Assembly: GCA_945902075.1 (NCBI GenBank)
Contig: CAMDMA010000010.1
Location: 1 to 64,000 of the forward strand
DNA from: Candidatus Kuenenia stuttgartensis
GTDB lineage: Bacteria; Planctomycetota; Phycisphaerae; Phycisphaerales; SM1A02
Length of the DNA: 64,000 bases
Reading direction: 5' to 3'
Position numbers and translations under genes: made by a program. Below the pieces are notes generated by a model. The model had not been told where the DNA came from. It did not search any database and saw only the letters and a list, made by a program, of their open reading frames with translations. Below, one piece after another: positions 1 to 64,000 of this stretch (position 1 is the first letter of the stretch; each line of letters starts with the position of its first letter).

Positions 1-783
1 GAACAGGCGAAGCGCGATCTTTCGGGCGGCAACCTCCGACTTGTGGTCTCGATCGCAAAGAAGTATCGCAACCGCGGACTCCCCTTCCTCGACATCATCC
101 AGGAAGGCAATACAGGCCTTATGCGTGCGGTCGACAAGTACGAGTACAAGCGCGGATACAAGTTCTCGACGTACGCGACATGGTGGATCCGCCAGGCGAT
201 CACTCGCGCGATCGCCGATCACGCACGGACGATCCGAGTCCCAGTCCACATGATTGAGACCATGTCGAAGTTGCGGAACATTCAGAAGGCGCTGCTTCAA
301 GAACTCGGCCGCGAGCCGACGATTGAAGAAATCGCCATCAAGGCGAAGATGCCGATTGAAGAGACGCGACGCGTGATGAAGATCTCGCGCCATCCAATCT
401 CTCTCGACCGTCCGGTCGGCGAGAGCGAGGACTCCCACTTCGGCGACTTCATCGAGGATGAACGTCAGGCGAGCCCGTCGGATTCGGCAACGAGCGACAT
501 GCTTCGTCAACGCATCAACGATGTGCTCAAGACCCTGACCTACCGCGAGCGCGAGATTCTGAAGCTCCGCTACGGCATTGGCGACGGCTATACGTACACA
601 CTCGAAGAAGTCGGCCGCATCTTCAAGGTCACGCGCGAGCGCGTCCGCCAAGTCGAGTCGAAAGCGATTCGGAAGCTACAGCATCCAGTGCGTCGTCAGC
701 GTCTCGCGAGTTTCCTCCCGGGTCACATGGCAGACCTCGAGGGCGAGCCAGATGCGATGAGTGATGTCGGCGCAGATGATTGA
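1..783 (+). CDS. rpoD: RNA polymerase sigma-70 factor, housekeeping type (5' end outside window)
   Basis: The reading frame is open from base 1, so the gene starts upstream of the window; the internal GTG at 43 is a codon inside region 2.1, not a start. The visible 260 residues contain sigma-70 region 2 ([24 protein letters not shown], the core-binding and -10 recognition stretch [17 protein letters not shown]), region 3 ([11 protein letters not shown]) and region 4 with a helix-turn-helix ([20 protein letters not shown]) that binds the -35 element. These near-invariant motifs mark a primary (RpoD/SigA-type) sigma factor rather than an ECF factor. The product directs core RNA polymerase to housekeeping promoters. 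About 40 residues follow region 4.2, a slightly long tail. A strong terminator lies about 60 bp downstream, so this is the last gene of its transcript. Confidence 0.95.
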
Positions 784-838
784 GACTTGATGATTTGTGC
801 TTGAAGCTCTTGCCAAGAGACTCAAACTCGTTTGACTG

Positions 839-877
839 AGATCGCGCGGTGCAAGCAATGCACCGCGCGATCTTTTT
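839..877 (+). terminator. Rho-independent terminator of the sigma factor gene
   Basis: A perfect 15-bp inverted repeat (AGATCGCGCGGTGCA, loop agcaa, TGCACCGCGCGATCT) runs straight into a T-run. It sits 56 bp after the rpoD stop codon, which is a textbook intrinsic terminator position. Confidence 0.93.
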
Positions 878-932
878 GCTTCTTCCTTGTCGGGGAAGGT
901 CACGGGTTGGGCCAGCGTCTCCAGTTCATGCC

Positions 933-1002
933 CGAGACAGATTCCACGAGACAGATTCCACGAGACAGATTCCACGAGACAGATTTCACGAGACAGATTT
1001 CA
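933..1002. repeat. 14-bp tandem repeat, five copies
   Basis: Five head-to-tail 14-bp units of cgagacagattcca; the last two carry ttca instead of tcca. It lies in the 622-bp space between the rpoD stop and the aldehyde dehydrogenase stop. The unit is not a multiple of three, so it would change phase with copy number if translated. No link to either neighbour is visible. Confidence 0.95.
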
Positions 1003-1046
1003 GCATACGGGTCACGGTTCAGTTCCGAGACGGTGGTGCACCGCTT

Positions 1047-1367
1047 GTGGTCGATCGACGAGCAGTGCTTCAACCGTACGGTCCCGCTGCGGGAACGGCA
1101 GGAGTTCCTACATCCACGCGACTCGTGACCATCGAGAGCGTCCTCCCCCCATCGACGCGAAAGGTTCTCTCGGTCGCTGGTCAACCGATGTCTGAAGGTC
1201 TCGATAGCATCCTGAGCGTGAGGGCGATGACGTGGGCGGGTCGCGCGATGGCTGCGGGCGAGACGGGTCTTGGCGCGGAATTCACTCCCAATGCGGGTAT
1301 CACATGGTTGCCGCTGTTTATGCCGGATAGCGCACGGTTTCAAGCCACGATGTGTATCACTCAATGA
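1047..1367 (+). CDS. Unrecognised coding-like ORF, possibly a 5'-truncated remnant
   Basis: From about base 1003 to the TGA at 1365-1367 one frame reads without interruption and has codon choice like its neighbours, with G or C in most third positions. It encodes stretches such as VTIESVLPPSTRKVL and GAEFTPNAGITWLPLF. Upstream the frame runs through the 14-bp repeats into the rpoD terminator, so the long version starting at 849 is not credible. GTG 1047 is the nearest internal start, without a clear ribosome binding site. I do not recognise the family. It may be a small real gene, or the 3' part of a gene whose 5' end was lost when the repeat expanded. Confidence 0.3.
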   Translation: MVDRRAVLQPYGPAAGTAGVPTSTRLVTIESVLPPSTRKVLSVAGQPMSEGLDSILSVRAMTWAGRAMAAGETGLGAEFTPNAGITWLPLFMPDSARFQATMCITQ

Positions 1368-1405
1368 GCGGCCCCGCGTTCACGCGCTCCGCGTGTGTCG
1401 CACGA

Positions 1406-2881
1406 TCAACAATTCCGCACGCGCAGGCTCACATACTTGAGGTCGGTATACGCATCGAGTCCGTGCGTGCCGCCCTCTTTACCCAAGCCGGAATCCTTGC
1501 GCCCACCGAACGGAGCCTCCGCAGTGCTCGGTGCACCGTCGTTGGCACCGATGACCCCGAAGTCAAGCGCTTCTGCGACACGCAAGAGGCGGTCGGCGTC
1601 TTGCGTCATCACATAGCCAGCAAGCCCGTACGGAACCGCATTTGCCATCGTGATCGCCTCTGATTCTGAGTGAAAGGTCATCGCGGCGACCACAGGCCCG
1701 AAGGTCTCTTCGCGACTACATCGCATCGTCGGATCGCAATTTGAAAGGATCGTCGGTTCATAAAACCGCCGCGAGAGCCCCGCAACTTCGGCGCGGCGAC
1801 CACCAACGCGCAGCTGCGCACCGTGCGCGACGGCATCGGCAACATGCGACTCCACCTTCTCGATCGCGGCGTCATTGATCAGCGGGCCCATGCGCGTGAA
1901 TTCAAGCGTCGGATCACCGATCATGTTCGCGAGCGCACGCACGCGCACCTCGAGCCGAGCGAGAAACTCTTCCGCAACCGATTGCTCCAACAGAAATCGA
2001 TTCGCGCAGATGCACGTCTGCCCCATGAAGCGGAACTTCGAGAGCATCGCCTGCTCAACCGCCCGGTCGATGTCGGAATCAGCGAACACCAAAAACGGCG
2101 CATTTCCGCCGAGTTCAAGCGCAGTTTTGAGAAGTCTTGGAGCACACTGCGCCGCGAGGATACGACCGACTTCGGTCGAACCGGTGAAGCTCAACTTTCG
2201 TGTTGATGGATGAGCGATCAACGCCTGTGCGACCGTCGGCGGATCACCAACGACGACGCTGAACGCGGCGGCTGGAGCACCTACTTCGTGCGCGCAGTGC
2301 TCAAAAATCGACGCAAAAGCAAGTGCCGCAAGCGGCGTCTCTTCCGCTGGTTTCACGACTTGTGAGCAACCGGCTGCCAGCGCGGGCGCGAACTTTCGCG
2401 CGATCATCGCAAGCGGAAAGTTCCATGGCGTGATCGCGACCGTCGCGCCTATTGGCTCGCGAAGCACCAGGACCCGACGGTCAGACATGCGTGATGCCGG
2501 AAGCTCACCAGTTGCCATTTCCGCCGCCGCCGCCGCGTTCTCGAAGAAACTGGCTGCGTATTCAACTTCGCCACGACTCTCAAGAATTGGCTTGCCACTC
2601 TCAAGCGTCAAGATCGATGCGAGCCGAGCTGCGTCCATGCGGATTCCAAGCGCGAGTCGTCGCACGAGCTCCGCGCGCTTCAGCAGCGGAAGCGCTTTCA
2701 TGTCGCGTGCCGCTTGAGAGTTCGCTTCAGCCGCACGCATCGCAAGCGTCGCGCTAGCACCGCTGATCGAGGCAATTACGGCGTCGTTTGCCGGATTCAC
2801 GACCACAATCGACTCAGCGTCACCGACAACAAATTCGCCGCCGATGTATTGGCGTGTTTCAAGATCGCGCATAGAACTCAT
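1406..2881 (-). CDS. gabD: NAD(P)-dependent aldehyde dehydrogenase, succinate-semialdehyde dehydrogenase-like
   Basis: A full-length (491 aa) aldehyde dehydrogenase superfamily enzyme that oxidises an aldehyde to a carboxylate with NAD(P)+, in the cytoplasm. Visible motifs are ITPWNFPLAM and KPAEETPL (cofactor-binding region), FTGSTEVGR, the ELGGNAP stretch with the general-base Glu, and GQTC with the catalytic Cys near residue 290, followed by EETFGPV and FGGRKDSG near the C-terminus. Overall pattern is closest to succinate-semialdehyde dehydrogenase (GabD), so the substrate call is by resemblance only. It is the last gene of a leftward five-gene operon, 9 bp after the WXG100-like gene. ATG 2881 abuts a G6 run; ATG 2872, nine bases after that run, is an equally good start. 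Confidence 0.85.
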   Translation of the reverse strand: MSSMRDLETRQYIGGEFVVGDAESIVVVNPANDAVIASISGASATLAMRAAEANSQAARDMKALPLLKRAELVRRLALGIRMDAARLASILTLESGKPILESRGEVEYAASFFENAAAAAEMATGELPASRMSDRRVLVLREPIGATVAITPWNFPLAMIARKFAPALAAGCSQVVKPAEETPLAALAFASIFEHCAHEVGAPAAAFSVVVGDPPTVAQALIAHPSTRKLSFTGSTEVGRILAAQCAPRLLKTALELGGNAPFLVFADSDIDRAVEQAMLSKFRFMGQTCICANRFLLEQSVAEEFLARLEVRVRALANMIGDPTLEFTRMGPLINDAAIEKVESHVADAVAHGAQLRVGGRRAEVAGLSRRFYEPTILSNCDPTMRCSREETFGPVVAAMTFHSESEAITMANAVPYGLAGYVMTQDADRLLRVAEALDFGVIGANDGAPSTAEAPFGGRKDSGLGKEGGTHGLDAYTDLKYVSLRVRNC

Positions 2882-2890
2882 CCCCCCAAC

Positions 2891-3163
2891 TCAGCGCTGC
2901 TTCAAGTAATCCTCAAGCCGCTCAGCTTTCCGCACGAGAAACGGAACATGCTGTTCTGACACGCGCAAAAACTTCACCAACACCTTCATGGTTTGGTCGA
3001 ACTCTTCCGCAAATTTTTGCTGCTCCTGATCTTTCCAACTGCCTTGGAGTGCGCCCATCTTGGCGCCCATTGCACTCACTTGGCCCTGAAGTTCACCATT
3101 AAACCGGTGAAGATCTTGGGCGAAGCGGCGGAGTTCTTGTGGGTCTGCGATTGCCTTAGCCAT
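2891..3163 (-). CDS. WXG100-like small helical protein (ESX-type)
   Basis: A 90-residue, almost wholly helical protein: helix, short turn, helix. The turn carries W43-K-D45 with an aromatic at F51. This matches the WXG100 (EsxA/ESAT-6) plan in length, in a Trp at the hairpin and in an aromatic eight residues later; Asp replaces the usual Gly. In known systems such proteins form dimers and are exported by type VII secretion. The C-terminal YxxxD/E export signal is not obvious here (the end is LEDYLKQR). It follows a second Trp-hairpin protein by 27 bp and precedes the aldehyde dehydrogenase by 9 bp. No FtsK/EssC-type ATPase lies nearby, so a secreted role is inference; an intracellular helical-bundle role is also possible. 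Confidence 0.6.
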   Translation of the reverse strand: MAKAIADPQELRRFAQDLHRFNGELQGQVSAMGAKMGALQGSWKDQEQQKFAEEFDQTMKVLVKFLRVSEQHVPFLVRKAERLEDYLKQR

Positions 3164-3190
3164 GGCCGCAGTTTACCCAGCAGGCACGGG

Positions 3191-3415
3191 TCATGATCGG
3201 TCATCGCCACACTCGTTCCGGACCCGGCGGAGCGTTTCGTCCATCATGTCGAGTGCGTTCATGGCTGCCCGGAGTTGCTTATCGATCGGATCGATCGATC
3301 GCTCCTTGAACGCCCGCGAGGTGTCGTCACGCCATGCCTGCTCGATGCGGTACCACGCGTGCATGAGATCGCGGTGGGCAGAATTCAAGCGTGCTTTCGA
3401 ATCGGAAAGACTCAT
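3191..3415 (-). CDS. Second Trp-hairpin small helical protein, probable partner of the WXG100-like protein
   Basis: A 74-residue helical protein whose centre reads AWRDDTSRAF: W28-R-D30 and F36, the same Trp-x-Asp and eight-residue Trp-to-Phe spacing as in the adjacent 90-aa protein. The two therefore look like paralogous halves of a pair, as is common for Esx proteins, though sequence identity is low. Its start codon overlaps the stop of the upstream coiled-coil gene (ATGA), so translation is probably coupled. Conserved acidic and basic residues flank the hairpin. No signal peptide or membrane segment. Function unknown. Confidence 0.55.
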   Translation of the reverse strand: MSLSDSKARLNSAHRDLMHAWYRIEQAWRDDTSRAFKERSIDPIDKQLRAAMNALDMMDETLRRVRNECGDDRS

Positions 3416-4104
3416 TGCGCCCCCCCATTGATCGCCCCTCTCGCGGTATCGCTCGCGGTCTCTCGTGCGATATCACATGCAGCAGACAACGTCCGCTCGT
3501 CAGACTCGAGTTCTGCCCGCTGGCGCGCGGCCGCTGCCTCTTCTTCGGCCGTCTGCACTTCCCCAGCACGACGCATCGAAGCAATTCGGCTTCGAGCACG
3601 TTCGAGTTGTTCGCCCAGCGAAACACTCGGAGTTGCCAAGTACGCTTCGAGCGCAAGGGCCATATTTCTGAGCCGGAGAATTGCGTCAGGCAGATCTCGG
3701 TCCACAAGCGTCGCGAGCGGCGACATGGCACCCTTGAACATCGAAACGTCCCGCTCGAGTGTGGCCAACCAGCGACGCGTCCGCTCAAGCCGCTCGCGCG
3801 CCTCTTCCGTTCGAACCTTTGCGCGCGCGACGGCCTTCTTCTCGTCAATGATGGATGGCCGCTGGCCAGTGCCCATCGTCTGCATTTCTTTGCGATAGAG
3901 CGCGCTCTTCGCAGCCGTCAGTTCTTCATCAAGCCGCGGGACCGCACGTTTCCAGTGCAGCATGCGGTCCCGCTCAAGCCAGATGAATGTGGACTTGACC
4001 TCACTGTCCGCCTCCGACACCGCGATACCAAGCTCCTCGCGAAACTTAATGAGCGCGCGTCGAAACTCGTCGAGTGCTGCGATATCGGTGATGTTGGCGG
4101 ACAT
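3412..4104 (-). CDS. Coiled-coil protein of unknown function in the WXG100-like operon
   Basis: A 230-aa soluble, highly charged and helical protein. It contains an aromatic stretch (TFIWLERDRMLHWKRAV), a long coiled-coil-like middle (residues about 85-135) and an Ala/Glu-rich C-terminal helix. I do not recognise a named family. It starts 6 bp after the MFS transporter and overlaps the next gene by 4 bp, so it is co-transcribed and probably translationally coupled with the two Trp-hairpin proteins. A scaffold, chaperone or larger helical partner for them is a reasonable inference; nothing in the sequence proves it. It lacks a signal peptide. Confidence 0.65.
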   Translation of the reverse strand: MSANITDIAALDEFRRALIKFREELGIAVSEADSEVKSTFIWLERDRMLHWKRAVPRLDEELTAAKSALYRKEMQTMGTGQRPSIIDEKKAVARAKVRTEEARERLERTRRWLATLERDVSMFKGAMSPLATLVDRDLPDAILRLRNMALALEAYLATPSVSLGEQLERARSRIASMRRAGEVQTAEEEAAAARQRAELESDERTLSAACDIARETASDTARGAINGGAQ

Positions 4105-4110
4105 CAGTGC

Positions 4111-5424
4111 TTAGGCCTGTCGCTTCTTCGAGGGATAAAACAAGAGCATCAACACGAAGCACGCAAGTGCCATATACATCGGCACGCTAAAGAGCTTCGT
4201 GTAGTCCATCGGGGATGCTCCACCATCGGTCGCGTACTTGGCAACCACACTCGTCGCGAAGATGCTGCCGACGATGATGCCGATACCGACGATGACAAGA
4301 TTGAAAAGGTTTTGCGCGGTTGCGCGGATGTCGGGCGTGGTGTTCTCATCAACGACCATGAAGGCGACGAAGATGAAACAACCGAAGCACAACCCGTGAA
4401 GTGCAACACCGAGAAGTACGAACGGCAGGGTGGGAAGGAAAGCGAAGAGCGCCATACGAGCCGCGTAAGCGGCGATGCCAGTGAGGAGAAGTGTCTTTCG
4501 CGAAACTGTCTTCGAAAAGAACGGAATCGCTGCAAGTACGAGAAGCTCAGTCATCTGACCGATCGTCATGAGCCCGCCACCTCCGACGCCGAGAACCTGA
4601 TTCACAGAGCGCGCAAATGAGTTGGCGCCTTCGCTGTTCGCGGAATTCTGAATGGCACCAACAAAGTCGCTGGTGAAGATGAAGTAGAACTGATGCACCA
4701 TGCTGATCGGGACCGCGATGAGAAAGAGCGTGATCAACGGCTGCTTGAAAATCTCTTTCACGCCTTCGAGCCACGCAGTCTTTTCAACCGAGGACCTCGT
4801 CGGCGGCGTATGCGGCAGCGTCATGCAATAGAACGCCATGACAAGCCCGAGTCCGGCGCTGATTTGAAACGCGACGGCGCGTCCCGCATTTTGAGCGGCA
4901 GCCACAGCCTCCGTGCTCTCACCCGTCGGAGTGTGGAAACGCAGGAGGATTTGACCAACCGCGATGCCCGCTGCAATCCAGCCTAGGGTGCCCCACAAAC
5001 GCACTGGACCGAAGTCGCGATCGCGGTCGGCGAGATTCGCAAAGGAAATCGAGTTGGTGAGCGCGAGGGTTGGTGCGTACACGAGCCCGTACACAAACGA
5101 CAGAGCAAGGAAGACCTCAAACTGCGCAGCACTTGCGAGAAAGTAGACGAGCACCGCGCCGACGAGATGGCTGAACGCGAGCAATCGCTCGGTCGCAAAA
5201 GAACGGTCGGCGAGCTGGCCTGCGATGAATGGTCCAGCAAGCGCACCAACAGCTCCAGCCATCAGACACAACCCGGTCTGGTCGAGGCTGAAGCCCCGGT
5301 GACCCATGAGAAACGGATAGAGAATCGGAAGCCACGCACCCCAGATCGCGTACTGGAGAAACATCATCAGGCTCAGTCGGGACCTCACATACGCGGGACT
5401 CGCAACGGCAGTCGTGGGACTCAT
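4111..5424 (-). CDS. MFS transporter, nucleoside:H+ symporter-like
   Basis: A 437-aa integral membrane protein with about twelve hydrophobic segments, starting MSPTTAVASP and preceded by a good ribosome binding site (AGAGGAG) 5-8 bases from ATG 5424. It has a WGAWLPILYPFLM first helix and the RLWGTLGWIAAGI motif seen in the NupG/XapB-type nucleoside:H+ symporters of the major facilitator superfamily. It likely imports a nucleoside or related small molecule across the inner membrane. The frame stays open further upstream to 6840, but that part is antisense to ispG and not coding. It is the first gene of the leftward operon with the WXG100-like genes and aldehyde dehydrogenase; no obvious pathway links them. 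Confidence 0.82.
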   Translation of the reverse strand: MSPTTAVASPAYVRSRLSLMMFLQYAIWGAWLPILYPFLMGHRGFSLDQTGLCLMAGAVGALAGPFIAGQLADRSFATERLLAFSHLVGAVLVYFLASAAQFEVFLALSFVYGLVYAPTLALTNSISFANLADRDRDFGPVRLWGTLGWIAAGIAVGQILLRFHTPTGESTEAVAAAQNAGRAVAFQISAGLGLVMAFYCMTLPHTPPTRSSVEKTAWLEGVKEIFKQPLITLFLIAVPISMVHQFYFIFTSDFVGAIQNSANSEGANSFARSVNQVLGVGGGGLMTIGQMTELLVLAAIPFFSKTVSRKTLLLTGIAAYAARMALFAFLPTLPFVLLGVALHGLCFGCFIFVAFMVVDENTTPDIRATAQNLFNLVIVGIGIIVGSIFATSVVAKYATDGGASPMDYTKLFSVPMYMALACFVLMLLFYPSKKRQA

Positions 5425-5563
5425 AGTGGCTCCTCTTGAAAAGTACGGCAGAATCGCAGCGATATCGCCGCGAGCCTCGGGACGCATCAAGCCGATGCGT
5501 CTTCGGATGCTAACCCAATTCGCAGCTCTTCGTCTGAGAACCGCTTGGTCCGCGGCTTCGCCG

Positions 5564-5577
5564 TATACTCGCGAACC
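5564..5577 (+). promoter_or_regulatory. -10-like element of ispG, probable leaderless transcript
   Basis: TATACT at 5564-5569 ends 8 bases before the ispG ATG and no Shine-Dalgarno sequence is present. Transcription starting 6-8 bases after the hexamer would begin at or next to the start codon. The -35 region is weak. Confidence 0.45.
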
Positions 5578-6834
5578 ATGAATCCCCGTCGAATGACTCG
5601 TCAGATCACCGTGGGCGACGATCGCGTCGGCCGCGTCCGTATTGGCGGCGATGCCCGCATCGCAGTGCAGACCATGACCGCTGGCTACACCCATGACATC
5701 GACGCCTGCGTGCGTGAAATTGAACGCTACGCAGCCGCTGGTGCCGACATCGTCCGCGTGGCGGTCCCGGAACGCAAGGACACGGAAGCGCTCGTCGAGA
5801 TCATGAAGCAAGTCTCGGTTCCGATCGTTGCAGATGTGCATTTCCACTTCCAACGCGCGCTCGAAGCGGTCGAAGCTGGCGTACATAAGATTCGACTCAA
5901 CCCCGGAAACATCAGCGATCGCGACCAGGTCAACATGGTCATCGATGCCTGCAAGGAGCGACGGATCCCTATCCGGATCGGCGTCAATGAAGGTTCCATC
6001 ATTGAACGAAAGGACAAGCAACGGCGCGCAGAAGAACTCGGAAAGTTTTTCGCCGGGCACAAGTCCGGCCACATGCTCGCGCTGATGATCGCGAAACTCG
6101 AGGAGTACCTCGACATCTTCGATGCGCGCGACTTTCATGACGTTGCCATAAGCGCAAAATCCATGGACGCGGCGATGGTCATTGACGTTTATACCGAGAT
6201 TTCTCAGCGTTTTGACTATCCGCTGCACCTCGGAGTCACCCACGCTGGGCCGCGCGACACCGGCGCGATTCGTTCGATTACCGCGCTCGGCACGCTTGTC
6301 GCCAACGGTATCGGCGACACGCTGCGCATCTCGTACGCGAGCGACCACATTGATGAGGTCAAGGACGGCCTCGAACTCCTCTACTGTCTCGGCAAGCGAG
6401 AACGCAAGGGCGTTGAGTTGATCGCTTGCCCAACCTGTGGCCGCATCCAGGTCGACCTTTTCACCCTTGTGAAGGAGGTCGAAAAGAAGCTGATGCCCGA
6501 ACTCGAACTGCCGATCAAGGTCGCGGTCATGGGTTGCATTGTGAATGGTCCCGGCGAGGCGGAGGGTGCCGATGTAGCGGTGTTTGCCGGTGACCGCCGC
6601 GGCATTATCTATGTCCAAGGACAGCGCGTTGCAAACGTGCCCGAGCCTGAAATCCTCGACCGATTGCTCCTCGAATGCCGCGAGTTTGAAGCCAAGGTAA
6701 AGCGCGGCGAGGCACGACTCGGCGAGAAACTCGTCGAGATTGTCCCGCCCGACCCGATTGGCGAACTTGGCTCCGGTGCTGACAAGATTCGCGCCGGTTT
6801 CGTCGAACAGGTCACCATCGGAAAGAGCTCGTGA
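5578..6834 (+). CDS. ispG: 4-hydroxy-3-methylbut-2-en-1-yl diphosphate synthase (IspG/GcpE)
   Basis: Catalyses the penultimate step of the MEP isoprenoid pathway, reducing MEcPP to HMBPP with a [4Fe-4S] cluster. The 418-aa protein has the N-terminal TIM-barrel half (IGGDARIAVQTMTAG; LRADVHFHF-like VADVHFHFQRAL; KIRLNPGNI) and the C-terminal cluster domain with CPTCGR and GCIVNGPGEA, which supply the three Cys ligands. ATG 5578 is chosen because MTRQITVGDD... aligns with family N-termini and because a TATACT -10 element lies just upstream; the GTG at 5545 would place the start upstream of that promoter. The next gene overlaps its stop codon. dxs and an ispA-type gene lie within 8 kb. Confidence 0.95.
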   Translation: MNPRRMTRQITVGDDRVGRVRIGGDARIAVQTMTAGYTHDIDACVREIERYAAAGADIVRVAVPERKDTEALVEIMKQVSVPIVADVHFHFQRALEAVEAGVHKIRLNPGNISDRDQVNMVIDACKERRIPIRIGVNEGSIIERKDKQRRAEELGKFFAGHKSGHMLALMIAKLEEYLDIFDARDFHDVAISAKSMDAAMVIDVYTEISQRFDYPLHLGVTHAGPRDTGAIRSITALGTLVANGIGDTLRISYASDHIDEVKDGLELLYCLGKRERKGVELIACPTCGRIQVDLFTLVKEVEKKLMPELELPIKVAVMGCIVNGPGEAEGADVAVFAGDRRGIIYVQGQRVANVPEPEILDRLLLECREFEAKVKRGEARLGEKLVEIVPPDPIGELGSGADKIRAGFVEQVTIGKSS

Positions 6835-7643
6835 TCGCACGGCAGCTCGCCGAGCTTCTCGGCCCCATCAGAGTCTCCGGGGCACTGATTTTGTGCGCCA
6901 CCCATGTCGGCTGCTCAATGCCACGGTGGCAACCAAATCCGTCGTTTGACGTGACCCGCGCAGAGGCACGAGCAGACATTGCACGCATGCAGGACTCTCC
7001 AATCGCGCTCCCGCGGCCGGTGGTCTTTCTCGCCGGTATCGGCGACCTCTCTATCTCAAGCGGCGCGATGGAGGAGGCAATCCTACCGACCTTCATCGGC
7101 CCATCTGCTGAGTTGAACTTTTTCAATGAGTTCACCTTTGATGGAGCGCGGCAAAAGGCCCTGCGCGAGGTTGCGGAGCAACTTGGTACGGATGTTGATC
7201 ACATCCCTGAAGTCGATGTCATCGCATTTTCGATGGGCGGCCTTGTCGCGCGATTTGCCGCGATTCCTGATGAAAACGGCCGACGTCTTCCGATCCGACG
7301 GCTGTACACGGTGTCGACTCCACACGAGGGTGCGCGCCTTGCGGGTGTCCCGTTTGGCATCCCGCAGGGAGAAGACATGTGTCCAACCTCGGAGTTTCTT
7401 GAGAGGCTCCGACAGGCGCGGCGCGAGTACGAACTTGTCTGCTACACGCGGCTCGACGATGTCACTGTCGGCGAGGAGTTCGCAGCGCCGGACGGCGAAC
7501 CCCTTTGGTGGGTGCCAACGCCCTCGGGCGAATGGTCGCATATGGCTGCGTTTGAGGACCCGCGCATCTTGGCCGACATCGCCCGCAGGCTTCGCGGCGA
7601 GACTCCGTGGACCAAGCCGCCCGCGGCGCCGCTTCCCAATTGA
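6831..7643 (+). CDS. Putative exported alpha/beta-hydrolase (lipase/esterase-like)
   Basis: A 270-aa protein whose hydrophobic N-terminus (about residues 15-28, ending HVGC) resembles a signal peptide with a poor lipobox, so a lipoprotein is possible but not certain. After it comes an alpha/beta-hydrolase pattern: VVFLAGIGDLS as the first strand and oxyanion region, then the nucleophile elbow AFSMGG in the order expected for a PGAP1/triacylglycerol lipase-like enzyme, followed by STPHEGA, a motif common after the nucleophile in lipases. A late His (WSHMAAFEDP) could complete the triad. The GTG start overlaps the ispG stop (GTGA), so it is translationally coupled. Substrate unknown. Confidence 0.65.
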   Translation: MIARQLAELLGPIRVSGALILCATHVGCSMPRWQPNPSFDVTRAEARADIARMQDSPIALPRPVVFLAGIGDLSISSGAMEEAILPTFIGPSAELNFFNEFTFDGARQKALREVAEQLGTDVDHIPEVDVIAFSMGGLVARFAAIPDENGRRLPIRRLYTVSTPHEGARLAGVPFGIPQGEDMCPTSEFLERLRQARREYELVCYTRLDDVTVGEEFAAPDGEPLWWVPTPSGEWSHMAAFEDPRILADIARRLRGETPWTKPPAAPLPN

Positions 7644-7773
7644 ACGTCCGAAGACTGCCCATAGACAACGAGTCCGAACCGCCGCTCAATTCACTTGTTC
7701 CGAGCGCATCGACCTCTCCGCCACTCTTCATTCCGTATAGTGACGAAGCCCGACTCGCGGGCTGGAGCTTTCT

Positions 7774-8790
7774 ATGCAACGACGCCCTCGCTCGAATTCC
7801 ACTCTCGCCGCCCCGTGCCGCTCCGTCGCGGGTTTCACGATCGTCGAACTTCTCGTCGTCATCGGCGTCATCGCGATCTTGGTTTCGCTCGTGTCGGTCG
7901 CGGTCACCCAAGCAGGTCAAACCGCCCGCCAAACGCAGGCGCTCAGCAACCTCAAGCAGGTTGGAACGGCGTGGCTCCAGTATGCCAATCAGAACGATGA
8001 CCGATGCATGCTTGGCTACGCCGATGAAGGCGTGCAGACCGCGTTTCGGATGCGGGTAAAAGATGCCGCTGGCAACGCCGTTCTGCCAGCCAACGCTGCA
8101 ACCTACCCGTTTCGGTTGCTTCCGTTTCTCAACAACGATCGCTCGATGATGTACGAGTACATCGATGAATATGAAGACTCGTCGATCATCCCAGAGGATG
8201 TCATCGCGCAAAATCCTGGCTTTGGTTACAACGCCTTTTATCTCGGCGGCTGGTGGGAGACCGTTTCTGGTGCGCCCAAGATGCGTTTCGGCCAGACAGC
8301 CGGGATTGTCGCGCGGTCTGTTGCGCAGATCGCGAAAACGACTGAGTTGATTGTATTTTCGGCAAGCACCTCCGCGCAGCCCGGCTACTACAAGTCGCCG
8401 AACGAGAACGCGCCAGGTTCCGCGTGGGTCGTGCCGCACATCCTGGCGGACACCCCGATTTGGCAGGCGAGCGATGGCGGGAACTTCATCCAGATGCAAA
8501 CCGCGGATCGCGGGAGCCTCAATCTCGAAACAGTGACCGCATCACTCTTTGGTGGGGCGCCGCGTCGCAGCGGAACGCAAGACGGTGTGACGCTGGTTCA
8601 GGGCGGTTCGGGGATGGACGTACTGCAAGAGCAGAGCGTTCCGCTGCGTCGAATCAAAAATGTGGTGCAGACAATCCGTGCGGATCTCTCGACCACCACC
8701 CAAGGACTCCGTGATTTGATGGACCAGCGCCGGTGGATTAACACCGCGACAAGTGCCGACCCGGAGAACTTCACGCATTCGCCGCTCTGA
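7774..8790 (+). CDS. Prepilin-type N-terminal domain protein (pseudopilin-like)
   Basis: A 338-aa protein with a prepilin peptidase site: short basic leader, G20|F21 and Glu at +5 (FTIVELLVVIGVIAIL), then one long hydrophobic helix. The rest is a soluble domain starting with the QTQALSNLKQVGTAWLQYANQ helix typical of the large planctomycete family of prepilin-like proteins. Such proteins are normally processed by the prepilin peptidase and held in the inner membrane or a pseudopilus. A ribosome binding site (GGAG) lies 8 bases before ATG 7774, and TATAGT at 7735 could be its -10. It is a single gene far from the main pseudopilin operon and its role is unknown. Confidence 0.85.
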   Translation: MQRRPRSNSTLAAPCRSVAGFTIVELLVVIGVIAILVSLVSVAVTQAGQTARQTQALSNLKQVGTAWLQYANQNDDRCMLGYADEGVQTAFRMRVKDAAGNAVLPANAATYPFRLLPFLNNDRSMMYEYIDEYEDSSIIPEDVIAQNPGFGYNAFYLGGWWETVSGAPKMRFGQTAGIVARSVAQIAKTTELIVFSASTSAQPGYYKSPNENAPGSAWVVPHILADTPIWQASDGGNFIQMQTADRGSLNLETVTASLFGGAPRRSGTQDGVTLVQGGSGMDVLQEQSVPLRRIKNVVQTIRADLSTTTQGLRDLMDQRRWINTATSADPENFTHSPL

Positions 8791-8816
8791 GCGCGCGTGT
8801 TGCGCGTGACGCTCAG
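8787..8816. terminator. Hairpin between convergent genes
   Basis: CTGAGCG/CGCTCAG inverted repeat (7 bp, with further CGCG pairing inside) overlaps the stop codons of both the prepilin gene and the oppositely oriented TraB-like gene. No T-run follows on either side, so it is a possible rather than certain bidirectional terminator. Confidence 0.4.
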
Positions 8817-10156
8817 TGTTGGCTGCTCGAATCGGAACGCGTAGCAAGTCGTTTCTTTAGCGACAGGATTCGACCGTCGATCCGCGCGACTTCTGGATAT
8901 GCCCCGGACGGATCAGCGCGCAGGATCGACGCACGGTTCTCTTCAAATCGCGCCAGTCGCTCTTCGATCTTTTCGACAATCCATTCGTCGACGCTCATCG
9001 CCGTATGCCACAGCACATCGACTGGTTCGAGATCAAAGTCTGCTCGCAACGATGCTTCAAAGTCCGGCATGTGGGCAGCACCATAGAAAATGGCAACTGA
9101 CTTGGGCGGAGTTGCAGAAGCAAGCAATTGCTTGAGTTGCGCAATCACCGCATCGTTGCGCTCATCAATAATGATCCGAGCGTCGACATCGCCAAGTGCA
9201 GAATCGCCACGCTTTCCGCCCGCGCCGAGCGCTTGAACGACAAGCTTCTTGAACTCCGGGGATTTCGACACCATCGACAGCAAAAACCGAATGACGCCCT
9301 GCTGCAAGCCAGAGTCATTCGACAGCATCTCGAGCGTCATGCTGCGTTCGCCGCGCTTCCAGAGGCTATCAAGCAGATCTTCGAGAGGAAGGTCCGCAGG
9401 CTCCCAACCCCGACGGTCATAATCGATCGATCGCACCTGAAGCGCCACTCCGAGCGCGTCCGCGAGTTCGAGGTAGAGGTCGCGCTTGTCGTCCTGCTTT
9501 TGCGGGCGTTTCTTATCACGCTCCATCACGCTTTGTGCGCCGAGAAACTGCCCGCTGAGCACAAGATCAAGGTCGAAGCCAACACCACCAACGGCTCCGT
9601 CGGCGCCGCGAGAGATGAGCTCGTACTTGCGATGTGCTGCATCAGAACCCTCATCGCGCGCATACTCAAGCGCGCGTCCCCAACCGTCGGAACATGCAAG
9701 ATCGATCGGCCGCGCAAGACGGGTGTCGCGCCCAACGATGAATCCGCGAAGTTCGTTCATCGTCTGAGGGGCGCGGTCATTTGCGTCTATGAATCGTGCA
9801 ATCAGCCCACGAAGAAAGAGCATTGCATCTTGAGTGCGTCGTTGGCGATCGAGGTCACTATCACCACTCGTCCCGAATGCGCCGCGCGGAAGCACGCTCT
9901 CGTACAACACGATCGCGTGATTGTCGAGGACATCAACGAGATCCGCGTAATACGAGCGATCGCCGATGTGCACCACGCCGACGAGGGAAACCGTCGCGCC
10001 AGTTCCGTCCGCCCGACGATAGCTCCGAGTGGCCGTCTCAAAAGATGTGACACCATCGACCGACTTCGATCGAACGAATGGAGATTCAGACTGCGCTGAC
10101 GCGGTGATGGTGACGCTTGCCATCAGGATGGAGGCTGTGGCCGCAAGCATTATCAC
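8813..10156 (-). CDS. TraB/GumN-like protein with an inserted GspG-like domain
   Basis: A 447-aa exported protein: signal peptide 1-22 ending ASA. Residues 55-88 (VSLVGVVHIGD... and IVLYES) match the N-terminal part of TraB-type proteins, and DERND at about 331-335 plus VAIFYGAAHMPDFE at 354-367 match their C-terminal motifs. Between them, residues about 112-200 read like the C-terminal domain of the type II pseudopilin GspG: AP..MNELR, DGWGRALEYA, YELISRGADGAVGG, DLDL. The GspG hydrophobic helix is absent. So a pseudopilin globular module appears grafted into a TraB-like fold. The GTG start overlaps the ExbB-like stop (GTGA); ATG 10150 is an alternative. Function unknown; periplasmic location inferred. 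Confidence 0.65.
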   Translation of the reverse strand: MIMLAATASILMASVTITASAQSESPFVRSKSVDGVTSFETATRSYRRADGTGATVSLVGVVHIGDRSYYADLVDVLDNHAIVLYESVLPRGAFGTSGDSDLDRQRRTQDAMLFLRGLIARFIDANDRAPQTMNELRGFIVGRDTRLARPIDLACSDGWGRALEYARDEGSDAAHRKYELISRGADGAVGGVGFDLDLVLSGQFLGAQSVMERDKKRPQKQDDKRDLYLELADALGVALQVRSIDYDRRGWEPADLPLEDLLDSLWKRGERSMTLEMLSNDSGLQQGVIRFLLSMVSKSPEFKKLVVQALGAGGKRGDSALGDVDARIIIDERNDAVIAQLKQLLASATPPKSVAIFYGAAHMPDFEASLRADFDLEPVDVLWHTAMSVDEWIVEKIEERLARFEENRASILRADPSGAYPEVARIDGRILSLKKRLATRSDSSSQH

Positions 10157-10782
10157 TTCTTGATCGACCAGTTTCTGGTAGGCCCAAGCCCTTGCTTCGC
10201 AGCCGTCACAATCGCTTCGAAACGACCAAGTGCCCGATCAGCTTGCGCTCGGAAGACCATGTATGGAAAGAGTGTCGCGAGCGCAACGACAAGGCCACCT
10301 GCTGTTGTAATCAGTGCTTCACCGATACCTGCGGAGACATCACGTGGGTCGACGAGCGTGCGCGTTCCGCCGAGCAACTCGAACGATTGGATGATGCCTG
10401 TCACCGTGCCGAGAATCCCAAGCATTGGGCTTGCGGTGATAATCGAAGACAGCAGGCTACTGAATCGATCCGTGTGGCCACGCAGATCCTCGATCGACTC
10501 CATCGCGATGGCATCATCGGGTCCTTCATCGAGCATGCGTTTGGCGAGTTGGTCGTAGACACCGCCCGGGCTTTCGAGACACTCTTCAGCACGCGTGCGG
10601 TCACCGTTTCGAAGCGCTTTCAGCAGTTTGCGGAACCGCTGTGTCTCACGCCTCGAGTGGAGTCTCCACCAGAACCAACAGCGTTCAAGCGTAATGGCGA
10701 GCGAAACAACGCTGACGGTGATGAGGGGCCACATGACCCAACCGCCGCGCTCAATGATCGAAAAGAGATCCCACGTGGACAT
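10153..10782 (-). CDS. exbB: MotA/TolQ/ExbB-type proton channel protein
   Basis: A 209-aa protein with three hydrophobic segments (about 14-32, 112-135, 155-180), the conserved ITASPMLGILGTVTGII signature and GIGEALITTAGGLVVALATLFPY of the ExbB/TolQ family. Such proteins form proton channels that energise outer-membrane or envelope processes, usually with an ExbD/TolR partner. No ExbD is encoded nearby; instead the gene is translationally coupled to the TraB/GspG-like gene. ATG 10782 is favoured because a TACGAT -10-like hexamer ends 7 bases upstream; an in-frame ATG at 10791 overlaps that hexamer. Confidence 0.82.
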   Translation of the reverse strand: MSTWDLFSIIERGGWVMWPLITVSVVSLAITLERCWFWWRLHSRRETQRFRKLLKALRNGDRTRAEECLESPGGVYDQLAKRMLDEGPDDAIAMESIEDLRGHTDRFSSLLSSIITASPMLGILGTVTGIIQSFELLGGTRTLVDPRDVSAGIGEALITTAGGLVVALATLFPYMVFRAQADRALGRFEAIVTAAKQGLGPTRNWSIKK

Positions 10783-10839
10783 TGCGCGCATCGTATCGAA
10801 GTCGTCGATCGGGGTGATTGCGGTACATTGGCTTCCTGC
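10783..10839. promoter_or_regulatory. Compact divergent promoter region (exbB-like / ispA)
   Basis: Only 57 bp separate the two divergent start codons. Leftward, TACGAT (10795-10790) ends 7 bases before the exbB ATG; rightward, TACATT (10824-10829) ends 10 bases before the ispA ATG. Neither gene has a Shine-Dalgarno sequence, which suits leaderless transcripts. The -35 elements are weak. Confidence 0.4.
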
Positions 10840-11748
10840 ATGTCAACATCCGAATCCGCAACCGACACCCCTGCCGCTTCGTCCGCTCCCGCCCCGCTTG
10901 ATGCGATGCTCTTGGAGGCGATCGAATGTGCGCTTGCCGACTTTCTGGCACGTCAGGATCTTCCGGAGAACCTTCGTGCGGCGTGCCTTCATGCAGTCCT
11001 CGCCGGCGGAAAGCGACTGCGGCCAATTCTGGTCCTCGAGAGCGCTCGTGCCGCTGGCGGATCGGTTGCGGATGCAATGCCCGCAGCAGTGGCAATCGAG
11101 TTCGTTCACGCGTTTAGCCTCGTCCATGACGATCTTCCGGCGCTCGACAACGACACGATGCGCCGCGGCAAGCCCACGTGTCACGTTGCATTCGGTGAGG
11201 CGATGGCGATTCTCGCGGGCGACTGCCTGCTTGCGCTTGCTCCTGTTTCCGCAGCGGCGGCCGCCCACAATGTTGCTGAGATTCAACGTGAGCTCATGTC
11301 AGGCACTGTTCGGATGATCGCTGGACAGGTGTACGACACCTTGCAGGGCTTTCCTGCCGGGCTTGCTGCGGCTGAACAACTGGAACTTGTGCACCACAAC
11401 AAGACAGGCGCGCTGCTCGAGGCCTCGTGCCGCATGGGCGCGCTCGCGGCGGGTGCCAACGCGGATGAACTTGCCCGACTCACGACCTATGGACGCGCGA
11501 CGGGCCTCATGTTTCAAATCGTCGACGATTTGATCGACGCGACCCAAACAGCAGAGCACGCGGGCAAAGCTACGGGAAAAGATGCGGACGCCGGAAAGCT
11601 CACCTATCCCGCGATTCATGGCATTGCCGGCAGTCGTCGTGAAATCGCTCGGCTCCGCGCGGAGGCCGACGATGCACTCGCCCCGCTTGGCGCGCGGGCG
11701 AACAAACTTCGTCATTTGCTTGCGTTTCTGGCGGACCGCACGAAGTGA
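10840..11748 (+). CDS. ispA: Polyprenyl (farnesyl/geranylgeranyl) diphosphate synthase
   Basis: A 302-aa trans-isoprenyl diphosphate synthase that condenses IPP with allylic diphosphates. It carries GGKRLRPILV (IPP binding), the first Asp-rich motif DDLPALDND, the KTGALLEAS stretch and the second Asp motif FQIVDDLID, with GKDADAGKLTYP after it. The first motif has two residues inserted (DDxxxxD), typical of bacterial farnesyl or geranylgeranyl synthases; product length cannot be fixed by eye. The frame is open far upstream, but that part is antisense to the ExbB-like gene; ATG 10840 fits the family N-terminus. dxs follows 137 bp downstream on the same strand, so the two may be co-transcribed. 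Confidence 0.9.
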   Translation: MSTSESATDTPAASSAPAPLDAMLLEAIECALADFLARQDLPENLRAACLHAVLAGGKRLRPILVLESARAAGGSVADAMPAAVAIEFVHAFSLVHDDLPALDNDTMRRGKPTCHVAFGEAMAILAGDCLLALAPVSAAAAAHNVAEIQRELMSGTVRMIAGQVYDTLQGFPAGLAAAEQLELVHHNKTGALLEASCRMGALAAGANADELARLTTYGRATGLMFQIVDDLIDATQTAEHAGKATGKDADAGKLTYPAIHGIAGSRREIARLRAEADDALAPLGARANKLRHLLAFLADRTK

Positions 11749-11885
11749 CTCTCGTCCGGGCCTAACGCCCGAAAACCTCGATTTCATGCCAAAGCGCCGA
11801 GTCGAGCATCGGCATGCGATACCATCGGCGAATCGACGTCGAAGGCGATGGATCGCCTGCAGCGTCGAGCAAACGGAACACCCCC

Positions 11886-13865
11886 GTGAAACAGAAGATT
11901 CTCCCCACGCTTTCATCGCCCGAACTGCTCCGCCATCTTTCGATGGATGGACTCAAGGAACTCGCAGCAGAGATGCGCGCTGCGATCTGTGAGCAGGTAT
12001 CCCGATCAGGCGGCCACCTCGCGCCGAACTTGGGGGTCATTGAGTTGTCGATCGCGATGCACCGCGTGTTTGACTTCTCCCAAGATCGACTGCTCTTCGA
12101 TGTCGGCCACCAGTGCTACCCGCACAAGCTCCTCACTGGACGATATCCGCTGCTTGCAAAACTTCGCCAACGCGATGGCATGGCCGGTTTCCCGGAGCCG
12201 CGTGAAAGCGCGTACGACCTTTTCTCCGTTGGGCACGCCGGTACCGCGATTTCTACGGCTGTCGGGATGGCGCGAGGCGATGACCTAAATGGCGAGGGGT
12301 ACCGCGAGGAAAATCCCAACGGTCGCCGCGTGGTTTCGATCATCGGTGACGCGTCGATCGTCAACGGCGTTGCGATGGAAGGCCTCAACAACGCAGGCAC
12401 ACTCAAGCGGCAATTCCTTGTGATCCTGAACGACAACGGAATGTCGATCGCAAAGCCACAAGGCGCTGTGGCTGCGTACTTTGATAAGTTGCGGCTCTCG
12501 CACACCTATGGCGAATTTAAGAAGGCCGCGAAGGAATTCTCGAAGAAAGTCCCCGGCGGCCGCACGATGGCCGAGGTGTATCACAAGATGGGCGAACTCT
12601 CAAAGACCTGCGTCAGCGAGGACGCTTGGTTTGAGCACTTCGGTCTTGTCACCGTTGGCCCGATTGACGGTCACGACATTCCAACCCTCATTGATGTGCT
12701 CAACGAGGCGAAGCATTTTGATCGACCCATGGTGCTTCACGTCAAGACCGTGAAGGGCAAGGGCTTTGCTTTCGCCGAGGGTGATTCCACCATGTTTCAC
12801 TCGCCTAGCCCGTTCACCATGCTGTCGGAGGACGGCGAGGAACTGGTAAGCGAGGGCTGTCGTGTCGAACTCAAGAAGAGTGGAAGAAGTTTCACCGGAG
12901 CCTTCGGTGAGATTCTCGCCGACCTCATGGCACGTGATCCAAAGGTTGTTGCGTGCACCGCGGCGATGCCAGACGGCACGGGAATCTCGAAGGTCTCTGG
13001 GCGATTCCCTGATCGCGTGTTCGACACAGGAATTTGCGAGAGCCACGCGCTCGACATGATGGCGGGGCTTGCGAAGACTGGCTGGAAGCCGTTTTTTGCG
13101 GTGTACTCAACCTTCCTCCAGCGCGCCTTTGACCAGGCATTTCAAGAATCTGCGCTCCAGGGCCTGCCCGTGCGGCTCTGCCTTGATCGCGCGGGCTTCG
13201 TGGGTGGCGATGGTGCAGTCCATCACGGGTTCTGCGATGTCGCGTTGCTCGCGACGCTGCCGAAGGCTTGCCTGATGGCTGCGATGGATGAAGCAAGCCT
13301 GAAGGCATCCGTTGAATTCATGGCGAACTACAACGACGGGCTCTCTGCTGTGCGCTACCCGCGAGACAGCGTCAGCCAGCTCTACGCGAGTGCGCCCTGC
13401 CCTCCGTTCATACCCGGGAAGGCGCGGGTGCTGGTAACCCATGACGATCCACAAATCGCGCTCATCGGCTACGGAACCAGCGCGATCGATGCTTCAGATG
13501 CCGCCCGCGAACTCGCGGAGGAGGGCATTCGCGCGAACGTCTACGATGCACGCTTTGCGAAGCCCGTCGATATCGATCTGGTTGCGAGCCTTGTCGCGCG
13601 CGGGATTCCGATCGTCACGATCGAAGACCACTCCATTCGCGGCGGATTCGGAAGTTGCGTACTTGAGGCGTGCAACGATGCTGGTATCGAAACCCGTGGG
13701 ATTACGCGCCTAGCAATGCCTGACTCGTGGGTGTATCAAGGCGAACGCAAGGATCAACTGGCCGAGGCTGGTATCGATGCCGCGAGCATTGCTCACACGG
13801 CGCGCACACGCGCTCTGAAGCCTGCGCGCATTTCCCCTGTCACCGCGCGCGAATCGCGCGTCTGA
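11886..13865 (+). CDS. dxs: 1-deoxy-D-xylulose-5-phosphate synthase
   Basis: Thiamine-diphosphate enzyme for the first step of the MEP pathway (pyruvate + glyceraldehyde-3-phosphate to DXP). Family landmarks are visible in order: SGGHLAPNLGVIEL, FDVGHQCYPHKLLTGR, SVGHAGTAIS, the ThDP motif IGDASIVNGVAMEGLNNAG...NDN, VGPIDGHD, KTVKGKGF, then the transketolase pyrimidine-binding part (DTGICESHALDMMAGLAKTG, FLQRAFDQ, DRAGFVGGDGAVHHG) and the C-terminal domain. GTG 11886 gives 659 aa and begins where homologues begin; ATG 11814, adding 24 unconserved residues, is also possible, and neither has a strong ribosome binding site. Same strand as ispA. Confidence 0.95.
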   Translation: MKQKILPTLSSPELLRHLSMDGLKELAAEMRAAICEQVSRSGGHLAPNLGVIELSIAMHRVFDFSQDRLLFDVGHQCYPHKLLTGRYPLLAKLRQRDGMAGFPEPRESAYDLFSVGHAGTAISTAVGMARGDDLNGEGYREENPNGRRVVSIIGDASIVNGVAMEGLNNAGTLKRQFLVILNDNGMSIAKPQGAVAAYFDKLRLSHTYGEFKKAAKEFSKKVPGGRTMAEVYHKMGELSKTCVSEDAWFEHFGLVTVGPIDGHDIPTLIDVLNEAKHFDRPMVLHVKTVKGKGFAFAEGDSTMFHSPSPFTMLSEDGEELVSEGCRVELKKSGRSFTGAFGEILADLMARDPKVVACTAAMPDGTGISKVSGRFPDRVFDTGICESHALDMMAGLAKTGWKPFFAVYSTFLQRAFDQAFQESALQGLPVRLCLDRAGFVGGDGAVHHGFCDVALLATLPKACLMAAMDEASLKASVEFMANYNDGLSAVRYPRDSVSQLYASAPCPPFIPGKARVLVTHDDPQIALIGYGTSAIDASDAARELAEEGIRANVYDARFAKPVDIDLVASLVARGIPIVTIEDHSIRGGFGSCVLEACNDAGIETRGITRLAMPDSWVYQGERKDQLAEAGIDAASIAHTARTRALKPARISPVTARESRV

Positions 13866-13993
13866 CAGACAAGTACGACTGTCGCGACGCTGCACCCGCT
13901 TGCGATTATTTGCGCACGTGAATTGTCTTAACGGCAGTTCTACTGCGCGTGGTCGAGCATGTTCGATCTTGCGTGATCAGAGACGCGCAGCAG

Positions 13994-14037
13994 GTGCCGA
14001 ACATCCTGAGTGAGCGCCATCTCTAGTGCCGAACATC
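13994..14037. repeat. 12-bp direct repeat between convergent genes
   Basis: gtgccgaacatc occurs at 13994-14005 and 14026-14037, the second copy covering the end of the amidotransferase-like gene. Looks like a short duplication; the rest of the 157-bp dxs/amidotransferase gap shows no gene or clear terminator. Confidence 0.6.
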
Positions 14038-14739
14038 TTTCGCGCGGCCAGACACCATACGGTCGACGGGCATGAGGATGAGGTTGACGCGTTCTGCGAA
14101 GAGTCGACCCAGTCGCTCGATATCCGCGATCGACTTACTCCGCGAGTCCTGCGCTTGTTGGTGCGTCGACGATGAAGCCGCAACTTGCGCTTTCGCGCAC
14201 TCTGCAATTTCCTTCGCATCCCACTCTGGGTGCCAATCTAGGGCGACAACCCACGGACCCATTCCCCAGGACGCAAACTTTGCTGCAGGCGTCGACCCAA
14301 ACCCTCTTGCGCCCTCCGGAAGTTTTACGACGCACTCGTCGTTCCACACCGGTTGTTCGCTCGTCCAGCGCTGACCCGCAAACAGTGGCTCCTCGCGCCC
14401 GACGCCGTTGAGGGTCACCGGTACAAGCCCGCGCTCCGTGCATGCCGCGACTTCGCCACCAAGCGCACGAGCTGCGAGCCTCGCCCCCGCGCCAAGCGCG
14501 AGCACTGGAATCTCTGCATTCGCTGCCGAGCGCACAAATGCCTCAATAGCGCCACTTGATGCGGTCGAAGACGCGCCACCACCCGAGACAATCACACCGT
14601 GGGCTTCGTCGAGATCAAGCGGCAAGGTCGAGGCCTTGTGTGCATCGACTTGTACGACCTGCTGACCGAATTCACGAAGGGTGCGGCCGAGGAGGCCCGG
14701 GGTGCCATGGGCGTCGAGTTCAAAGTAGTAGATGGCCAT
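14023..14739 (-). CDS. Class I glutamine-amidotransferase-like protein lacking the nucleophile Cys
   Basis: A 238-aa cytoplasmic protein with the flavodoxin-like layout of class I glutamine amidotransferases: VIVSGGGAS for the first conserved strand (usual GxxLSGGP), IPVLALGAGARLAARALGGEV for the nucleophile elbow, and DWHPEWD with the His-x-Glu pair (H170, E172). In active enzymes the elbow reads GICLGHQ; here Gly83 stands where the Cys should be, so glutaminase activity through the normal thioester is not expected. Length and motif order argue for a real, degenerate family member, perhaps regulatory or a binding protein. It is convergent with dxs and follows the PEP carboxykinase gene by 102 bp on the same strand. 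Confidence 0.6.
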   Translation of the reverse strand: MAIYYFELDAHGTPGLLGRTLREFGQQVVQVDAHKASTLPLDLDEAHGVIVSGGGASSTASSGAIEAFVRSAANAEIPVLALGAGARLAARALGGEVAACTERGLVPVTLNGVGREEPLFAGQRWTSEQPVWNDECVVKLPEGARGFGSTPAAKFASWGMGPWVVALDWHPEWDAKEIAECAKAQVAASSSTHQQAQDSRSKSIADIERLGRLFAERVNLILMPVDRMVSGRAKDVRH

Positions 14740-14841
14740 CGTTGGTTCCTGAATCAGTTACTGCACCGAAGCGCGGGCGCAGACGAAATCATCGTCATGC
14801 ATTGCGTCGGTGGATGCTTGGCGTCGGTGCATGCTTGCGCG

Positions 14842-16431
14842 TCACACCCGCGGGCCTGCCGCGATCACAGCCGCGGTCATCTTGAACTTGCTTTCATTTT
14901 CGCGGAATCGCTTCGCGAGTTCGGTCGCCTTCGCGTCGTACGCGGCCTTGTCAGCCCACGTGTTTCGAGGATTCAGCACCTCACTTGGAACGCCCTCAAC
15001 GACCGTCGGCATGGCGAGTCCGAAGATCGGGTGCGTCTCGAAGGACCCGGTAGCGTGAGATGCGGCGAGAGATCCATCGAGGATTCGCGTCACGAACGCG
15101 CGGGTGTAGGAAAGTTTGAATCGGTGTCCGACGCCGTATGGCCCACCGGTCCAACCGGTGTTGAGCAGCCAAACATTGGCGCCAAAGGTCTTGATCCGTT
15201 CGGCCAATTGCTCCGCGTACACCATCGGAGCGCGCGGGAGGAATGGTCCGCCAAAGCATGGCGAGAAATTTGGCTGTGGCTCCTTCACGCCGGCTTCGGT
15301 CCCTGCGAGTTTCGAGGTGTAGCCGTTGAGGAAGTAGTACATCGCCTGCTCAGGCGTCAGCTTCGAAACCGGCGGGAGCACACCGAACGCATCCGCGGAG
15401 AGGAAGACAACGTTCTTCGGATGTCCTGCAATCGAAGGGATCTTCGCGTTCGCGATATACCCAACCGGGTAGGTCACGCGCGTGTTCTCGGCCTTCTTTG
15501 CACTGTCGTAGTCCGGAACACGCGTCACCGGATCCATCACGACATTCTCAAGGACCGAGCCGAAGCGGATGGCGTTCCAGATTTCGGGCTCGCCTTCCTT
15601 CGAAAGCTTGATGCACTTGGCGTAGCAGCCACCTTCGATATTGAAGACACCAGACGAACTCCAGCCGTGTTCGTCATCACCAACGAGGTCCCGATTCGGA
15701 TCGGCAGACAACGTGGTTTTACCCGTCCCGGACAGGCCGAAGAAGAGCGCAACATTGGAGGGGTCCGTGCGATCAACGTTGCACGAGCAGTGCATCGGAA
15801 ACACCTTCATATCGGGAAGGTCGTAGTTCATCGCATAGAAGATCGACTTCTTCATCTCGCCGGCGTACTCCGTGCCGACGATGACAACGGTCTTCTTCTC
15901 GAGGCTTTGAACGATGCCGATATGGGTCTTGAGCCCGAATTCTGCAGGATTGGCGATCTTCATGCCGCAGGCATTGATGATCGTCCAGTCGGCTTTGAAC
16001 GCCGGCATCTCCGCTTCAGGAACATTGATGAAGAGCGTCTTGGCGAACAGTGAATGCCACGCCTTCTCGGTAAAAACGCTTACCTTGAGACGAAATGCCG
16101 GGTCGGCGCCCGCGTAGCCGTCGAAGCGAAAGAGATCCGATTTTGTCGAGAGGTGCGCGAGGGCTGCTGCTTTGAGCTTCTCAAAGTGCTCAGGTGCGAT
16201 CGGCTGATTCGTCTTCCCCCAATTGATGTTGCCGTGAATACCCGCGGTGTCCTCGAGGTACTTGTCGTCCGGGCTTCGGCCAGTGCGCTCACCGGTGTCG
16301 CACTGGAGGGCACCGTTCGCGGCGAGTTGACCCTCTCCGCGAGCGAGGGCCATCTCGACAAGGACTGCAGTCGCGAGGTTTGCGTGAATCTTGGCGGAAC
16401 CGAACTCAACCGGAAGGGTGGAAAGTGCCAT
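14842..16431 (-). CDS. pckA: Phosphoenolpyruvate carboxykinase (ATP)
   Basis: A 529-aa enzyme catalysing oxaloacetate + ATP to PEP + CO2 + ADP, the entry step of gluconeogenesis. Characteristic elements: CDTGERTGRSPDDKY near the N-terminus, the P-loop GLSGTGKTTLSADPNRDLVGDDEHGW with the kinase-2-like Asp, FNIEGGCYAKCI, and LLNTGWTGGPYGVGHR close to the C-terminus. These mark the ATP-dependent family. The open frame extends upstream through tRNA-His in antisense, but the protein should start at ATG 16431 (MALSTLPVEF). The 173 bp between this start and tRNA-His carry the tRNA promoter on the other strand. Confidence 0.95.
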   Translation of the reverse strand: MALSTLPVEFGSAKIHANLATAVLVEMALARGEGQLAANGALQCDTGERTGRSPDDKYLEDTAGIHGNINWGKTNQPIAPEHFEKLKAAALAHLSTKSDLFRFDGYAGADPAFRLKVSVFTEKAWHSLFAKTLFINVPEAEMPAFKADWTIINACGMKIANPAEFGLKTHIGIVQSLEKKTVVIVGTEYAGEMKKSIFYAMNYDLPDMKVFPMHCSCNVDRTDPSNVALFFGLSGTGKTTLSADPNRDLVGDDEHGWSSSGVFNIEGGCYAKCIKLSKEGEPEIWNAIRFGSVLENVVMDPVTRVPDYDSAKKAENTRVTYPVGYIANAKIPSIAGHPKNVVFLSADAFGVLPPVSKLTPEQAMYYFLNGYTSKLAGTEAGVKEPQPNFSPCFGGPFLPRAPMVYAEQLAERIKTFGANVWLLNTGWTGGPYGVGHRFKLSYTRAFVTRILDGSLAASHATGSFETHPIFGLAMPTVVEGVPSEVLNPRNTWADKAAYDAKATELAKRFRENESKFKMTAAVIAAGPRV

Positions 16432-16564
16432 GACTGTTGGTGTCTCGGGTGGATCTAAATCGGTGCATCTCGTGCCCCACGAACAATCGTCCGAGGACGG
16501 CACCAGCGTGCGGTTTGAAGGGGTAGATGGTAGCACAACAACCCGTGCGCTTGAACGCGAGGGA

Positions 16565-16593
16565 TTGACCTTCACGAGCCGTCGCGGTATCGT
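16565..16593 (+). promoter_or_regulatory. Promoter of tRNA-His
   Basis: TTGACC, a 17-base spacer and TATCGT; the tRNA starts 12 bases after the -10 element. Good sigma-70 match and spacing. Confidence 0.7.
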
Positions 16594-16604
16594 TCCGACT
16601 TCAC

Positions 16605-16678
16605 GGAGGCCATAGCTCAGTTGGTAGAGCACCGGATTGTGGTTTCGGCTGTCGCGGGTTCGATCCCCGTTGGTCTCC
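16605..16678 (+). tRNA. tRNA-His (anticodon GTG)
   Basis: A complete cloverleaf: G-1 followed by acceptor GAGGCCA pairing with TGGTCTC (one G:U), D arm GCTC/GAGC, anticodon stem CCGGA/TTCGG with loop TTGTGGT giving anticodon GTG, T arm with TTCGATC loop, and discriminator C73 pairing with the encoded G-1, the hallmark of histidine tRNA. The 3' CCA is not encoded. Confidence 0.95.
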
Positions 16679-16721
16679 CTTCGTGTGGATATCCGGAACT
16701 TGAAAGCCACGCGTGACAACA

Positions 16722-16791
16722 CGGGTTTTCTGCAGCGGGTTTTCTGCAGCGGGTTTTCTGGGGCGGGTTCTTTGGGTCGGGTTCTTTGGGT
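16722..16791. repeat. 14-bp tandem repeat, five copies (two unit types)
   Basis: Five 14-bp units: two of cgggttttctgcag, one cgggttttctgggg and two cgggttctttgggt. It lies in the 216-bp space between tRNA-His and the nitrilase gene. The unit length and copy number equal those of the repeat at 933-1002 although the sequences differ. The block ends about 100 bases before the nitrilase start. Confidence 0.95.
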
Positions 16792-16894
16792 CTGTGGAGA
16801 ACGCCCACCCAACCGAGTAACTCGCAAAGAGTTTGCGCTCGTGATGCACCGACGCGATTGCGAAGTCTTGCCGACGTTTCGCTACCCTAATCCG

Positions 16895-17680
16895 ATGCGG
16901 TTCCACGCCCTTCAAACCGATCCTCGTTGGCTTGATGTCGCTGAGAATCGTTGTCGCATCGTCGCCATGCTTGATGCGGTTTCCTATTCAGACGGCGACT
17001 ATGTCGTGCTTCCGGAGATGTGCGAAACTGGTTGGTCGACCGATGCGGCGCACTATGCATCGCTGCATGATTCGCCAACGTGGTTCGCTCAGCTCGCCGC
17101 GACACGTGGGATCTGGATTCAGGCGGGTTATGCCGAGCATTTGCGCGATGGCCGCTTGGCAAATTGCGTCGCGGTCATCGATCCAAAGGGTGTCGTACGC
17201 GGCACATACCGCAAGAACTTTCTCTTCCCCAGCGAGCGCACAGCCTTCGTCGAAGGAAGTGAGATTCTCGTGGTAGAGACTGGGTCCATGCGCGTCTGCC
17301 CGCTGATTTGTTATGACCTCCGTTTCCCTGAACTCTGGCGATTGGCTGCATTGGCCGGCGCGGAAGTTTTTGCTGTAAGTTCATCGTGGCCTGCTGTGCG
17401 TCACGAGCATTGGCGTTCACTGCTCGTCGCGCGTGCCATCGAGAATCAAGCCTGTGTTATCGCGGCAAATAGGACCGGGAACGATCCAAGTGCGCAGTAT
17501 GTTGGCGGTTCAGTAGCGATCAATGCGCTTGGTGTGCGCCTCGAAGAGTCCGGTAGCGAAACGCGCGCGGTCTCTGCAACGTTTGACCGCGGCGAGTTCG
17601 ATGCGTGGCGCATGAAGTTCGGCGCACTCCGCGACACACGCGCATCACTGCTCGGGAGTATCGACGTCGCGAGAGTCTGA
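16895..17680 (+). CDS. Carbon-nitrogen hydrolase (nitrilase superfamily, omega-amidase-like)
   Basis: A 261-aa enzyme of the nitrilase superfamily, which hydrolyses C-N bonds of amides or nitriles. The Glu-Lys-Cys triad is visible as VVLPEM (Glu), YRKNFLFP (Lys) and ICYDLRFPEL (Cys), and the downstream SSWPAVRHEHWRSLLVARAIENQA motif fits the omega-amidase (2-oxoglutaramate/2-oxosuccinamate amidase, YafV-like) subgroup. Substrate is inferred from resemblance. ATG 16895 begins the first beta-strand as in homologues; TACCCT ends six bases upstream and there is no Shine-Dalgarno, suggesting a leaderless message. An in-frame ATG at 16844 would add 17 unconserved residues. Confidence 0.87.
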   Translation: MRFHALQTDPRWLDVAENRCRIVAMLDAVSYSDGDYVVLPEMCETGWSTDAAHYASLHDSPTWFAQLAATRGIWIQAGYAEHLRDGRLANCVAVIDPKGVVRGTYRKNFLFPSERTAFVEGSEILVVETGSMRVCPLICYDLRFPELWRLAALAGAEVFAVSSSWPAVRHEHWRSLLVARAIENQACVIAANRTGNDPSAQYVGGSVAINALGVRLEESGSETRAVSATFDRGEFDAWRMKFGALRDTRASLLGSIDVARV

Positions 17681-17790
17681 GAAGAGCGTCTGCGCGTTTT
17701 CTTGCTTTCTCATGCTTGCGTGATGCGCGCGCGTCGCAGCGCGTTACATTGCGCGCGCGTCGGTTGGATCCGACGACGAGGGCATGATTG

Positions 17791-18582
17791 ATGAACAACG
17801 ATCGACATGGAGAGTCGTGCGGGCGAGACGTTGTTGACGCACGCGTCGACGAATCCGCCAAGCGCGAAACTGCCCACCGTGACGCGAACGCGAGCGATGT
17901 CACGAGCGATATCACGAGCGATGTCACGAGCGATATCACGAGCGATGTCATTCGCATCGACATCGTTGGTGCTCCTATCGCTCCTGCTCTCCCCGCTGAT
18001 TCTCCGCGTGTTTCGGTGCGTCGTTCCACCAAGCGCACATCGGAAAAACAAGCCGTTGCGCCGCTGACGCGCGACTGGGACGAATATCGCACCGCGCTTC
18101 TCCGCTCGTTCTTTCGAGATGCGGGACCACTCGCGTCGCGTTACCGGGTTGGCAGCGACGATGTGGTCGCACACGCGCATGCGCTCTGTGTTTCACAACT
18201 CGAGCGTGGCTGCTATCTGAAGCCTGTCGCATGCATCGCCGATCTCGCAGTGGCGAGTGCCTGCTGCCTCGGTCGCGCCAATGCTTGGAACGAACTGTGG
18301 ATCTTTGCCGAGCCATCGATGACACGCGCGGCGTTTTCCCGGCTTCCGGAAACCCTCGCGCTCACGTGGACTCGCCGCTACTGGACCGGCCTTGAGCGCA
18401 TTTCGCGTCAGGGTCTCGGCGGATTGATTCGCTACGACGGCTCACGACCGATCCGTCTCTGGATCGTCGAACAACTGCTTGGAACCCTCGAGGAAGAACG
18501 CTCCGCCGGTCGCCTTGAGATTCGTCGCGAGCACCTTGGTCGTCCAATTCCGCTGCGATTGGTTGGCGAGCAATTGGCGTAA
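17791..18582 (+). CDS. Unrecognised protein with a tandem-repeat N-terminus
   Basis: A 263-aa soluble protein starting at ATG 17791 (a TTG lies directly before). Residues about 35-55 are encoded by five 12-bp repeats and read as alternating SDVT/SDIT units, probably disordered. The remaining 190 residues are mostly helical with two parts faintly like sigma-70 proteins: a DDVVAHAHAL stretch and GLIRYDGSRPIRLWIVEQL, which recalls the region 2.4 pattern of ECF sigma factors. The spacing between them is longer than usual and region 4 is not evident, so I do not call it a sigma factor. Codon use matches the neighbours. It ends 44 bp before a bidirectional hairpin. Confidence 0.6.
   Translation: MNNDRHGESCGRDVVDARVDESAKRETAHRDANASDVTSDITSDVTSDITSDVIRIDIVGAPIAPALPADSPRVSVRRSTKRTSEKQAVAPLTRDWDEYRTALLRSFFRDAGPLASRYRVGSDDVVAHAHALCVSQLERGCYLKPVACIADLAVASACCLGRANAWNELWIFAEPSMTRAAFSRLPETLALTWTRRYWTGLERISRQGLGGLIRYDGSRPIRLWIVEQLLGTLEEERSAGRLEIRREHLGRPIPLRLVGEQLA
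17892..17951. repeat. 12-bp in-frame tandem repeat, five copies
   Basis: Alternating gagcgatgtcac and gagcgatatcac units inside the coding sequence of the unrecognised protein, encoding SDVT and SDIT alternately; the fifth copy ends in t. The alternation suggests duplication of a 24-bp unit. Confidence 0.93.
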
Positions 18583-18625
18583 GAGCCGCCAGAATTGGCG
18601 CGAAGGAAGAATCACCATCGCATAC

Positions 18626-18666
18626 GAAACGAAGCAGCCCGCCGGAAAGGCGGGCTGCTTCGTTTC
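18626..18666. terminator. Bidirectional hairpin terminator next to tRNA-Phe
   Basis: A perfect 18-bp inverted repeat GAAACGAAGCAGCCCGCC / GGCGGGCTGCTTCGTTTC with loop ggaaa. It lies between the unrecognised rightward gene and the 3' end of leftward tRNA-Phe. No separate T-run follows, but each arm ends in a short U- or A-rich stretch. Confidence 0.75.
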
Positions 18667-18667
18667 A

Positions 18668-18740
18668 TGCCAACTCCCGGACTTGAACCGGGGACACTCG
18701 CATTTTCAATGCGATGCTCTACCAACTGAGCTAAGTTGGC
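18668..18740 (-). tRNA. tRNA-Phe (anticodon GAA)
   Basis: On the minus strand: acceptor GCCAACT pairing with AGTTGGC, D arm GCTC/GAGC, anticodon stem TCGCA/TGCGA with loop TTGAAAA (anticodon GAA), T arm CCGGTTCAAGTCCGG-like, discriminator A. CCA not encoded. Confidence 0.95.
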
Positions 18741-18769
18741 TCTCACCCGTTGGGGTCAACGGGACGGGA

Positions 18770-18797
18770 AGAGTAGCCGAACTCGCGGCCATGTCAA
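18770..18797 (-). promoter_or_regulatory. Promoter of tRNA-Phe
   Basis: On the minus strand TTGACA (18797-18792), a 16-base spacer and TACTCT (18775-18770), about 30 bases upstream of the tRNA. A consensus -35 element. Confidence 0.7.
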
Positions 18798-18813
18798 GAT
18801 GCTTGTGACGACC

Positions 18814-19299
18814 TCAAGCCGCCTTGCCAAAGAGGTTCGGCAGCCCGTTTCGATCGAGCATGGATTTATCCATTCCGCGAATTGGGTACTGATGCGCGAG
18901 GAGCTGTGACAAAGTCTCGTCGTCGGCAATCTCAAACTGCACTGCCATACCTAAAACACGCGTGGCGAAGCGGACCGCACGGGGTAACTGCCCACGGCTT
19001 GTCGCCGCCACCAGGTAGCCGTCATCAAGACGGAGCGGAACGATGCCGAACTGCCATGCCTGCCGCCGGATCACCAGTTCGCGAGCGTCGTCGTCGATCC
19101 CGCGCCCCGCGTCGAAGAGCTGTGCGCGGTCCTGCGTTTGCTCTATCCAGACGCGCTCGATGGTGTCCGAGGAGACATCAAACAACCGCTCGGCAAGCGT
19201 GCCAAACGGCTCGTTTGACGACTGCTGCTCCTCGAGAATCTCCTCGACTTGCGCGCGATTCAGAACACCCATACGAACGAGCATTTCTCCGATACGCAT
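18814..19299 (-). CDS. Stand-alone MshEN/GspE N-terminal domain protein
   Basis: A 161-aa soluble protein whose start, RIGEMLVRMGVLNRAQVEEILEEQQ, has the repeated helix pattern of the N-terminal domain of GspE/PilB secretion ATPases (T2SSE_N, MshEN type). The second half resembles the sub-domain that follows it. There is no Walker A or ATPase domain. In full-length ATPases such domains bind partner proteins, and some MshEN domains bind cyclic di-GMP, so a regulatory or adaptor role is plausible; the ligand residues cannot be judged by eye. ATG 19299 has a good ribosome binding site (GGAG, 7 bases). It is far from the main secretion operon at 40-58 kb. Confidence 0.7.
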   Translation of the reverse strand: MRIGEMLVRMGVLNRAQVEEILEEQQSSNEPFGTLAERLFDVSSDTIERVWIEQTQDRAQLFDAGRGIDDDARELVIRRQAWQFGIVPLRLDDGYLVAATSRGQLPRAVRFATRVLGMAVQFEIADDETLSQLLAHQYPIRGMDKSMLDRNGLPNLFGKAA

Positions 19300-19466
19300 C
19301 GTGTATCTCCTTCAAAACAATGGGTCGGCTCGATCACGCACCACGGTTCGATGATGGCGCAAATCCGCTGTGAATCGGCCGCTCGCGCGCCCGCGCAAAC
19401 CGCGCGATGTGCGCCGTGACCGACCGACGCCTTGCCAAGCCGCATCGAAACGCCGATAAACCTCCC

Positions 19467-20489
19467 ATGGCCCGCAGTAAGAACGAACGCAGCAACCTCC
19501 GGCAACTGGTGAACGCGCTCGCGCGGCGCTTCGCTGCAAAGGAGGCTGAGTGGGCCACGCTGATCGATCCACGTGTCTTGCGGAGGTTTCGTCGCGAGCT
19601 TTATGACCTCAGCGAGAGGCTCACCGGAAACGCGGCCCCGAACGATGCCGAGGCCACCGCGACACTTGATCGTGCGCGTTCAGTGTGTGCGGAGTTGATG
19701 GTTGCTGCGCGCATCCTTGACGCTGGGTGTGAAGTCGAGCACGAAGCAGAGACGCCAAGCGGTCGCCACGTCGATTTCCGGGCGCGGAAAAATGGCGTCG
19801 TCCTCAATGTTCATGTCAAACGCGCGCCGCAACCAACGCTGCGTGATGCGGAGGCGATCGTGCCAATGGCGTGGCGGGCACTTGAAAAGGTGCATCGAGG
19901 GCTTGTCGTTGCGCTTGCTCTTTCAAGAAACCTCCACGGCCGGGCGATGCAAGCCGCGCTTGGTGAGGCCTTCGCATTTGTCGAGCAGGCCTCGGTTGGT
20001 GACGAGCTCGCATTCCGCGACGCGGAGGCCCGCACCGCCGCCCGACTCCGCGCGATCGCTCCATCGCCAACCGGGTTTGTTGAACTTGTCGCCGATCTAT
20101 CCGCTTCCTTTGATAGTCATGTGCCCCGCTTCCAATCCACACTTCGTAAAGCGTTCGCCCAGTTCATGCCACGAAGCGAGAATGTGATCGTCGTCTGTGG
20201 GAGCACTGGCGGCATTGAGGCGTTTGCGACTGCACTCCTCGGATCCAACATCGAACGCTGGGACAAACGACCGCGTGTCGGCGAACTCGTCGCGTACGGC
20301 CGCGGCGGCGACGGATTCTGGGCGGGTTCCATGCGTAACCAGTCGCGACTCGCGGTCTACTGGACGATTACGAAAGGCAGCGGACCACTTCTGTTCGTGC
20401 GCGAAATGTCGTCTGCGCGCTCCGGTCCGCGTCCGCCGAGCGATCGGTCAAAGTTGGCCATCGCGCTCGCGCGGGAGATCTTTGCCTAG
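19467..20489 (+). CDS. Hypothetical protein with a possible PD-(D/E)XK nuclease-like core
   Basis: A 340-aa soluble protein. After a basic helical N-terminus, residues 74-120 show an order reminiscent of restriction-endonuclease-like folds: helix with E76 (AELMVAARIL), strand with D103 (GRHVDFRARKNG) and strand with V-H116-V-K118 (VLNVHVKRA). This fits E...D...xK with His in place of the usual Glu/Asp/Gln, so catalysis is uncertain. The C-terminal 200 residues are not recognised. ATG 19467 is preferred to ATG 19407, which adds 20 residues of low complexity. It is divergent from the MshEN-like gene and convergent with hflX. No methylase or defence genes lie next to it. Confidence 0.55.
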   Translation: MARSKNERSNLRQLVNALARRFAAKEAEWATLIDPRVLRRFRRELYDLSERLTGNAAPNDAEATATLDRARSVCAELMVAARILDAGCEVEHEAETPSGRHVDFRARKNGVVLNVHVKRAPQPTLRDAEAIVPMAWRALEKVHRGLVVALALSRNLHGRAMQAALGEAFAFVEQASVGDELAFRDAEARTAARLRAIAPSPTGFVELVADLSASFDSHVPRFQSTLRKAFAQFMPRSENVIVVCGSTGGIEAFATALLGSNIERWDKRPRVGELVAYGRGGDGFWAGSMRNQSRLAVYWTITKGSGPLLFVREMSSARSGPRPPSDRSKLAIALAREIFA

Positions 20490-20566
20490 GGTGCATCTGT
20501 CATCACGAAAGAAACGGCCGCTCGATAACGCGCCGTGCCGTGACCTTTTCGGCAGGCGAGACCGCA

Positions 20567-22027
20567 TCAATCTCCGGTCTCGCCGTCGCTCTCGCCGAGT
20601 TCCGCCGGCTGCATCAGATGCGGTGAACGCCGCTTTCCGCCGCCCCAAGCCCCACGCTTTGGCATCGGATCTTCGCCGTCCACCAAAAAAGGCTCCCCGA
20701 GTGGCAGCAGCTGCTCGATTTGCTTGTCGCCGATCTCGACAACCAGCTCAACCGCAGACGCATCCGTGCTCACCGCATCGTTGTCCTCGTCGCCGTAGCG
20801 CCGAGAAATAACCGTGCAACGCTTTTCGATCACATCGATGAGGCGTCCGCTCGAAAGCGGAATACGAAGCGTTCGACGACGAATCCCACCCGCGACCAGC
20901 TCAAGCACACGCGCGCGAAGCTCTTCAAATCCTGTTCCGTCGAGCGCACTAATCGCGATCGCTCCCGGTTCGCGTTCTTGCCATTCGTCAAGCGATCGAA
21001 GCGCCGCGCGCTCATCAAACGGGAGTTGCGGAATGATGTCCGTCTTGTTCAGTACAAGGATCCGCGGCTGCGTGTTTGCGCCAACATCTTCAAGCACTTC
21101 ACGCACCGTCTCAAGTTGCATCGGCGACTCGCGATCGCTTGCATCAAGCACAATCAGCAGCGCATGTGCGTGGATAGCATCTTCGAGGGTTGCGCGGAAA
21201 CTTGCGACGAGATGGTGCGGAAGATCTCGGATGAATCCGACAGTGTCAGAGAGGAGTACCGCATTTGCGCCACCGATACTCCAACGTTCCACGCGGGTCG
21301 CGAGCGTCGCAAACAGCTTGTTTGCCGCGAATGCTCCACCGCGCGTGAGTCCATTGAAAAGGGTGCTTTTCCCAGCGTTGGTGTACCCGACAATACCCAC
21401 CGTAAAGTGTTCAGCGCGTCGCTCTGCGACCTCACGAGACTTGCGTACTTGAACTTCCTCAAGTTCGCGTCGGAGTGCTACGAGGCGCCGCGAGACAAGT
21501 CGTCGATCGATTTCGATCTGCTGCTCACCAGGGCCGCGCGTACCAACGCCAACGGGCGCGCCACCAGTGACCTGCCCGAGGTGCGACCACATCGCCCGAA
21601 GCCTTGGCGCCGTGTATTGGAGCTGCGCGATCTCAACCTGCAGTTGCGCTTCGCGGGTCGTCGCACGATTGGCAAAAATGTCGAGGATGAGCTCGCTCCG
21701 ATCGAGCACCTTGACTTCAGTCGCCAATTCAAGCGCCTGAATTTGCGACGGCGAGAGCTCGTTGTCGAAGACGACCAGCGTCGCGCCGAGCTCCTTGACC
21801 ATCGCCGCGAGTTCCTCGACTTTTCCCTTTCCGAGAAACGTACGGCCTCGCGGCACATCTCGATTTTGCAGCAATTCGCCGACCACGCGGCCTCCCGCAG
21901 TCTCTGCAAGCGCGCGTAACTCGCCGAGCGGATCTTGGAAATCCATGCGCGATCCTCGCACGCGAACTCCGACGAGTACCGCCGGTTCCGCTTGGACTGC
22001 CGCCGAGTCGCGTGGGTCGATCTTCAT
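20567..22027 (-). CDS. hflX: GTPase HflX
   Basis: A 486-aa ribosome-associated GTPase that splits or rescues ribosomes under stress. The N-terminal HflX domain includes GKGKVEELA and VVFDNELSPSQ; the glycine-rich linker TRGPGEQQIEIDRR is diagnostic. The G domain has G1 GYTNAGKST, G3 DTVGF and G4 NKTD. After it comes a C-terminal domain of about 120 residues ending in an acidic tail. ATG 22027 has AAGGA nine bases upstream. It lies 33 bp behind tsaD on the same strand, so the two are probably one operon. Convergent with the PD-(D/E)XK-like gene. Confidence 0.95.
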   Translation of the reverse strand: MKIDPRDSAAVQAEPAVLVGVRVRGSRMDFQDPLGELRALAETAGGRVVGELLQNRDVPRGRTFLGKGKVEELAAMVKELGATLVVFDNELSPSQIQALELATEVKVLDRSELILDIFANRATTREAQLQVEIAQLQYTAPRLRAMWSHLGQVTGGAPVGVGTRGPGEQQIEIDRRLVSRRLVALRRELEEVQVRKSREVAERRAEHFTVGIVGYTNAGKSTLFNGLTRGGAFAANKLFATLATRVERWSIGGANAVLLSDTVGFIRDLPHHLVASFRATLEDAIHAHALLIVLDASDRESPMQLETVREVLEDVGANTQPRILVLNKTDIIPQLPFDERAALRSLDEWQEREPGAIAISALDGTGFEELRARVLELVAGGIRRRTLRIPLSSGRLIDVIEKRCTVISRRYGDEDNDAVSTDASAVELVVEIGDKQIEQLLPLGEPFLVDGEDPMPKRGAWGGGKRRSPHLMQPAELGESDGETGD

Positions 22028-22060
22028 TGGAATTCCTTGGTCAAATAGTTGCGCAAGGGA

Positions 22061-23146
22061 TCACTGTACGCGCTTCGGCAGAACCCCGCGCGCCAACCGC
22101 GAGACTGGTTCCGCTGGGGTTGAGAGATCATCCCCCATATCGCCGAGCGCGCGCCGCAGAACGGCGTGACCAGCAATCATCGCAGCGTTGTCCACACAAA
22201 ACCGCGGCTCAGGAACGATGAGATCAATCTCCCGTTCGAGACTCCATGCGGAAAGTTCCCTTCGGAGCGTCATGTTCGATACGACTCCGCCACCGACAAA
22301 GAGTGCACGTGGAGCGTGCAACTCCGCAGCTCGCGTGAGCCGATCTATGACTTGCGCAATCGCACCGCGCTGAAAACTCGCTGCGAGATCTGCGCGCCGC
22401 GAGTCGGTGAGATCGTGGGCGCTCCTCGTGAATGTCGCATGAGCGCCTCGCCCCTGCGGCACGCCGCGAATTTCGTACAGCAACTTCGTTTTGAGACCAG
22501 AGAGCGAAAAATCAAGCGGATTTGGTAGCTGCGGACGGGTGAACCGTAACGCTCCCGCATCACCGAATTGCGCGCAGCGTTCGAGATTTGGGCCACCCGG
22601 ATGAGGGAGCCCAAGCATATTGGCCGCCTTGTCCATCGCCTCGCCAACGGCATCGTCGATGGTGCGACCGATGAGTTCGCACGCGACCGGACTCGCGATC
22701 CGAAACAAACTCGTATGTCCACCAGACACCACGAGGCCGAGCGCAGGAAAGGCACCGGCGCGCGCCTGCATGTCCGTGTGCAGCAGGCCTGCGAAGAGAT
22801 GAGCAGCCACATGATCGACGGCGTAGAAAGGAAGATCGCGCGACCACGCCAACGCCTTTGCCGCGTTGCTACCGACGAGCAAACTCCCGATCAATCCCGG
22901 ACGAATCCCAACCGCGACAGCTGAAATCTGCTCGATTCCAACGCCAGCTTCGATCAGTGCCGCGCGCACCACCGGGAGAATCCGCTCGAGGTGAGCACGG
23001 CTTGCGATCTCAGGAACCACGCCTCCATATTCGGCGTGGAGGTCATATTGCGACGCGACAACATTGGCTCGTACGAAAAGATCGCCATCGACAATTGCGG
23101 CGGCGGTTTCATCGCACGAACTTTCGATACCAAGCATGCAATTCAT
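22061..23146 (-). CDS. tsaD: tRNA N6-adenosine threonylcarbamoyltransferase (TsaD)
   Basis: A 361-aa enzyme of the Kae1/TsaD family that transfers the threonylcarbamoyl group to A37 of ANN-decoding tRNAs, with TsaB/C/E. Motifs: GIESSCDETAAA at the N-terminus, HAEYGGVVPEIASRAHLE, the metal-binding VDHVAAH, LVVSGGHTSL, IDDAVGEAMDK and GGGVVSN. The message appears leaderless: TACCAT (23160-23155) ends 8 bases before ATG 23146, with CCGACA 17 bases further up as a possible -35, and no Shine-Dalgarno. First gene of the tsaD-hflX pair. Confidence 0.95.
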   Translation of the reverse strand: MNCMLGIESSCDETAAAIVDGDLFVRANVVASQYDLHAEYGGVVPEIASRAHLERILPVVRAALIEAGVGIEQISAVAVGIRPGLIGSLLVGSNAAKALAWSRDLPFYAVDHVAAHLFAGLLHTDMQARAGAFPALGLVVSGGHTSLFRIASPVACELIGRTIDDAVGEAMDKAANMLGLPHPGGPNLERCAQFGDAGALRFTRPQLPNPLDFSLSGLKTKLLYEIRGVPQGRGAHATFTRSAHDLTDSRRADLAASFQRGAIAQVIDRLTRAAELHAPRALFVGGGVVSNMTLRRELSAWSLEREIDLIVPEPRFCVDNAAMIAGHAVLRRALGDMGDDLSTPAEPVSRLARGVLPKRVQ

Positions 23147-23218
23147 CGGGCAACATGGTAGAGAATGCCCTACCGTTTGTCGGTGACTTCACCGAGGCTT
23201 CCTGTTCGCGCCGCCAGC

Positions 23219-23776
23219 ATGTCGTACCGACCTCCCTACATCGACGAGCGTTCCATCACGATTGAGGGTCCACATCCGGCCACCCTCGAGGAATCGGTGC
23301 TGCTTGCGCAGTGCGAGATTCACACCGGTCGCGTGGGCGGTCCGGGGGGCCAACATCGCAACAAGGTTGAAACAGCGGTTCGGATTCGACATGTTCCAAC
23401 CGATGTCGACACCCAGGCAACCGAGCGACGCAGTCAGGGACAAAACCGACACGTCGCGATCTTTCGTCTGCGGCTCAAACTTGCGTGCAAGGTGCGAACA
23501 ATTACGAATCGCGATAACCACCAACCGAGCGAACTCTGGCGACAGCGGCGGCAAGGCGAGAAACTACCCATTAGTAACGAGAATCAGGATTATCCCGCGC
23601 TGTTGGCCGAGGCACTCGATGTGATCGTCGCGCGGCGTTACGACGTTGCGGGCGCGGCAGGCATCCTCGGAATCACGATGAGCCAGCTGACGCGACTCGT
23701 CCGCCACGAACGCCATGCCTTTGCCCGGATCAACGAAGGCCGCGAATTGATCGGACTCGCAAAGCTCCGCAGTTGA
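23219..23776 (+). CDS. Peptide chain release factor-like protein (GGQ domain, no codon-recognition domain)
   Basis: A 185-aa protein with the class I release factor RF-1 catalytic domain: GRVGGPGGQHRNKVETAVRI holds the GGQ loop and the basic stretch that enters the peptidyl transferase centre. It lacks the large codon-recognition domains of PrfA/PrfB, placing it with small rescue-type factors such as ArfB-like or C12orf65-like proteins that free stalled ribosomes. A C-terminal helical region (about 125-180) follows the GGQ domain and contains a helix-turn-helix-like AAGILGITMSQLTRLVRH. ATG 23219 is used; ATG 23165 is only 18 bp from divergent tsaD and adds 18 residues. Stalled-ribosome rescue is inferred. 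Confidence 0.8.
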   Translation: MSYRPPYIDERSITIEGPHPATLEESVLLAQCEIHTGRVGGPGGQHRNKVETAVRIRHVPTDVDTQATERRSQGQNRHVAIFRLRLKLACKVRTITNRDNHQPSELWRQRRQGEKLPISNENQDYPALLAEALDVIVARRYDVAGAAGILGITMSQLTRLVRHERHAFARINEGRELIGLAKLRS

Positions 23777-23780
23777 CCAA

Positions 23781-23857
23781 CATGCGTCGGACATGCGTCG
23801 GGCATGCGTCGGGCATGCGTCGTGCATGCGTCGTGCATGCGTCGGGCATGCGTCGGA
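23781..23857. repeat. 11-bp tandem repeat, seven copies
   Basis: Seven units of catgcgtcggg (last two bases vary: ga, gg, tg). It fills most of the 128-bp space between the release factor-like gene and the M20 amidohydrolase. The last unit ends 35 bases before the amidohydrolase -10-like hexamer. Eleven bp is about one helical turn, so all units face the same side of the DNA. Confidence 0.95.
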
Positions 23858-23904
23858 GCCTCTGAGACTTTCCGCGCAGCCCATCAAGCCGATACCATCG
23901 CGCC

Positions 23905-25125
23905 ATGGTCTCGACAAACATCGCCGCAGTATCCGCACGAATCCGTGAACTTGTTGCGGACGAGACTCCTCGCGCTACTGCGCTCCGGCGCGCTCTACAC
24001 ACGCACCCAGAGATTTGCTTCGAGGAAGTTCAAACGTCCGCGCGCATTCGCGATGAACTCGCATCAGCGGGAATCAGCCGGGTCGATGGGCTTGCTGGCG
24101 GTACTGGCACCCTTGCGTTTTTGCCTGGCGCGAGTGCGCATGCCATTGCGTTGCGCGCAGACATCGACGGGCTTCCGATCGTGGAAGAAAACGCTTACGA
24201 CTGGAAATCGCAGACGGAAGGCCGGATGCACGCCTGCGGCCATGACGGTCACACCGCGATTCTGGTTGGGGCCGCGCGTGTGCTCGCGCGACTCGCGCAG
24301 GACGGAATGGAATTGCCGAATGCCGTGCGATTTCTCTTTCAACCCGCGGAAGAAGGCGGTGCCGGCGGGAAGCGGATGGTGGAAGATGGCGCGTTGGATG
24401 CGCGACGGGAAGGACCTGCGGTGCGGCGAATCTACGGACTGCACAACTTTCCCGGCGTCGCACTTGGGACACTGCAAACGAGGCGTGGAGCACTATTTGC
24501 CTCGAGTGATCGCTATGAAATCACCGTGCATGGTCGCGCAGCCCACGCTGCGTGGCCGCACCACGGGCGTGATCCGATCCTGGCCGCGAGTGCGATTGTG
24601 ATGTCCCTTCAATCGGTCATCGCGCGTGAGATCGATCCTCTTGAGGCGGGGGTCATTAGCACGACGACGTTTCACTCTGGAACGGCGACCAATCAGATCT
24701 CTGCCTCCGCTCGGCTCCAAGGCACCGCGCGAGCGCTTACGGAGGCGACGCGGACACACATCGAGTCACGCATCAGTGAAATCGCGCGCGACGTGGCGCG
24801 CGCCCATCGTTGTGAGGCAGACACGCGATATGTCCGTGGATATCCGGTAACGCGCAACGACGATGCAAGCGTGGCTGAGTTCGAGCGCATCGCGCGTGAG
24901 ATGCTCACAACCCAGCGGCTTGAACACATGGATTTTCCCGTTATGGGTGGAGAGGATTTCGCGTTCTACGCCGAGCGCGTGCCGGCATGTTTCTACATTC
25001 TCGGCGTCGAAGACGGCCAATGGAACAGCGCGCATCTGCATCAACCCACCTTTGACTTTAACGACGCTGCGATCCCCTACGGCATTGAAGCAATGGTCGC
25101 GCTCGCGCTCGCGGATCGCGCTTGA
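23905..25125 (+). CDS. M20 family metal-dependent amidohydrolase
   Basis: A 406-aa enzyme of the M20D/peptidase M20 amidohydrolase group (hippurate, IAA-amino acid or N-acyl amino acid hydrolases). Metal-binding and catalytic motifs are seen: LHTHPE near the N-terminus, ALRADIDGLPI, HACGHDGHTAILVGAA, QPAEEGGAGG with the catalytic Glu pair, GLHNFP, the dimerisation-domain HGRAAHAAWPHHGRDPI, and GGEDFAFY at the C-terminus. It removes an acyl or amino acid group from an amide; the exact substrate is unknown. A TACCAT hexamer ends six bases before ATG 23905 and there is no Shine-Dalgarno, suggesting a leaderless transcript directly downstream of the 11-bp repeat. Confidence 0.88.
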   Translation: MVSTNIAAVSARIRELVADETPRATALRRALHTHPEICFEEVQTSARIRDELASAGISRVDGLAGGTGTLAFLPGASAHAIALRADIDGLPIVEENAYDWKSQTEGRMHACGHDGHTAILVGAARVLARLAQDGMELPNAVRFLFQPAEEGGAGGKRMVEDGALDARREGPAVRRIYGLHNFPGVALGTLQTRRGALFASSDRYEITVHGRAAHAAWPHHGRDPILAASAIVMSLQSVIAREIDPLEAGVISTTTFHSGTATNQISASARLQGTARALTEATRTHIESRISEIARDVARAHRCEADTRYVRGYPVTRNDDASVAEFERIAREMLTTQRLEHMDFPVMGGEDFAFYAERVPACFYILGVEDGQWNSAHLHQPTFDFNDAAIPYGIEAMVALALADRA

Positions 25126-25253
25126 TCTCGTTCGAAACAACGCGGCGAAAAAATTACCCTCTTGCAAGATCAGATTGAGGAATCGCCTTGCAGTCCCGAG
25201 CAATCGGGCGATGATCTCCCGACTCCTCCACCACCGTCGCAGCTGAAACCACG

Positions 25254-27527
25254 ATGCACCTCCTCGCACTCGCTCTCCTTCCCTCCTTTCTCCCTGCACT
25301 CCCGGTCGACGCAAAGGGGGCGAACCTTGATGGACTCGCGCGCAGACTCCACCGCGACGTCGTCACGGCGCCACGGGGCCACGATCTGCTTGAATCCGCG
25401 CCACTTGAATACGCGCCCGACCTGTATGGTTCGGGCTACCGACCGCTCGACGCGCGTGAGTTTGCTGAACTGCGCGCGGGCGTGGCTGCAGCGAGCATTG
25501 TGATCGATCTCCCGCTGCACGGCGCGGTCATTGCAAACGTCTCTGCTTTTCCAGTCGTCGCCGAGGACTTTCGGACCGAAATCGCGTCTCTCGTCGATGG
25601 CAAGATGATCGCTTCGCCACTCAACGCGCCCCTGCCATTTGCCTACGCCGGTCGCATTGCGGGCTACGCGGAATCGCGCGTCTTCCTCGGCTTCGGACGC
25701 GCTGAGGGAGCGTCGATCGTCGTCGGCATCGTCGAGATCGGCGAGCAGTCGTGGTGGATTTCGGATGGCGGGCTGCGCGCCGCGAAGCTCGGGCTTCCCC
25801 CGATGATCACGCACGAGTCGGCACTTGCCGGACAACCTCTCAACGGCCTCGCATGCCTTGCGGACGAACTGAGGGAGAACGCAAAGTCGAGCGGCACGCG
25901 CGCGGGCGGCGATCAGGAAGGTGGCATCGCCGGTGGCGCGGGCTGCCGCGAGTTTCGTATCGCCGTCGACACGGACACCGAGTTCACGATGATTGCGCGC
26001 GGTGGGAGCACGGTTTCCGCGATGCAATACGCGCTTCTCCTCATGGGCGCGGCGAGCCAGGTCTACGCGCGCGACATCGAGGCACGACTCCCGATCAGCT
26101 TTCTTCGCCTCTGGACGGGCGAAGACCCCTGGACGATGGACGGCATGATCGACCAGCTGTACCAGTACCGCGACTACTGGACGGCCAACGAGAGCCACAT
26201 CTCGCGCGATCTCGGACATCATCTCGCAGGCCGCGGCCTCGGCGGCGGCGTCGCGTGGCTTGGTGTCGCCTGCGCGTATCCAGACTACGCCTTCGGCCTC
26301 TCCTCGGGCGTTGGCTACGGCTTCCCGTATCCGCTCATCGACCATGATCACGGCAACTGGGAACCGATGGTCGTGAGTCACGAGCTCGGTCACAATTTCG
26401 GCGCGCCGCACACGCACGATCACAATCCGCAGGCTGACGGCTGCGGCACGAATGACTGCTCGCAGGCGTGGACCGGAACGATCATGTCGTACTGCCACGG
26501 CTGCCCGGGCGGAATGTCGAATGTCTCGCTTTTCTTCCACCAATACTCGAAGGATTCGATGAACGGTTTCATCGCTGGCGTGCCGTGCGTCAACGGCGGA
26601 GCCTTCGCGATGAGCGATGCGGCGAGCACGCTCGAGGATGGATTTGTCGCGATCGACGTGCTGACCAACGACACGTTCGTGAACTGCGCACAGGCGACGA
26701 TCGCAGCGTTCGACACAGAAACTGCACTCGGCGGACGCATCGCACGCGACGACTCCAATCCATCCATCCTCGTGTACACCGCGCCTGAAAACTTTATCGG
26801 GGTCGACAGCTTTTCATACATCATCGTTGACGCAAACGGCGACACGAGCGAGGCTGATGTCTCGGTGACGGTGCGTGCGGTGCGCGACCAAACGTACGTT
26901 TTCAATGCGCTTCCAGGCGTGTCAGCGACGTGGTTTGAGATCCCGGCGGGCTCCTCGATCATTCCAGACTTTGACAGCATGCAGCGCTTCGGTTCCGCGA
27001 TTCTTGCGGATATCAACATCCCCTCGACCGACGGCAACTTCTCGATGTCCGGGCGCGCCGATTCGGTCGGTGCGCGATTTGAGGCGTGGCTCAACATTCC
27101 GCAGACGGGACTCTGGAGCGTGTCCTCTGAGTCGGACGACGGCTCACGCGTCACAATCGACGGCATCGTCGTTGTGGAGAACGATGGACTGCACGGGATG
27201 GTTGAGCGCGCGGGAATGATCGGTCTCGAGGCAGGCCTGCACCAGATTTCAGTCGACTTCTTCGAGAACGGTGGCGGCGCCGGCGAGATCATGCGCTGGG
27301 AAGGCCCAGGCACGGCGCGCGCAGTGATCCCCGCGTCCGCTTTCACCCATGGCGGCGTGACGATGCAGATCGACCTCGATGGCAGCGGCACGATCGGTGC
27401 CGGAGATCTTTCCATGCTGCTTTCCGCTTGGGGGCCCGCGACCCCGGGGACTTCCGCCGACTTCGATCGAAATGGTTCGGTCGGAGCGGACGACCTCGCG
27501 CGGCTCCTTGAGGCGTGGGGTTCCTGA
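25254..27527 (+). CDS. Exported M12B-type metalloprotease with PA14 and dockerin-like domains
   Basis: A 757-aa secreted protein: short signal peptide (MHLLALALLPSFLPALPVDA), a propeptide-like region to about residue 225, then a reprolysin-type zinc protease with HELGHNFGAPH (H376, E377, H380, H386) and the Met-turn (TIMSYC). Cys-rich GCGTNDCS follows the active site. Further on are a cadherin-like/Ig stretch (about 450-540; DVLTND, FSYIIVDANG), a PA14-like carbohydrate-binding region (about 545-690, ESDDGSRVTIDG) and at about 705-756 two Ca-binding loops, DLDGSGTIGAGDL and DFDRNGSVGADDL, each followed by a helix ending AWG, the dockerin-like tail typical of Phycisphaerae exoproteins. It probably degrades extracellular protein. 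Starts 128 bp after the M20 gene. Confidence 0.88.
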   Translation: MHLLALALLPSFLPALPVDAKGANLDGLARRLHRDVVTAPRGHDLLESAPLEYAPDLYGSGYRPLDAREFAELRAGVAAASIVIDLPLHGAVIANVSAFPVVAEDFRTEIASLVDGKMIASPLNAPLPFAYAGRIAGYAESRVFLGFGRAEGASIVVGIVEIGEQSWWISDGGLRAAKLGLPPMITHESALAGQPLNGLACLADELRENAKSSGTRAGGDQEGGIAGGAGCREFRIAVDTDTEFTMIARGGSTVSAMQYALLLMGAASQVYARDIEARLPISFLRLWTGEDPWTMDGMIDQLYQYRDYWTANESHISRDLGHHLAGRGLGGGVAWLGVACAYPDYAFGLSSGVGYGFPYPLIDHDHGNWEPMVVSHELGHNFGAPHTHDHNPQADGCGTNDCSQAWTGTIMSYCHGCPGGMSNVSLFFHQYSKDSMNGFIAGVPCVNGGAFAMSDAASTLEDGFVAIDVLTNDTFVNCAQATIAAFDTETALGGRIARDDSNPSILVYTAPENFIGVDSFSYIIVDANGDTSEADVSVTVRAVRDQTYVFNALPGVSATWFEIPAGSSIIPDFDSMQRFGSAILADINIPSTDGNFSMSGRADSVGARFEAWLNIPQTGLWSVSSESDDGSRVTIDGIVVVENDGLHGMVERAGMIGLEAGLHQISVDFFENGGGAGEIMRWEGPGTARAVIPASAFTHGGVTMQIDLDGSGTIGAGDLSMLLSAWGPATPGTSADFDRNGSVGADDLARLLEAWGS

Positions 27528-27700
27528 AACCACGCGCGACGCAGGAAACGCCCTATAAAGCGGCCACTCTCGCTGTCGCCGTGCATGCGCGGAACGGGTC
27601 GAATCAAGTGCACGGTTCCGCACCCGCAGAAAGTCGGTGCGGCACACGCTGCCGTTTGGACCCCGTTGGAACCGACGACAAGCCCCGCTCCGCGAACCGC

Positions 27701-27729
27701 TTGCGTTTCCGAGCATCCTTCGCTACATT
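27701..27729 (+). promoter_or_regulatory. Promoter of the rplK-rpoC cluster
   Basis: TTGCGT, 17-base spacer, TACATT, 118 bases before rplK. It lies in the 320-bp gap after the metalloprotease gene; the first 170 bp of that gap show no gene, repeat or RNA I can recognise. Confidence 0.55.
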
Positions 27730-27764
27730 CCCCGACTCGACATTTCAAACCGCTCGAACTACCG

Positions 27765-27788
27765 GGCCCCTACAGCGATGTAGGGTCC
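27765..27788 (+). promoter_or_regulatory. Leader hairpin upstream of rplK
   Basis: ggcccctaca, loop gcga, tgtagggtcc: nine of ten pairs, between the promoter and the rplK ribosome binding site. No T-run follows, so a protein-binding or stability element is more likely than a terminator; autoregulation is inference. Confidence 0.4.
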
Positions 27789-27847
27789 GCAGGAACAAAG
27801 GCCGCGTGCGCCTAAGTTGCTGAGTCCGGTGGGAGGTCACGGATACC

Positions 27848-28276
27848 ATGGCAGCAAAGAAAGTCACAAAGCAATTCAAGATCTTGGCGCCGGGTGGCAA
27901 AGCCACTCCCGCCCCGCCGATCGGCCCGGTTCTCGGTGCAAACGGCGTCAACCCCGGACAATTCATCACGAAGTTCAACGACGCCACGCGCGCGCTCAAT
28001 GGCCGCGTTGTTGGTTGCGTGATCACGGTCTACTCCGACCGTTCGTTCGACTTCGAGATTAAGTCCTCGCCAACGTCTGTCCTCATTGCCGCTGCGTGCA
28101 AGGTCGAAAAGGGTTCGGCGAGGCCGAATTCGGAGAAGGTCGGCAAGCTCACCAAGGCGCAGGTCAAGACGATCGCCGAGGAAAAGTTCAAGGATCTCAA
28201 CACCAGCAACATCGACGCCGCGATGCGAATCGTCGCCGGCACTGCACGCTCGATGGGCGTGACGGTGGAGGGCTAA
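27848..28276 (+). CDS. rplK: 50S ribosomal protein L11
   Basis: A 142-aa protein that binds the GTPase-associated region of 23S rRNA and is needed for the stringent response. Clear family signatures: KLQIPAGKA-like KILAPGGKATPAPPIGPVLGANGVN, ITVYSDRSFDFE, and the C-terminal KTIAEEKFKDLNTSNIDAAMRIVAGTARSMGV. Ribosome binding site GGGAGGT precedes ATG 27848. It leads the conserved rplK-rplA-rplJ-rplL-rpoB-rpoC order; secE and nusG, normally directly upstream, are not here. Confidence 0.97.
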   Translation: MAAKKVTKQFKILAPGGKATPAPPIGPVLGANGVNPGQFITKFNDATRALNGRVVGCVITVYSDRSFDFEIKSSPTSVLIAAACKVEKGSARPNSEKVGKLTKAQVKTIAEEKFKDLNTSNIDAAMRIVAGTARSMGVTVEG

Positions 28277-28279
28277 CTC

Positions 28280-28957
28280 ATGGCAACTCTCTCCAAGCGC
28301 CGCAAGGCCAATCTCGCGTCAGTCTCGAAGGATGCCTTCCCGGCCGCCGACGCGATCGCCGCAATTCGTAAGTTCAAGTCCCCGAAGTTTGACCAGACGG
28401 TCAACGTCGTCATGCACCTCGGCATCGATCCGAAGCAGGCCGATCAGATCATTCGTGGTTCGATCTCGCTGCCGCACGGCACGGGGAAAACCGCGCGCGT
28501 CGTGTGCTTCTGCATCTCAGACAAGGTCGCTGCCGCGAAGGCTGCTGGCGCTGTTGAGGCGGGCTCCGATGACCTTGTCGCCAAGATTGAAGGTGGCTGG
28601 ATGGACTTCGACGTTGCGGTCGCGAGTCCAGACATGATGCGCGTCGTTTCCAAGCTCGGAAAGGTCCTCGGACCGAAGGGCCTCATGCCCTCCCCGAAGG
28701 CCGGAACCGTTGCTGCTGACGTTGTCAACGCCGTCAAGGAGTATTCAAACGGCAAGCAGGAGTATCGCAATGACGATGGTGGAAACATCCACGGCGTCAT
28801 CGGCAAGCTCTCGTTTGCTGATGCGAAGCTCGTCGAGAACCTTCAAGCGTTCGTCGCAAACATCCAGAAGATCAAGCCGGCCGCGGCGAAGGGAACGTAC
28901 GTTAAAAAGTGCGTTGTCTCCGCATGCATGACTCCCGGCGTCCAGGTCACGGTCTAA
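28280..28957 (+). CDS. rplA: 50S ribosomal protein L1
   Basis: A 225-aa L1-stalk protein, binding 23S rRNA and, in many bacteria, its own mRNA as repressor. Typical stretches: KFDQTVNVVMHLGIDPKQADQIIRGSISLPHGTGK, KLGKVLGPKGLMPSPKAGTV and the C-terminal KKCVVSACMTPGVQV. It starts 3 bp after the rplK stop; GGAGG inside the end of rplK serves as its ribosome binding site. Slightly shorter than E. coli L1. Confidence 0.97.
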   Translation: MATLSKRRKANLASVSKDAFPAADAIAAIRKFKSPKFDQTVNVVMHLGIDPKQADQIIRGSISLPHGTGKTARVVCFCISDKVAAAKAAGAVEAGSDDLVAKIEGGWMDFDVAVASPDMMRVVSKLGKVLGPKGLMPSPKAGTVAADVVNAVKEYSNGKQEYRNDDGGNIHGVIGKLSFADAKLVENLQAFVANIQKIKPAAAKGTYVKKCVVSACMTPGVQVTV

Positions 28958-28981
28958 GTTCGCACTCCGAAAGGACACATC

Positions 28982-29494
28982 ATGAGCAAGCCAGTCAAGG
29001 ACATGATTGCATCGGAGTACAGCCGCCGATTTGAAGGCGTCACCGGTGCCGTGGTCGTGGAGATCCGTGGGCTTGATGCCAAGGCAACCACTTCGATGCG
29101 CGGTTCGCTGCTTTCGAAGGGCATCAAGGTCACCGTTGTCAAGAATGCACTCGCCCGCCGCACGTTCAAGAGCGGCCCACTTTCATCGCTCGACAAGGCA
29201 CTGAAGGGTCCATCAGCGCTGCTGACCGGTCCTGAAAGTTCCGTCCTCGTTGCGCGCGAGATCGTCAAGATCGCGACCGACCAGAAGAAGATCGTGCTCA
29301 AGGGCGCGATCTTCGACGGCGAGTACTACGACGGCGAAGAAGGCGTCAAGCGCCTTGGCCTGTTCCCGACGCGGGAAGAGGCTCAAGCAAAGGTCGTCAC
29401 TCTCGTTCTCTCGCCGGCGCGCAACATCATGGGCGTCGTCAAAGAGATTCAGGAGCGCCTCGAAAAGGGCGAGACGATCGCCAAGATCGCCTGA
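28982..29494 (+). CDS. rplJ: 50S ribosomal protein L10
   Basis: A 170-aa protein that anchors the L7/L12 dimers on the ribosomal stalk. The N-terminal domain shows GVTGAVVVEIRGLDAKATTSMRGSL and VVKNALARR; the C-terminal helix for L7/L12 binding ends the protein. AAAGGA lies upstream of ATG 28982. 24 bp after rplA. Confidence 0.95.
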   Translation: MSKPVKDMIASEYSRRFEGVTGAVVVEIRGLDAKATTSMRGSLLSKGIKVTVVKNALARRTFKSGPLSSLDKALKGPSALLTGPESSVLVAREIVKIATDQKKIVLKGAIFDGEYYDGEEGVKRLGLFPTREEAQAKVVTLVLSPARNIMGVVKEIQERLEKGETIAKIA

Positions 29495-29692
29495 CAAACC
29501 AGCAAAGTAATTCGGTCAACGCGCAACACATTCGTCGCGCGAGATGACTGAGATCGTCAGCACAATCGAAGTTCCACACCCGCTTCCAGTCCGCCACCGA
29601 CTGGTCCCACCTTCGGGATTACGGGATGAAATGCCGCGCGTTGCGGCACCTCTCGGTGGCACGACAGTGGCGTAAGCCACGGAGATTTAGCA
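29495..29692 (+). other. rplJ-rplL intergenic region (198 bp)
   Basis: No ORF is evident. Two short inverted repeats are visible, ccagtc/gactgg (about 29588-29606) and gccgc/gcggc (about 29632-29646), and a GGAG ribosome binding site 8 bases before rplL. The usual L10-L7/L12 attenuator or processing site could lie here; sequence alone does not show it. Confidence 0.5.
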
Positions 29693-30082
29693 ATGTCCGA
29701 TACGAAGACTTTCGACGCGAAGATCAGCACCCTCGGCGACTCGATCGCCAACCTCACGATCAAGGAAGCTGTTGAGCTCACCGACTACATGAAGGTGACC
29801 TACGGCATCGAACCAGCAGCGGGCGCGGTTATGGCAGCAGCAGGCGCAGCAGCGCCGGCCGTCGTCGAGAAGACCGAGTTCAACGTCGTCCTCAAGGGTG
29901 CTGGCGCGAGCAAGATCAACGTCATCAAGGCTGTGCGCGAGGCAACCGGCCTCGGACTCGCCGAGGCCAAGGCCCTCGTCGACAGCGCTCCGAAGACTGT
30001 CAAGGAAAACCTCAGCAAGGAGGATGCGACCAAGCTCGTCGACACCCTCAAGGCTGCGGGCGCCGACGCCGTCGCGGAGTAA
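29693..30082 (+). CDS. rplL: 50S ribosomal protein L7/L12
   Basis: A 129-aa stalk protein that recruits translational GTPases. N-terminal dimerisation domain ([23 protein letters not shown]), Ala/Pro-rich hinge, and the very conserved C-terminal domain [13 protein letters not shown]...[32 protein letters not shown].. with the KEEA-type end. GGAG upstream of ATG. Confidence 0.97.
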
Positions 30083-30102
30083 GACCGATTTGGTGCGGAT
30101 GT

Positions 30103-30132
30103 GGGTGCCCGGAATACAAGTTCCGGGCACCC
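30103..30132. terminator. Stem-loop after rplL
   Basis: Perfect 12-bp stem GGGTGCCCGGAA / TTCCGGGCACCC with a 6-base loop, 20 bp after the rplL stop. No T-run follows, so it may act as a partial terminator or processing/stability element that lowers rpoBC transcription relative to the ribosomal genes. Confidence 0.55.
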
Positions 30133-30274
30133 GCTCCCCGCTCCAATCATCTCGAAGAGTCTTCTCCCAGGCTCGTCGAATGGTGATTGTCGGTGGATGG
30201 GATCGTGTCTACACTCGTGATCTGCTTTCTGGGCTCGGCTTTCGCTTGCTGAACCATTTGATCACACTCTGATA

Positions 30275-30320
30275 ACACCTCACCAGGCCGGAAGTCTCCG
30301 GTCAGGTGTCTTTCCTTTGT
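30275..30320 (+). promoter_or_regulatory. Hairpin with U-rich tail upstream of rpoB (possible attenuator)
   Basis: ACACCT...CCGG aagtct CCGG...AGGTGT (30275-30309) is followed by ctttcctttgt and lies just before the rpoB ribosome binding site AGGGG. It looks like a terminator or attenuator controlling read-through into rpoBC. Confidence 0.5.
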
Positions 30321-30333
30321 AGGGGACTCGTTG

Positions 30334-34158
<3,825 letters not shown>

Positions 34159-34286
34159 ACGAGCGTGCCGCGGCGAAGTTCCGCATCATGACTCAGATTG
34201 AATTCGTCCTGTTGGGAAGCGCGTGAGAGCCAGGTTCAGAATAGAAATCCCCCCGCTGACGCGGGTCCATTTGGAAGGCAACTGCG

Positions 34287-37200
34287 ATGTCCGAGAGCGT
34301 CTACGACCGCGTGAACGACTACGGCTCTGTCAAGATTACTCTTGCGAGCCCGAACGACATCCGAAGCTGGAGCTTCGGCGAGGTCAAGAAGCCTGAGACC
34401 ATCAACTACCGCACGTACCGCCCGGAACGTGACGGCTTGTTCTGCGAGCGCATCTTTGGTCCTGAGAAGGACTACGAGTGCGGCTGCGGTAAGTACAAGG
34501 GAACAAAGTACAAGGGCATCATCTGCGATCGCTGTGGCGTCAAGGTCACCCACAGCCGCGTGCGCCGCAAGCGCATGGGCCACATCAATTTGGCCGCGCC
34601 GATCGTGCACATCTGGTTCTTCAAGGCGATGCCTTCGCGCCTCGGAAACCTCATGGCGATGAAGACCTCGGACCTCGAGAAGATCATCTACTTCCAGGAT
34701 TACGTCGTCACCGATCCGGGGAATACCGAGCTTGAGCACAAGCAGGTGCTCACCGAGGACGAGTACCGCCAGGAAGTCGACAAGTACGGCACTGCGGCGT
34801 TCACGGCGATGATGGGTGCGGACGCGATTCGCGAGCTCCTTCAGCAACTCGACCTTGACAGCCTGTCCAAGGAGATCCGCGAGGACCTTGCGACCACGAA
34901 GTCGAAGCAGAAGCAGAAGGATCTTTCCAAGCGGCTCAAGATCGTGGAGCAAATCCGCGGTTCGCAGAACGAGCCGAAGTGGATGGTTCTCGATGTGATT
35001 CCTGTGATCCCGCCAGACCTGCGCCCCCTCGTTCTCCTCGAGAGCGGCAACTTCGCGACAAGCGATCTCAACGATCTCTACCGCCGCATCATCAACCGCA
35101 ACAATCGTCTCAAGAAGCTCATGGACCTCAATGCGCCCGAGGTCATCGTGCGCAACGAGAAGCGCATGCTGCAGCAGGCTGTTGATGCGTTGTTTGACAA
35201 CGGCCGCTGCCGTCGCCCGGTCCTCGGGTCGTCGAATCGTCCGTTGAAGTCGATCACCGACATGATCAAGGGTAAGCAGGGCCGCTTCCGCGAGAACCTG
35301 CTTGGAAAGCGCGTCGACTACTCGGCGCGTTCGGTCATCGTCGTTGGTCCTGAACTGAAGATTTGGCAGTGCGGCCTTCCAAAGAAAATCGCGCTTGAGT
35401 TGTTCCAGCCGTTCATCATCCGCAAGCTCAAGGAGCACGGGCTTGCCGACACCATCAAGAGTGCCAAGCGCATGCTTGAGCGCCGCGACCCTGAGGTGTG
35501 GGACATCCTTGAGCAGGTGATTCAGAATCACCCGGTCATGTTGAACCGCGCGCCGACCCTGCACCGCATGGGTATCCAGGCGTTTGAGCCTGTGCTCGTC
35601 GAAGGCAACGCGATCAAGATTCACCCGCTCGTTTGCACCGGCTACAACGCCGACTTCGACGGTGACCAGATGGCCGTTCACTTGCCGCTTTCGGTCGAGG
35701 CACAGACCGAAACGCATGTGCTGATGATGTCGACCCACAACATCTTCAGCCCGGCGAACGGCAACCCGATCGTCAGCCCGTCGCAGGACATCATCATGGG
35801 CGTCTACTTCTTGACGTGCGCCCACGGCGATGATCCGACCGTGCGCCCCCGCCGCTTCAAGGACTACGAAGAGGCCCTCCTCAGCTTCAACCTCCCCCAC
35901 AGCGACCCACGCAAGATTTCGTTCCACGATCCCATCGAGATCCGCCTGACGCGGTTCAGCGAGATCGTGAACGACCAGAAGAAGTCGCCGGAGCCCATGC
36001 CAGCAAACCGTCGCATCGTCACCACGATGGGACGCCTGCTCTTCAGCGAGATCCTCGCGGATGGCATGCCGTTCTACAACTGTGCGCTTGGTAAGAAGGG
36101 CGCCGCGCGCGTCATTGACGACACCTTTGCTCGCAAGGGCAAGGCGTTGACGATCGATCTGCTCGACGCGATGAAGGCGCTTGGCTTCCGTTACTCGACG
36201 GTGTCGGGGCTTTCCTTCGCCATCACTGATCTCCGCGTTCCTGCTGAGAAGAAGGCTCTTCTCGACGGCACTCAGAAGAAGGTCGACCGCGTTGAAAAGG
36301 CGTATCAAGCCGGTGCAATCACCGAGCGTGAACGTCATAACCAGCTCCTCGACCTCTGGCAGCAGTGCCGCGCTGAAGTCACGACGAAACTCGTCGATGC
36401 ACTCAAGCGCGACCGTCGCGACGGAAACGGCGCGGAAGTCTCGATTGAGAAGCTCGAAGGTGCGAAGTACCTCAACCCGGTGTATTTGTTCTCTGACTCC
36501 GGTGCACGTGGTAACGTCAGCCAAATGCAGCAACTCGCTGGTATGCGCGGCCTGATGGCCAAGCCCAGCGGCGAGATCATCGAGACGCCCATCCGCGCGA
36601 ACTTCCGCGAGGGTCTGTCGATGCTCGAGTACTTCAGCTCGACCCACGGCGCCCGTAAGGGTCTCGCGGATACCGCGCTCAAGACCGCAGACTCCGGGTA
36701 CCTCACCCGCAAGCTCTGTGACGTTGCGCAGTCGGTTGTTGTTCTCGAAGACGATTGCGGCGTCCCCGGTGGAATTCCAAAGAAGGCGATCTACAAGGGC
36801 GAAGAAGTTGACGTCCCGCTCAAGGATGTCATCCGTGGTCGTACCAGTGTTGAGACGATCATCAATCCGATGACGGATGAAGTCATCGTGAAGCGCAACG
36901 AGGTCATCACCGACCCTATCGCTGCGAAGATCGAAGCGTTGGGTCTCAACAGCGTCTACGTTCGTTCGCCACTGACCTGCTCGACCGCGCGTGGCGTATG
37001 CGCTCGTTGCTACGGCCAAGACATGTCGACCGGCAAGCCTGTTGAAATCGGTATGGCTGTCGGCATCATCGCTGCGCAGTCGATCGGTGAGCCCGGAACG
37101 CAGCTCACCATGCGTACCTTCCACACCGGCGGCATCGCGGCCCGTGGCATCTTGGACAACAGCTACAAGTCCGCTTTTGGCGGAACGGTGCAGCTGCGAG

Positions 37201-38720
37201 ACTGCCTCGAAGTCGAAGTAAAGCAAGAGGACGGCTCAAAGACCGTTGTCGCACTCAAGCGCAACGGTGAGATCCTTGTCTTTGACGCACAGGGCCGCGA
37301 ACTCGAGAAGTTCAAGGTTCCCTACGGCGCGCAGTTGTTCGCGCGAACCGGTGATGTCATCAAGAAGGGAACTGTGCTCTGCGAATGGCAGCCGCACGCG
37401 ACTCCGATTCTTGCTGAGAAGTCCGGTACCGTCCGATTCAAAGACCTCGTCGAAGACGTCACCTTCCGCATGGACATGAAGAAGGGTGCGGGCGAGACGG
37501 CGGAGATGATCGTCATCGAGCACACTGGTGAGAAGCACCCGCAAATCACCATTGAAGATGCTGCCGGCAACATCCTCGACTTCCACCACCTTCCTGCGAA
37601 GGCGCGTATCGAAGTCAAGGACGGCCAGCAGATCGCCCAAGGCCAGATGCTCGCGCGTCAGCCGAAGGAAGCTGCTCGTTCGGCAGACATCGTCGGTGGT
37701 CTCCCCCGCGTCACCGAGATCTTCGAGGCTCGAATCCCGAAGGACCCGGCAGTCATGGCGGAGATCTCGGGACGCGTCGAGCTCCACAGCGACAAGCGCA
37801 AGGGCAAGATGACGATTCGCGTCGTCAGCGACGCTGGCCTCGAGCACGATCACCATGTCGCGCAGGGCAAGGCGCTGCTCGTTCACACCGGCGACCGCAT
37901 CGATGCAGGCGATCCACTGACCGAGGGTCCGCACATCCCCGCAGACATCCTGCGCATCAAGGGTGAAGACGCGCTGTACGTCTACATGCTTGACGAAGTG
38001 CAGAACGTGTACCGCGCCCAGGGTGTGCCGATTTCGGACAAGCACATTGAGGTGATCCTCCGTCAGATGCTGTCCAAGGTCCGCGTCTCGAACCAAGGCG
38101 ACACCGAGCTCCTCCCGAATGAGGTTGTCGACAAGTTCATGTTCCGCGAGGTCAACGACTCGCTCGGCCGCAAGATGCGCATTGAAGATGCGGGTGGCAC
38201 AAGCCTCCCCGTCGGCTCGCTCGTCGACAAGGACGAGATCCGCGAGGCGAACGCCATCGCTGAGGCGGAAGGAAAGAGCGGCTGTAAGGCCAAGAAGCCG
38301 CGCGCTGCGACTGCAAAGACCCTGCTGCTTGGTATCACCAAGGCATCGCTCCAGGCGGAAAGCTTCCTCTCCGGAGCATCCTTCCAGGAAACGACCAAGG
38401 TGCTCACTGAAGCCGCGCTCAAGGGCGCAGTCGACCATCTGCTTGGCCTCAAGGAGAACGTGCTCCTCGGCCACCTCATCCCGGCAGGAACGGGTTTCCA
38501 AGCTTACTCGAAGGCAAAGGTCAAGCGGCTTGTCGATGTTGCAGACTTTGACGACGACGCACAGGCTGCGATGTTCGACGAGGCCGCAATGGAGGCTGAA
38601 GCGCTTGGTGCGGAGCGTCGTGGCGGCGGGCCAGTCAGCACGGTCAGGGATCGTCTCGCGAACGTGGTCACAACCGGTGACACGATGATGGCTGAAGGCG
38701 CTGCTGCGGACGGCGTGTAA
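34287..38720 (+). CDS. rpoC: DNA-directed RNA polymerase subunit beta'
   Basis: A 1477-aa catalytic subunit. N-terminal zinc site CGCGKYK...CDRCGV, the rudder/lid region (NRNNRLKKL.. and [17 protein letters not shown]), the Mg-binding [15 protein letters not shown], bridge-helix and trigger-loop regions ([38 protein letters not shown]), the second zinc Cys set ([13 protein letters not shown]) and the C-terminal [23 protein letters not shown] precedes ATG 34287. It has a longer C-terminal tail than E. coli RpoC. A strong terminator follows 51 bp downstream. The rps12-rps7-fusA-tuf genes that often follow are absent. Confidence 0.98.
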
Positions 38721-38771
38721 TCTCTATCGCGACGATCAAGAAGATCGTTCGACGACGACACTGCAAACTTC

Positions 38772-38805
38772 CCGGCCCGGCGCTTGCGCCGGGCCGGTTT
38801 TCTTT
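38772..38805 (+). terminator. Rho-independent terminator after rpoC
   Basis: 12-bp perfect GC-rich stem CCGGCCCGGCGC / GCGCCGGGCCGG with a 2-base apparent loop, followed by TTTTCTTT. Ends the rplK-rpoC transcript. Confidence 0.93.
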
Positions 38806-38874
38806 CGGAACTTCATGTTTCTGTCGGGGTGTCCTGTGGCTTTCGAGGCTTCGCAGTTCAGACTGAACGCACTT

Positions 38875-38911
38875 CCAAGGCGCGTCCCAAGGCGCGTCCC
38901 ACGGCGTGTGC
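38875..38911. repeat. 12-bp tandem repeat, about three copies
   Basis: ccaaggcgcgtc twice and a diverged third copy ccacggcgtgtg in the 256-bp rpoC/DUF3891 gap. Apart from the terminator nothing else is seen there. Confidence 0.75.
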
Positions 38912-38976
38912 GCCACGGCACAACCCGGTCGGCATGCTGTCTACCGATTCGGTGCGCATATGCATGTCTCGCTGTT

Positions 38977-39894
38977 TCAGGACCCGGAGACGCAGAGAAA
39001 CTCGATGCGCTGAGGGATGCGCGCGTGCCACCACGTCTGGAAGTGGACGGGTCGCTCCGCGGGTAACTCAACCACCCGCGCGGGCATCATCACGAGCAGC
39101 GGATCGATGTCAAACGGGTAGGGATCAAACTTCACGCGCCGACCACCAAGCGGCGTGACCACGATCGTGCAGCGGTCGGTCCAAGCTCGGCGCGGCACAT
39201 CGTGCAGTTCAAACGTGTCCTCACCGATGCCGCGGGTGTCACCACTTTTTGCCGGGATCAGTGCAGAGCACAGTGCCAGTGAGAGGCCGTCGCAGAGTTG
39301 AACCAGTCGCTGAAGCGGAGCCAGCGTCGCCGGCTCGACCCAAGCGGCCGTCGAGGGATCCGCGCGTAGTTCTGCGGTCCACCCGCGCCGCAAGTCGTCG
39401 AGCCACGCCATGAACGCGAGCGGCGCCTCGAGGCTACCGGGGTAGAGTTTGTCCGGTGCGCCCTTCCAAAAGAGTGGATGCGTGAAGGCGGGATCAGGAT
39501 TGGAGAGCGCGCGTGCCGCGTAGAGCCAGTAGGCGTGACTCGCGATCAGCAGATTGACCATCGGGTTTCGCGGAAAACGCTTGAGTCCGACGCGCCAGCG
39601 ATCCATGCCAGCCTGCTGATTCTTAAGCACTTCGCCGAGGCCAGCGGGAAAACCGTCGTCTTGCGAGAGTTCCGGTGACGCCTCCCACTCCCACCAGCCA
39701 TTGTCGTGCTCCGCAACCGCGAACACCACTTCGGCCCGTAGTCGCTCCGGATCGACAATCGGTACCGGCGCCCGAAATGCGCCCGGTCGCGCGAATGTCT
39801 CGTTCCCCCAGTGGGCTGCGAAAAATCCGGCAATCTGGCTGTGATCGGGCTGGCTGATCATCCAGAGTTTGCCGGCCTGTGTGGTCTTCAACAT
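38977..39894 (-). CDS. DUF3891 family protein
   Basis: A 305-aa soluble protein matching the DUF3891 pattern: WMISQPDHSQIAGFFAAHWGN at the N-terminus, AVAEHDNGWWEWE with conserved His and acidic residues, and the HFQTWWHARIPQRIEF end. The His/Asp/Glu clusters resemble a metal-binding helical hydrolase, but no activity is established for the family, so none is assigned. ATG 39894 has AGAGAGG about seven bases upstream. The stop lies between the rpoC terminator and the 12-bp repeats; the gene is upstream of nothing on its strand until the terminator of rpoC. Confidence 0.78.
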   Translation of the reverse strand: MLKTTQAGKLWMISQPDHSQIAGFFAAHWGNETFARPGAFRAPVPIVDPERLRAEVVFAVAEHDNGWWEWEASPELSQDDGFPAGLGEVLKNQQAGMDRWRVGLKRFPRNPMVNLLIASHAYWLYAARALSNPDPAFTHPLFWKGAPDKLYPGSLEAPLAFMAWLDDLRRGWTAELRADPSTAAWVEPATLAPLQRLVQLCDGLSLALCSALIPAKSGDTRGIGEDTFELHDVPRRAWTDRCTIVVTPLGGRRVKFDPYPFDIDPLLVMMPARVVELPAERPVHFQTWWHARIPQRIEFLCVSGS

Positions 39895-39945
39895 ATCTGG
39901 GCCTCTCTTGCGTCGGGCTTCCGTTGGAAGATGATCGCGCGCGTC

Positions 39946-39983
39946 AAAGAGAAAGCCGCCCCGAGGTTGAGGCTAGGGGCGGC
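39946..39983 (-). terminator. Rho-independent terminator of the pseudopilin operon
   Basis: On the minus strand GCCGCCCC, 13-base loop, GGGGCGGC, then TTTCTCTTT. It lies 35 bp after the GspK-like stop codon and 52 bp before the DUF3891 start, so it closes the long leftward operon. Confidence 0.85.
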
Positions 39984-40017
39984 AAGAATCAATCTCAATG
40001 AAACAAGCTGTCACCCG

Positions 40018-43000
40018 TCAGTTCGGGCACTTCTGGAAGTACAAGATCTTCGGCGGGTCGCTTGGCGAGTTGACCTCGCTGCGATCAACACACAGAACAT
40101 AGCGCGAGTCATCGACAATCTGGTCGGATGCGGTGCCGTCCCACACCTGGGTGACGGGATTCTGCTTGACCTGTCGGATGCGCAGGTAGACGGTGAAGAC
40201 GTCGCTGCGCGTCGTAACCAGATTTGAGATGCCCTTGAAAAGTAGGTTCATATCCTCGACGTCGCCGAGCGGTTCATCGTGCTGCTTGAACGGCACATCG
40301 ACATCCGCCGGAGGCGTAATCGCAGTGAAAATGTCCGCTGGCAACTGACGCGGACGCGAGTTCGTGCGATCGGTGGACCAGGAGTAGCCGGTGGGATAGC
40401 CGTCGAAGTCGCCCCCGCCGAAATCTTCATAGGGATCAAGCCCAAGCCAACGCATGCTGTAGCTATTTCGTGTGCCTTGGAGCGGACCAGCCGGTGGCGT
40501 GCGCGCGAGCAGAGTCAACTCACCGATTGATGCAAATCCCCGCTCGCCCCGAATACCGGGGAAGAACAACTCTTGGTCGGCTGGGAATGCCAGCGTGAGT
40601 GGGCCGGTGAATTGCGGCGTGAGAAATCCTCGGTCGCCGTAGTTTGGCGTGTAGTACGGTGCTGGGAGAGCTGGCGTTGGCGCGGCGGCCGCACCGCGGT
40701 CGCGGTAGCTTCGAATTGCATCGACGACATGTGAGTACGGCGTCTTTCCGTTTGCGCGCGCCAACCGAGTCAGCATCGGCATGGCCTGCATGACTTCGGG
40801 AAGCGCGGTGTTGATGTTGATAAGGCCCGGAGTCTTTCGGCCAAGGAATCCGTGCGCCAGGCGCAACTGTCGCTCTTCGGTCAACGCGGTATCCGACAGC
40901 GGTGCGCCCGGAACAGTCGAAACCGGGTCGTACGCGCTGTTTCCGTTGCGATCGAAACTGTTGCGCCCCGGCCCATCGAGTGTCAGGCCGTCGAGCATCG
41001 CGACACCAGCCGGCAAGGCGGGCTGCCACGGGATGTACCCCGCAAGCGGCTCAGGGATCGGTGTCGTCGACGCCGGATCAAACCGCGCACCAAGCACGAT
41101 CGAACCGAGGTCATCCGTGCCGAGTTCGCCCGGAAGTCGCGTCCAGAGACGGTTCGTGTAGAGACCTTCGCCGGGATAGAACAGATCGTCCTCGTCCTCC
41201 TCGACCATGATTTCCGAGAAGGTGCGCACCGTCGTTGGATTCGTCCAGTTCTGGAAGACATGGCCCCAAAGGAAGACATCAAGAATCTCGCCGACCTGGT
41301 CAAAGTCGCTGTCCTTCTGGGTCATTTGGAACGGGACCTTCATGGTCAGCGATCGATCAAACTCCGCCCAATCCGCAGCAGAGCAACCCTTGTTTCCAAT
41401 CATCCACTCGTAGTTCGTTCCGTTGAGCGCCTGGTAGCCGCGCACGGTCTGAGAGTTGTTCGGAATGAGATTCGGGAGGAACGGCATCGGATCGGTGCCG
41501 TTTGAGGATGTAATCACTTCCGTGCCGCCCGCAGGGATCACCGTGAGGTTGGTGAAGAAGACGGGCTTGCTGCGAAGCGTGCGGCCGAACATATCAACCC
41601 ACACCATGCTTGCCCAGCGGCCTGCGCCGGTGGCGTCGCCGTCGGGGTCTTGGCCGATTTGCCAACAGTCACCCTTGTAACCGGCGTTGTTTTCTCGCGG
41701 CGCGCCGTTCTCGTCGACACCGTCCCATTGACGGGTCGAGCGCACGGGTGTTGTCGCCATGCTGAAGACGTAGCGCGGCGAGAGTTCGGTCGCTGTGATG
41801 CGCTTCTGATCTGGGGTGATCGTGCTGTCGTTCCATGTGTCGACATCGAAAGTCCAAATGCGACTCGCGCGGCACCAGGTCATAAAGAAGTCATTCGTCT
41901 TGATGCGAACACCGGCGACGTAACGTCGCGAGGGATTTGCGGGATCGTAGACGTACGACTTCTTCGGCGGGATGTGCTGCGGGTCGGTGAAGAGCCGCTG
42001 AATGCCCTCGTTGAACTTGCCCTGTCCACCATCCGCCGCGTTATCGAAGCGATCGACAACGATTGAGAGCGGCGCGCCGGAGAGTCCGGCTGGCGGCGTG
42101 ATGTTGCGAAGCAACTGCACTGGCTGCTGTGTGGTGCTCGTATACGGCGTGTTTATCGCGCCCGGGTCGCCCGGAGCGTCGAGGATGACCTTCCACTGAG
42201 CGGAGGCATTGAGCACGATCGTTCGATCGGAGGGATCAGCCTTCGGATTACTCGTCAGGTTGCCGCGCGCATCGTAAAGACCGACATACTCAATGAGTCC
42301 GTCCGCATCGAGATCCGATTGCTGAACAGACGCACCACTCGTCGTCTCTCCGCGCTCGATGTCGAGAAAGTCGAGAACGGCCTTCTGAAAATCACCCGCA
42401 ACGCCGTAGCCGCCCACCGCTCCACCATCAACCGCAAACACAATCGCGGTGCTCGGCTTGCCGAGCGTGGCCGGTGGAAGCACAGGATTCGGTCCGTATC
42501 CATTCACCGGGCCAGCAGCAATGCTCGCGGCTGCGAAACTGAATGTCTGGCCGAAGCACTGCAGCCGGAAATCACCGAGCGAAATCGGCGTGTCGTAGGG
42601 ATTGGCAATCTGCACGGCGATCACTGCGCGCGGCTTACTCGTCGAATCGACGAAGTTCTCGCCGCCATCATCGATATCTGGCGGCAGTTCCTCTTGATTC
42701 GGCGGCGGCGGCGACCCGCCTTGCGAGGTCCACTCGAGTTCGGTGAAGTTCGACTTCGGGTAGGCAAGGCCGTAGAAGACCTCCATGATGAAGGGCTGCT
42801 TCTCCATGCCGAGGTAGAACTGATTTTGATTGAACGGGTCCGGCATCGCATCGGTAAATGCCGCCGAGTACTGCTGCGCGTCCTGTTGGATCGGCGTCGG
42901 ATAAAGCGGACGATCGATTGCGATACCGGAGGTGCCGAGGGTCTGCGCCTCGTCGCTCGCGCAATCGAGGTTGGCGACATAGCTCGCGATCATCGAGAGC

Positions 43001-45291
43001 GTGCGTTGATAGTCCGCCTCGCGCGTGCCGTAGATCGTTTGATAGGTCGTGCTGCCGCCGGCATCGACGGTCACCTTCGCCAGCGAACGCTCTAAGAGCC
43101 GCGCAAGATCGCGGCGCCACAACGATGCAGCGTAGGCATTTCGAAGGAGCGCAGGTTGGCCCGAAGCGTTGAGGAACATCGGCGCACGAAGGTCAACCTT
43201 CAGCTTCTGACGCTCGAACTCTACGCGATTGGCCGCCTGAAACGCGCCGAACGCCGGATCGGCCGCTGGCGGCACATTGCCGCGCGGGTTCATGTAGTTG
43301 ACCGTCTCCTCGTAATACGGCGTCTGCCAGAGCCACGGTGGTGCAGTTTCGTTGCGCGCGCCGTTAAAGAGCGTCAGTTTGCGGCGGTTGTCGACGAGGA
43401 GCTGTCGCGAGCTGAGTTGGTCGAGATACTCGTCGGCCTCTTCGCGCATAGGCGACGCGCGCAGGAACTGGAAATCATTCGCAGCGTTGCCCTGGTAAAG
43501 CGGGCTGTAAAGGCTAAGTGCCTGCTCAAACCGAGAGAGCGTGAACGGAAGATTGTTGCCGTGGTAGGCACGGAGTTCAAACTCGTCCGCAGCATCAAAC
43601 GGCGTCAGACCAAACAACGGCTTCTCGGGATCGAGGCCGGAGATCTTGAAGTACGCGAGTCGCTCGCGCGCTGATTCGAAGGTTCCACGGACCGGGTCGC
43701 CAGGAGCGGGCGGTTGCACGGGAAGATTGGCGTCCGCAAGCGGATATCCGTAGGACGGCGCGCCGCTATCGATCCCACCGTTCGCGCTGCGCGCACCGAT
43801 CGCTTGCAGGAATCCGAGCGGTGGCACGTCAATCTGCCCATTCCCGTCGAAGTCGCGGTCGCCAAAGCGAGAGCGATCAAACCGAGGTACGCCGCCACTG
43901 AAGACGAGATCCGTGGCGGGATTACCCGTCCACCACGTTGGCATTGGACTAGGCAGATCGGCAGACGGAGTGGCCGCAAACGGCGCCTGCGCAGGCTGGT
44001 TGATCGGGCCATCGAGGAACCCAACAGTCGAACCACCGTTGGACTCGCCCACGCTCGTCACAAGCGCGAGGTCCGATGGAGTCTGCCCAGTGCTCGTGTC
44101 AAAGCTGAACTTCGTCGCCACGTTCGCATTGAGAAGTGCCGAGTTGTCAACGATCGAGACGCCAACGATGGTGCGAACGCCACGGTCCACGCTGACCGGC
44201 GCGAGGAACCAGTAACTGTCGGTAAAGCCGTCGCCATCGGTGTCGGTGAACGTGCGCGAAACCACGTTGCGATCCGTGCCCGGCTTGAATTCATCGGTGG
44301 GCTTGCCGAGTGCCTTGAGTTCAAAGAAATTTGGCAGTGCGTTCGCGGTCTTGAATTGGTTGGGGTAGTCGAAAAACCATGCATCGCGACGCGTGATGAA
44401 CTGCGCGCCGTTGGCGACCCCGTTCGGAATGATTCCCGGGAGCCACTGCTCGTAGGGCATCGCCACTGCGTACGGACCAGCAGCGGCCTCGTTCAGATTG
44501 TCCACTGTGCCAGTATTGATGTTCGAAATGTCGGCAACGACGCGCCAACCATTGTTTGCCGTTGGCAGCCACGACAGGTGCGACCAGTGGGTGAAATTGA
44601 AGTAGTCCGGCGAACCGTCGCCGTTGTCATCGCGCGCCGCGCGCTCTGGCTCCGTCGAGCGCAACCAGCGCGAGTCGCCCATGCCGGGACTTCCGTATGG
44701 ATTCGCATCACCGATCGGACGATTGAGCGCGTTGAGCGTCGCCCCTTGCGGCGAACCCGGGCCGAATGGCCATGGGCTATTTGGACCGAAGAAGTCTGGC
44801 CAATTGGTCCAAGCCTTCGTCTCGTACGGCGCGCTGTTGTAGCCAAAGTCGGGATATCCGTCGCCGTTGAAGATGTTCGTTCCGCCAGCGAACGGGAGTA
44901 CATCCCGATCGATGGAGTAGCGCTCCGCATCAAGTGGCGGCGCGAGGCGTGGCCACGACGCACTGGCAACGACGACTGATGGCGAGACGGAGTTGTCGAC
45001 GCGCGCGAACGGATCGTTGGTATCGACAGGCTTCGCAAACAACGCACCCGCGATTTCACTCGCGACATCGACGCCGATCGACTCTGCGCGACCGTCGCGG
45101 CCGGCCGCCGACTGCTGTGCTGCGGAGATATCGCGGACCGCGCGGGTTCGGCCGACGAACGCCGTTGCGATGATCACAAGGAGCACAAGAATCGCCGTCA
45201 CCAACACGATCGTGTTGCCACGAAGGGTGCGGAGGGCGCGGGTGCCCGAACTTGGTTGCGACATCATGTGCGACATCATGTGCGACATCAT
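40018..45291 (-). CDS. gspK: Giant GspK-like minor pseudopilin / pilus assembly protein
   Basis: A 1757-aa protein, five to six times the length of usual GspK (about 320 aa). After a short leader it has one transmembrane helix (about 26-46) following LRG|NTIVLV, without Glu at +5, exactly as GspK lacks it. The very large middle contains several acidic Ca-binding-like loops (DDNGDGSPDY, DTDGDGFTDSY, DFDGNGQIDV, DLDADGLIEY). Near residue 1480 GLININTALPEVMQAMP is the GspK helix-hairpin-helix-like signature. It is last in the operon, after J, the position GspK holds elsewhere. ATG 45291 has AGGAG upstream; six in-frame ATGs follow within 33 bases. The large insertion probably forms an extracellular or tip structure; that is inference. 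Confidence 0.72.
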   Translation of the reverse strand: MMSHMMSHMMSQPSSGTRALRTLRGNTIVLVTAILVLLVIIATAFVGRTRAVRDISAAQQSAAGRDGRAESIGVDVASEIAGALFAKPVDTNDPFARVDNSVSPSVVVASASWPRLAPPLDAERYSIDRDVLPFAGGTNIFNGDGYPDFGYNSAPYETKAWTNWPDFFGPNSPWPFGPGSPQGATLNALNRPIGDANPYGSPGMGDSRWLRSTEPERAARDDNGDGSPDYFNFTHWSHLSWLPTANNGWRVVADISNINTGTVDNLNEAAAGPYAVAMPYEQWLPGIIPNGVANGAQFITRRDAWFFDYPNQFKTANALPNFFELKALGKPTDEFKPGTDRNVVSRTFTDTDGDGFTDSYWFLAPVSVDRGVRTIVGVSIVDNSALLNANVATKFSFDTSTGQTPSDLALVTSVGESNGGSTVGFLDGPINQPAQAPFAATPSADLPSPMPTWWTGNPATDLVFSGGVPRFDRSRFGDRDFDGNGQIDVPPLGFLQAIGARSANGGIDSGAPSYGYPLADANLPVQPPAPGDPVRGTFESARERLAYFKISGLDPEKPLFGLTPFDAADEFELRAYHGNNLPFTLSRFEQALSLYSPLYQGNAANDFQFLRASPMREEADEYLDQLSSRQLLVDNRRKLTLFNGARNETAPPWLWQTPYYEETVNYMNPRGNVPPAADPAFGAFQAANRVEFERQKLKVDLRAPMFLNASGQPALLRNAYAASLWRRDLARLLERSLAKVTVDAGGSTTYQTIYGTREADYQRTLSMIASYVANLDCASDEAQTLGTSGIAIDRPLYPTPIQQDAQQYSAAFTDAMPDPFNQNQFYLGMEKQPFIMEVFYGLAYPKSNFTELEWTSQGGSPPPPNQEELPPDIDDGGENFVDSTSKPRAVIAVQIANPYDTPISLGDFRLQCFGQTFSFAAASIAAGPVNGYGPNPVLPPATLGKPSTAIVFAVDGGAVGGYGVAGDFQKAVLDFLDIERGETTSGASVQQSDLDADGLIEYVGLYDARGNLTSNPKADPSDRTIVLNASAQWKVILDAPGDPGAINTPYTSTTQQPVQLLRNITPPAGLSGAPLSIVVDRFDNAADGGQGKFNEGIQRLFTDPQHIPPKKSYVYDPANPSRRYVAGVRIKTNDFFMTWCRASRIWTFDVDTWNDSTITPDQKRITATELSPRYVFSMATTPVRSTRQWDGVDENGAPRENNAGYKGDCWQIGQDPDGDATGAGRWASMVWVDMFGRTLRSKPVFFTNLTVIPAGGTEVITSSNGTDPMPFLPNLIPNNSQTVRGYQALNGTNYEWMIGNKGCSAADWAEFDRSLTMKVPFQMTQKDSDFDQVGEILDVFLWGHVFQNWTNPTTVRTFSEIMVEEDEDDLFYPGEGLYTNRLWTRLPGELGTDDLGSIVLGARFDPASTTPIPEPLAGYIPWQPALPAGVAMLDGLTLDGPGRNSFDRNGNSAYDPVSTVPGAPLSDTALTEERQLRLAHGFLGRKTPGLININTALPEVMQAMPMLTRLARANGKTPYSHVVDAIRSYRDRGAAAAPTPALPAPYYTPNYGDRGFLTPQFTGPLTLAFPADQELFFPGIRGERGFASIGELTLLARTPPAGPLQGTRNSYSMRWLGLDPYEDFGGGDFDGYPTGYSWSTDRTNSRPRQLPADIFTAITPPADVDVPFKQHDEPLGDVEDMNLLFKGISNLVTTRSDVFTVYLRIRQVKQNPVTQVWDGTASDQIVDDSRYVLCVDRSEVNSPSDPPKILYFQKCPN
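45258..45291. repeat. 12-bp in-frame repeat at the GspK-like start codon
   Basis: gcgacatcatgt repeated 2.8 times; on the coding strand it gives MMSHMMSHMMSQ, i.e. several alternative ATGs after one ribosome binding site. Confidence 0.9.
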
Positions 45292-45317
45292 TGAAAACTC
45301 CTGACGAACCCACGCGC

Positions 45318-47018
45318 TTAGCGCTTGGGAAGTTCGACGATGAACTGGTAGTCGCGACCGCCCTCGAGCCGTCCAAGCGGATCGTGCAGTCGCATGGTGA
45401 TGCGGATGGCACTCGGAAGCGGTGTGTACGGACCGCGCCCGAAGGCAAGTGGATCGATTTGACCTGGATCTTCTTGATTGAAGCCGAAGACCGCGTGGTA
45501 GACACGCTTGCTCCCCTGCGCGGCACTGGTGGTCCAGATCGGCGCGTTGGTCGATGCATTGATCGCGCCCTCGGCGGAGCACACCACAGGATCTGTGCCA
45601 AGCTCACCCGCAAAGAGCGGTAGACCGATCGCGCCGCGGAGTGCGTCGTACTGGCCGTTGACGAGGAAGTTCGAAGAGTTCGATGCCGGACGGACCTGGC
45701 TCTGGGACATGGTTACCGCGGCCTCGTTCAAACCAAACCACGGCTGCATCGAGCCACGCGGCACAAACATACCGATCTCTTCAGTGCCGTTGATCGCGCC
45801 GCCCGCGCCGTAACCCTGAGGGCCAGTCCAAGTGCGCCCTACGCCATCGCTCCAGGTCCATTCCACCTTGAAGCTCGAGCAGTTGGCGGCGAGTACTGGC
45901 GCTGTCAGCATCTGCTCAGCCTTCGCCGGACCGAGTGCTGCTTTCTCGACGCGCGGATAGGTGACGAAGAGGCTGTTCGTGCCGTTCGAAGGATTCGCAG
46001 CAGTCGCGGCGGTCGCCCACGGCGCAAGCGTCTGAATCATGCGAAGCCGGGATGATGGTCCGCTCCAGGGCGACTGGGGTGAGACGTCGTAGTTAAACGC
46101 GAGCGCGCGATTCAGCGTGCCATTCGCGCGGTACTGATACGCCATCTGCGAGAAAAGATCGTCTGGCTGCCACTTGACGATGTCGACGCGGCTCGACGTC
46201 CACAACGGATCCGGCAGATTTGCTGGAACTGCTGCGGTCGACATCGGTGACAGCTGGACCTGCTTGCTCGTGAAGAGGCGCTGGGTCGCATTGATGGAAT
46301 CGCCGGCGTAGACCGCGGTCATCACGCCGCCTTCGCCAAATCCGTCACTTGCAAGCAGGGTCGCCACACGGGTCAACGGCCAGTTGCTCGCTTTGGTCAC
46401 CGGAATACGACCGCCAGCAACTGGGTTGCCGCCAGCCTGATCCCAATCGAGTTGCTCGACCGCGCCACTAATCCACGGGACAACCGGGGCTCCGTCGGCG
46501 GCACCACCGTTGTAGGTTGTCGGCCCGAGTCCAACTGCAATCGTCGGGGCGACGACGCCATGGCCGTAGCAAATACGCGCAACCGCGGACTCCGGAAGCC
46601 AGTTGGTTGCGACCCCATTGAAGTTGACGTTCTGCGAACCGGTGTACTGCGTGGTTGAGCGGGCACCGCGCGCAAAGAACGCGATTTGATCGGCGCGAAT
46701 CTCGGCGGTCCCAAGCGACGGGTCGATGACTGGAGTTTGGGGGAATCCAGCGGCATTCACCTCAACCTGCTGGATGACCATAAAGCCATTGCTCGGGAGG
46801 TTTGAGAAGTCAGCGCGGATCTGCGCCTCAATCGCCGCCGCGGTCTGCATGAGATCGGCGGCGGCACCAGTGATGCCGGCCACCCGGCTTGACGCGGAGA
46901 AGATCTTCGCAGTCGCCACGATGACCACAACAAGCACGCCGACCGCCACCAACAGTTCGGTAAGGGTGAACCCCCACGCGGCGCGCAGAAGTCGGAGAGT
47001 GCGTTCGGAACGGCGCAT
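45318..47018 (-). CDS. gspJ: GspJ-like pseudopilin
   Basis: A 566-aa prepilin-type protein: leader of 16 residues, G16|F17, Glu at +5 (FTLTELLVAVGVLVVVIVAT) and a single long hydrophobic helix. Position in the operon (H-I-J-K order) and domain order fit GspJ, but it is more than twice as long as classical GspJ (about 200 aa), with a large soluble part rich in Asn, Gly and Trp. Start ATG 47018 overlaps the stop of the preceding gene by one base (TGATG). Function: minor pseudopilin in the tip complex, by family. Confidence 0.7.
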   Translation of the reverse strand: MRRSERTLRLLRAAWGFTLTELLVAVGVLVVVIVATAKIFSASSRVAGITGAAADLMQTAAAIEAQIRADFSNLPSNGFMVIQQVEVNAAGFPQTPVIDPSLGTAEIRADQIAFFARGARSTTQYTGSQNVNFNGVATNWLPESAVARICYGHGVVAPTIAVGLGPTTYNGGAADGAPVVPWISGAVEQLDWDQAGGNPVAGGRIPVTKASNWPLTRVATLLASDGFGEGGVMTAVYAGDSINATQRLFTSKQVQLSPMSTAAVPANLPDPLWTSSRVDIVKWQPDDLFSQMAYQYRANGTLNRALAFNYDVSPQSPWSGPSSRLRMIQTLAPWATAATAANPSNGTNSLFVTYPRVEKAALGPAKAEQMLTAPVLAANCSSFKVEWTWSDGVGRTWTGPQGYGAGGAINGTEEIGMFVPRGSMQPWFGLNEAAVTMSQSQVRPASNSSNFLVNGQYDALRGAIGLPLFAGELGTDPVVCSAEGAINASTNAPIWTTSAAQGSKRVYHAVFGFNQEDPGQIDPLAFGRGPYTPLPSAIRITMRLHDPLGRLEGGRDYQFIVELPKR

Positions 47019-48379
47019 CAGAGTTCCTCCACCGCTGCGAAGACGGGCGTGATGACATTGCCGCGATCATCGCGGCGCGGAACAAACCAGATACCACTGA
47101 TGAACGCGTTCGGACCGTTGGCACCGGTTCCCGTGGGGGAGTATCCGTTGACCGGAGAGCGCGGAAGCGAGGGGATCGCGCGCTGCAACTTGACCGGTCC
47201 TTGCGCAATATTGTTGCGTCCGATGAGCACGCGGTGCGTCGAACCATGGTTGTCGACCCACCAACTCGCTGGTGCCTGCCAGTCGTCCCAAACTTGCTCG
47301 GGAGAACCAAAGCTGGCTGCCGCATTGATGCCAGTTCCAGGAATCTCATCCGCCGTGGGCTGTGCGGAGTAACCCTGTGCAGTGGAATTGGCCGTGTTGG
47401 TGCGGTTCGGCCACGAAGTTGCAAGCGTGCCGGTCCCAAAGTTTGGCGCGAGATAGAGCGCAGGAATGGGCGGCGTGGTGTTCGAGCCATCAAACGCACC
47501 ACCGGGCGCGCCACTCCCGGTATTGGTGGTATTGGCACGCACGGTGTAGGGACGATTCTCGCCACCCGGCGCGGTCACGCGGTAGATAAACACAGCAACC
47601 TGAACTTTGCCGCCATTGCGGCGGAACATGCAATCCCAGTAGTAACTTGAGTTCGGCGCGACCTGCTGGGTGGCGCCATACTTCGGCAGGCCCTGCGGGT
47701 ATGAACGCTCGGCCTGCGTAAAGGTGATCGCAGGCTCTTGCAACTGTTGCAGCAACGGGTCGCTCGGTCGGTCGGCCGATGCGAGCGTAAAGAGCGGATA
47801 CTTGCGTGGGTTGTAAGGAATCCCGAAGAGTGTCAGCGACTCCGGATTCGTGGCAAACTCGAGGCCATCGGCGATCTCCGTTGCCTTTGGACCGGCAGGC
47901 GCGGGGGCAATGCCCCGTGCTTGACGCGTGAAGCCTGCACTGAAGATGTCGATCGTTCCGGCATTGGATGCGTCGGCCGCGGTACCGAAGAGAAAGCCCG
48001 GACGCATCCAACCCCAGTCGCCACTGACCTGCCCGATGTCAGAGCCTCCGACCGGACGAATCGTGCCAGCGACGCCGGGATTCTGGTACTGCGTGGGAAG
48101 TCCGAAGTCGTTGAAGCCTCCAAAGTCCGATGGCGACAGCTTCGAACGAATGGTGGCAAAGGCGTTCTTCGCCACAAGCGGCCCGATGATGTCGTCGGTT
48201 GCTTGACGCTGAAGAACGATGCCGGCCGGAAACAGCGCGGCGATCGAAATGACACCGACACCAAGAATGAAGACGGCGAGCAGCATCTCAACCAGCGAGA
48301 ATCCGCGAGCCGAGAATCCGCGAGCCGAGAATCCGCGAGCCGAGAATCCGCGAGCCTTGCGTGACGCGACTTCGTGCAT
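47018..48379 (-). CDS. gspI: GspI/PilV-like pseudopilin with repeated leader
   Basis: A 453-aa prepilin-type protein. The mature start FSLVEMLLAVFILGVGVISIAALFPAG (G26|F27, Glu +5) is typical. Residues 9-28 are a repeat: ARGFS is encoded four times by 15-bp units, so G-F pairs occur at 11, 16, 21 and 26, and only the last is followed by the hydrophobic helix. The soluble domain is large for GspI (about 120 aa usually). Overlaps both neighbours by one base (TGATG), so translation is coupled. PilV-like minor pilin is an alternative. Confidence 0.72.
   Translation of the reverse strand: MHEVASRKARGFSARGFSARGFSARGFSLVEMLLAVFILGVGVISIAALFPAGIVLQRQATDDIIGPLVAKNAFATIRSKLSPSDFGGFNDFGLPTQYQNPGVAGTIRPVGGSDIGQVSGDWGWMRPGFLFGTAADASNAGTIDIFSAGFTRQARGIAPAPAGPKATEIADGLEFATNPESLTLFGIPYNPRKYPLFTLASADRPSDPLLQQLQEPAITFTQAERSYPQGLPKYGATQQVAPNSSYYWDCMFRRNGGKVQVAVFIYRVTAPGGENRPYTVRANTTNTGSGAPGGAFDGSNTTPPIPALYLAPNFGTGTLATSWPNRTNTANSTAQGYSAQPTADEIPGTGINAAASFGSPEQVWDDWQAPASWWVDNHGSTHRVLIGRNNIAQGPVKLQRAIPSLPRSPVNGYSPTGTGANGPNAFISGIWFVPRRDDRGNVITPVFAAVEEL
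48297..48356. repeat. 15-bp in-frame tandem repeat, four copies
   Basis: Exact four-fold repeat of gagaatccgcgagcc, encoding ARGFS on the minus strand at the prepilin cleavage region of the GspI-like protein. Exactness suggests recent expansion. Confidence 0.97.
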
Positions 48380-49311
48380 CAGCGCACCTTCCTTTCGGGC
48401 AGTCCGCTGAAGCGGTTGAAGGTAATTCGGTCGCCGAACTGCGCGATGTAGCCGTTCGGACCGGTGAGCTCCGTCATCATGTTGGCAAGGGTGTTCCAGT
48501 TCAGTCCCTTGACCTCGCGCGCAGCCTTGTCGTCATAGACATTCAGGTATGGCACGAACATCAGATTGCACTCATCGCGAAACTCATCCTGCAGCCAGTA
48601 CAACTCGTAATTGTTCCCCGTCGCGCAGTTACCGTACGACACATCCTGCGCGTCCTCTGGTGGCGAAGCGAGTGATCCGTTCTTGTTCCAGTCGACGTAG
48701 CACTTCATATCGCCGAGCGTTGAACGCGGTGGGCGCGACAGGAACTGGCCATCTGGACCAAAGAGCACCGCAATGACACGGTTGCATTCCGGCGTTTCTT
48801 TGCAGTTCACCAACTGAGGAAGCTCCGCTTGCGTGGCGTAACTCGCCTCGGTAATCGGCGAGCTTGCAATCGGCGGCGGGTCGTACATCGGACCGGCAAC
48901 CTTGATGCCCTCAGGAAGTTGGATCGCGGGAACCTTATCGTTCACGAGCCAACGCTCCGCCATACTCAAGAGCGGGCTGTCATCGTCACCGAAGGTCACG
49001 CGCTCACCGGTCGAGCGGACAATCGTCATCTCGACGCGTTGCGGCAGATACGCTTTGCTGGCATCCCACACGGGCCGAAAGACAATCGCCGTGGGTGTCG
49101 CGTCGCGGATTGCAGCAGCGCGCGCAATGCCGAGCGCGTTGGTGACGGCGTTGGTTCCGGCAGCGAGTCGTGAGCCAGAGGTGAGCCGACGCGCGCCGAG
49201 CGTCGTCAGCAGCGCAAGTACGCCGATGACACCGATCACGACAAGCAGTTCAATGATGGTGAACGCGCGACGAGCGACCGACGAGGAAATGTCTGTGCGA
49301 TCCGCGTGCAT
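48379..49311 (-). CDS. gspH: GspH-like pseudopilin
   Basis: A 310-aa prepilin-type protein with cleavage after Ala16 (RRA|FTIIELLVVIGVIGVLALLTTLGARRL), Glu at +5. Ala at -1 instead of Gly is unusual but tolerated by some prepilin peptidases. The helix and the ARAAAIRDATPTAIVF stretch after it fit GspH/FimT. Soluble part is about 250 aa. GTG 49323 overlaps the upstream stop, but ATG 49311 has GAGGT at the right distance and is preferred. Confidence 0.75.
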   Translation of the reverse strand: MHADRTDISSSVARRAFTIIELLVVIGVIGVLALLTTLGARRLTSGSRLAAGTNAVTNALGIARAAAIRDATPTAIVFRPVWDASKAYLPQRVEMTIVRSTGERVTFGDDDSPLLSMAERWLVNDKVPAIQLPEGIKVAGPMYDPPPIASSPITEASYATQAELPQLVNCKETPECNRVIAVLFGPDGQFLSRPPRSTLGDMKCYVDWNKNGSLASPPEDAQDVSYGNCATGNNYELYWLQDEFRDECNLMFVPYLNVYDDKAAREVKGLNWNTLANMMTELTGPNGYIAQFGDRITFNRFSGLPERKVR

Positions 49312-49319
49312 GGGAGACC

Positions 49320-50300
49320 TCACGGTTCGTAGCTATAGAGGTTGTCGGTGCTCGGGACGTAGGTCGAGCCACTTTGGATCGTGAAGCGCGAATCGTTGCC
49401 GGCAGAAACCCAAAGAATCTTTCGGCTCTTACACGACACTCCGAGGCCGCCGTTCTGTGCGGTCGCGGTCTCACTGTCGCACTTGATGGTGCCGTCGGCG
49501 TCGATGTTGTTGACCGGATCGTTGTAGCCGTTCGAGTTGGCCTCGCGACCCGGAAACACCGCGATGATCGGCGTATCCCACGAGTCGACGCAGTGCCGAA
49601 CGGTGGTAAATCCGGCGCTCGTACCCGCAGGCTTCACGCCGCGAAAGATCGAGTCCGGAAGCTTCTGCATCAGCGCACCCGAACTCGGCGACTGGGTGAG
49701 CGCCCAAATCAGATGGGTGGTGCGCTTGAAGGGCGTGGTGGAATACGCTGGAAGGCCCGCTGCGATCAATGCGCTGTACGGAGTACCCAGCGCGGACCAT
49801 GCCGCGACGCCGGAACCAATCGGTGGCACGGTCGGTGCAGAAACCACGTCGTACCGCAACGCGTTGGCTGCAAGTGGAGCGTTATCCATCGGCGAACCAC
49901 CGTTGGCGGTGCTCTGGTAACTCACGCGCCGATCCATCGACCGCTCGTACTCCTCGGTCGCCGCGTTCAAGACCTCAAGCGTGTTCCGCGTAGTGCGCTC
50001 TTCACTCGCGCGAATGACGCTTGAACTCACGGCGAGCACAAGGCTCGCAAGCAGCACGATGATGCCAATCACGACAAGCATCTCAAGCAGCGTGAACCCG
50101 CGCTTGCGCTCCTTCACGCTGCGCTTCGGTTTGACGGGCGCAGGAGCGGAGCCCTCAGCAGCGGGCTCCGCTGGCTTTGTTGGCACGCTCTGCTTGGGAA
50201 AGCCGCCGATCGGCGCAGCAAATCCGCGGGCCTGACGACCGAAGTGGCCACCCTGCCCCTTGCCGCCGCCGCCAGAACGATCGCTTGTGGGTCGATGCAT
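49320..50300 (-). CDS. Prepilin-type (GspG-like) protein with a 68-residue leader
   Basis: A 326-aa protein with cleavage site KRG68|F69 and Glu at +5 (FTLLEMLVVIGIIVLLASLVL). The leader before it is very long and rich in Gly, Pro and Lys (GGGGKGQGG, PVKPKRSVKERKR), against 6-20 residues usually, so the N-terminus must be held in the cytoplasm before processing. GGAAAG precedes ATG 50300. The stop overlaps the next gene's alternative GTG. Soluble domain contains DADGTIKCD-like and WDTPIIAVFPG segments; closest type is major pseudopilin GspG but classification is loose. Confidence 0.68.
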   Translation of the reverse strand: MHRPTSDRSGGGGKGQGGHFGRQARGFAAPIGGFPKQSVPTKPAEPAAEGSAPAPVKPKRSVKERKRGFTLLEMLVVIGIIVLLASLVLAVSSSVIRASEERTTRNTLEVLNAATEEYERSMDRRVSYQSTANGGSPMDNAPLAANALRYDVVSAPTVPPIGSGVAAWSALGTPYSALIAAGLPAYSTTPFKRTTHLIWALTQSPSSGALMQKLPDSIFRGVKPAGTSAGFTTVRHCVDSWDTPIIAVFPGREANSNGYNDPVNNIDADGTIKCDSETATAQNGGLGVSCKSRKILWVSAGNDSRFTIQSGSTYVPSTDNLYSYEP

Positions 50301-50303
50301 GGT

Positions 50304-51383
50304 TTACTTTCCAGTCTCGACAATGTTGTCTTTGTTGAATTCCGCGAGGTCGCGGCGAACCGAGCGATCGAAGGTGCGGTCTGCACCCTTCGAGAGCAGC
50401 GCGAACGAAGCACCCTTGAGTCCGGGGCTCGATGTGTCATCACCATTGGCATCCGCGGCTCCAACAGCGGTTTCCTTGGTATTCACGTCCCAACTTCGAA
50501 GCACATAGATGTCACCAAGGTTAAAGAAACCATCGCCGCCATCTGGAAGTTCGCTGCGGAGGTCACTTCCAGAGTACGGAGCGCGGTAATAGGCGATCGG
50601 CGAACCCCAGTAGTCGAGGATGCACTTTGGGAGTGCACCGAAGTTGGTGGCACCCTGATCGGCCGTCACGATGATTGGGTTGCCCTGCGCGTCGAGGCCG
50701 GAGATGCCCCCGATCATGCGCTCGTCCATCTGATCGATGTAAGGGCCATAGACCCGGCCTTCGATCGCAACAGTGTTCCACGCAGGCGCACCGACCGGCG
50801 GTGGCGCAGCGTCTCGGTTTGGATTCCGCGCCGCGTAGTAACCAAGGAGGTTCGCAAACGCCGGCTGAGGCGCATCGATCGCGCCCCAACAACCATCTGA
50901 GCCGGGGCTGCGAATTCCAAACGGCGGCGACTCCTTCGTGCCGACGCCTGCAGGCCCGCCGGCAACCACGCCGTATCCGTCTGCACTGCGATCTCCGTAC
51001 CCAAGCAGAAACTCGGCCAGTGTGGTGTACGACAGCCAGTTCTGTTGCTTGGCGAAGGTGTCACCACCGGTGACCTGGCCGATTGCGGTGACATCGCGGA
51101 GAAACCCGGACGATCCCGCGGCCGCGCCACTTCGCTTCATGAGCACCGGTGGCAGGTAGCCAAAGTCGGTCTGAAATTGCGAAAGGCCTGACGAGATCGT
51201 GTTCATCAGAAACTGCGTCTTGACGCGATGTGCGCGTCGGGTTGCAGCGCTGATCGCGGCGAAGAGCGAGCCAATGAGAAGCACGATGATCGCAACGACG
51301 GTCAGCAACTCGGTGAGGGTAAATCCCCCCGCCGTGCGCGCGCGCCGGGATGCGATGGTGTGGATGGATATTGCATTTTGCAT
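50304..51383 (-). CDS. gspG: GspG-like pseudopilin
   Basis: A 359-aa prepilin-type protein: G20|F21, Glu at +5 (FTLTELLTVVAIIVLLIGSLFAAI). The late GGDGFFNLGDIYVLRSW, DYWGSPIAYYRAP and SFALLSKGADRTFD segments match the C-terminal domain of GspG (DPWG...YEL.S.GADG). Major pseudopilin by analogy. GGAG precedes ATG 51383. 16 bp after gspF, 3 bp before the next pseudopilin gene. Confidence 0.75.
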   Translation of the reverse strand: MQNAISIHTIASRRARTAGGFTLTELLTVVAIIVLLIGSLFAAISAATRRAHRVKTQFLMNTISSGLSQFQTDFGYLPPVLMKRSGAAAGSSGFLRDVTAIGQVTGGDTFAKQQNWLSYTTLAEFLLGYGDRSADGYGVVAGGPAGVGTKESPPFGIRSPGSDGCWGAIDAPQPAFANLLGYYAARNPNRDAAPPPVGAPAWNTVAIEGRVYGPYIDQMDERMIGGISGLDAQGNPIIVTADQGATNFGALPKCILDYWGSPIAYYRAPYSGSDLRSELPDGGDGFFNLGDIYVLRSWDVNTKETAVGAADANGDDTSSPGLKGASFALLSKGADRTFDRSVRRDLAEFNKDNIVETGK

Positions 51384-51399
51384 GGAGTGTTGCTCCGCG

Positions 51400-52695
51400 C
51401 TACTTCTTCGTCGTGTTGGAAACCGACTCGATCATGCTGACCAGCGGAAGGAAGAGCGCAAGGACGATCATGAGCACGATGCCACCGAGGACAACGACCA
51501 TGAAGGGTTCAAGGAGCGAAAGGAGACTCGCAACGGCAACATCGACTTCCTCGTCGTAGTTGTCGGCGATCTTCATGAGCATCACGTCGAGGTCGCCGGT
51601 CTCTTCGCCGACGTCGATCATGTTGACGACGATTGCATCGCAAACCTTCGACTCACGCAGCGGAACTGCGAAAGTCTCGCCCTCGCGAATGGAGTCATGC
51701 ACTTTGGAGAGTGCTTTTTCAAAGACGTAATTGCCCGAAGTGTCTCGGGTGATGAGAATCGCCTCAAGGATCGGAACACCTGCACTGATGAGCGTGCCGA
51801 GGGTACGCGTGAATCGCGCGATTGCCGTCTTTCTCAGCATGGTTCCGAGGACCGGAATCTTCAGCACGATGATGTCCGTGACCGCACGGCCAGGGTTTGT
51901 TTTTCGGATGAGCTTAAAGAACAGGAATAAGAGCACCGGCGAGCAGAGAATCCAAATGACGCCCGGCACCACTTGATCTTTCGATGATGTTCCTGCGACC
52001 CACTTTGAAACGTCGATCATGAAGATTGTGAGCTTCGGGAGCTCAACATCGAAGTCCTCAAAGATCTCCTGGAACTTCGGGATGACGAAGTACATGATGC
52101 CGGTGACGATGAGGACGGCAATGAAGATGACGACCGCGGGATAGATCAGGGCACCGATGATGCGGCGCTTCAAACGCTGACCCTTCTCCATAAAGTCGGC
52201 AAGGCGTTGAAGGATGACGTCAAGCACGCCGCCGACCTCACCTGCGGCGACCATCTTGGTGTAGAGGCGATCGAAGGCTTTCGGGAACTTCGCCATTGCC
52301 TCCGACAAACTCGTACCGGAACTCACCTCTTCCGCGACGCCTTCAAGCACAGTCTTTAGTGTGCTGGGCTTTTGCTGACTTTCGAGAATCTGGATCGAGC
52401 GGAGAAGCGGCAAACCTGCGTCCTGCAGCGTGGAAAGCTGGCGCGTGAACAGCGTCAGCTTCTTTGTGCTCACGCCACCAAAGCTGATGTTGAGCCCCTT
52501 CTTCTTCTTCTTCGCATCTCGGATCTTTTTGACCGCACCGCCACCGGAGCCAGAAATCTTCTGCTCCTTCACGCCGCTGGGAAAGAGGCCCTGGGCACGA
52601 ACCTTCTTGATTGCCTCGTCGGCACTCGCAGCCTCGACGGTGCCTGGAGAGGATTTTCCAGCGTTGTTTACGGCCTCGTATGCATAGGTCGGCAT
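51400..52695 (-). CDS. gspF: Type IV pilus / type II secretion inner-membrane platform protein (GspF/PilC)
   Basis: A 431-aa protein with the GspF layout: N-terminal YAYEAVNNAGKSSPGTVEAASADEAI, a charged KKIRDAKKKKKGL stretch, then two T2SSF domains (residues about 80-205 and 285-420) beginning with LFTRQLSTLQDAGLPL and FTRTLGTLISAGVPILEAI, and three transmembrane helices. It organises the ATPase and pseudopilus at the inner membrane. TGGAG precedes ATG 52695. 153 bp separate it from the upstream ATPase gene; short imperfect copies of gatgactcg occur there. Confidence 0.92.
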   Translation of the reverse strand: MPTYAYEAVNNAGKSSPGTVEAASADEAIKKVRAQGLFPSGVKEQKISGSGGGAVKKIRDAKKKKKGLNISFGGVSTKKLTLFTRQLSTLQDAGLPLLRSIQILESQQKPSTLKTVLEGVAEEVSSGTSLSEAMAKFPKAFDRLYTKMVAAGEVGGVLDVILQRLADFMEKGQRLKRRIIGALIYPAVVIFIAVLIVTGIMYFVIPKFQEIFEDFDVELPKLTIFMIDVSKWVAGTSSKDQVVPGVIWILCSPVLLFLFFKLIRKTNPGRAVTDIIVLKIPVLGTMLRKTAIARFTRTLGTLISAGVPILEAILITRDTSGNYVFEKALSKVHDSIREGETFAVPLRESKVCDAIVVNMIDVGEETGDLDVMLMKIADNYDEEVDVAVASLLSLLEPFMVVVLGGIVLMIVLALFLPLVSMIESVSNTTKK

Positions 52696-52848
52696 TGGGT
52701 GGCTCCAAATACTTCGATGACTGTTGGATGACTCGGAGATGACTCGTGAAGGAGTCGTTGTGGAGTCGGCTGACTGGCGTGAATTGCGCGTTCGCTGACG
52801 AGGGTGAGGGGTTCGTATCGTGCGTGCTGGTCCGCCGAACGTCGCGGC

Positions 52849-54693
52849 TTACTCTTCCGTAATTGTTTCGCGGACGACCTCATCGATGGTTGTCTGGCCA
52901 TCAAAGATGGCATCGAGGCCGGCCTCGCGAAGCGTGCGCATGCCGCGCTTCTTTGCCTCTTGGCGGAGAATGTTGGTTGAAACCTGCTTCATCACGAGTT
53001 CGCGGAGATCATCGTCCATTGCGAGAATCTCGAAGATGCCCTTGCGGCCGCGGTAGCCGGATCCGCGGCATTTGATGCAGGTTTTCCCATTCTTCTTCCC
53101 GGAACCGCGCGCGAACTGCTTTCCTTCGACATCGCGTGGACGGAGTGCGAGCTCCATCAACATCTCTTCTGTTGGCGTGAAGAACTCCTTGCAATCGATG
53201 CACACGCGACGGACGAGACGCTGCGCCACGATGGCTTCGATGGTCGCTGTCAAAAGGAAGGTTTCGACGCCGAGATCGACGAGACGCAAGATTGTGCTCG
53301 GTGCGTCATTGGTGTGCAGGGTTGTGAGCACCAAGTGGCCGGTGAGCGACGCTTGGATGGCAATCTGCGCAGTTTCGAGGTCGCGGATTTCGCCGACGAG
53401 AATGATGTCAGGATCCTGGCGCAGAAAGCTGCGGAGCAACTTCGCGAATGTCAACTCCTGGTCGGTGTTGACTTGGCACTGGATCAATCCTTGGACGTCG
53501 TATTCGACGGGATCTTCTGCGGTGAGGATCTTGACATCGATTGTGTTGAGCTCGTTGAGCGCGGCGTACAGCGTCGTCGTCTTGCCGGAGCCGGTCGGAC
53601 CAGTGACGACGACAATGCCGTTGGGCTTGTTGATCAGCGCGCGCATCTTCTCGAGTTCGAGCGGCTCTAGTCCGACCTTGTCGAGCGAGAGTTGCACGTT
53701 TGAACGGTCGAGGATTCGGAGCACCACCGACTCACCAAACATCGTTGGAAGTACCGCGACGCGAAGATCGATCGGCCCCGATGGCAATTGGAACTCGATG
53801 CGTCCGTCCTGCGGAAGTCGGCGCTCAGCGATGTCGAGTTTCGACATAACCTTGACGCGCGATACCAGCGCGGTCGCAAGCGACTTCGCCGGCGAGTGCA
53901 TCTCGTAGAGCACGCCGTCGATGCGGTACCGAATCTTGAATTCGTCCTCAAACGGTTCCATGTGAACGTCGCTGGCCTTGTCCTCGATGGCAACGAGCAG
54001 CAATTTCTGCACGAGTTGGACAACGGCGTTGTCGTTGGCCGCCTCGGCGAGCGCGCCCACATCGTCGTCGAGCGACGCTCCGCGCCCTGCGAGTCGGTCG
54101 CTCGAAAACGTGCCGTCCTGGTCCACAGAGAACTTCGATCGATCTTGGGACACATCAATCGAAGATCGTGTACTCGCAGAGTCGGGGTAATACTCGGCAA
54201 GAAGTTGATCAATTTGTGCCTCAGCCGCGAGCACAACGACAACTTTCTTCATCGAAAGCATCGTCCGGAGATTGTCCTCCGCCGCGACATTTTCGGAGGT
54301 CTTCACCGCGATGGTGATGCTCTTCGAAGACCCGTCGTACGCGAGCGGAAAGTACTGGAAAGTCTTAACCGAGCGGGCTGGGAACATCCGGATCATCTGC
54401 AGGTCCGGCGTAAAGGTCGTCAAGTCGACAGAGGCCATGCCCCGAATCGCTGCCAGCGACCGCTGAACCCCCGCTTCATCGATGTATCCCAACGCGATCA
54501 TAATCTGACCAAGTAACCTCCCCTTGTACTCCGGCGTCTGCTGCAACTTTGCAGCCTGCTCGACGAGCTCCTGGGTGATGCTGGGGAATCCGGGCAACTG
54601 ACCGGCCGCCGACAACTTTCGGAAGGCGCGTCCAATGCGGGAGCCCTTCAGGCTCTTGACGAGTTTTTCGATCTCTGGAGCGACGTTGGACAT
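52849..54693 (-). CDS. gspE: Type II secretion / type IV pilus assembly ATPase (GspE/PilB)
   Basis: A 614-aa hexameric assembly ATPase. N-terminal adapter (GRLLGQIMIALGYIDEAGVQ), then the core: ASDVHMEPFEDEFKIRYRIDGV, RLPQDGRIE, Walker A GPTGSGKTTT, the Asp box and Walker B EDPVEYDVQGLIQ...LRQDPDIILVGEIRD, His box LTGHLVLTTLHTNDAPST, and a zinc tetracysteine module (CIDC...CIKC). Powers pseudopilus or pilus extension. Ribosome binding site GGGAA before ATG 54693. 247 bp separate it from pilT upstream; that gap holds no gene that I can support, only a small GC-rich hairpin. Confidence 0.93.
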   Translation of the reverse strand: MSNVAPEIEKLVKSLKGSRIGRAFRKLSAAGQLPGFPSITQELVEQAAKLQQTPEYKGRLLGQIMIALGYIDEAGVQRSLAAIRGMASVDLTTFTPDLQMIRMFPARSVKTFQYFPLAYDGSSKSITIAVKTSENVAAEDNLRTMLSMKKVVVVLAAEAQIDQLLAEYYPDSASTRSSIDVSQDRSKFSVDQDGTFSSDRLAGRGASLDDDVGALAEAANDNAVVQLVQKLLLVAIEDKASDVHMEPFEDEFKIRYRIDGVLYEMHSPAKSLATALVSRVKVMSKLDIAERRLPQDGRIEFQLPSGPIDLRVAVLPTMFGESVVLRILDRSNVQLSLDKVGLEPLELEKMRALINKPNGIVVVTGPTGSGKTTTLYAALNELNTIDVKILTAEDPVEYDVQGLIQCQVNTDQELTFAKLLRSFLRQDPDIILVGEIRDLETAQIAIQASLTGHLVLTTLHTNDAPSTILRLVDLGVETFLLTATIEAIVAQRLVRRVCIDCKEFFTPTEEMLMELALRPRDVEGKQFARGSGKKNGKTCIKCRGSGYRGRKGIFEILAMDDDLRELVMKQVSTNILRQEAKKRGMRTLREAGLDAIFDGQTTIDEVVRETITEE

Positions 54694-54940
54694 CGAGAAT
54701 TTCCCGTCAAGCCGCGCGGGACCCAGTCGCCGTCGCTCCGCACCGTGCGGAAAGACGCATCGACCTCTGCGTGCTATACGGCACGCTGACCCCCTCGCAT
54801 CGCGGCTTCGCGAGGGATGACCTCAGGACACTTGGATTCATGCGTACAGACAACTCTGGCCAAACGCGGTTTGCGTCTGCGACGGCCACTTCGGGAAATT
54901 CGAGCGAACAACCTCGAGAGGCTCGCTCAAGGCCCCCATC

Positions 54941-56059
54941 TCAGCCGCCTCCCTCATGCTCAAGATCGAGTTCGGTGCGACCGATTGTGCCGCCGGAGCG
55001 ATGAATCTTGTCCTTCATCTCGCCAGCGCTTTTGCACTTGTCGATGACTTCCTCGGCACTGATCTTTCCATCGGCGTAGAGCTTCCAGAGGTGGTCGTCG
55101 AGCAACTGCATGCCGAACTTCTTGCCGGTCTGGATCGCGGAGTCGATGCGGAAGGTCTTGCTCTCGCGGATCAGGTTGGAGATTGCCGGCGTGACCACAA
55201 GGAACTCGTAGGCCGCAACGCGACCGGGCTTATCGGCGCGTGCGCAGAGCTGCTGCGAAAGCACGGCGATCAGAGATGTCGACAGCTGCACACGAACCTG
55301 CTCTTGTTGCGTGACCGGAAAGGCATCGATGATGCGGTTGATGGTGCTTGCGGCTCCGGAGGTGTGCAGGGTGCCGAACACAAGGTGGCCGGTTTCCGCC
55401 GCGCGGATCGCCGACTCGATGGTTTCGAGGTCGCGCATTTCGCCGACCAGAATGACGTCCGGGTCCGACCGCAGCACGCGGCGAAGTGCTTCGGAGAAGC
55501 TTGGTACGTCCTTACCAACCTCGCGCTGGTTGACCACGGACTTCTTGTGGTAGTGGTAATACTCGATCGGGTCTTCGATGGTCACAATGTGACGGTCGTA
55601 GAACTCGTTGATCCAGTTCACCATCGAGGCGAGGGTCGTCGACTTGCCCGATCCGGTCGGTCCGGTCACGAGGAACAAACCACGCGGACGCCGCGACAAC
55701 TCCTCGACGATCTTCGGCAAGCCGATCTGCTCGAAGGTGAGGAGCGTGTTGGGGATGAGTCGAAGCACCATGGAGATGTCGCCGCGCTGACGGAACACCG
55801 ATGCACGGAAACGAGCTGCCTCACCGAACGCGAAGCCGTAGTCCGTTCCACCGTGCTCTGCGAGTTCCTGCTGGTTCTTTTCTGGCGTAATCGACTTCAT
55901 CAGCGCCGTTGCGTCATCCGAATCGACCACCTTCGTCGCCAGGCTGCGAAGCTTGCCGTGGAGTCGAATCGTCGGCGGACGGCCAACAGAGATGTGAAGG
56001 TCGGAAGCGCCTTGCTTCACGATGGTGTCGAGGAGGCGGTCGATCTGCATTGCGGACAT
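54941..56059 (-). CDS. pilT: Type IV pilus retraction ATPase (PilT)
   Basis: A 372-aa twitching-motility ATPase: MQIDRLLDTIVKQGASDLHISVGRPP start, Walker A GPTGSGKSTT, EDPIEYYHYHKKSVVNQREVG, RRVLRSDPDVILVGEMRDLETIESAI, His box TGHLVFGTLHTSGAAST and the PilT-specific AISNLIRESKTFRIDSAIQTG near the C-terminus. No tetracysteine motif, as expected. It drives pilus disassembly, which indicates a true type IV pilus rather than only a type II secretion system. AGGAT precedes ATG 56059. Confidence 0.95.
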   Translation of the reverse strand: MSAMQIDRLLDTIVKQGASDLHISVGRPPTIRLHGKLRSLATKVVDSDDATALMKSITPEKNQQELAEHGGTDYGFAFGEAARFRASVFRQRGDISMVLRLIPNTLLTFEQIGLPKIVEELSRRPRGLFLVTGPTGSGKSTTLASMVNWINEFYDRHIVTIEDPIEYYHYHKKSVVNQREVGKDVPSFSEALRRVLRSDPDVILVGEMRDLETIESAIRAAETGHLVFGTLHTSGAASTINRIIDAFPVTQQEQVRVQLSTSLIAVLSQQLCARADKPGRVAAYEFLVVTPAISNLIRESKTFRIDSAIQTGKKFGMQLLDDHLWKLYADGKISAEEVIDKCKSAGEMKDKIHRSGGTIGRTELDLEHEGGG

Positions 56060-56142
56060 AAACGGAATCCTGAGGAGCGATAGTGCGATGGTCGAACAAA
56101 CTGGGTCGAAAACTTGGCGGAACGCGCCACCAACGGCGCGAT

Positions 56143-57930
56143 TCAGGACGATGAAATCTCGCTGGGCGTGAAGCCCTCGATCTGGGCGAAGTTGGCGATT
56201 TCACTCGGCGTCGTATCGCCGCGGAGAATCTTGATCTTGCCGTCTTCGACGAGACTTCGCATGCCGCCGCGGATGGCCGCTGCACGAAGTTTCGAGATGC
56301 CTGAGCGGTTGAACGCGAGATCGCGGATCTCGGAGTTCATCGTCATGAGTTCAAAGATGGCGCGACGACCGCGGTAGCCCGAACCTCCGCATACCGCACA
56401 ACCAACAGGGCGCATCATCGTGCTGTCCGCGAGTTCATCGTCGGTGATACCAACGAGGCGGAGTACCTTGCGATCAGGGTTTTCTTCAGGTGCCTTGCAC
56501 TCCTTACAAAGAATACGCACGAGACGCTGGCCCATCACCGCCTGGATTGAGCTGGCGACAAGGAACGGCTTTACTCCCATGTCGATGAGTCGCGTGATCG
56601 CGCTCGGAGCATCGTTGGTGTGCAACGTGGAGAAAACCATGTGACCAGTGAGCGCAGCCTGAATGGCGATGTCGGCAACTTCCCGGTCGCGGATTTCGCC
56701 GACGAGGATGATGTTTGGCGCTTGACGCAACATCGAGCGCAGAATCGCAGAGAAAGTAAGGCCGATCGATTCACGCACCTGCACCTGGTTGATGCCCTTG
56801 AAGGCGTACTCGACCGGGTCTTCTGCGGTGATGATCTTTCGATCGGTCGTGTTCAGATCGTTGAGCGCGGAGTAGAGCGTGGTCGTCTTACCTGAGCCCG
56901 TGGGCCCCGTGACGAGAAAGATGCCGTTTGGCCGGCGAATGATGCGATTAAACGCCTCAAGATTGTCGCGCTGGAACCCAAGACCTTCGAGCCCAATACG
57001 CGCGCTGTCGGGACGCAGAATACGAAGTACAACGCTCTCGCCATGGACCGCTGGGCAGGCAGAGACACGGAAGTCAATGACTTTGCCATCGACCGTCTGC
57101 TTGATACGACCGTCCTGCGGGACGCGTCGCTCCGAGATATTCACGCCCGCCATCAGCTTGATACGCGCGAGCACTTGATTCTGCATGCGCTTCGGAATCA
57201 GGTCGCGCTCGACGCATACGCCGTCGATGCGATAGCGAAGCAGCACACTTTCCTTGCGAGGCTCGATGTGGATGTCGCTTGCCCGATTGATCACGGCTTC
57301 TTCGATAAACCGCGCAACGAGACGCATCACCCCGGAGTCGTTGGGATTGGCATCAGCGTCGAGAGAACTGTCTCGCGACTTGTCCGACGACTTATCTTGG
57401 GAACTGTCCCTCGATGAGTCCTTCGACCGATCTACCGAAGCGGTCACCAAGGACCTGCTCATGTCCCCCTCGGAGAACTTCGGAGCACTCGCTTCTCCAC
57501 TGAGAAATCCGGTGATCTGCGATCGTGGAGCAATCGCGCCGATGTCGACGCGCTGCACCTTTGCAATCATCTGGATCTGATCCGGGCCTTCGATATCTAG
57601 CGGATCGTGCACGCAGAGAAACAACACCCCGCGCTCATCCTTCCTCATGGGCAGGATGGAATACTTGCGCTGCGCCTCGGACTTCACCAAGGTTAGATCA
57701 AACTTGGCAATCGTCTCCGGGCTTGACAAATCAAGAAACTCAACGCCAAATTGGGTTGCGAGGGCCTTAGCAATGTCTGCCTCCTGGCACGAGCCGCCTT
57801 CGATAAGTACCTCGCCGAGGCGCTTCTGGGTTGCGGTCGCTTCCGTGATGGCGTTGACCACCGTGGGCAGATCGACCACGCCCATCTCAATCAGGATCTC
57901 ACCGAGTTTCTTCTTGCTTCTACGTGCCAA
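56143..57930 (-). CDS. pilB: Second assembly ATPase (GspE/PilB) with MshEN N-terminal domain
   Basis: A 595-aa assembly ATPase paralogous to the one at 52849. N-terminal MshEN-type domain (LGEILIEMGVVDLPTVVNAI and LGEVLIEGGSCQEADIAKAL repeats, residues about 9-85), a Ser/Asp/Lys-rich linker at 168-192, then the ATPase core with ASDIHIEPR, Walker A GPTGSGKTTT, EDPVEYAFKGINQ, LRQAPNIILVGEIRD, LTGHMVFSTLHTNDAPSA and tetracysteine CKEC...CAVC. TTG 57930 is the likely start (GGAG 8 bases upstream); no ATG or GTG fits. First gene of the ten-gene leftward operon. Confidence 0.9.
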   Translation of the reverse strand: MARRSKKKLGEILIEMGVVDLPTVVNAITEATATQKRLGEVLIEGGSCQEADIAKALATQFGVEFLDLSSPETIAKFDLTLVKSEAQRKYSILPMRKDERGVLFLCVHDPLDIEGPDQIQMIAKVQRVDIGAIAPRSQITGFLSGEASAPKFSEGDMSRSLVTASVDRSKDSSRDSSQDKSSDKSRDSSLDADANPNDSGVMRLVARFIEEAVINRASDIHIEPRKESVLLRYRIDGVCVERDLIPKRMQNQVLARIKLMAGVNISERRVPQDGRIKQTVDGKVIDFRVSACPAVHGESVVLRILRPDSARIGLEGLGFQRDNLEAFNRIIRRPNGIFLVTGPTGSGKTTTLYSALNDLNTTDRKIITAEDPVEYAFKGINQVQVRESIGLTFSAILRSMLRQAPNIILVGEIRDREVADIAIQAALTGHMVFSTLHTNDAPSAITRLIDMGVKPFLVASSIQAVMGQRLVRILCKECKAPEENPDRKVLRLVGITDDELADSTMMRPVGCAVCGGSGYRGRRAIFELMTMNSEIRDLAFNRSGISKLRAAAIRGGMRSLVEDGKIKILRGDTTPSEIANFAQIEGFTPSEISSS

Positions 57931-57979
57931 TTTCGCGTCTCCGAAAACAATGGGGCGGCCGCGTGATGCGGAGTCTCGT

Positions 57980-58008
57980 AGTATCGCGGTTCCGACGTCC
58001 GGCCGCAA
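57980..58008 (-). promoter_or_regulatory. Promoter of the pilus/secretion operon
   Basis: On the minus strand TTGCGG (58008-58003), 17-base spacer, GATACT (57985-57980), about 50 bases before the TTG start of pilB. Shares the 132-bp divergent region with coaB. Confidence 0.6.
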
Positions 58009-58062
58009 CCGTCGCGGTCGAAAGACTTTCGGAAAGCGAAGCCATCGGGCGGCGCGACGAGC

Positions 58063-58767
58063 ATGCACGATATCCCTCCGCAAGCGTCCAACCCCTGCTC
58101 GAGATCGCTCTATTCCGTGCGGTCTGCGCTTGTCACCGCCGGGCCGACCGAAGAGCCGATCGACGCTGTGCGATTCCTTGGCAATCGTTCGTCCGGACGC
58201 CTGGGCCTTGCCATTGCCGAGGCTCTCGCGGACCGCGGCGTGCCAGTGACCCTGCTCCTCGGGCCGATCCGAGTGCCCGTGCCCGCTGATCCGCGCGTGA
58301 CGGTCCTTCGTTTTCGAACCGCGGCAGAACTTGAGGCGCTCCTTCGGCGTCACCTACCGCAGTTCGATCTTGTGGTCATGGCGGCAGCGGTCGCCGACTA
58401 CCGGCCCAAGAAACTGGCGGCGGGCAAACTGCGTCGGGATGCGGAGAGCCTTACGATCGAGCTCGAGGGCGTGCCCGATCTGCTCGCGACCACACGCGAA
58501 CTCCGGAAGCCCGGCGCGCGCGTCATCGGATTTGCCCTCGAACCGCGCGAGCGCCTCGAAAGCTCCGCGCGCGAGAAGCTCGAACGCAAAGACCTCACGG
58601 GTATCGTTGCAAACCCGCTCGAGACGATGGATGCCGACGGAATTGACGGAACGCTCTTTCTCCGCGACGGCCGCGTTCGGACCCCCGGCGGCGTGATTCC
58701 GAAGCCGGATTTTGCGCGCTGGCTTGCTGCCGAACTCACCAGTGAATACTCCGCGACGGCGCACTGA
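58063..58767 (+). CDS. coaB: Phosphopantothenate--cysteine ligase (CoaB), stand-alone
   Basis: A 234-aa protein corresponding to the CoaB half of CoaBC. It joins 4'-phosphopantothenate to cysteine in coenzyme A synthesis. Motifs: LVTAGPTEEPIDAVRFLGNRSSGRLG at the N-terminus (nucleotide and phosphate binding), MAAAVADYRP, and KLERKDLTGIVANPL with the conserved Lys and Asn. The usual CoaC flavoprotein decarboxylase half is missing; it must be encoded elsewhere. ATG 58063 gives a 20-residue unconserved N-terminus; the ORF lacks a closer good start. Confidence 0.9.
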   Translation: MHDIPPQASNPCSRSLYSVRSALVTAGPTEEPIDAVRFLGNRSSGRLGLAIAEALADRGVPVTLLLGPIRVPVPADPRVTVLRFRTAAELEALLRRHLPQFDLVVMAAAVADYRPKKLAAGKLRRDAESLTIELEGVPDLLATTRELRKPGARVIGFALEPRERLESSAREKLERKDLTGIVANPLETMDADGIDGTLFLRDGRVRTPGGVIPKPDFARWLAAELTSEYSATAH

Positions 58768-58830
58768 AGTAGGCGTGAATGCCTGCGTCCGCTTGGCCAC
58801 AATGTCGGCAGTTTCCACTACAGTTCACCG

Positions 58831-59841
58831 ATGCAAATTGGAATGATTGGACTCGGGCGCATGGGCGCAAACATGGTTCGCCGACTGATCAAGGGCGGCC
58901 ACTCTGTCGTGGTTTTTGATGTGAATGCGAAGGCCGTCAGCGACCTCGCGCTTGAAGGCGCGATCGCGGCGACGAGCCTCTCCGATTTGTGTGCAAAACT
59001 TCCCGGGCCGCGCAATGTGTGGCTCATGCTGCCGGTCGCATTTGTTGATGCAACGATTCAGGCCCTTCTCCCGCACCTTGCGAAAGACGACTGCCTCATC
59101 GACGGCGGTAACAGTTGCTACGTCGACGACATTCGCCGATCGAAGGACCTTGCCGCCCGAGGCCTCCACTATGTCGATGTCGGAGTCTCTGGCGGCGTTT
59201 GGGGCCTTGAGCGGGGTTACTGCCAGATGATCGGCGGCGACGCTGCTGCCGTCGGTCGACTCGACGCGATCTTCAACACCCTCGCGCCGGGCCTCGGTAA
59301 CATTCCACGAAATCCGGATGGTGCCAAACTCGGCACCGCCGAAGCGGGTTACCTCCACTGCGGTGCGAGCGGTGCTGGCCACTTCGTCAAAATGGTTCAT
59401 AACGGAATTGAGTACGGTTTGATGGCGGCCTACGCGGAAGGACTCAACATCCTCAAGCACGCCGACGCCGGGAAGCACCAGCGCGAGGCCGATGCCGAAA
59501 CCACTCCGCTCCGCGAGCCCGAGCACTACCAATACGAGTTTGACCTTGCGGCAATCACCGAACTTTGGCGTCGCGGCAGCGTGGTCGGGTCGTGGCTCCT
59601 CGACCTCACCGCTCAGGCGATGGCGAGCGACCCAGGCCTTGAGAAGTTTGGTGGTCGCGTGAGCGATTCGGGAGAAGGTCGTTGGACGCTTGCAGCGGCG
59701 AATGACGAAGGCGTCCCCGCACCGGTGCTGGCCGCCGCGCTCTTTGGCCGCTTCACGTCGCGCGGCAACGCAGACTTTATGAACAAGATCATGAGCGCGC
59801 AGCGGTTTGCGTTCGGCGGTCACCTCGAGAAGGCTCACTAA
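58831..59841 (+). CDS. gnd: 6-phosphogluconate dehydrogenase, decarboxylating (short GndA/YqeC type)
   Basis: A 336-aa enzyme converting 6-phosphogluconate to ribulose-5-phosphate + CO2 with NAD(P)H. Rossmann motif GMIGLGRMGANMVRRL, DGGNSCYVDDIRRS, DVGVSGGVWGLERGYCQMIGG, and the active-site KMVHNGIEYG. About 130 residues shorter at the C-terminus than the classical 470-aa enzyme, as in the GndA/YqeC subgroup, which often prefers NAD. A TACAGT hexamer ends six bases before ATG 58831 and there is no Shine-Dalgarno, suggesting a leaderless transcript. Confidence 0.92.
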   Translation: MQIGMIGLGRMGANMVRRLIKGGHSVVVFDVNAKAVSDLALEGAIAATSLSDLCAKLPGPRNVWLMLPVAFVDATIQALLPHLAKDDCLIDGGNSCYVDDIRRSKDLAARGLHYVDVGVSGGVWGLERGYCQMIGGDAAAVGRLDAIFNTLAPGLGNIPRNPDGAKLGTAEAGYLHCGASGAGHFVKMVHNGIEYGLMAAYAEGLNILKHADAGKHQREADAETTPLREPEHYQYEFDLAAITELWRRGSVVGSWLLDLTAQAMASDPGLEKFGGRVSDSGEGRWTLAAANDEGVPAPVLAAALFGRFTSRGNADFMNKIMSAQRFAFGGHLEKAH

Positions 59842-59940
59842 GGACGCTCGGGCGACGGCACGCGTGTCTTTCCAAAGGAATGTGTTGTGGAGAGAGTCCC
59901 GAACGTGCACGTTTCGATCAGGCTGTACGATCTTTCCAAA

Positions 59941-60022
59941 GGGCCCGTGGCGAAAATGGCAGACGCAGCGGACTTAAAATCCGCGGCCGCAAGGCGTGTG
60001 GGTTCAATTCCCACCGGGCCCA
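59941..60022 (+). tRNA. tRNA-Leu (anticodon TAA)
   Basis: Acceptor GGGCCCG/CGGGCCC, GGC-type D arm, anticodon stem CGGA/TCCG with loop CTTAAAA (anticodon TAA), a long class II variable arm (GGCCGCAAGGCGT) and T arm GTGGG/CCCAC with TTCAATT. Discriminator A; CCA not encoded. TACGAT at 59926 could be the -10. Confidence 0.95.
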
Positions 60023-60175
60023 CTGCATCTTGCACCAGAAGAATGCGAACTCGCCCTCCCTCGCACGAGGTCGTTCGGCCTCGTGCAACGCGTCTCGAGT
60101 AGAGCGTGCGTCCTGAGAAATCCGTATCCGCTCGAGCAACTCGCCTCAAGCAGCCGAATTCACGAAACGACTCCC

Positions 60176-61399
60176 ATGCGCATTCTCTTTGCCCTGCTTC
60201 TCTCTGCTGTCGTCCTGCTCCCCTTGGTCGCGTATGCGCGAATCTCTCACCAGGTGTCAGCCCCCACTTCAACCCCTACCTCTGGCAAGACCGACGCCAA
60301 CAATCCACCGAAGGACTCCGCCGTGCAGCCTGCCACTGTCGCCACCACTCGGAAATACTCTCGCTCGAGCTACGACATCACGCCGCTCGCGAAGGCGACG
60401 GTCGCCGAGCTCGCGAAGAAACTTTCGCCCGAGGCCTACCGCATCACTCAAAATGCAGGCACGGAACCGGCCTTCTGTGGAACCCTTCTCGACAACAAAA
60501 AGAATGGATCCTACTACTGCGTTGTCTGCGGGCTTCCGCTCTTCACCAGCTCGCACAAGTTTGACTCGGGTTCCGGGTGGCCAAGTTTCTTTGCACCTTC
60601 CGACCCTGATCATGTTGCCGCCCACGAAGACAACTCCCACGGTATGCAACGCGTCGAGATCAACTGCGCGCGATGCGGATCGCACCTCGGCCATGTCTTC
60701 GATGATGGCCCAAAGCCAACAGGTCTGCGCTTCTGCCTGAACGGGGCGGCCTTGGTCTTTCACGAAAAGGGCGCTGCGCTGCCGCCCGACTCGCAGCCGA
60801 TCAAGACGGAAACCGCGTACTTCGCGGGTGGATGCTTTTGGGGCGTCGAGCATTACTTTGATCTCGCACCCGGCGTGATTGCGGCCGACAGCGGCTACAT
60901 GCAAGGCTCGACGGACAAGCCGACGTACAAAGACATCTGCTCGCAAGATGAAATGCCCGCGTCTCGGAAACCTGCCGATTACAAGCCTCATGTGGAAGCC
61001 GTTCAGGTCATCTTCGATCCCGCGGTGATCAGCTACGCGCAGCTCCTCGAGGGCTTCTTTGAGATGCACGATCCAACCACACTCAATCGCCAGGGTCCAG
61101 ACTACGGAACGCAGTATCGTTCGGGTCTCTACACCGTGGGCGATGCGCAAACAGGTGAGGCTCGAAAGTATGTTGCAGAACTCAACGTGCGAAACCTCTT
61201 CGGCGGCCGGAAGGTTGTGACTGAGATCGAGCCAGCCAAGACGTTCTTCGCGGCCGAAGACTATCACCAAGATTATCTCGATAAGAACCCGGGGCGCGGA
61301 TGCCACATCGGTAAGCCATGGTGGATCACGAAGAAGACGCCACTCTCGGCCGGACCAAGCGCGAAACTTGAGACCACCCCAATCTCTCCTTCGAAGTGA
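60176..61399 (+). CDS. msrBA: Exported bifunctional methionine sulfoxide reductase (MsrB-MsrA fusion)
   Basis: A 407-aa protein with an N-terminal signal peptide ([21 protein letters not shown]), so it acts in the periplasm or cell envelope. MsrB domain comes first (about 75-195): zinc CVVC and CARC pairs, [29 protein letters not shown] with the catalytic Cys. MsrA domain follows (about 205-380): [15 protein letters not shown] with the catalytic Cys and [26 protein letters not shown]. The B-before-A order is the reverse of many fusions. It repairs both epimers of oxidised methionine. The open frame continues upstream into tRNA-Leu but the signal peptide fixes ATG 60176. apbE overlaps its stop. 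Confidence 0.93.
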
Positions 61400-62466
61400 A
61401 ATCGTCGCGAACATTCCGCCGCATCGTGCTCGTCGCGGTCTTTGGCTTCGTCGGATGGCGACTGTCTTCGGCTTTGCCAGGAGCAGGAGGCGGGCAAGGT
61501 TCATCTACGGGCACACTCGTACGAGATGACCGCGCGAACCGTGAGTACTTTGTCGGGACGGCGATGGGATGCCGAGTCACGATCACGATCGACGCGAATG
61601 ACCCGGTGCTCTCCAAAGCTGCCGCGCGTGCGGCGTTTGTCGAACTCGACCGACTTGAAGCGATACTTTCGGATTGGAAGTCAACATCAGCCCTCTCCGA
61701 ATGGAATGACTCGCGCGAGCTCCGCGCGAACACACCTCGAGAAATGAGCACGCTGCTCACGCGTGCGCTCGAAGTTGCCCGTGCGAGTGATGGACGCTTC
61801 GATCCAACCGTTGCGCCAGTCGTCGCGTTGTGGCGGGAGAGTCAAGCGACTGGCGCGCTTCCGTCGCGAACGACCCTCGAGGAAGCGCGTGCTCGTGTCG
61901 GGTTTGAAATGGTTCGCGTCGAGCGCGATGTTGATGCGCGCGACGTCATTGTGCGCGACCGCGAGGATATTCGCCTTGATTTTGGCGGAATCGGCAAGGG
62001 TTACGGAGCAATCTGCGCACTCGAAATCCTTCGCGCCGAAGGATGTCCGCGCGCGATGGTCGCGATCGCCGGGGATCTTGCGATTGGCGAACCACCTCGA
62101 GGCGAACCGGGATGGAAAGTTGATATCGAAACCGCCACCGAACCACTACGCATCATCGTTTCAAAGTGCGCAGTGTCGACCTCGGGCGATACCGAGCAGT
62201 GGATAGAGATCGATGGCGTTCGCTACGCGCACATCATTGATCCGCGGACCGGGCTCGGCGCGCGAAGAGCCGCGCGCGCAACCGTCATCGGTCCGCTCGA
62301 CGCCTCCGTCGATGCGTTGGGAACGGCACTCTCGCTCTGCAATACGGATGCTGAGGTCAATAGTGTCCTCCAAAGCTTTTCGGGCTTCGGAGCTCGGCTT
62401 GAGCGAGATGAAACTTCACCGAGCAGCGTCACGCTGCACGGATCTTGGTCGTCGCGAATCAAGTGA
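61396..62466 (+). CDS. apbE: FAD:protein FMN transferase (ApbE family)
   Basis: A 356-aa exported protein (basic start, one hydrophobic segment to about residue 27) that covalently attaches FMN to threonines of envelope flavoproteins, e.g. Rnf or Nqr subunits, needing Mg2+. Motifs: [10 protein letters not shown], the FAD-binding [31 protein letters not shown], the [10 protein letters not shown] stretch, and [11 protein letters not shown] and [11 protein letters not shown]. The GTG start overlaps the msrBA stop (GTGA), so the two are translationally coupled. The substrate flavoprotein is not encoded nearby. Confidence 0.92.
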
Positions 62467-62473
62467 CGCGCGG

Positions 62474-63733
62474 CTACAGCCGCGTGCGCCCAGGCATCGC
62501 CACTGGTGCCTCTGGGCGAGGTCCAAACTCGACCGAATCTGGCATCAGCACTTCAGAAGAGTTCATCGCTTCATCCCAAGTGACCGCCTGTCCGGTGTAC
62601 GCCGCCATTCGCCCCATGATGGCAACCAGCGTGCTCTTCGCGACCTGCTCCGCCTCGTTGAGCGGTGTGCCTTTGAGAATCGCATTCTGAAGATCGATGT
62701 GCTCCTGGGTGTACGGATCAGTCTGCTTGCCAGTGAACTTCCAAGCGTTCTTTCCTGTGAGTTCTGCGCCACCAGAACGAAGGGTTGCCATGCCTTCGCT
62801 GCCGTTGAACAACTCTTCAACTTTGCCCTCAGTGCCATCCTGCTGGCGGCACATCGAAAATACAAAGCGATCGCCGGGATAGACATACTCAAGCCCGAAG
62901 TGATCAAAGATGTGACCGAACTTCGCGTCCGTGCGCTGTTGGCGCCCACCGACACCGCGGACCAACAGCGGATCGGCGCCCATCACCCATTGCACGACGT
63001 CAAGCTGATGCACGTGCTGCTCGACGATGTGGTCACCGGACAGCCACGAGTGATAGAGCCAATTGCGCACCTGATTCTCAACCTCTGAGCGATCCGCCGA
63101 GGGCTCGACATTCCAGAGACTGCCCATATTCCAATAGACGCGACCGGCAATGACCTTACCGATGTCACCTTTCTCAATGCGCTCAAGTGCATCGATGTAG
63201 CACTTCTCGTGACGACGCTGCGTGCCTGCCGCAACTTTGAGGTTCTTTGCGCGACTCATCGTCGCAGCCTCAATGAATCGACGCACACCTGGGCCATCGA
63301 CGGCAACAGGCTTCTCACAGAAGACGTGTTTCCCCTTCTCTGTTGCCTCTTTGAAGTGGATCGAGCGGAATCCTGGCGGGGTCGCGAGAATCACAATGTC
63401 GCAGTCCGTGGCGCAGACCTTCTTGTACGCGTCGAAGCCGGTGAACAGACGCTCTCCGGATACCGCTTTCATACCGTTTTCTGTGAGCGCGTTGTTGGCG
63501 CGAGTCACTCGCTCCTCGAAGAGATCACCCAGTGCAACCACCTCCATCGTGCAGCCCGTCTGCGCACTCGCGGAGATCGCATTGAAAAGCGCGCCGGTTC
63601 CACGCCCGCCGCAGCCGATGACCGCGATCTTCAGGACTGGCCCGCGAACAACATGCGCGTAGGCACTTGTCGCGCCGAGGATCACAGGAGAAGCCGCAGT
63701 CGCGGCAACGAATGCGCGTCGAGAAACGTCCAT
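62474..63733 (-). CDS. Gfo/Idh/MocA family oxidoreductase with Tat-type signal
   Basis: A 419-aa NAD(P)-dependent oxidoreductase. N-terminus MDVSRRAFVAATAASPVILGATSAYA is a twin-arginine signal (S-R-R-x-F), preceded by a strong ribosome binding site GGAGGAG before ATG 63733. The Rossmann domain begins LKIAVIGCGGRGTGALF; the catalytic-type motif EKPVAVD and QRRHEKCY follow, then the Gfo/Idh/MocA C-terminal domain (HVHQLDVVQWVMGADPL). Such exported members are abundant in planctomycetes, often linked to sugar or sulfated polysaccharide use; the substrate is unknown. Convergent with apbE. Fifty-five bp upstream lies the end of an FGE-like gene. Confidence 0.88.
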   Translation of the reverse strand: MDVSRRAFVAATAASPVILGATSAYAHVVRGPVLKIAVIGCGGRGTGALFNAISASAQTGCTMEVVALGDLFEERVTRANNALTENGMKAVSGERLFTGFDAYKKVCATDCDIVILATPPGFRSIHFKEATEKGKHVFCEKPVAVDGPGVRRFIEAATMSRAKNLKVAAGTQRRHEKCYIDALERIEKGDIGKVIAGRVYWNMGSLWNVEPSADRSEVENQVRNWLYHSWLSGDHIVEQHVHQLDVVQWVMGADPLLVRGVGGRQQRTDAKFGHIFDHFGLEYVYPGDRFVFSMCRQQDGTEGKVEELFNGSEGMATLRSGGAELTGKNAWKFTGKQTDPYTQEHIDLQNAILKGTPLNEAEQVAKSTLVAIMGRMAAYTGQAVTWDEAMNSSEVLMPDSVEFGPRPEAPVAMPGRTRL

Positions 63734-63788
63734 GATGCACTCCTCCGCGCGGTGCGCGGTGATTGGTGAATGCGCTGCCTCGCTCAAA

Positions 63789-64000
63789 CTACTTCTTCTC
63801 GCAGATCACGCGAAAGCCTACAAAGCCGCCGCTCGAATACCACCACTTACTCTTTGGGAACTGTGGGTCAATCTCGTTCCATTCGACTGGCTTGCATGGC
63901 TGAAACACACCGCAATCCAAGTCGGACATCGCGTCGAGAAACGAACCTCCCGCGACAGACCCCTTCGGTTCACCCGTGTTGACCCACTCGCAAGCGTTAC
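63789..64000 (-). CDS. Formylglycine-generating enzyme-like (SUMF1/FGE-sulfatase) protein, C-terminal part
   Basis: Only the last 70 residues are inside the window; the gene runs off the right end. The visible ending includes NACEWVNTG, GGSFLDAMSD, then WNEIDPQFPKSKWWYSSGGFVGFRVICEKK; the WEW/EWV-GGS and the GFVGFRV close are typical for the FGE-sulfatase (sulfatase-modifying factor) fold, common and expanded in planctomycetes. Whether it is a true Cys-to-formylglycine converting enzyme cannot be told from this fragment. Stop TAG at 63791-63789. Confidence 0.6.
   Translation of the reverse strand, partial: NACEWVNTGEPKGSVAGGSFLDAMSDLDCGVFQPCKPVEWNEIDPQFPKSKWWYSSGGFVGFRVICEKK

What the first reader, a model, noticed from the sequence alone, without database searches (positions are those of the whole stretch)
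2891..4104. WXG100-like pair plus coiled-coil partner in one operon of a probable diderm
Two adjacent small helical proteins share a W-x-D hairpin with an aromatic exactly eight residues later (W43/F51, W28/F36), matching the ESAT-6 spacing. A coiled-coil protein is translationally coupled to them, between a transporter and an aldehyde dehydrogenase. ESX systems are mainly known from monoderms; no EssC-like ATPase is present here. This could be an undescribed helical-pair system.
Basis: partly seen in the sequence, partly recalled or inferred. Interest (0 to 1): 0.65.

Follow-up and report, generated by a model that had tools for sequence, protein, structure and literature searches.

The report
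Type VII-like secretion genes in Planctomycetota
Three small genes in this planctomycete belong to a four-gene set resembling the type VII protein-export machine of Gram-positive bacteria; the motor gene lies elsewhere in the genome, and the set recurs across this outer-membrane phylum, but whether it exports anything has not been shown.

Summary
The 90-aa protein is a WXG100 member over Pfam's cut-off; the 74-aa one is a divergent WXG100-like relative; the 230-aa one is predicted as a long helical hairpin.

In relatives the trio is followed by a ~1300-aa FtsK/SpoIIIE-type ATPase (61 of 81 loci). Its N-terminal part lies at the broken end of contig C9 here. In 392 genomes of the phylum, P1 is in 61, the ATPase in 62, both in 59. 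The ATPase has three modules, only the middle one with intact Walker motifs; Foldseek ranks EccC and EssC first.

The kind is not wholly new: a 2012 table footnote (PMC3482391) reports solo WXG domains with such an ATPase in planctomycetes. Added here: the second WXG-like protein, the hairpin, strict co-inheritance, and a plasmid relative with a nuclease-toxin and an immunity gene in the hairpin's place. Export is not shown; plasmid ATPases lack the membrane pair. Verdict: new variant of a known kind.

The parts
2891..3163 (-). P1: WXG100 family protein, 90 aa (EsxA/HP0062-like by homology); W43 codon 3035-3037, D45 codon 3029-3031, F51 codon 3011-3013
   Evidence: PF06013 43 bits, cut-off 27.3; profile of 41 relatives matches HP0062 (3fx7, 2.6e-12), then EsxB and EsxA; one match per genome in nearly all genomes that have it
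3191..3415 (-). P2: short WXG100-like protein, 74 aa; W28 codon 3332-3334; near-invariant Cys69
   Evidence: PF06013 15.8 bits, below cut-off; TIGR03930 20.9 bits, below cut-off; 12 of 38 relatives match PF06013 at E up to 1, best 1.5e-6; P1 and P2 profiles align over the bend, hhalign probability 77%; W28 and D30 in 38 of 38, C69 in 37 of 38
3412..4104 (-). P3: 230-aa protein, predicted long antiparallel helical hairpin (helices 8-74 and 86-157) with a variable C-terminal tail
   Evidence: AlphaFold2 mean pLDDT 92.0, pTM 0.61, 66 sequences; no Pfam or NCBIfam family at E up to 5; a relative in the stretch around P1 in 73 of 81 loci
3412..3415 (-). 4-base overlap of P3 stop and P2 start (ATGA)
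   Evidence: sequence; same spacing in 63 of 78 named relatives

Best explanation
The three genes are the small-protein half of a type VII secretion-like system of the kind found in diderm bacteria. Shown by sequence or prediction: P1 is a WXG100 protein; P2 is a shorter WXG100-like protein; P3 is a long helical hairpin; [quoted passage not shown] The four genes are inherited as one set. Inferred: P1 dimerises as HP0062 and EsxA do and is the primer or obligatory substrate; P2 packs on the P3 hairpin the way WXG100-like Lap proteins pack on LXG domains, giving a folded helical shaft; W-x-D plus a C-terminal acidic residue forms a composite signal that docks on the ATPase; ATP hydrolysis in the middle module drives the shaft across the inner membrane. 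No toxin domain was recognised in P3 of Planctomycetota, so cargo and outer-membrane step are unknown. On a Helicobacter plasmid the gene in the P3 position is a nuclease toxin followed by its likely immunity gene, which suggests that this position is the cargo slot.
For: Co-occurrence in 392 genomes of the phylum: P1 61, ATPase 62, both 59 (Fisher p 9e-64, relatedness not corrected). P3 and P2 in 12 of 13 P1-positive genomes tested, also where unlinked, and in 0 of 16 P1-negative ones. Gene order P1>P3>P2>ATPase in 56 of 80 named loci (the best 80 of 556 relatives). ATPase: 16 of 16 match EccCa, EccCb and EssC models and 11 of 16 match FtsK at E up to 1e-5, best values 6.8e-37, 3.7e-32, 2.2e-31 and 1.3e-10; Foldseek best EccC 1.7e-31, EssC 8.1e-19, FtsK 5.5e-13; two hydrophobic segments before the first module in 42 of 54; Walker A and B intact only in module B of 43 sequences, as only D1 Walker motifs are needed in EssC of S. 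intermedius (PMC13355648). P1 matches EsxA/EsxB chains, has an acidic residue at 84 in 40 of 41 and Y86 in 41 of 41. No strong hydrophobic stretch in P1, P2 or P3 (0 of 80, 78, 79), i.e. no sign of a Sec signal. Helicobacter plasmid: WXG100 > helical protein with WHH nuclease domain (44.6 bits, cut-off 25.1) > SUKH-1 (29.1, cut-off 25.4) > 77 aa > FtsK/SpoIIIE.
Against: No secretion has been measured. The ATPase model has three modules, not four as in EssC (PMC11217815). T7SS model scores are far under their equivalog cut-offs, and a phage FtsK/SpoIIIE-like family (phrog_1358, best 2.7e-54) scores better than EccCa; SspH also matches 16 of 16 (best 1.3e-28). YukD and YukC/EssB not found over cut-off in 10 genomes (one sub-threshold YukD match, G316). 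The bend is W-x-D, not W-x-G. YxxxD/E in the last 25 residues: 0 of 80 P1, 1 of 78 P2. HxxxD/ExxhxxxH: in the last 30 residues of 69 of 80 P1 (17 in shuffles), but 0 of 80 in the last 20; in P2 12 of 78 in the last 30 (19 in shuffles). The five plasmid ATPases show no pair of membrane segments, at most one borderline one, so for them export is doubtful. The Caballeronia set sits beside CARF, VWA, kinase and phosphatase genes, which I recall as typical of intracellular conflict systems. The Helicobacter toxin's N-terminus shows no sequence relation to P3. Discordant genomes: P1 without a scored ATPase in G488 (E 9.9e-4, probably chance) and G431 (partial ATPase at a contig end); ATPase without P1 in G361, G468, G499 and, outside that draw, G135; G253 has P1 and ATPase but no P3 or P2 found. 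Nine of 53 mapped planctomycetal ATPases show fewer than two segments. In this genome only model positions 26-438 of 1323 are seen.
Confidence: 0.6

Rival explanations
1. An intracellular conflict or stress-response complex: the ATPase is a chaperone-like motor that assembles, holds or releases a helical scaffold (P1, P2, P3) inside the cell; nothing is exported. In Planctomycetota it is merely tethered to the membrane.
For: The five plasmid ATPases show no membrane pair; the Caballeronia operon continues with CARF, VWA, PP2C, kinase and AAA genes and the Rhodococcus AH-ZY2 one lies beside TerD and DUF475 genes; NTP-dependent conflict systems with vWA and AAA parts in planctomycetes are described in PMC7159879 (passages). 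No toxin family was among those shown for 36 P3 proteins (25 of 83 families shown).
Against: WXG100 plus EccC/EssC-like ATPase is the pair common to all T7SS (PMC11217815, PMC10765036); an immunity gene beside the Helicobacter nuclease fits an exported toxin better than a suicide toxin; 42 of 54 planctomycetal ATPases have two membrane segments; apart from the trio and the ATPase span, no same-strand neighbour recurs in more than 13 of 81 loci.
Confidence: 0.25
2. The ATPase moves DNA (an FtsK, SspH or conjugation-coupling relative) and the small helical proteins are its adaptors.
For: FtsK motor domains align to the middle module with the top Z (27.0, 256 residues); SspH and phage FtsK-like models match 16 of 16 members.
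Against: FtsK matches one module; EccC aligns over 490 residues (Z 25.6, rmsd 5.9) and 731 residues (Z 25.0, but rmsd 15.3), and Foldseek ranks EccC and EssC above FtsK; T7SS models beat FtsK in each of five ATPases scanned singly; WXG100 partners are not known to me for DNA translocases (recalled); the genome has a separate FtsK on C3 that looks like the cell-division one.
Confidence: 0.08
3. The trio is an orphan remnant in this genome: the ATPase here is truncated for real and the small proteins have another job.
For: In this genome only model positions 26-438 of 1323 are found.
Against: The match runs to the contig end (12-1241 of C9) and the neighbouring gene is conserved as in G002 (83% over 368 codons by tblastx); three congeners have full-length matches (one, G002, with two TGA inside the matched span); P1 is under strong purifying selection.
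Confidence: 0.04

Closest known systems
Diderm WXG plus three-module YueA-like ATPase sets (PMC3482391, table footnote 6; passages read)
   Same: Planctomycetes named; WXG protein with an ATPase of three HerA/FtsK domains, only the middle one active
   Different: The footnote speaks of solo WXG domains and of apparently mobile versions; here there is a second WXG-like protein and a hairpin protein, and P1 is in 45 of 46 sampled genomes of the family, one match in each
Helicobacter HP0062 cluster (3FX7; PMC3397514, passages) and the Helicobacter sp. NHP19-012 plasmid operon
   Same: WXG100 hairpin with a WRD bend, best PDB match of P1; FtsK/SpoIIIE gene in the cluster
   Different: The plasmid version has a nuclease toxin and a SUKH-1 gene in the P3 place and an 823-aa ATPase without the N-terminal membrane pair
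T7SSb of Bacillota (EsxA, EssC, LXG toxins with Lap partners; PMC13355648 and PMC10765036, passages)
   Same: WXG100 protein; multi-module ATPase with catalysis needed in one module; small helical partners beside a long helical protein
   Different: No YukD or EssB over cut-off; three modules and no FHA match in five ATPases; no LXG family match in P3; W-x-D bend
T7SSc to T7SSj of Gram-positives (PMC11217815, passages)
   Same: WXG100 protein and EccC/EssC-type ATPase are the shared parts
   Different: Reported from Actinomycetota and Bacillota, with four NTPase domains in the ATPase and further components

Membership tests
WXG100 superfamily (PF06013): P1 | score over Pfam's curated cut-off | tested here: met
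   43 bits, cut-off 27.3
WXG100 / ESAT-6 subfamily (TIGR03930): P1 | score over NCBIfam's curated cut-off | tested here: not met
   37.9 bits against 44.85
WXG100 superfamily (PF06013): P2 | score over Pfam's curated cut-off | tested here: not met
   15.8 bits; TIGR03930 20.9 against 44.85; works like one, not filed as one
WXG100 superfamily | glycine in the W-x-G motif at the bend | tested here: not met
   W-x-D in 80 of 80 P1 and 78 of 78 P2; HP0062 likewise has WRD
Type VII secretion system (any subtype) | EccC/EssC-like membrane ATPase in the same genome | tested here: met
   own genome C9, N-terminal part only; 59 of 61 P1-positive genomes; best Foldseek matches EccC and EssC
Type VII secretion system (any subtype) | curated equivalog cut-offs of EccCa, EccCb or EssC | tested here: not met
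   86-121 bits in the five ATPases, against cut-offs 346-778
Type VII secretion system (any subtype) | four NTPase modules in the ATPase | tested here: not met
   three modules in the model of the 874-residue soluble part
Type VII secretion system (any subtype) | composite export signal (bend tryptophan plus C-terminal hydrophobic-xxx-acidic) | tested here: inconclusive
   W43-x-D45, and A80-xxx-acidic 84 in 40 of 41; YxxxD/E 0 of 80
T7SSb | YukD/EsaB and YukC/EssB | tested here: not met
   none over cut-off in 10 genomes; the B. subtilis control rang
T7SSa (ESX) | EccB | tested here: inconclusive
   none in 10 genomes, but no control rang either
Type VII secretion system (any subtype) | ATPase-dependent export of the WXG100 protein | not testable with these tools
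   needs culture work
LXG substrates with Lap partners: P3/P2 | LXG family match in P3 | tested here: not met
   window P3: 0 Pfam families at E up to 5
Diderm WXG/YueA-like sets of PMC3482391 | three HerA/FtsK modules, only the middle one active | tested here: met
   in relatives, as this genome's copy is cut before the modules

The most novel reading that the evidence does not exclude
Planctomycetota carry a chromosomal protein-export machine of the type VII kind reduced to one membrane protein (a two-helix, three-module ATPase) and three helical proteins, working across a diderm envelope; the long hairpin protein is the cargo scaffold, replaced by or fused to toxins in plasmid-borne relatives of other phyla and kept toxin-free as a housekeeping substrate in Planctomycetota.
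Probability: 0.4. Interest if true: 0.8.

Novelty: new variant of a known kind. Interest (0 to 1): 0.55.

Why it matters
In the papers read here, type VII secretion is a described system of Actinomycetota and Bacillota (PMC11217815), while Gram-negative WXG100/FtsK sets have not been confirmed as secretion systems (PMC10765036). If the four-gene set exports, it is a type VII system in an outer-membrane phylum with a shorter parts list than the five-part T7SSd of PMC11217815, and would show what the core of the machine is and how it copes with an outer membrane.

Tried and rejected
Chance match or orphan trio: rejected. Housekeeping FtsK as the motor: the C3 match (L005) looks like the cell-division FtsK and is a weak relative of the fourth gene (48.6 bits). 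Phage origin: the P1 profile finds no relative in viral contigs; P1, P2 and P3 match no PHROGs or PADLOC family at E up to 0.01. A specific fold for P3: Foldseek best E 0.046, VIA-align Z at most 11.2 with mixed coiled-coil hairpins such as Smc arms, YscO, Vipp1 and PI3K; taken as a generic long hairpin, no function read from it. FtsH-ternary reading (one P3 member hit fvmYukDl_N at 0.0074): dropped, as the conserved neighbourhood does not show the parts described in PMC7159879 (passages and section 21 read). HxxxD/ExxhxxxH motif: in P1 it lies inside helix 2, treated as inconclusive. The P2 count (81 of 81) is inflated because that profile also hits P1; I did not use it. P1 and P2 themselves were not structure-predicted.

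Not in print, as far as searched: WXG100 or type VII secretion with planctomycetes was sought (also 32 and 49 on side questions). The only statement linking WXG proteins to planctomycetes that I found is the PMC3482391 footnote (read by DOI; also listed). Sutcliffe 2011 and Unnikrishnan 2017, cited for Gram-negative WXG100 in PMC10765036, are known to me here only as references and were not read; they may say more. Papers seen as passages: PMC3935865, PMC3397514, PMC11217815, PMC4631099, PMC3843698, PMC10765036, PMC2763215, PMC13355648, PMC3482391; PMC7159879 as passages and one section; all others as listings.

Full report
WHAT IS THERE. Three co-directional genes on the minus strand encode P1 (2891-3163, 90 aa), P2 (3191-3415, 74 aa) and P3 (3412-4104, 230 aa). 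They lie between an MFS transporter gene (4111-5424) and an aldehyde dehydrogenase gene (1406-2881). P3 and P2 overlap by four bases; P2 and P1 are 27 bases apart. P1 is a WXG100 protein over Pfam's cut-off (43 bits against 27.3), though under NCBIfam's (37.9 against 44.85). P2 is below both, but 12 of 38 relatives hit PF06013 at E up to 1, best 1.5e-6, and the P1 and P2 profiles align over the bend (hhalign 77%). P3 matches no family.

CONSERVATION. P1 is found in 74 of 151 genomes of the order, including 45 of 46 of the same family (counted from the listing, which does not print 57 negatives but puts nearer kin first). Of 41 loci read in the order, the window included, 38 hold P2 and 39 hold P3 near P1. 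Two of the exceptions are at contig ends; the third (G077) has P3 and P2 on another contig. Elsewhere the order is P1-P3-P2; in the window's genus it is P3-P2-P1. In the phylum P1's profile finds 61 of 392 genomes, in many families. P3 is in the stretch around P1 in 73 of 81 loci. Sequence change among 7 close relatives is strongly constrained, P1 most.

THE MISSING MOTOR. Clustering all ORFs within 8 kb of P1 in 81 loci gave a fourth conserved, same-strand gene in 61 of them, downstream of the trio: a ~1300-aa FtsK/SpoIIIE-type ATPase. Of the 20 loci without it, some end at a contig edge and some are rearranged. In the window's genome the ATPase profile finds positions 26-438 of 1323 at the very end of contig C9. 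The frame is 49% identical to the congener G002's ATPase and its neighbour is conserved. In G002 the trio and the ATPase are on one contig about 180 kb apart. The C-terminal, catalytic part of this genome's copy was not found in the assembly. In the 392-genome draw P1 occurs in 61, the ATPase in 62, both in 59 (Fisher p 9e-64, without correction for relatedness). The discordant five are a marginal P1 hit (G488), a partial ATPase beside P1 at a contig end (G431), and three ATPase-only genomes, two in pieces and one with the gene at a contig start. In the order, G135 has a cut ATPase but no P1 hit, and 16 P1-negative genomes have no ATPase match above 50 bits. P3 and P2 follow the same pattern: 12 of 13 P1-positive genomes, 0 of 16 P1-negative; the miss is G253 (86% complete, 5% contaminated). 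In G358 the set is split into P1-P3 and P2-ATPase. So the four genes travel as one set even when unlinked.

WHAT THE MOTOR IS. Of 16 aligned ATPases all match the type VII models EccCa, EccCb and EssC, and 11 match FtsK, at E up to 1e-5; scores are far under the equivalog cut-offs. A phage FtsK/SpoIIIE-like family scores higher still (phrog_1358), and SspH comes close. By profile against PDB sequences the best are T. curvata EccC, EccC5 and YukB. The AlphaFold2 model of the soluble part of a relative (874 residues, pLDDT 85.4, pTM 0.65) shows three alpha/beta modules. Foldseek's best matches are EccC (1.7e-31) and EssC (8.1e-19), then FtsK (5.5e-13). VIA-align gives FtsK motor domains the top Z on the middle module (27.0, 256 residues); EccC follows at 25.6 (490 residues, rmsd 5.9) and 25.0 (731 residues, rmsd 15.3); ESX or Yuk DUF domains match modules A (Z 14.3-14.7) and C (14.9-15.5). 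Walker A and B are complete only in module B in 43 sequences. In S. intermedius EssC only the D1 Walker motifs are needed for export (PMC13355648). Two hydrophobic segments precede the first module in 42 of 54 long ATPases (one in 6, none in 3, three in 2, one not mapped).

P1 AND P3. P1's profile hits HP0062 of H. pylori first (2.6e-12), then EsxB and EsxA. HP0062 is a homodimeric hairpin with WRD at its bend and a FtsK/SpoIIIE gene in its cluster (PMC3397514, passages). P3 is predicted with confidence as two long antiparallel helices; the fold search gives only generic coiled-coil hairpins. Some P3 proteins carry an Imm33-like C-terminal domain (4 of 36, best 7.3e-8); many end in acidic tails.

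RELATIVES OUTSIDE THE PHYLUM. A search of 72,556 plasmids with P1 gave 2 records, and with a planctomycetal ATPase at E up to 1e-40 gave 5, in Caballeronia, Helicobacter, Deinococcus and two Rhodococcus. Their ATPases score 245-580 bits against the planctomycetal profile, and P1-like proteins 40-90 bits in four of the five. In the Helicobacter plasmid the P3 place holds a helical protein with a WHH/colicin-type nuclease domain, followed by a SUKH-1 gene, both over Pfam cut-offs. In Rhodococcus AH-ZY2 the neighbouring 314-aa protein matches the P3 profile (5.9e-10 in a set of 26; hhalign 86%) and continues into another C-terminal region. In Deinococcus a 144-aa neighbour matches P2 (hhalign 90%). 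Against the simple story: the Helicobacter toxin's N-terminus shows no sequence relation to P3, and none of the five ATPases shows a membrane pair.

HOW IT LIKELY WORKS. See Best explanation. Shown: parts, co-inheritance, motor type, catalytic module. Inferred: P1 dimer, P2-P3 shaft, docking by W-x-D plus acidic residue, threading across the inner membrane. Unknown: cargo, outer-membrane step, whether anything is exported. The main rival is an intracellular complex, favoured by the plasmid ATPases without a membrane pair and the signalling genes beside the Caballeronia set.

NOVELTY. PMC3482391 (2012; [quoted passage not shown] The single active middle module found here agrees with it. Added relative to that line: the second WXG-like protein and the hairpin as fixed partners, the near-universal single-copy presence in one Phycisphaerales family, the membrane pair, and the toxin and immunity genes in the P3 place of one plasmid. 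I therefore call it a new variant of a known kind, interest 0.55.

Noticed in passing
P3 genes in L049, L051, L057, L058, L066: Some P3 proteins have a C-terminal extension with a DSGW motif (seen in the alignment); 4 of 36 members match the Imm33-like family PF24719, best 7.3e-8.
   Followed up: partly
window 3191-3415: P2 relatives keep a cysteine near the C-terminus (C69, 37 of 38); no role known to me.
   Followed up: no
window 1-783: What looks like a sigma-70-type factor gene begins the window; a homologue lies near P1 in 11 of 81 loci, none beyond this order.
   Followed up: no
window about 933-1001: Short tandem repeat (about five copies of a 14-base unit) downstream of the sigma factor gene, seen by eye.
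   Followed up: no
L261 (Caballeronia sp. SBC2 plasmid): WXG100 and FtsK/SpoIIIE genes in one run with VWA, CARF (DUF1887), PP2C, kinase and AAA genes; a 113-aa protein has a weak hit to a CATRA-associated small protein (E 0.026).
   Followed up: partly
L266 (Rhodococcus pseudokoreensis plasmid): ATPase gene followed by a 203-aa protein with a C-terminal hydrophobic segment (mean KD 3.2), next to Hsp70 and GrpE genes.
   Followed up: no
L262 (MT836827, faecal contig filed as bacteriophage): 1424-aa relative of the ATPase (tblastn 7e-58) followed by a 351-aa ORF with a weak WXG-like N-terminus.
   Followed up: no
L174, L239: Records titled Limnohabitans and Chitinophaga pinensis carry Phycisphaerales-like loci of this set; probably mislabelled or mixed MAGs.
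   Followed up: no
G224 C126 and C138: One genome of another family has two ATPase matches, one cut at a contig start, but one P1.
   Followed up: no
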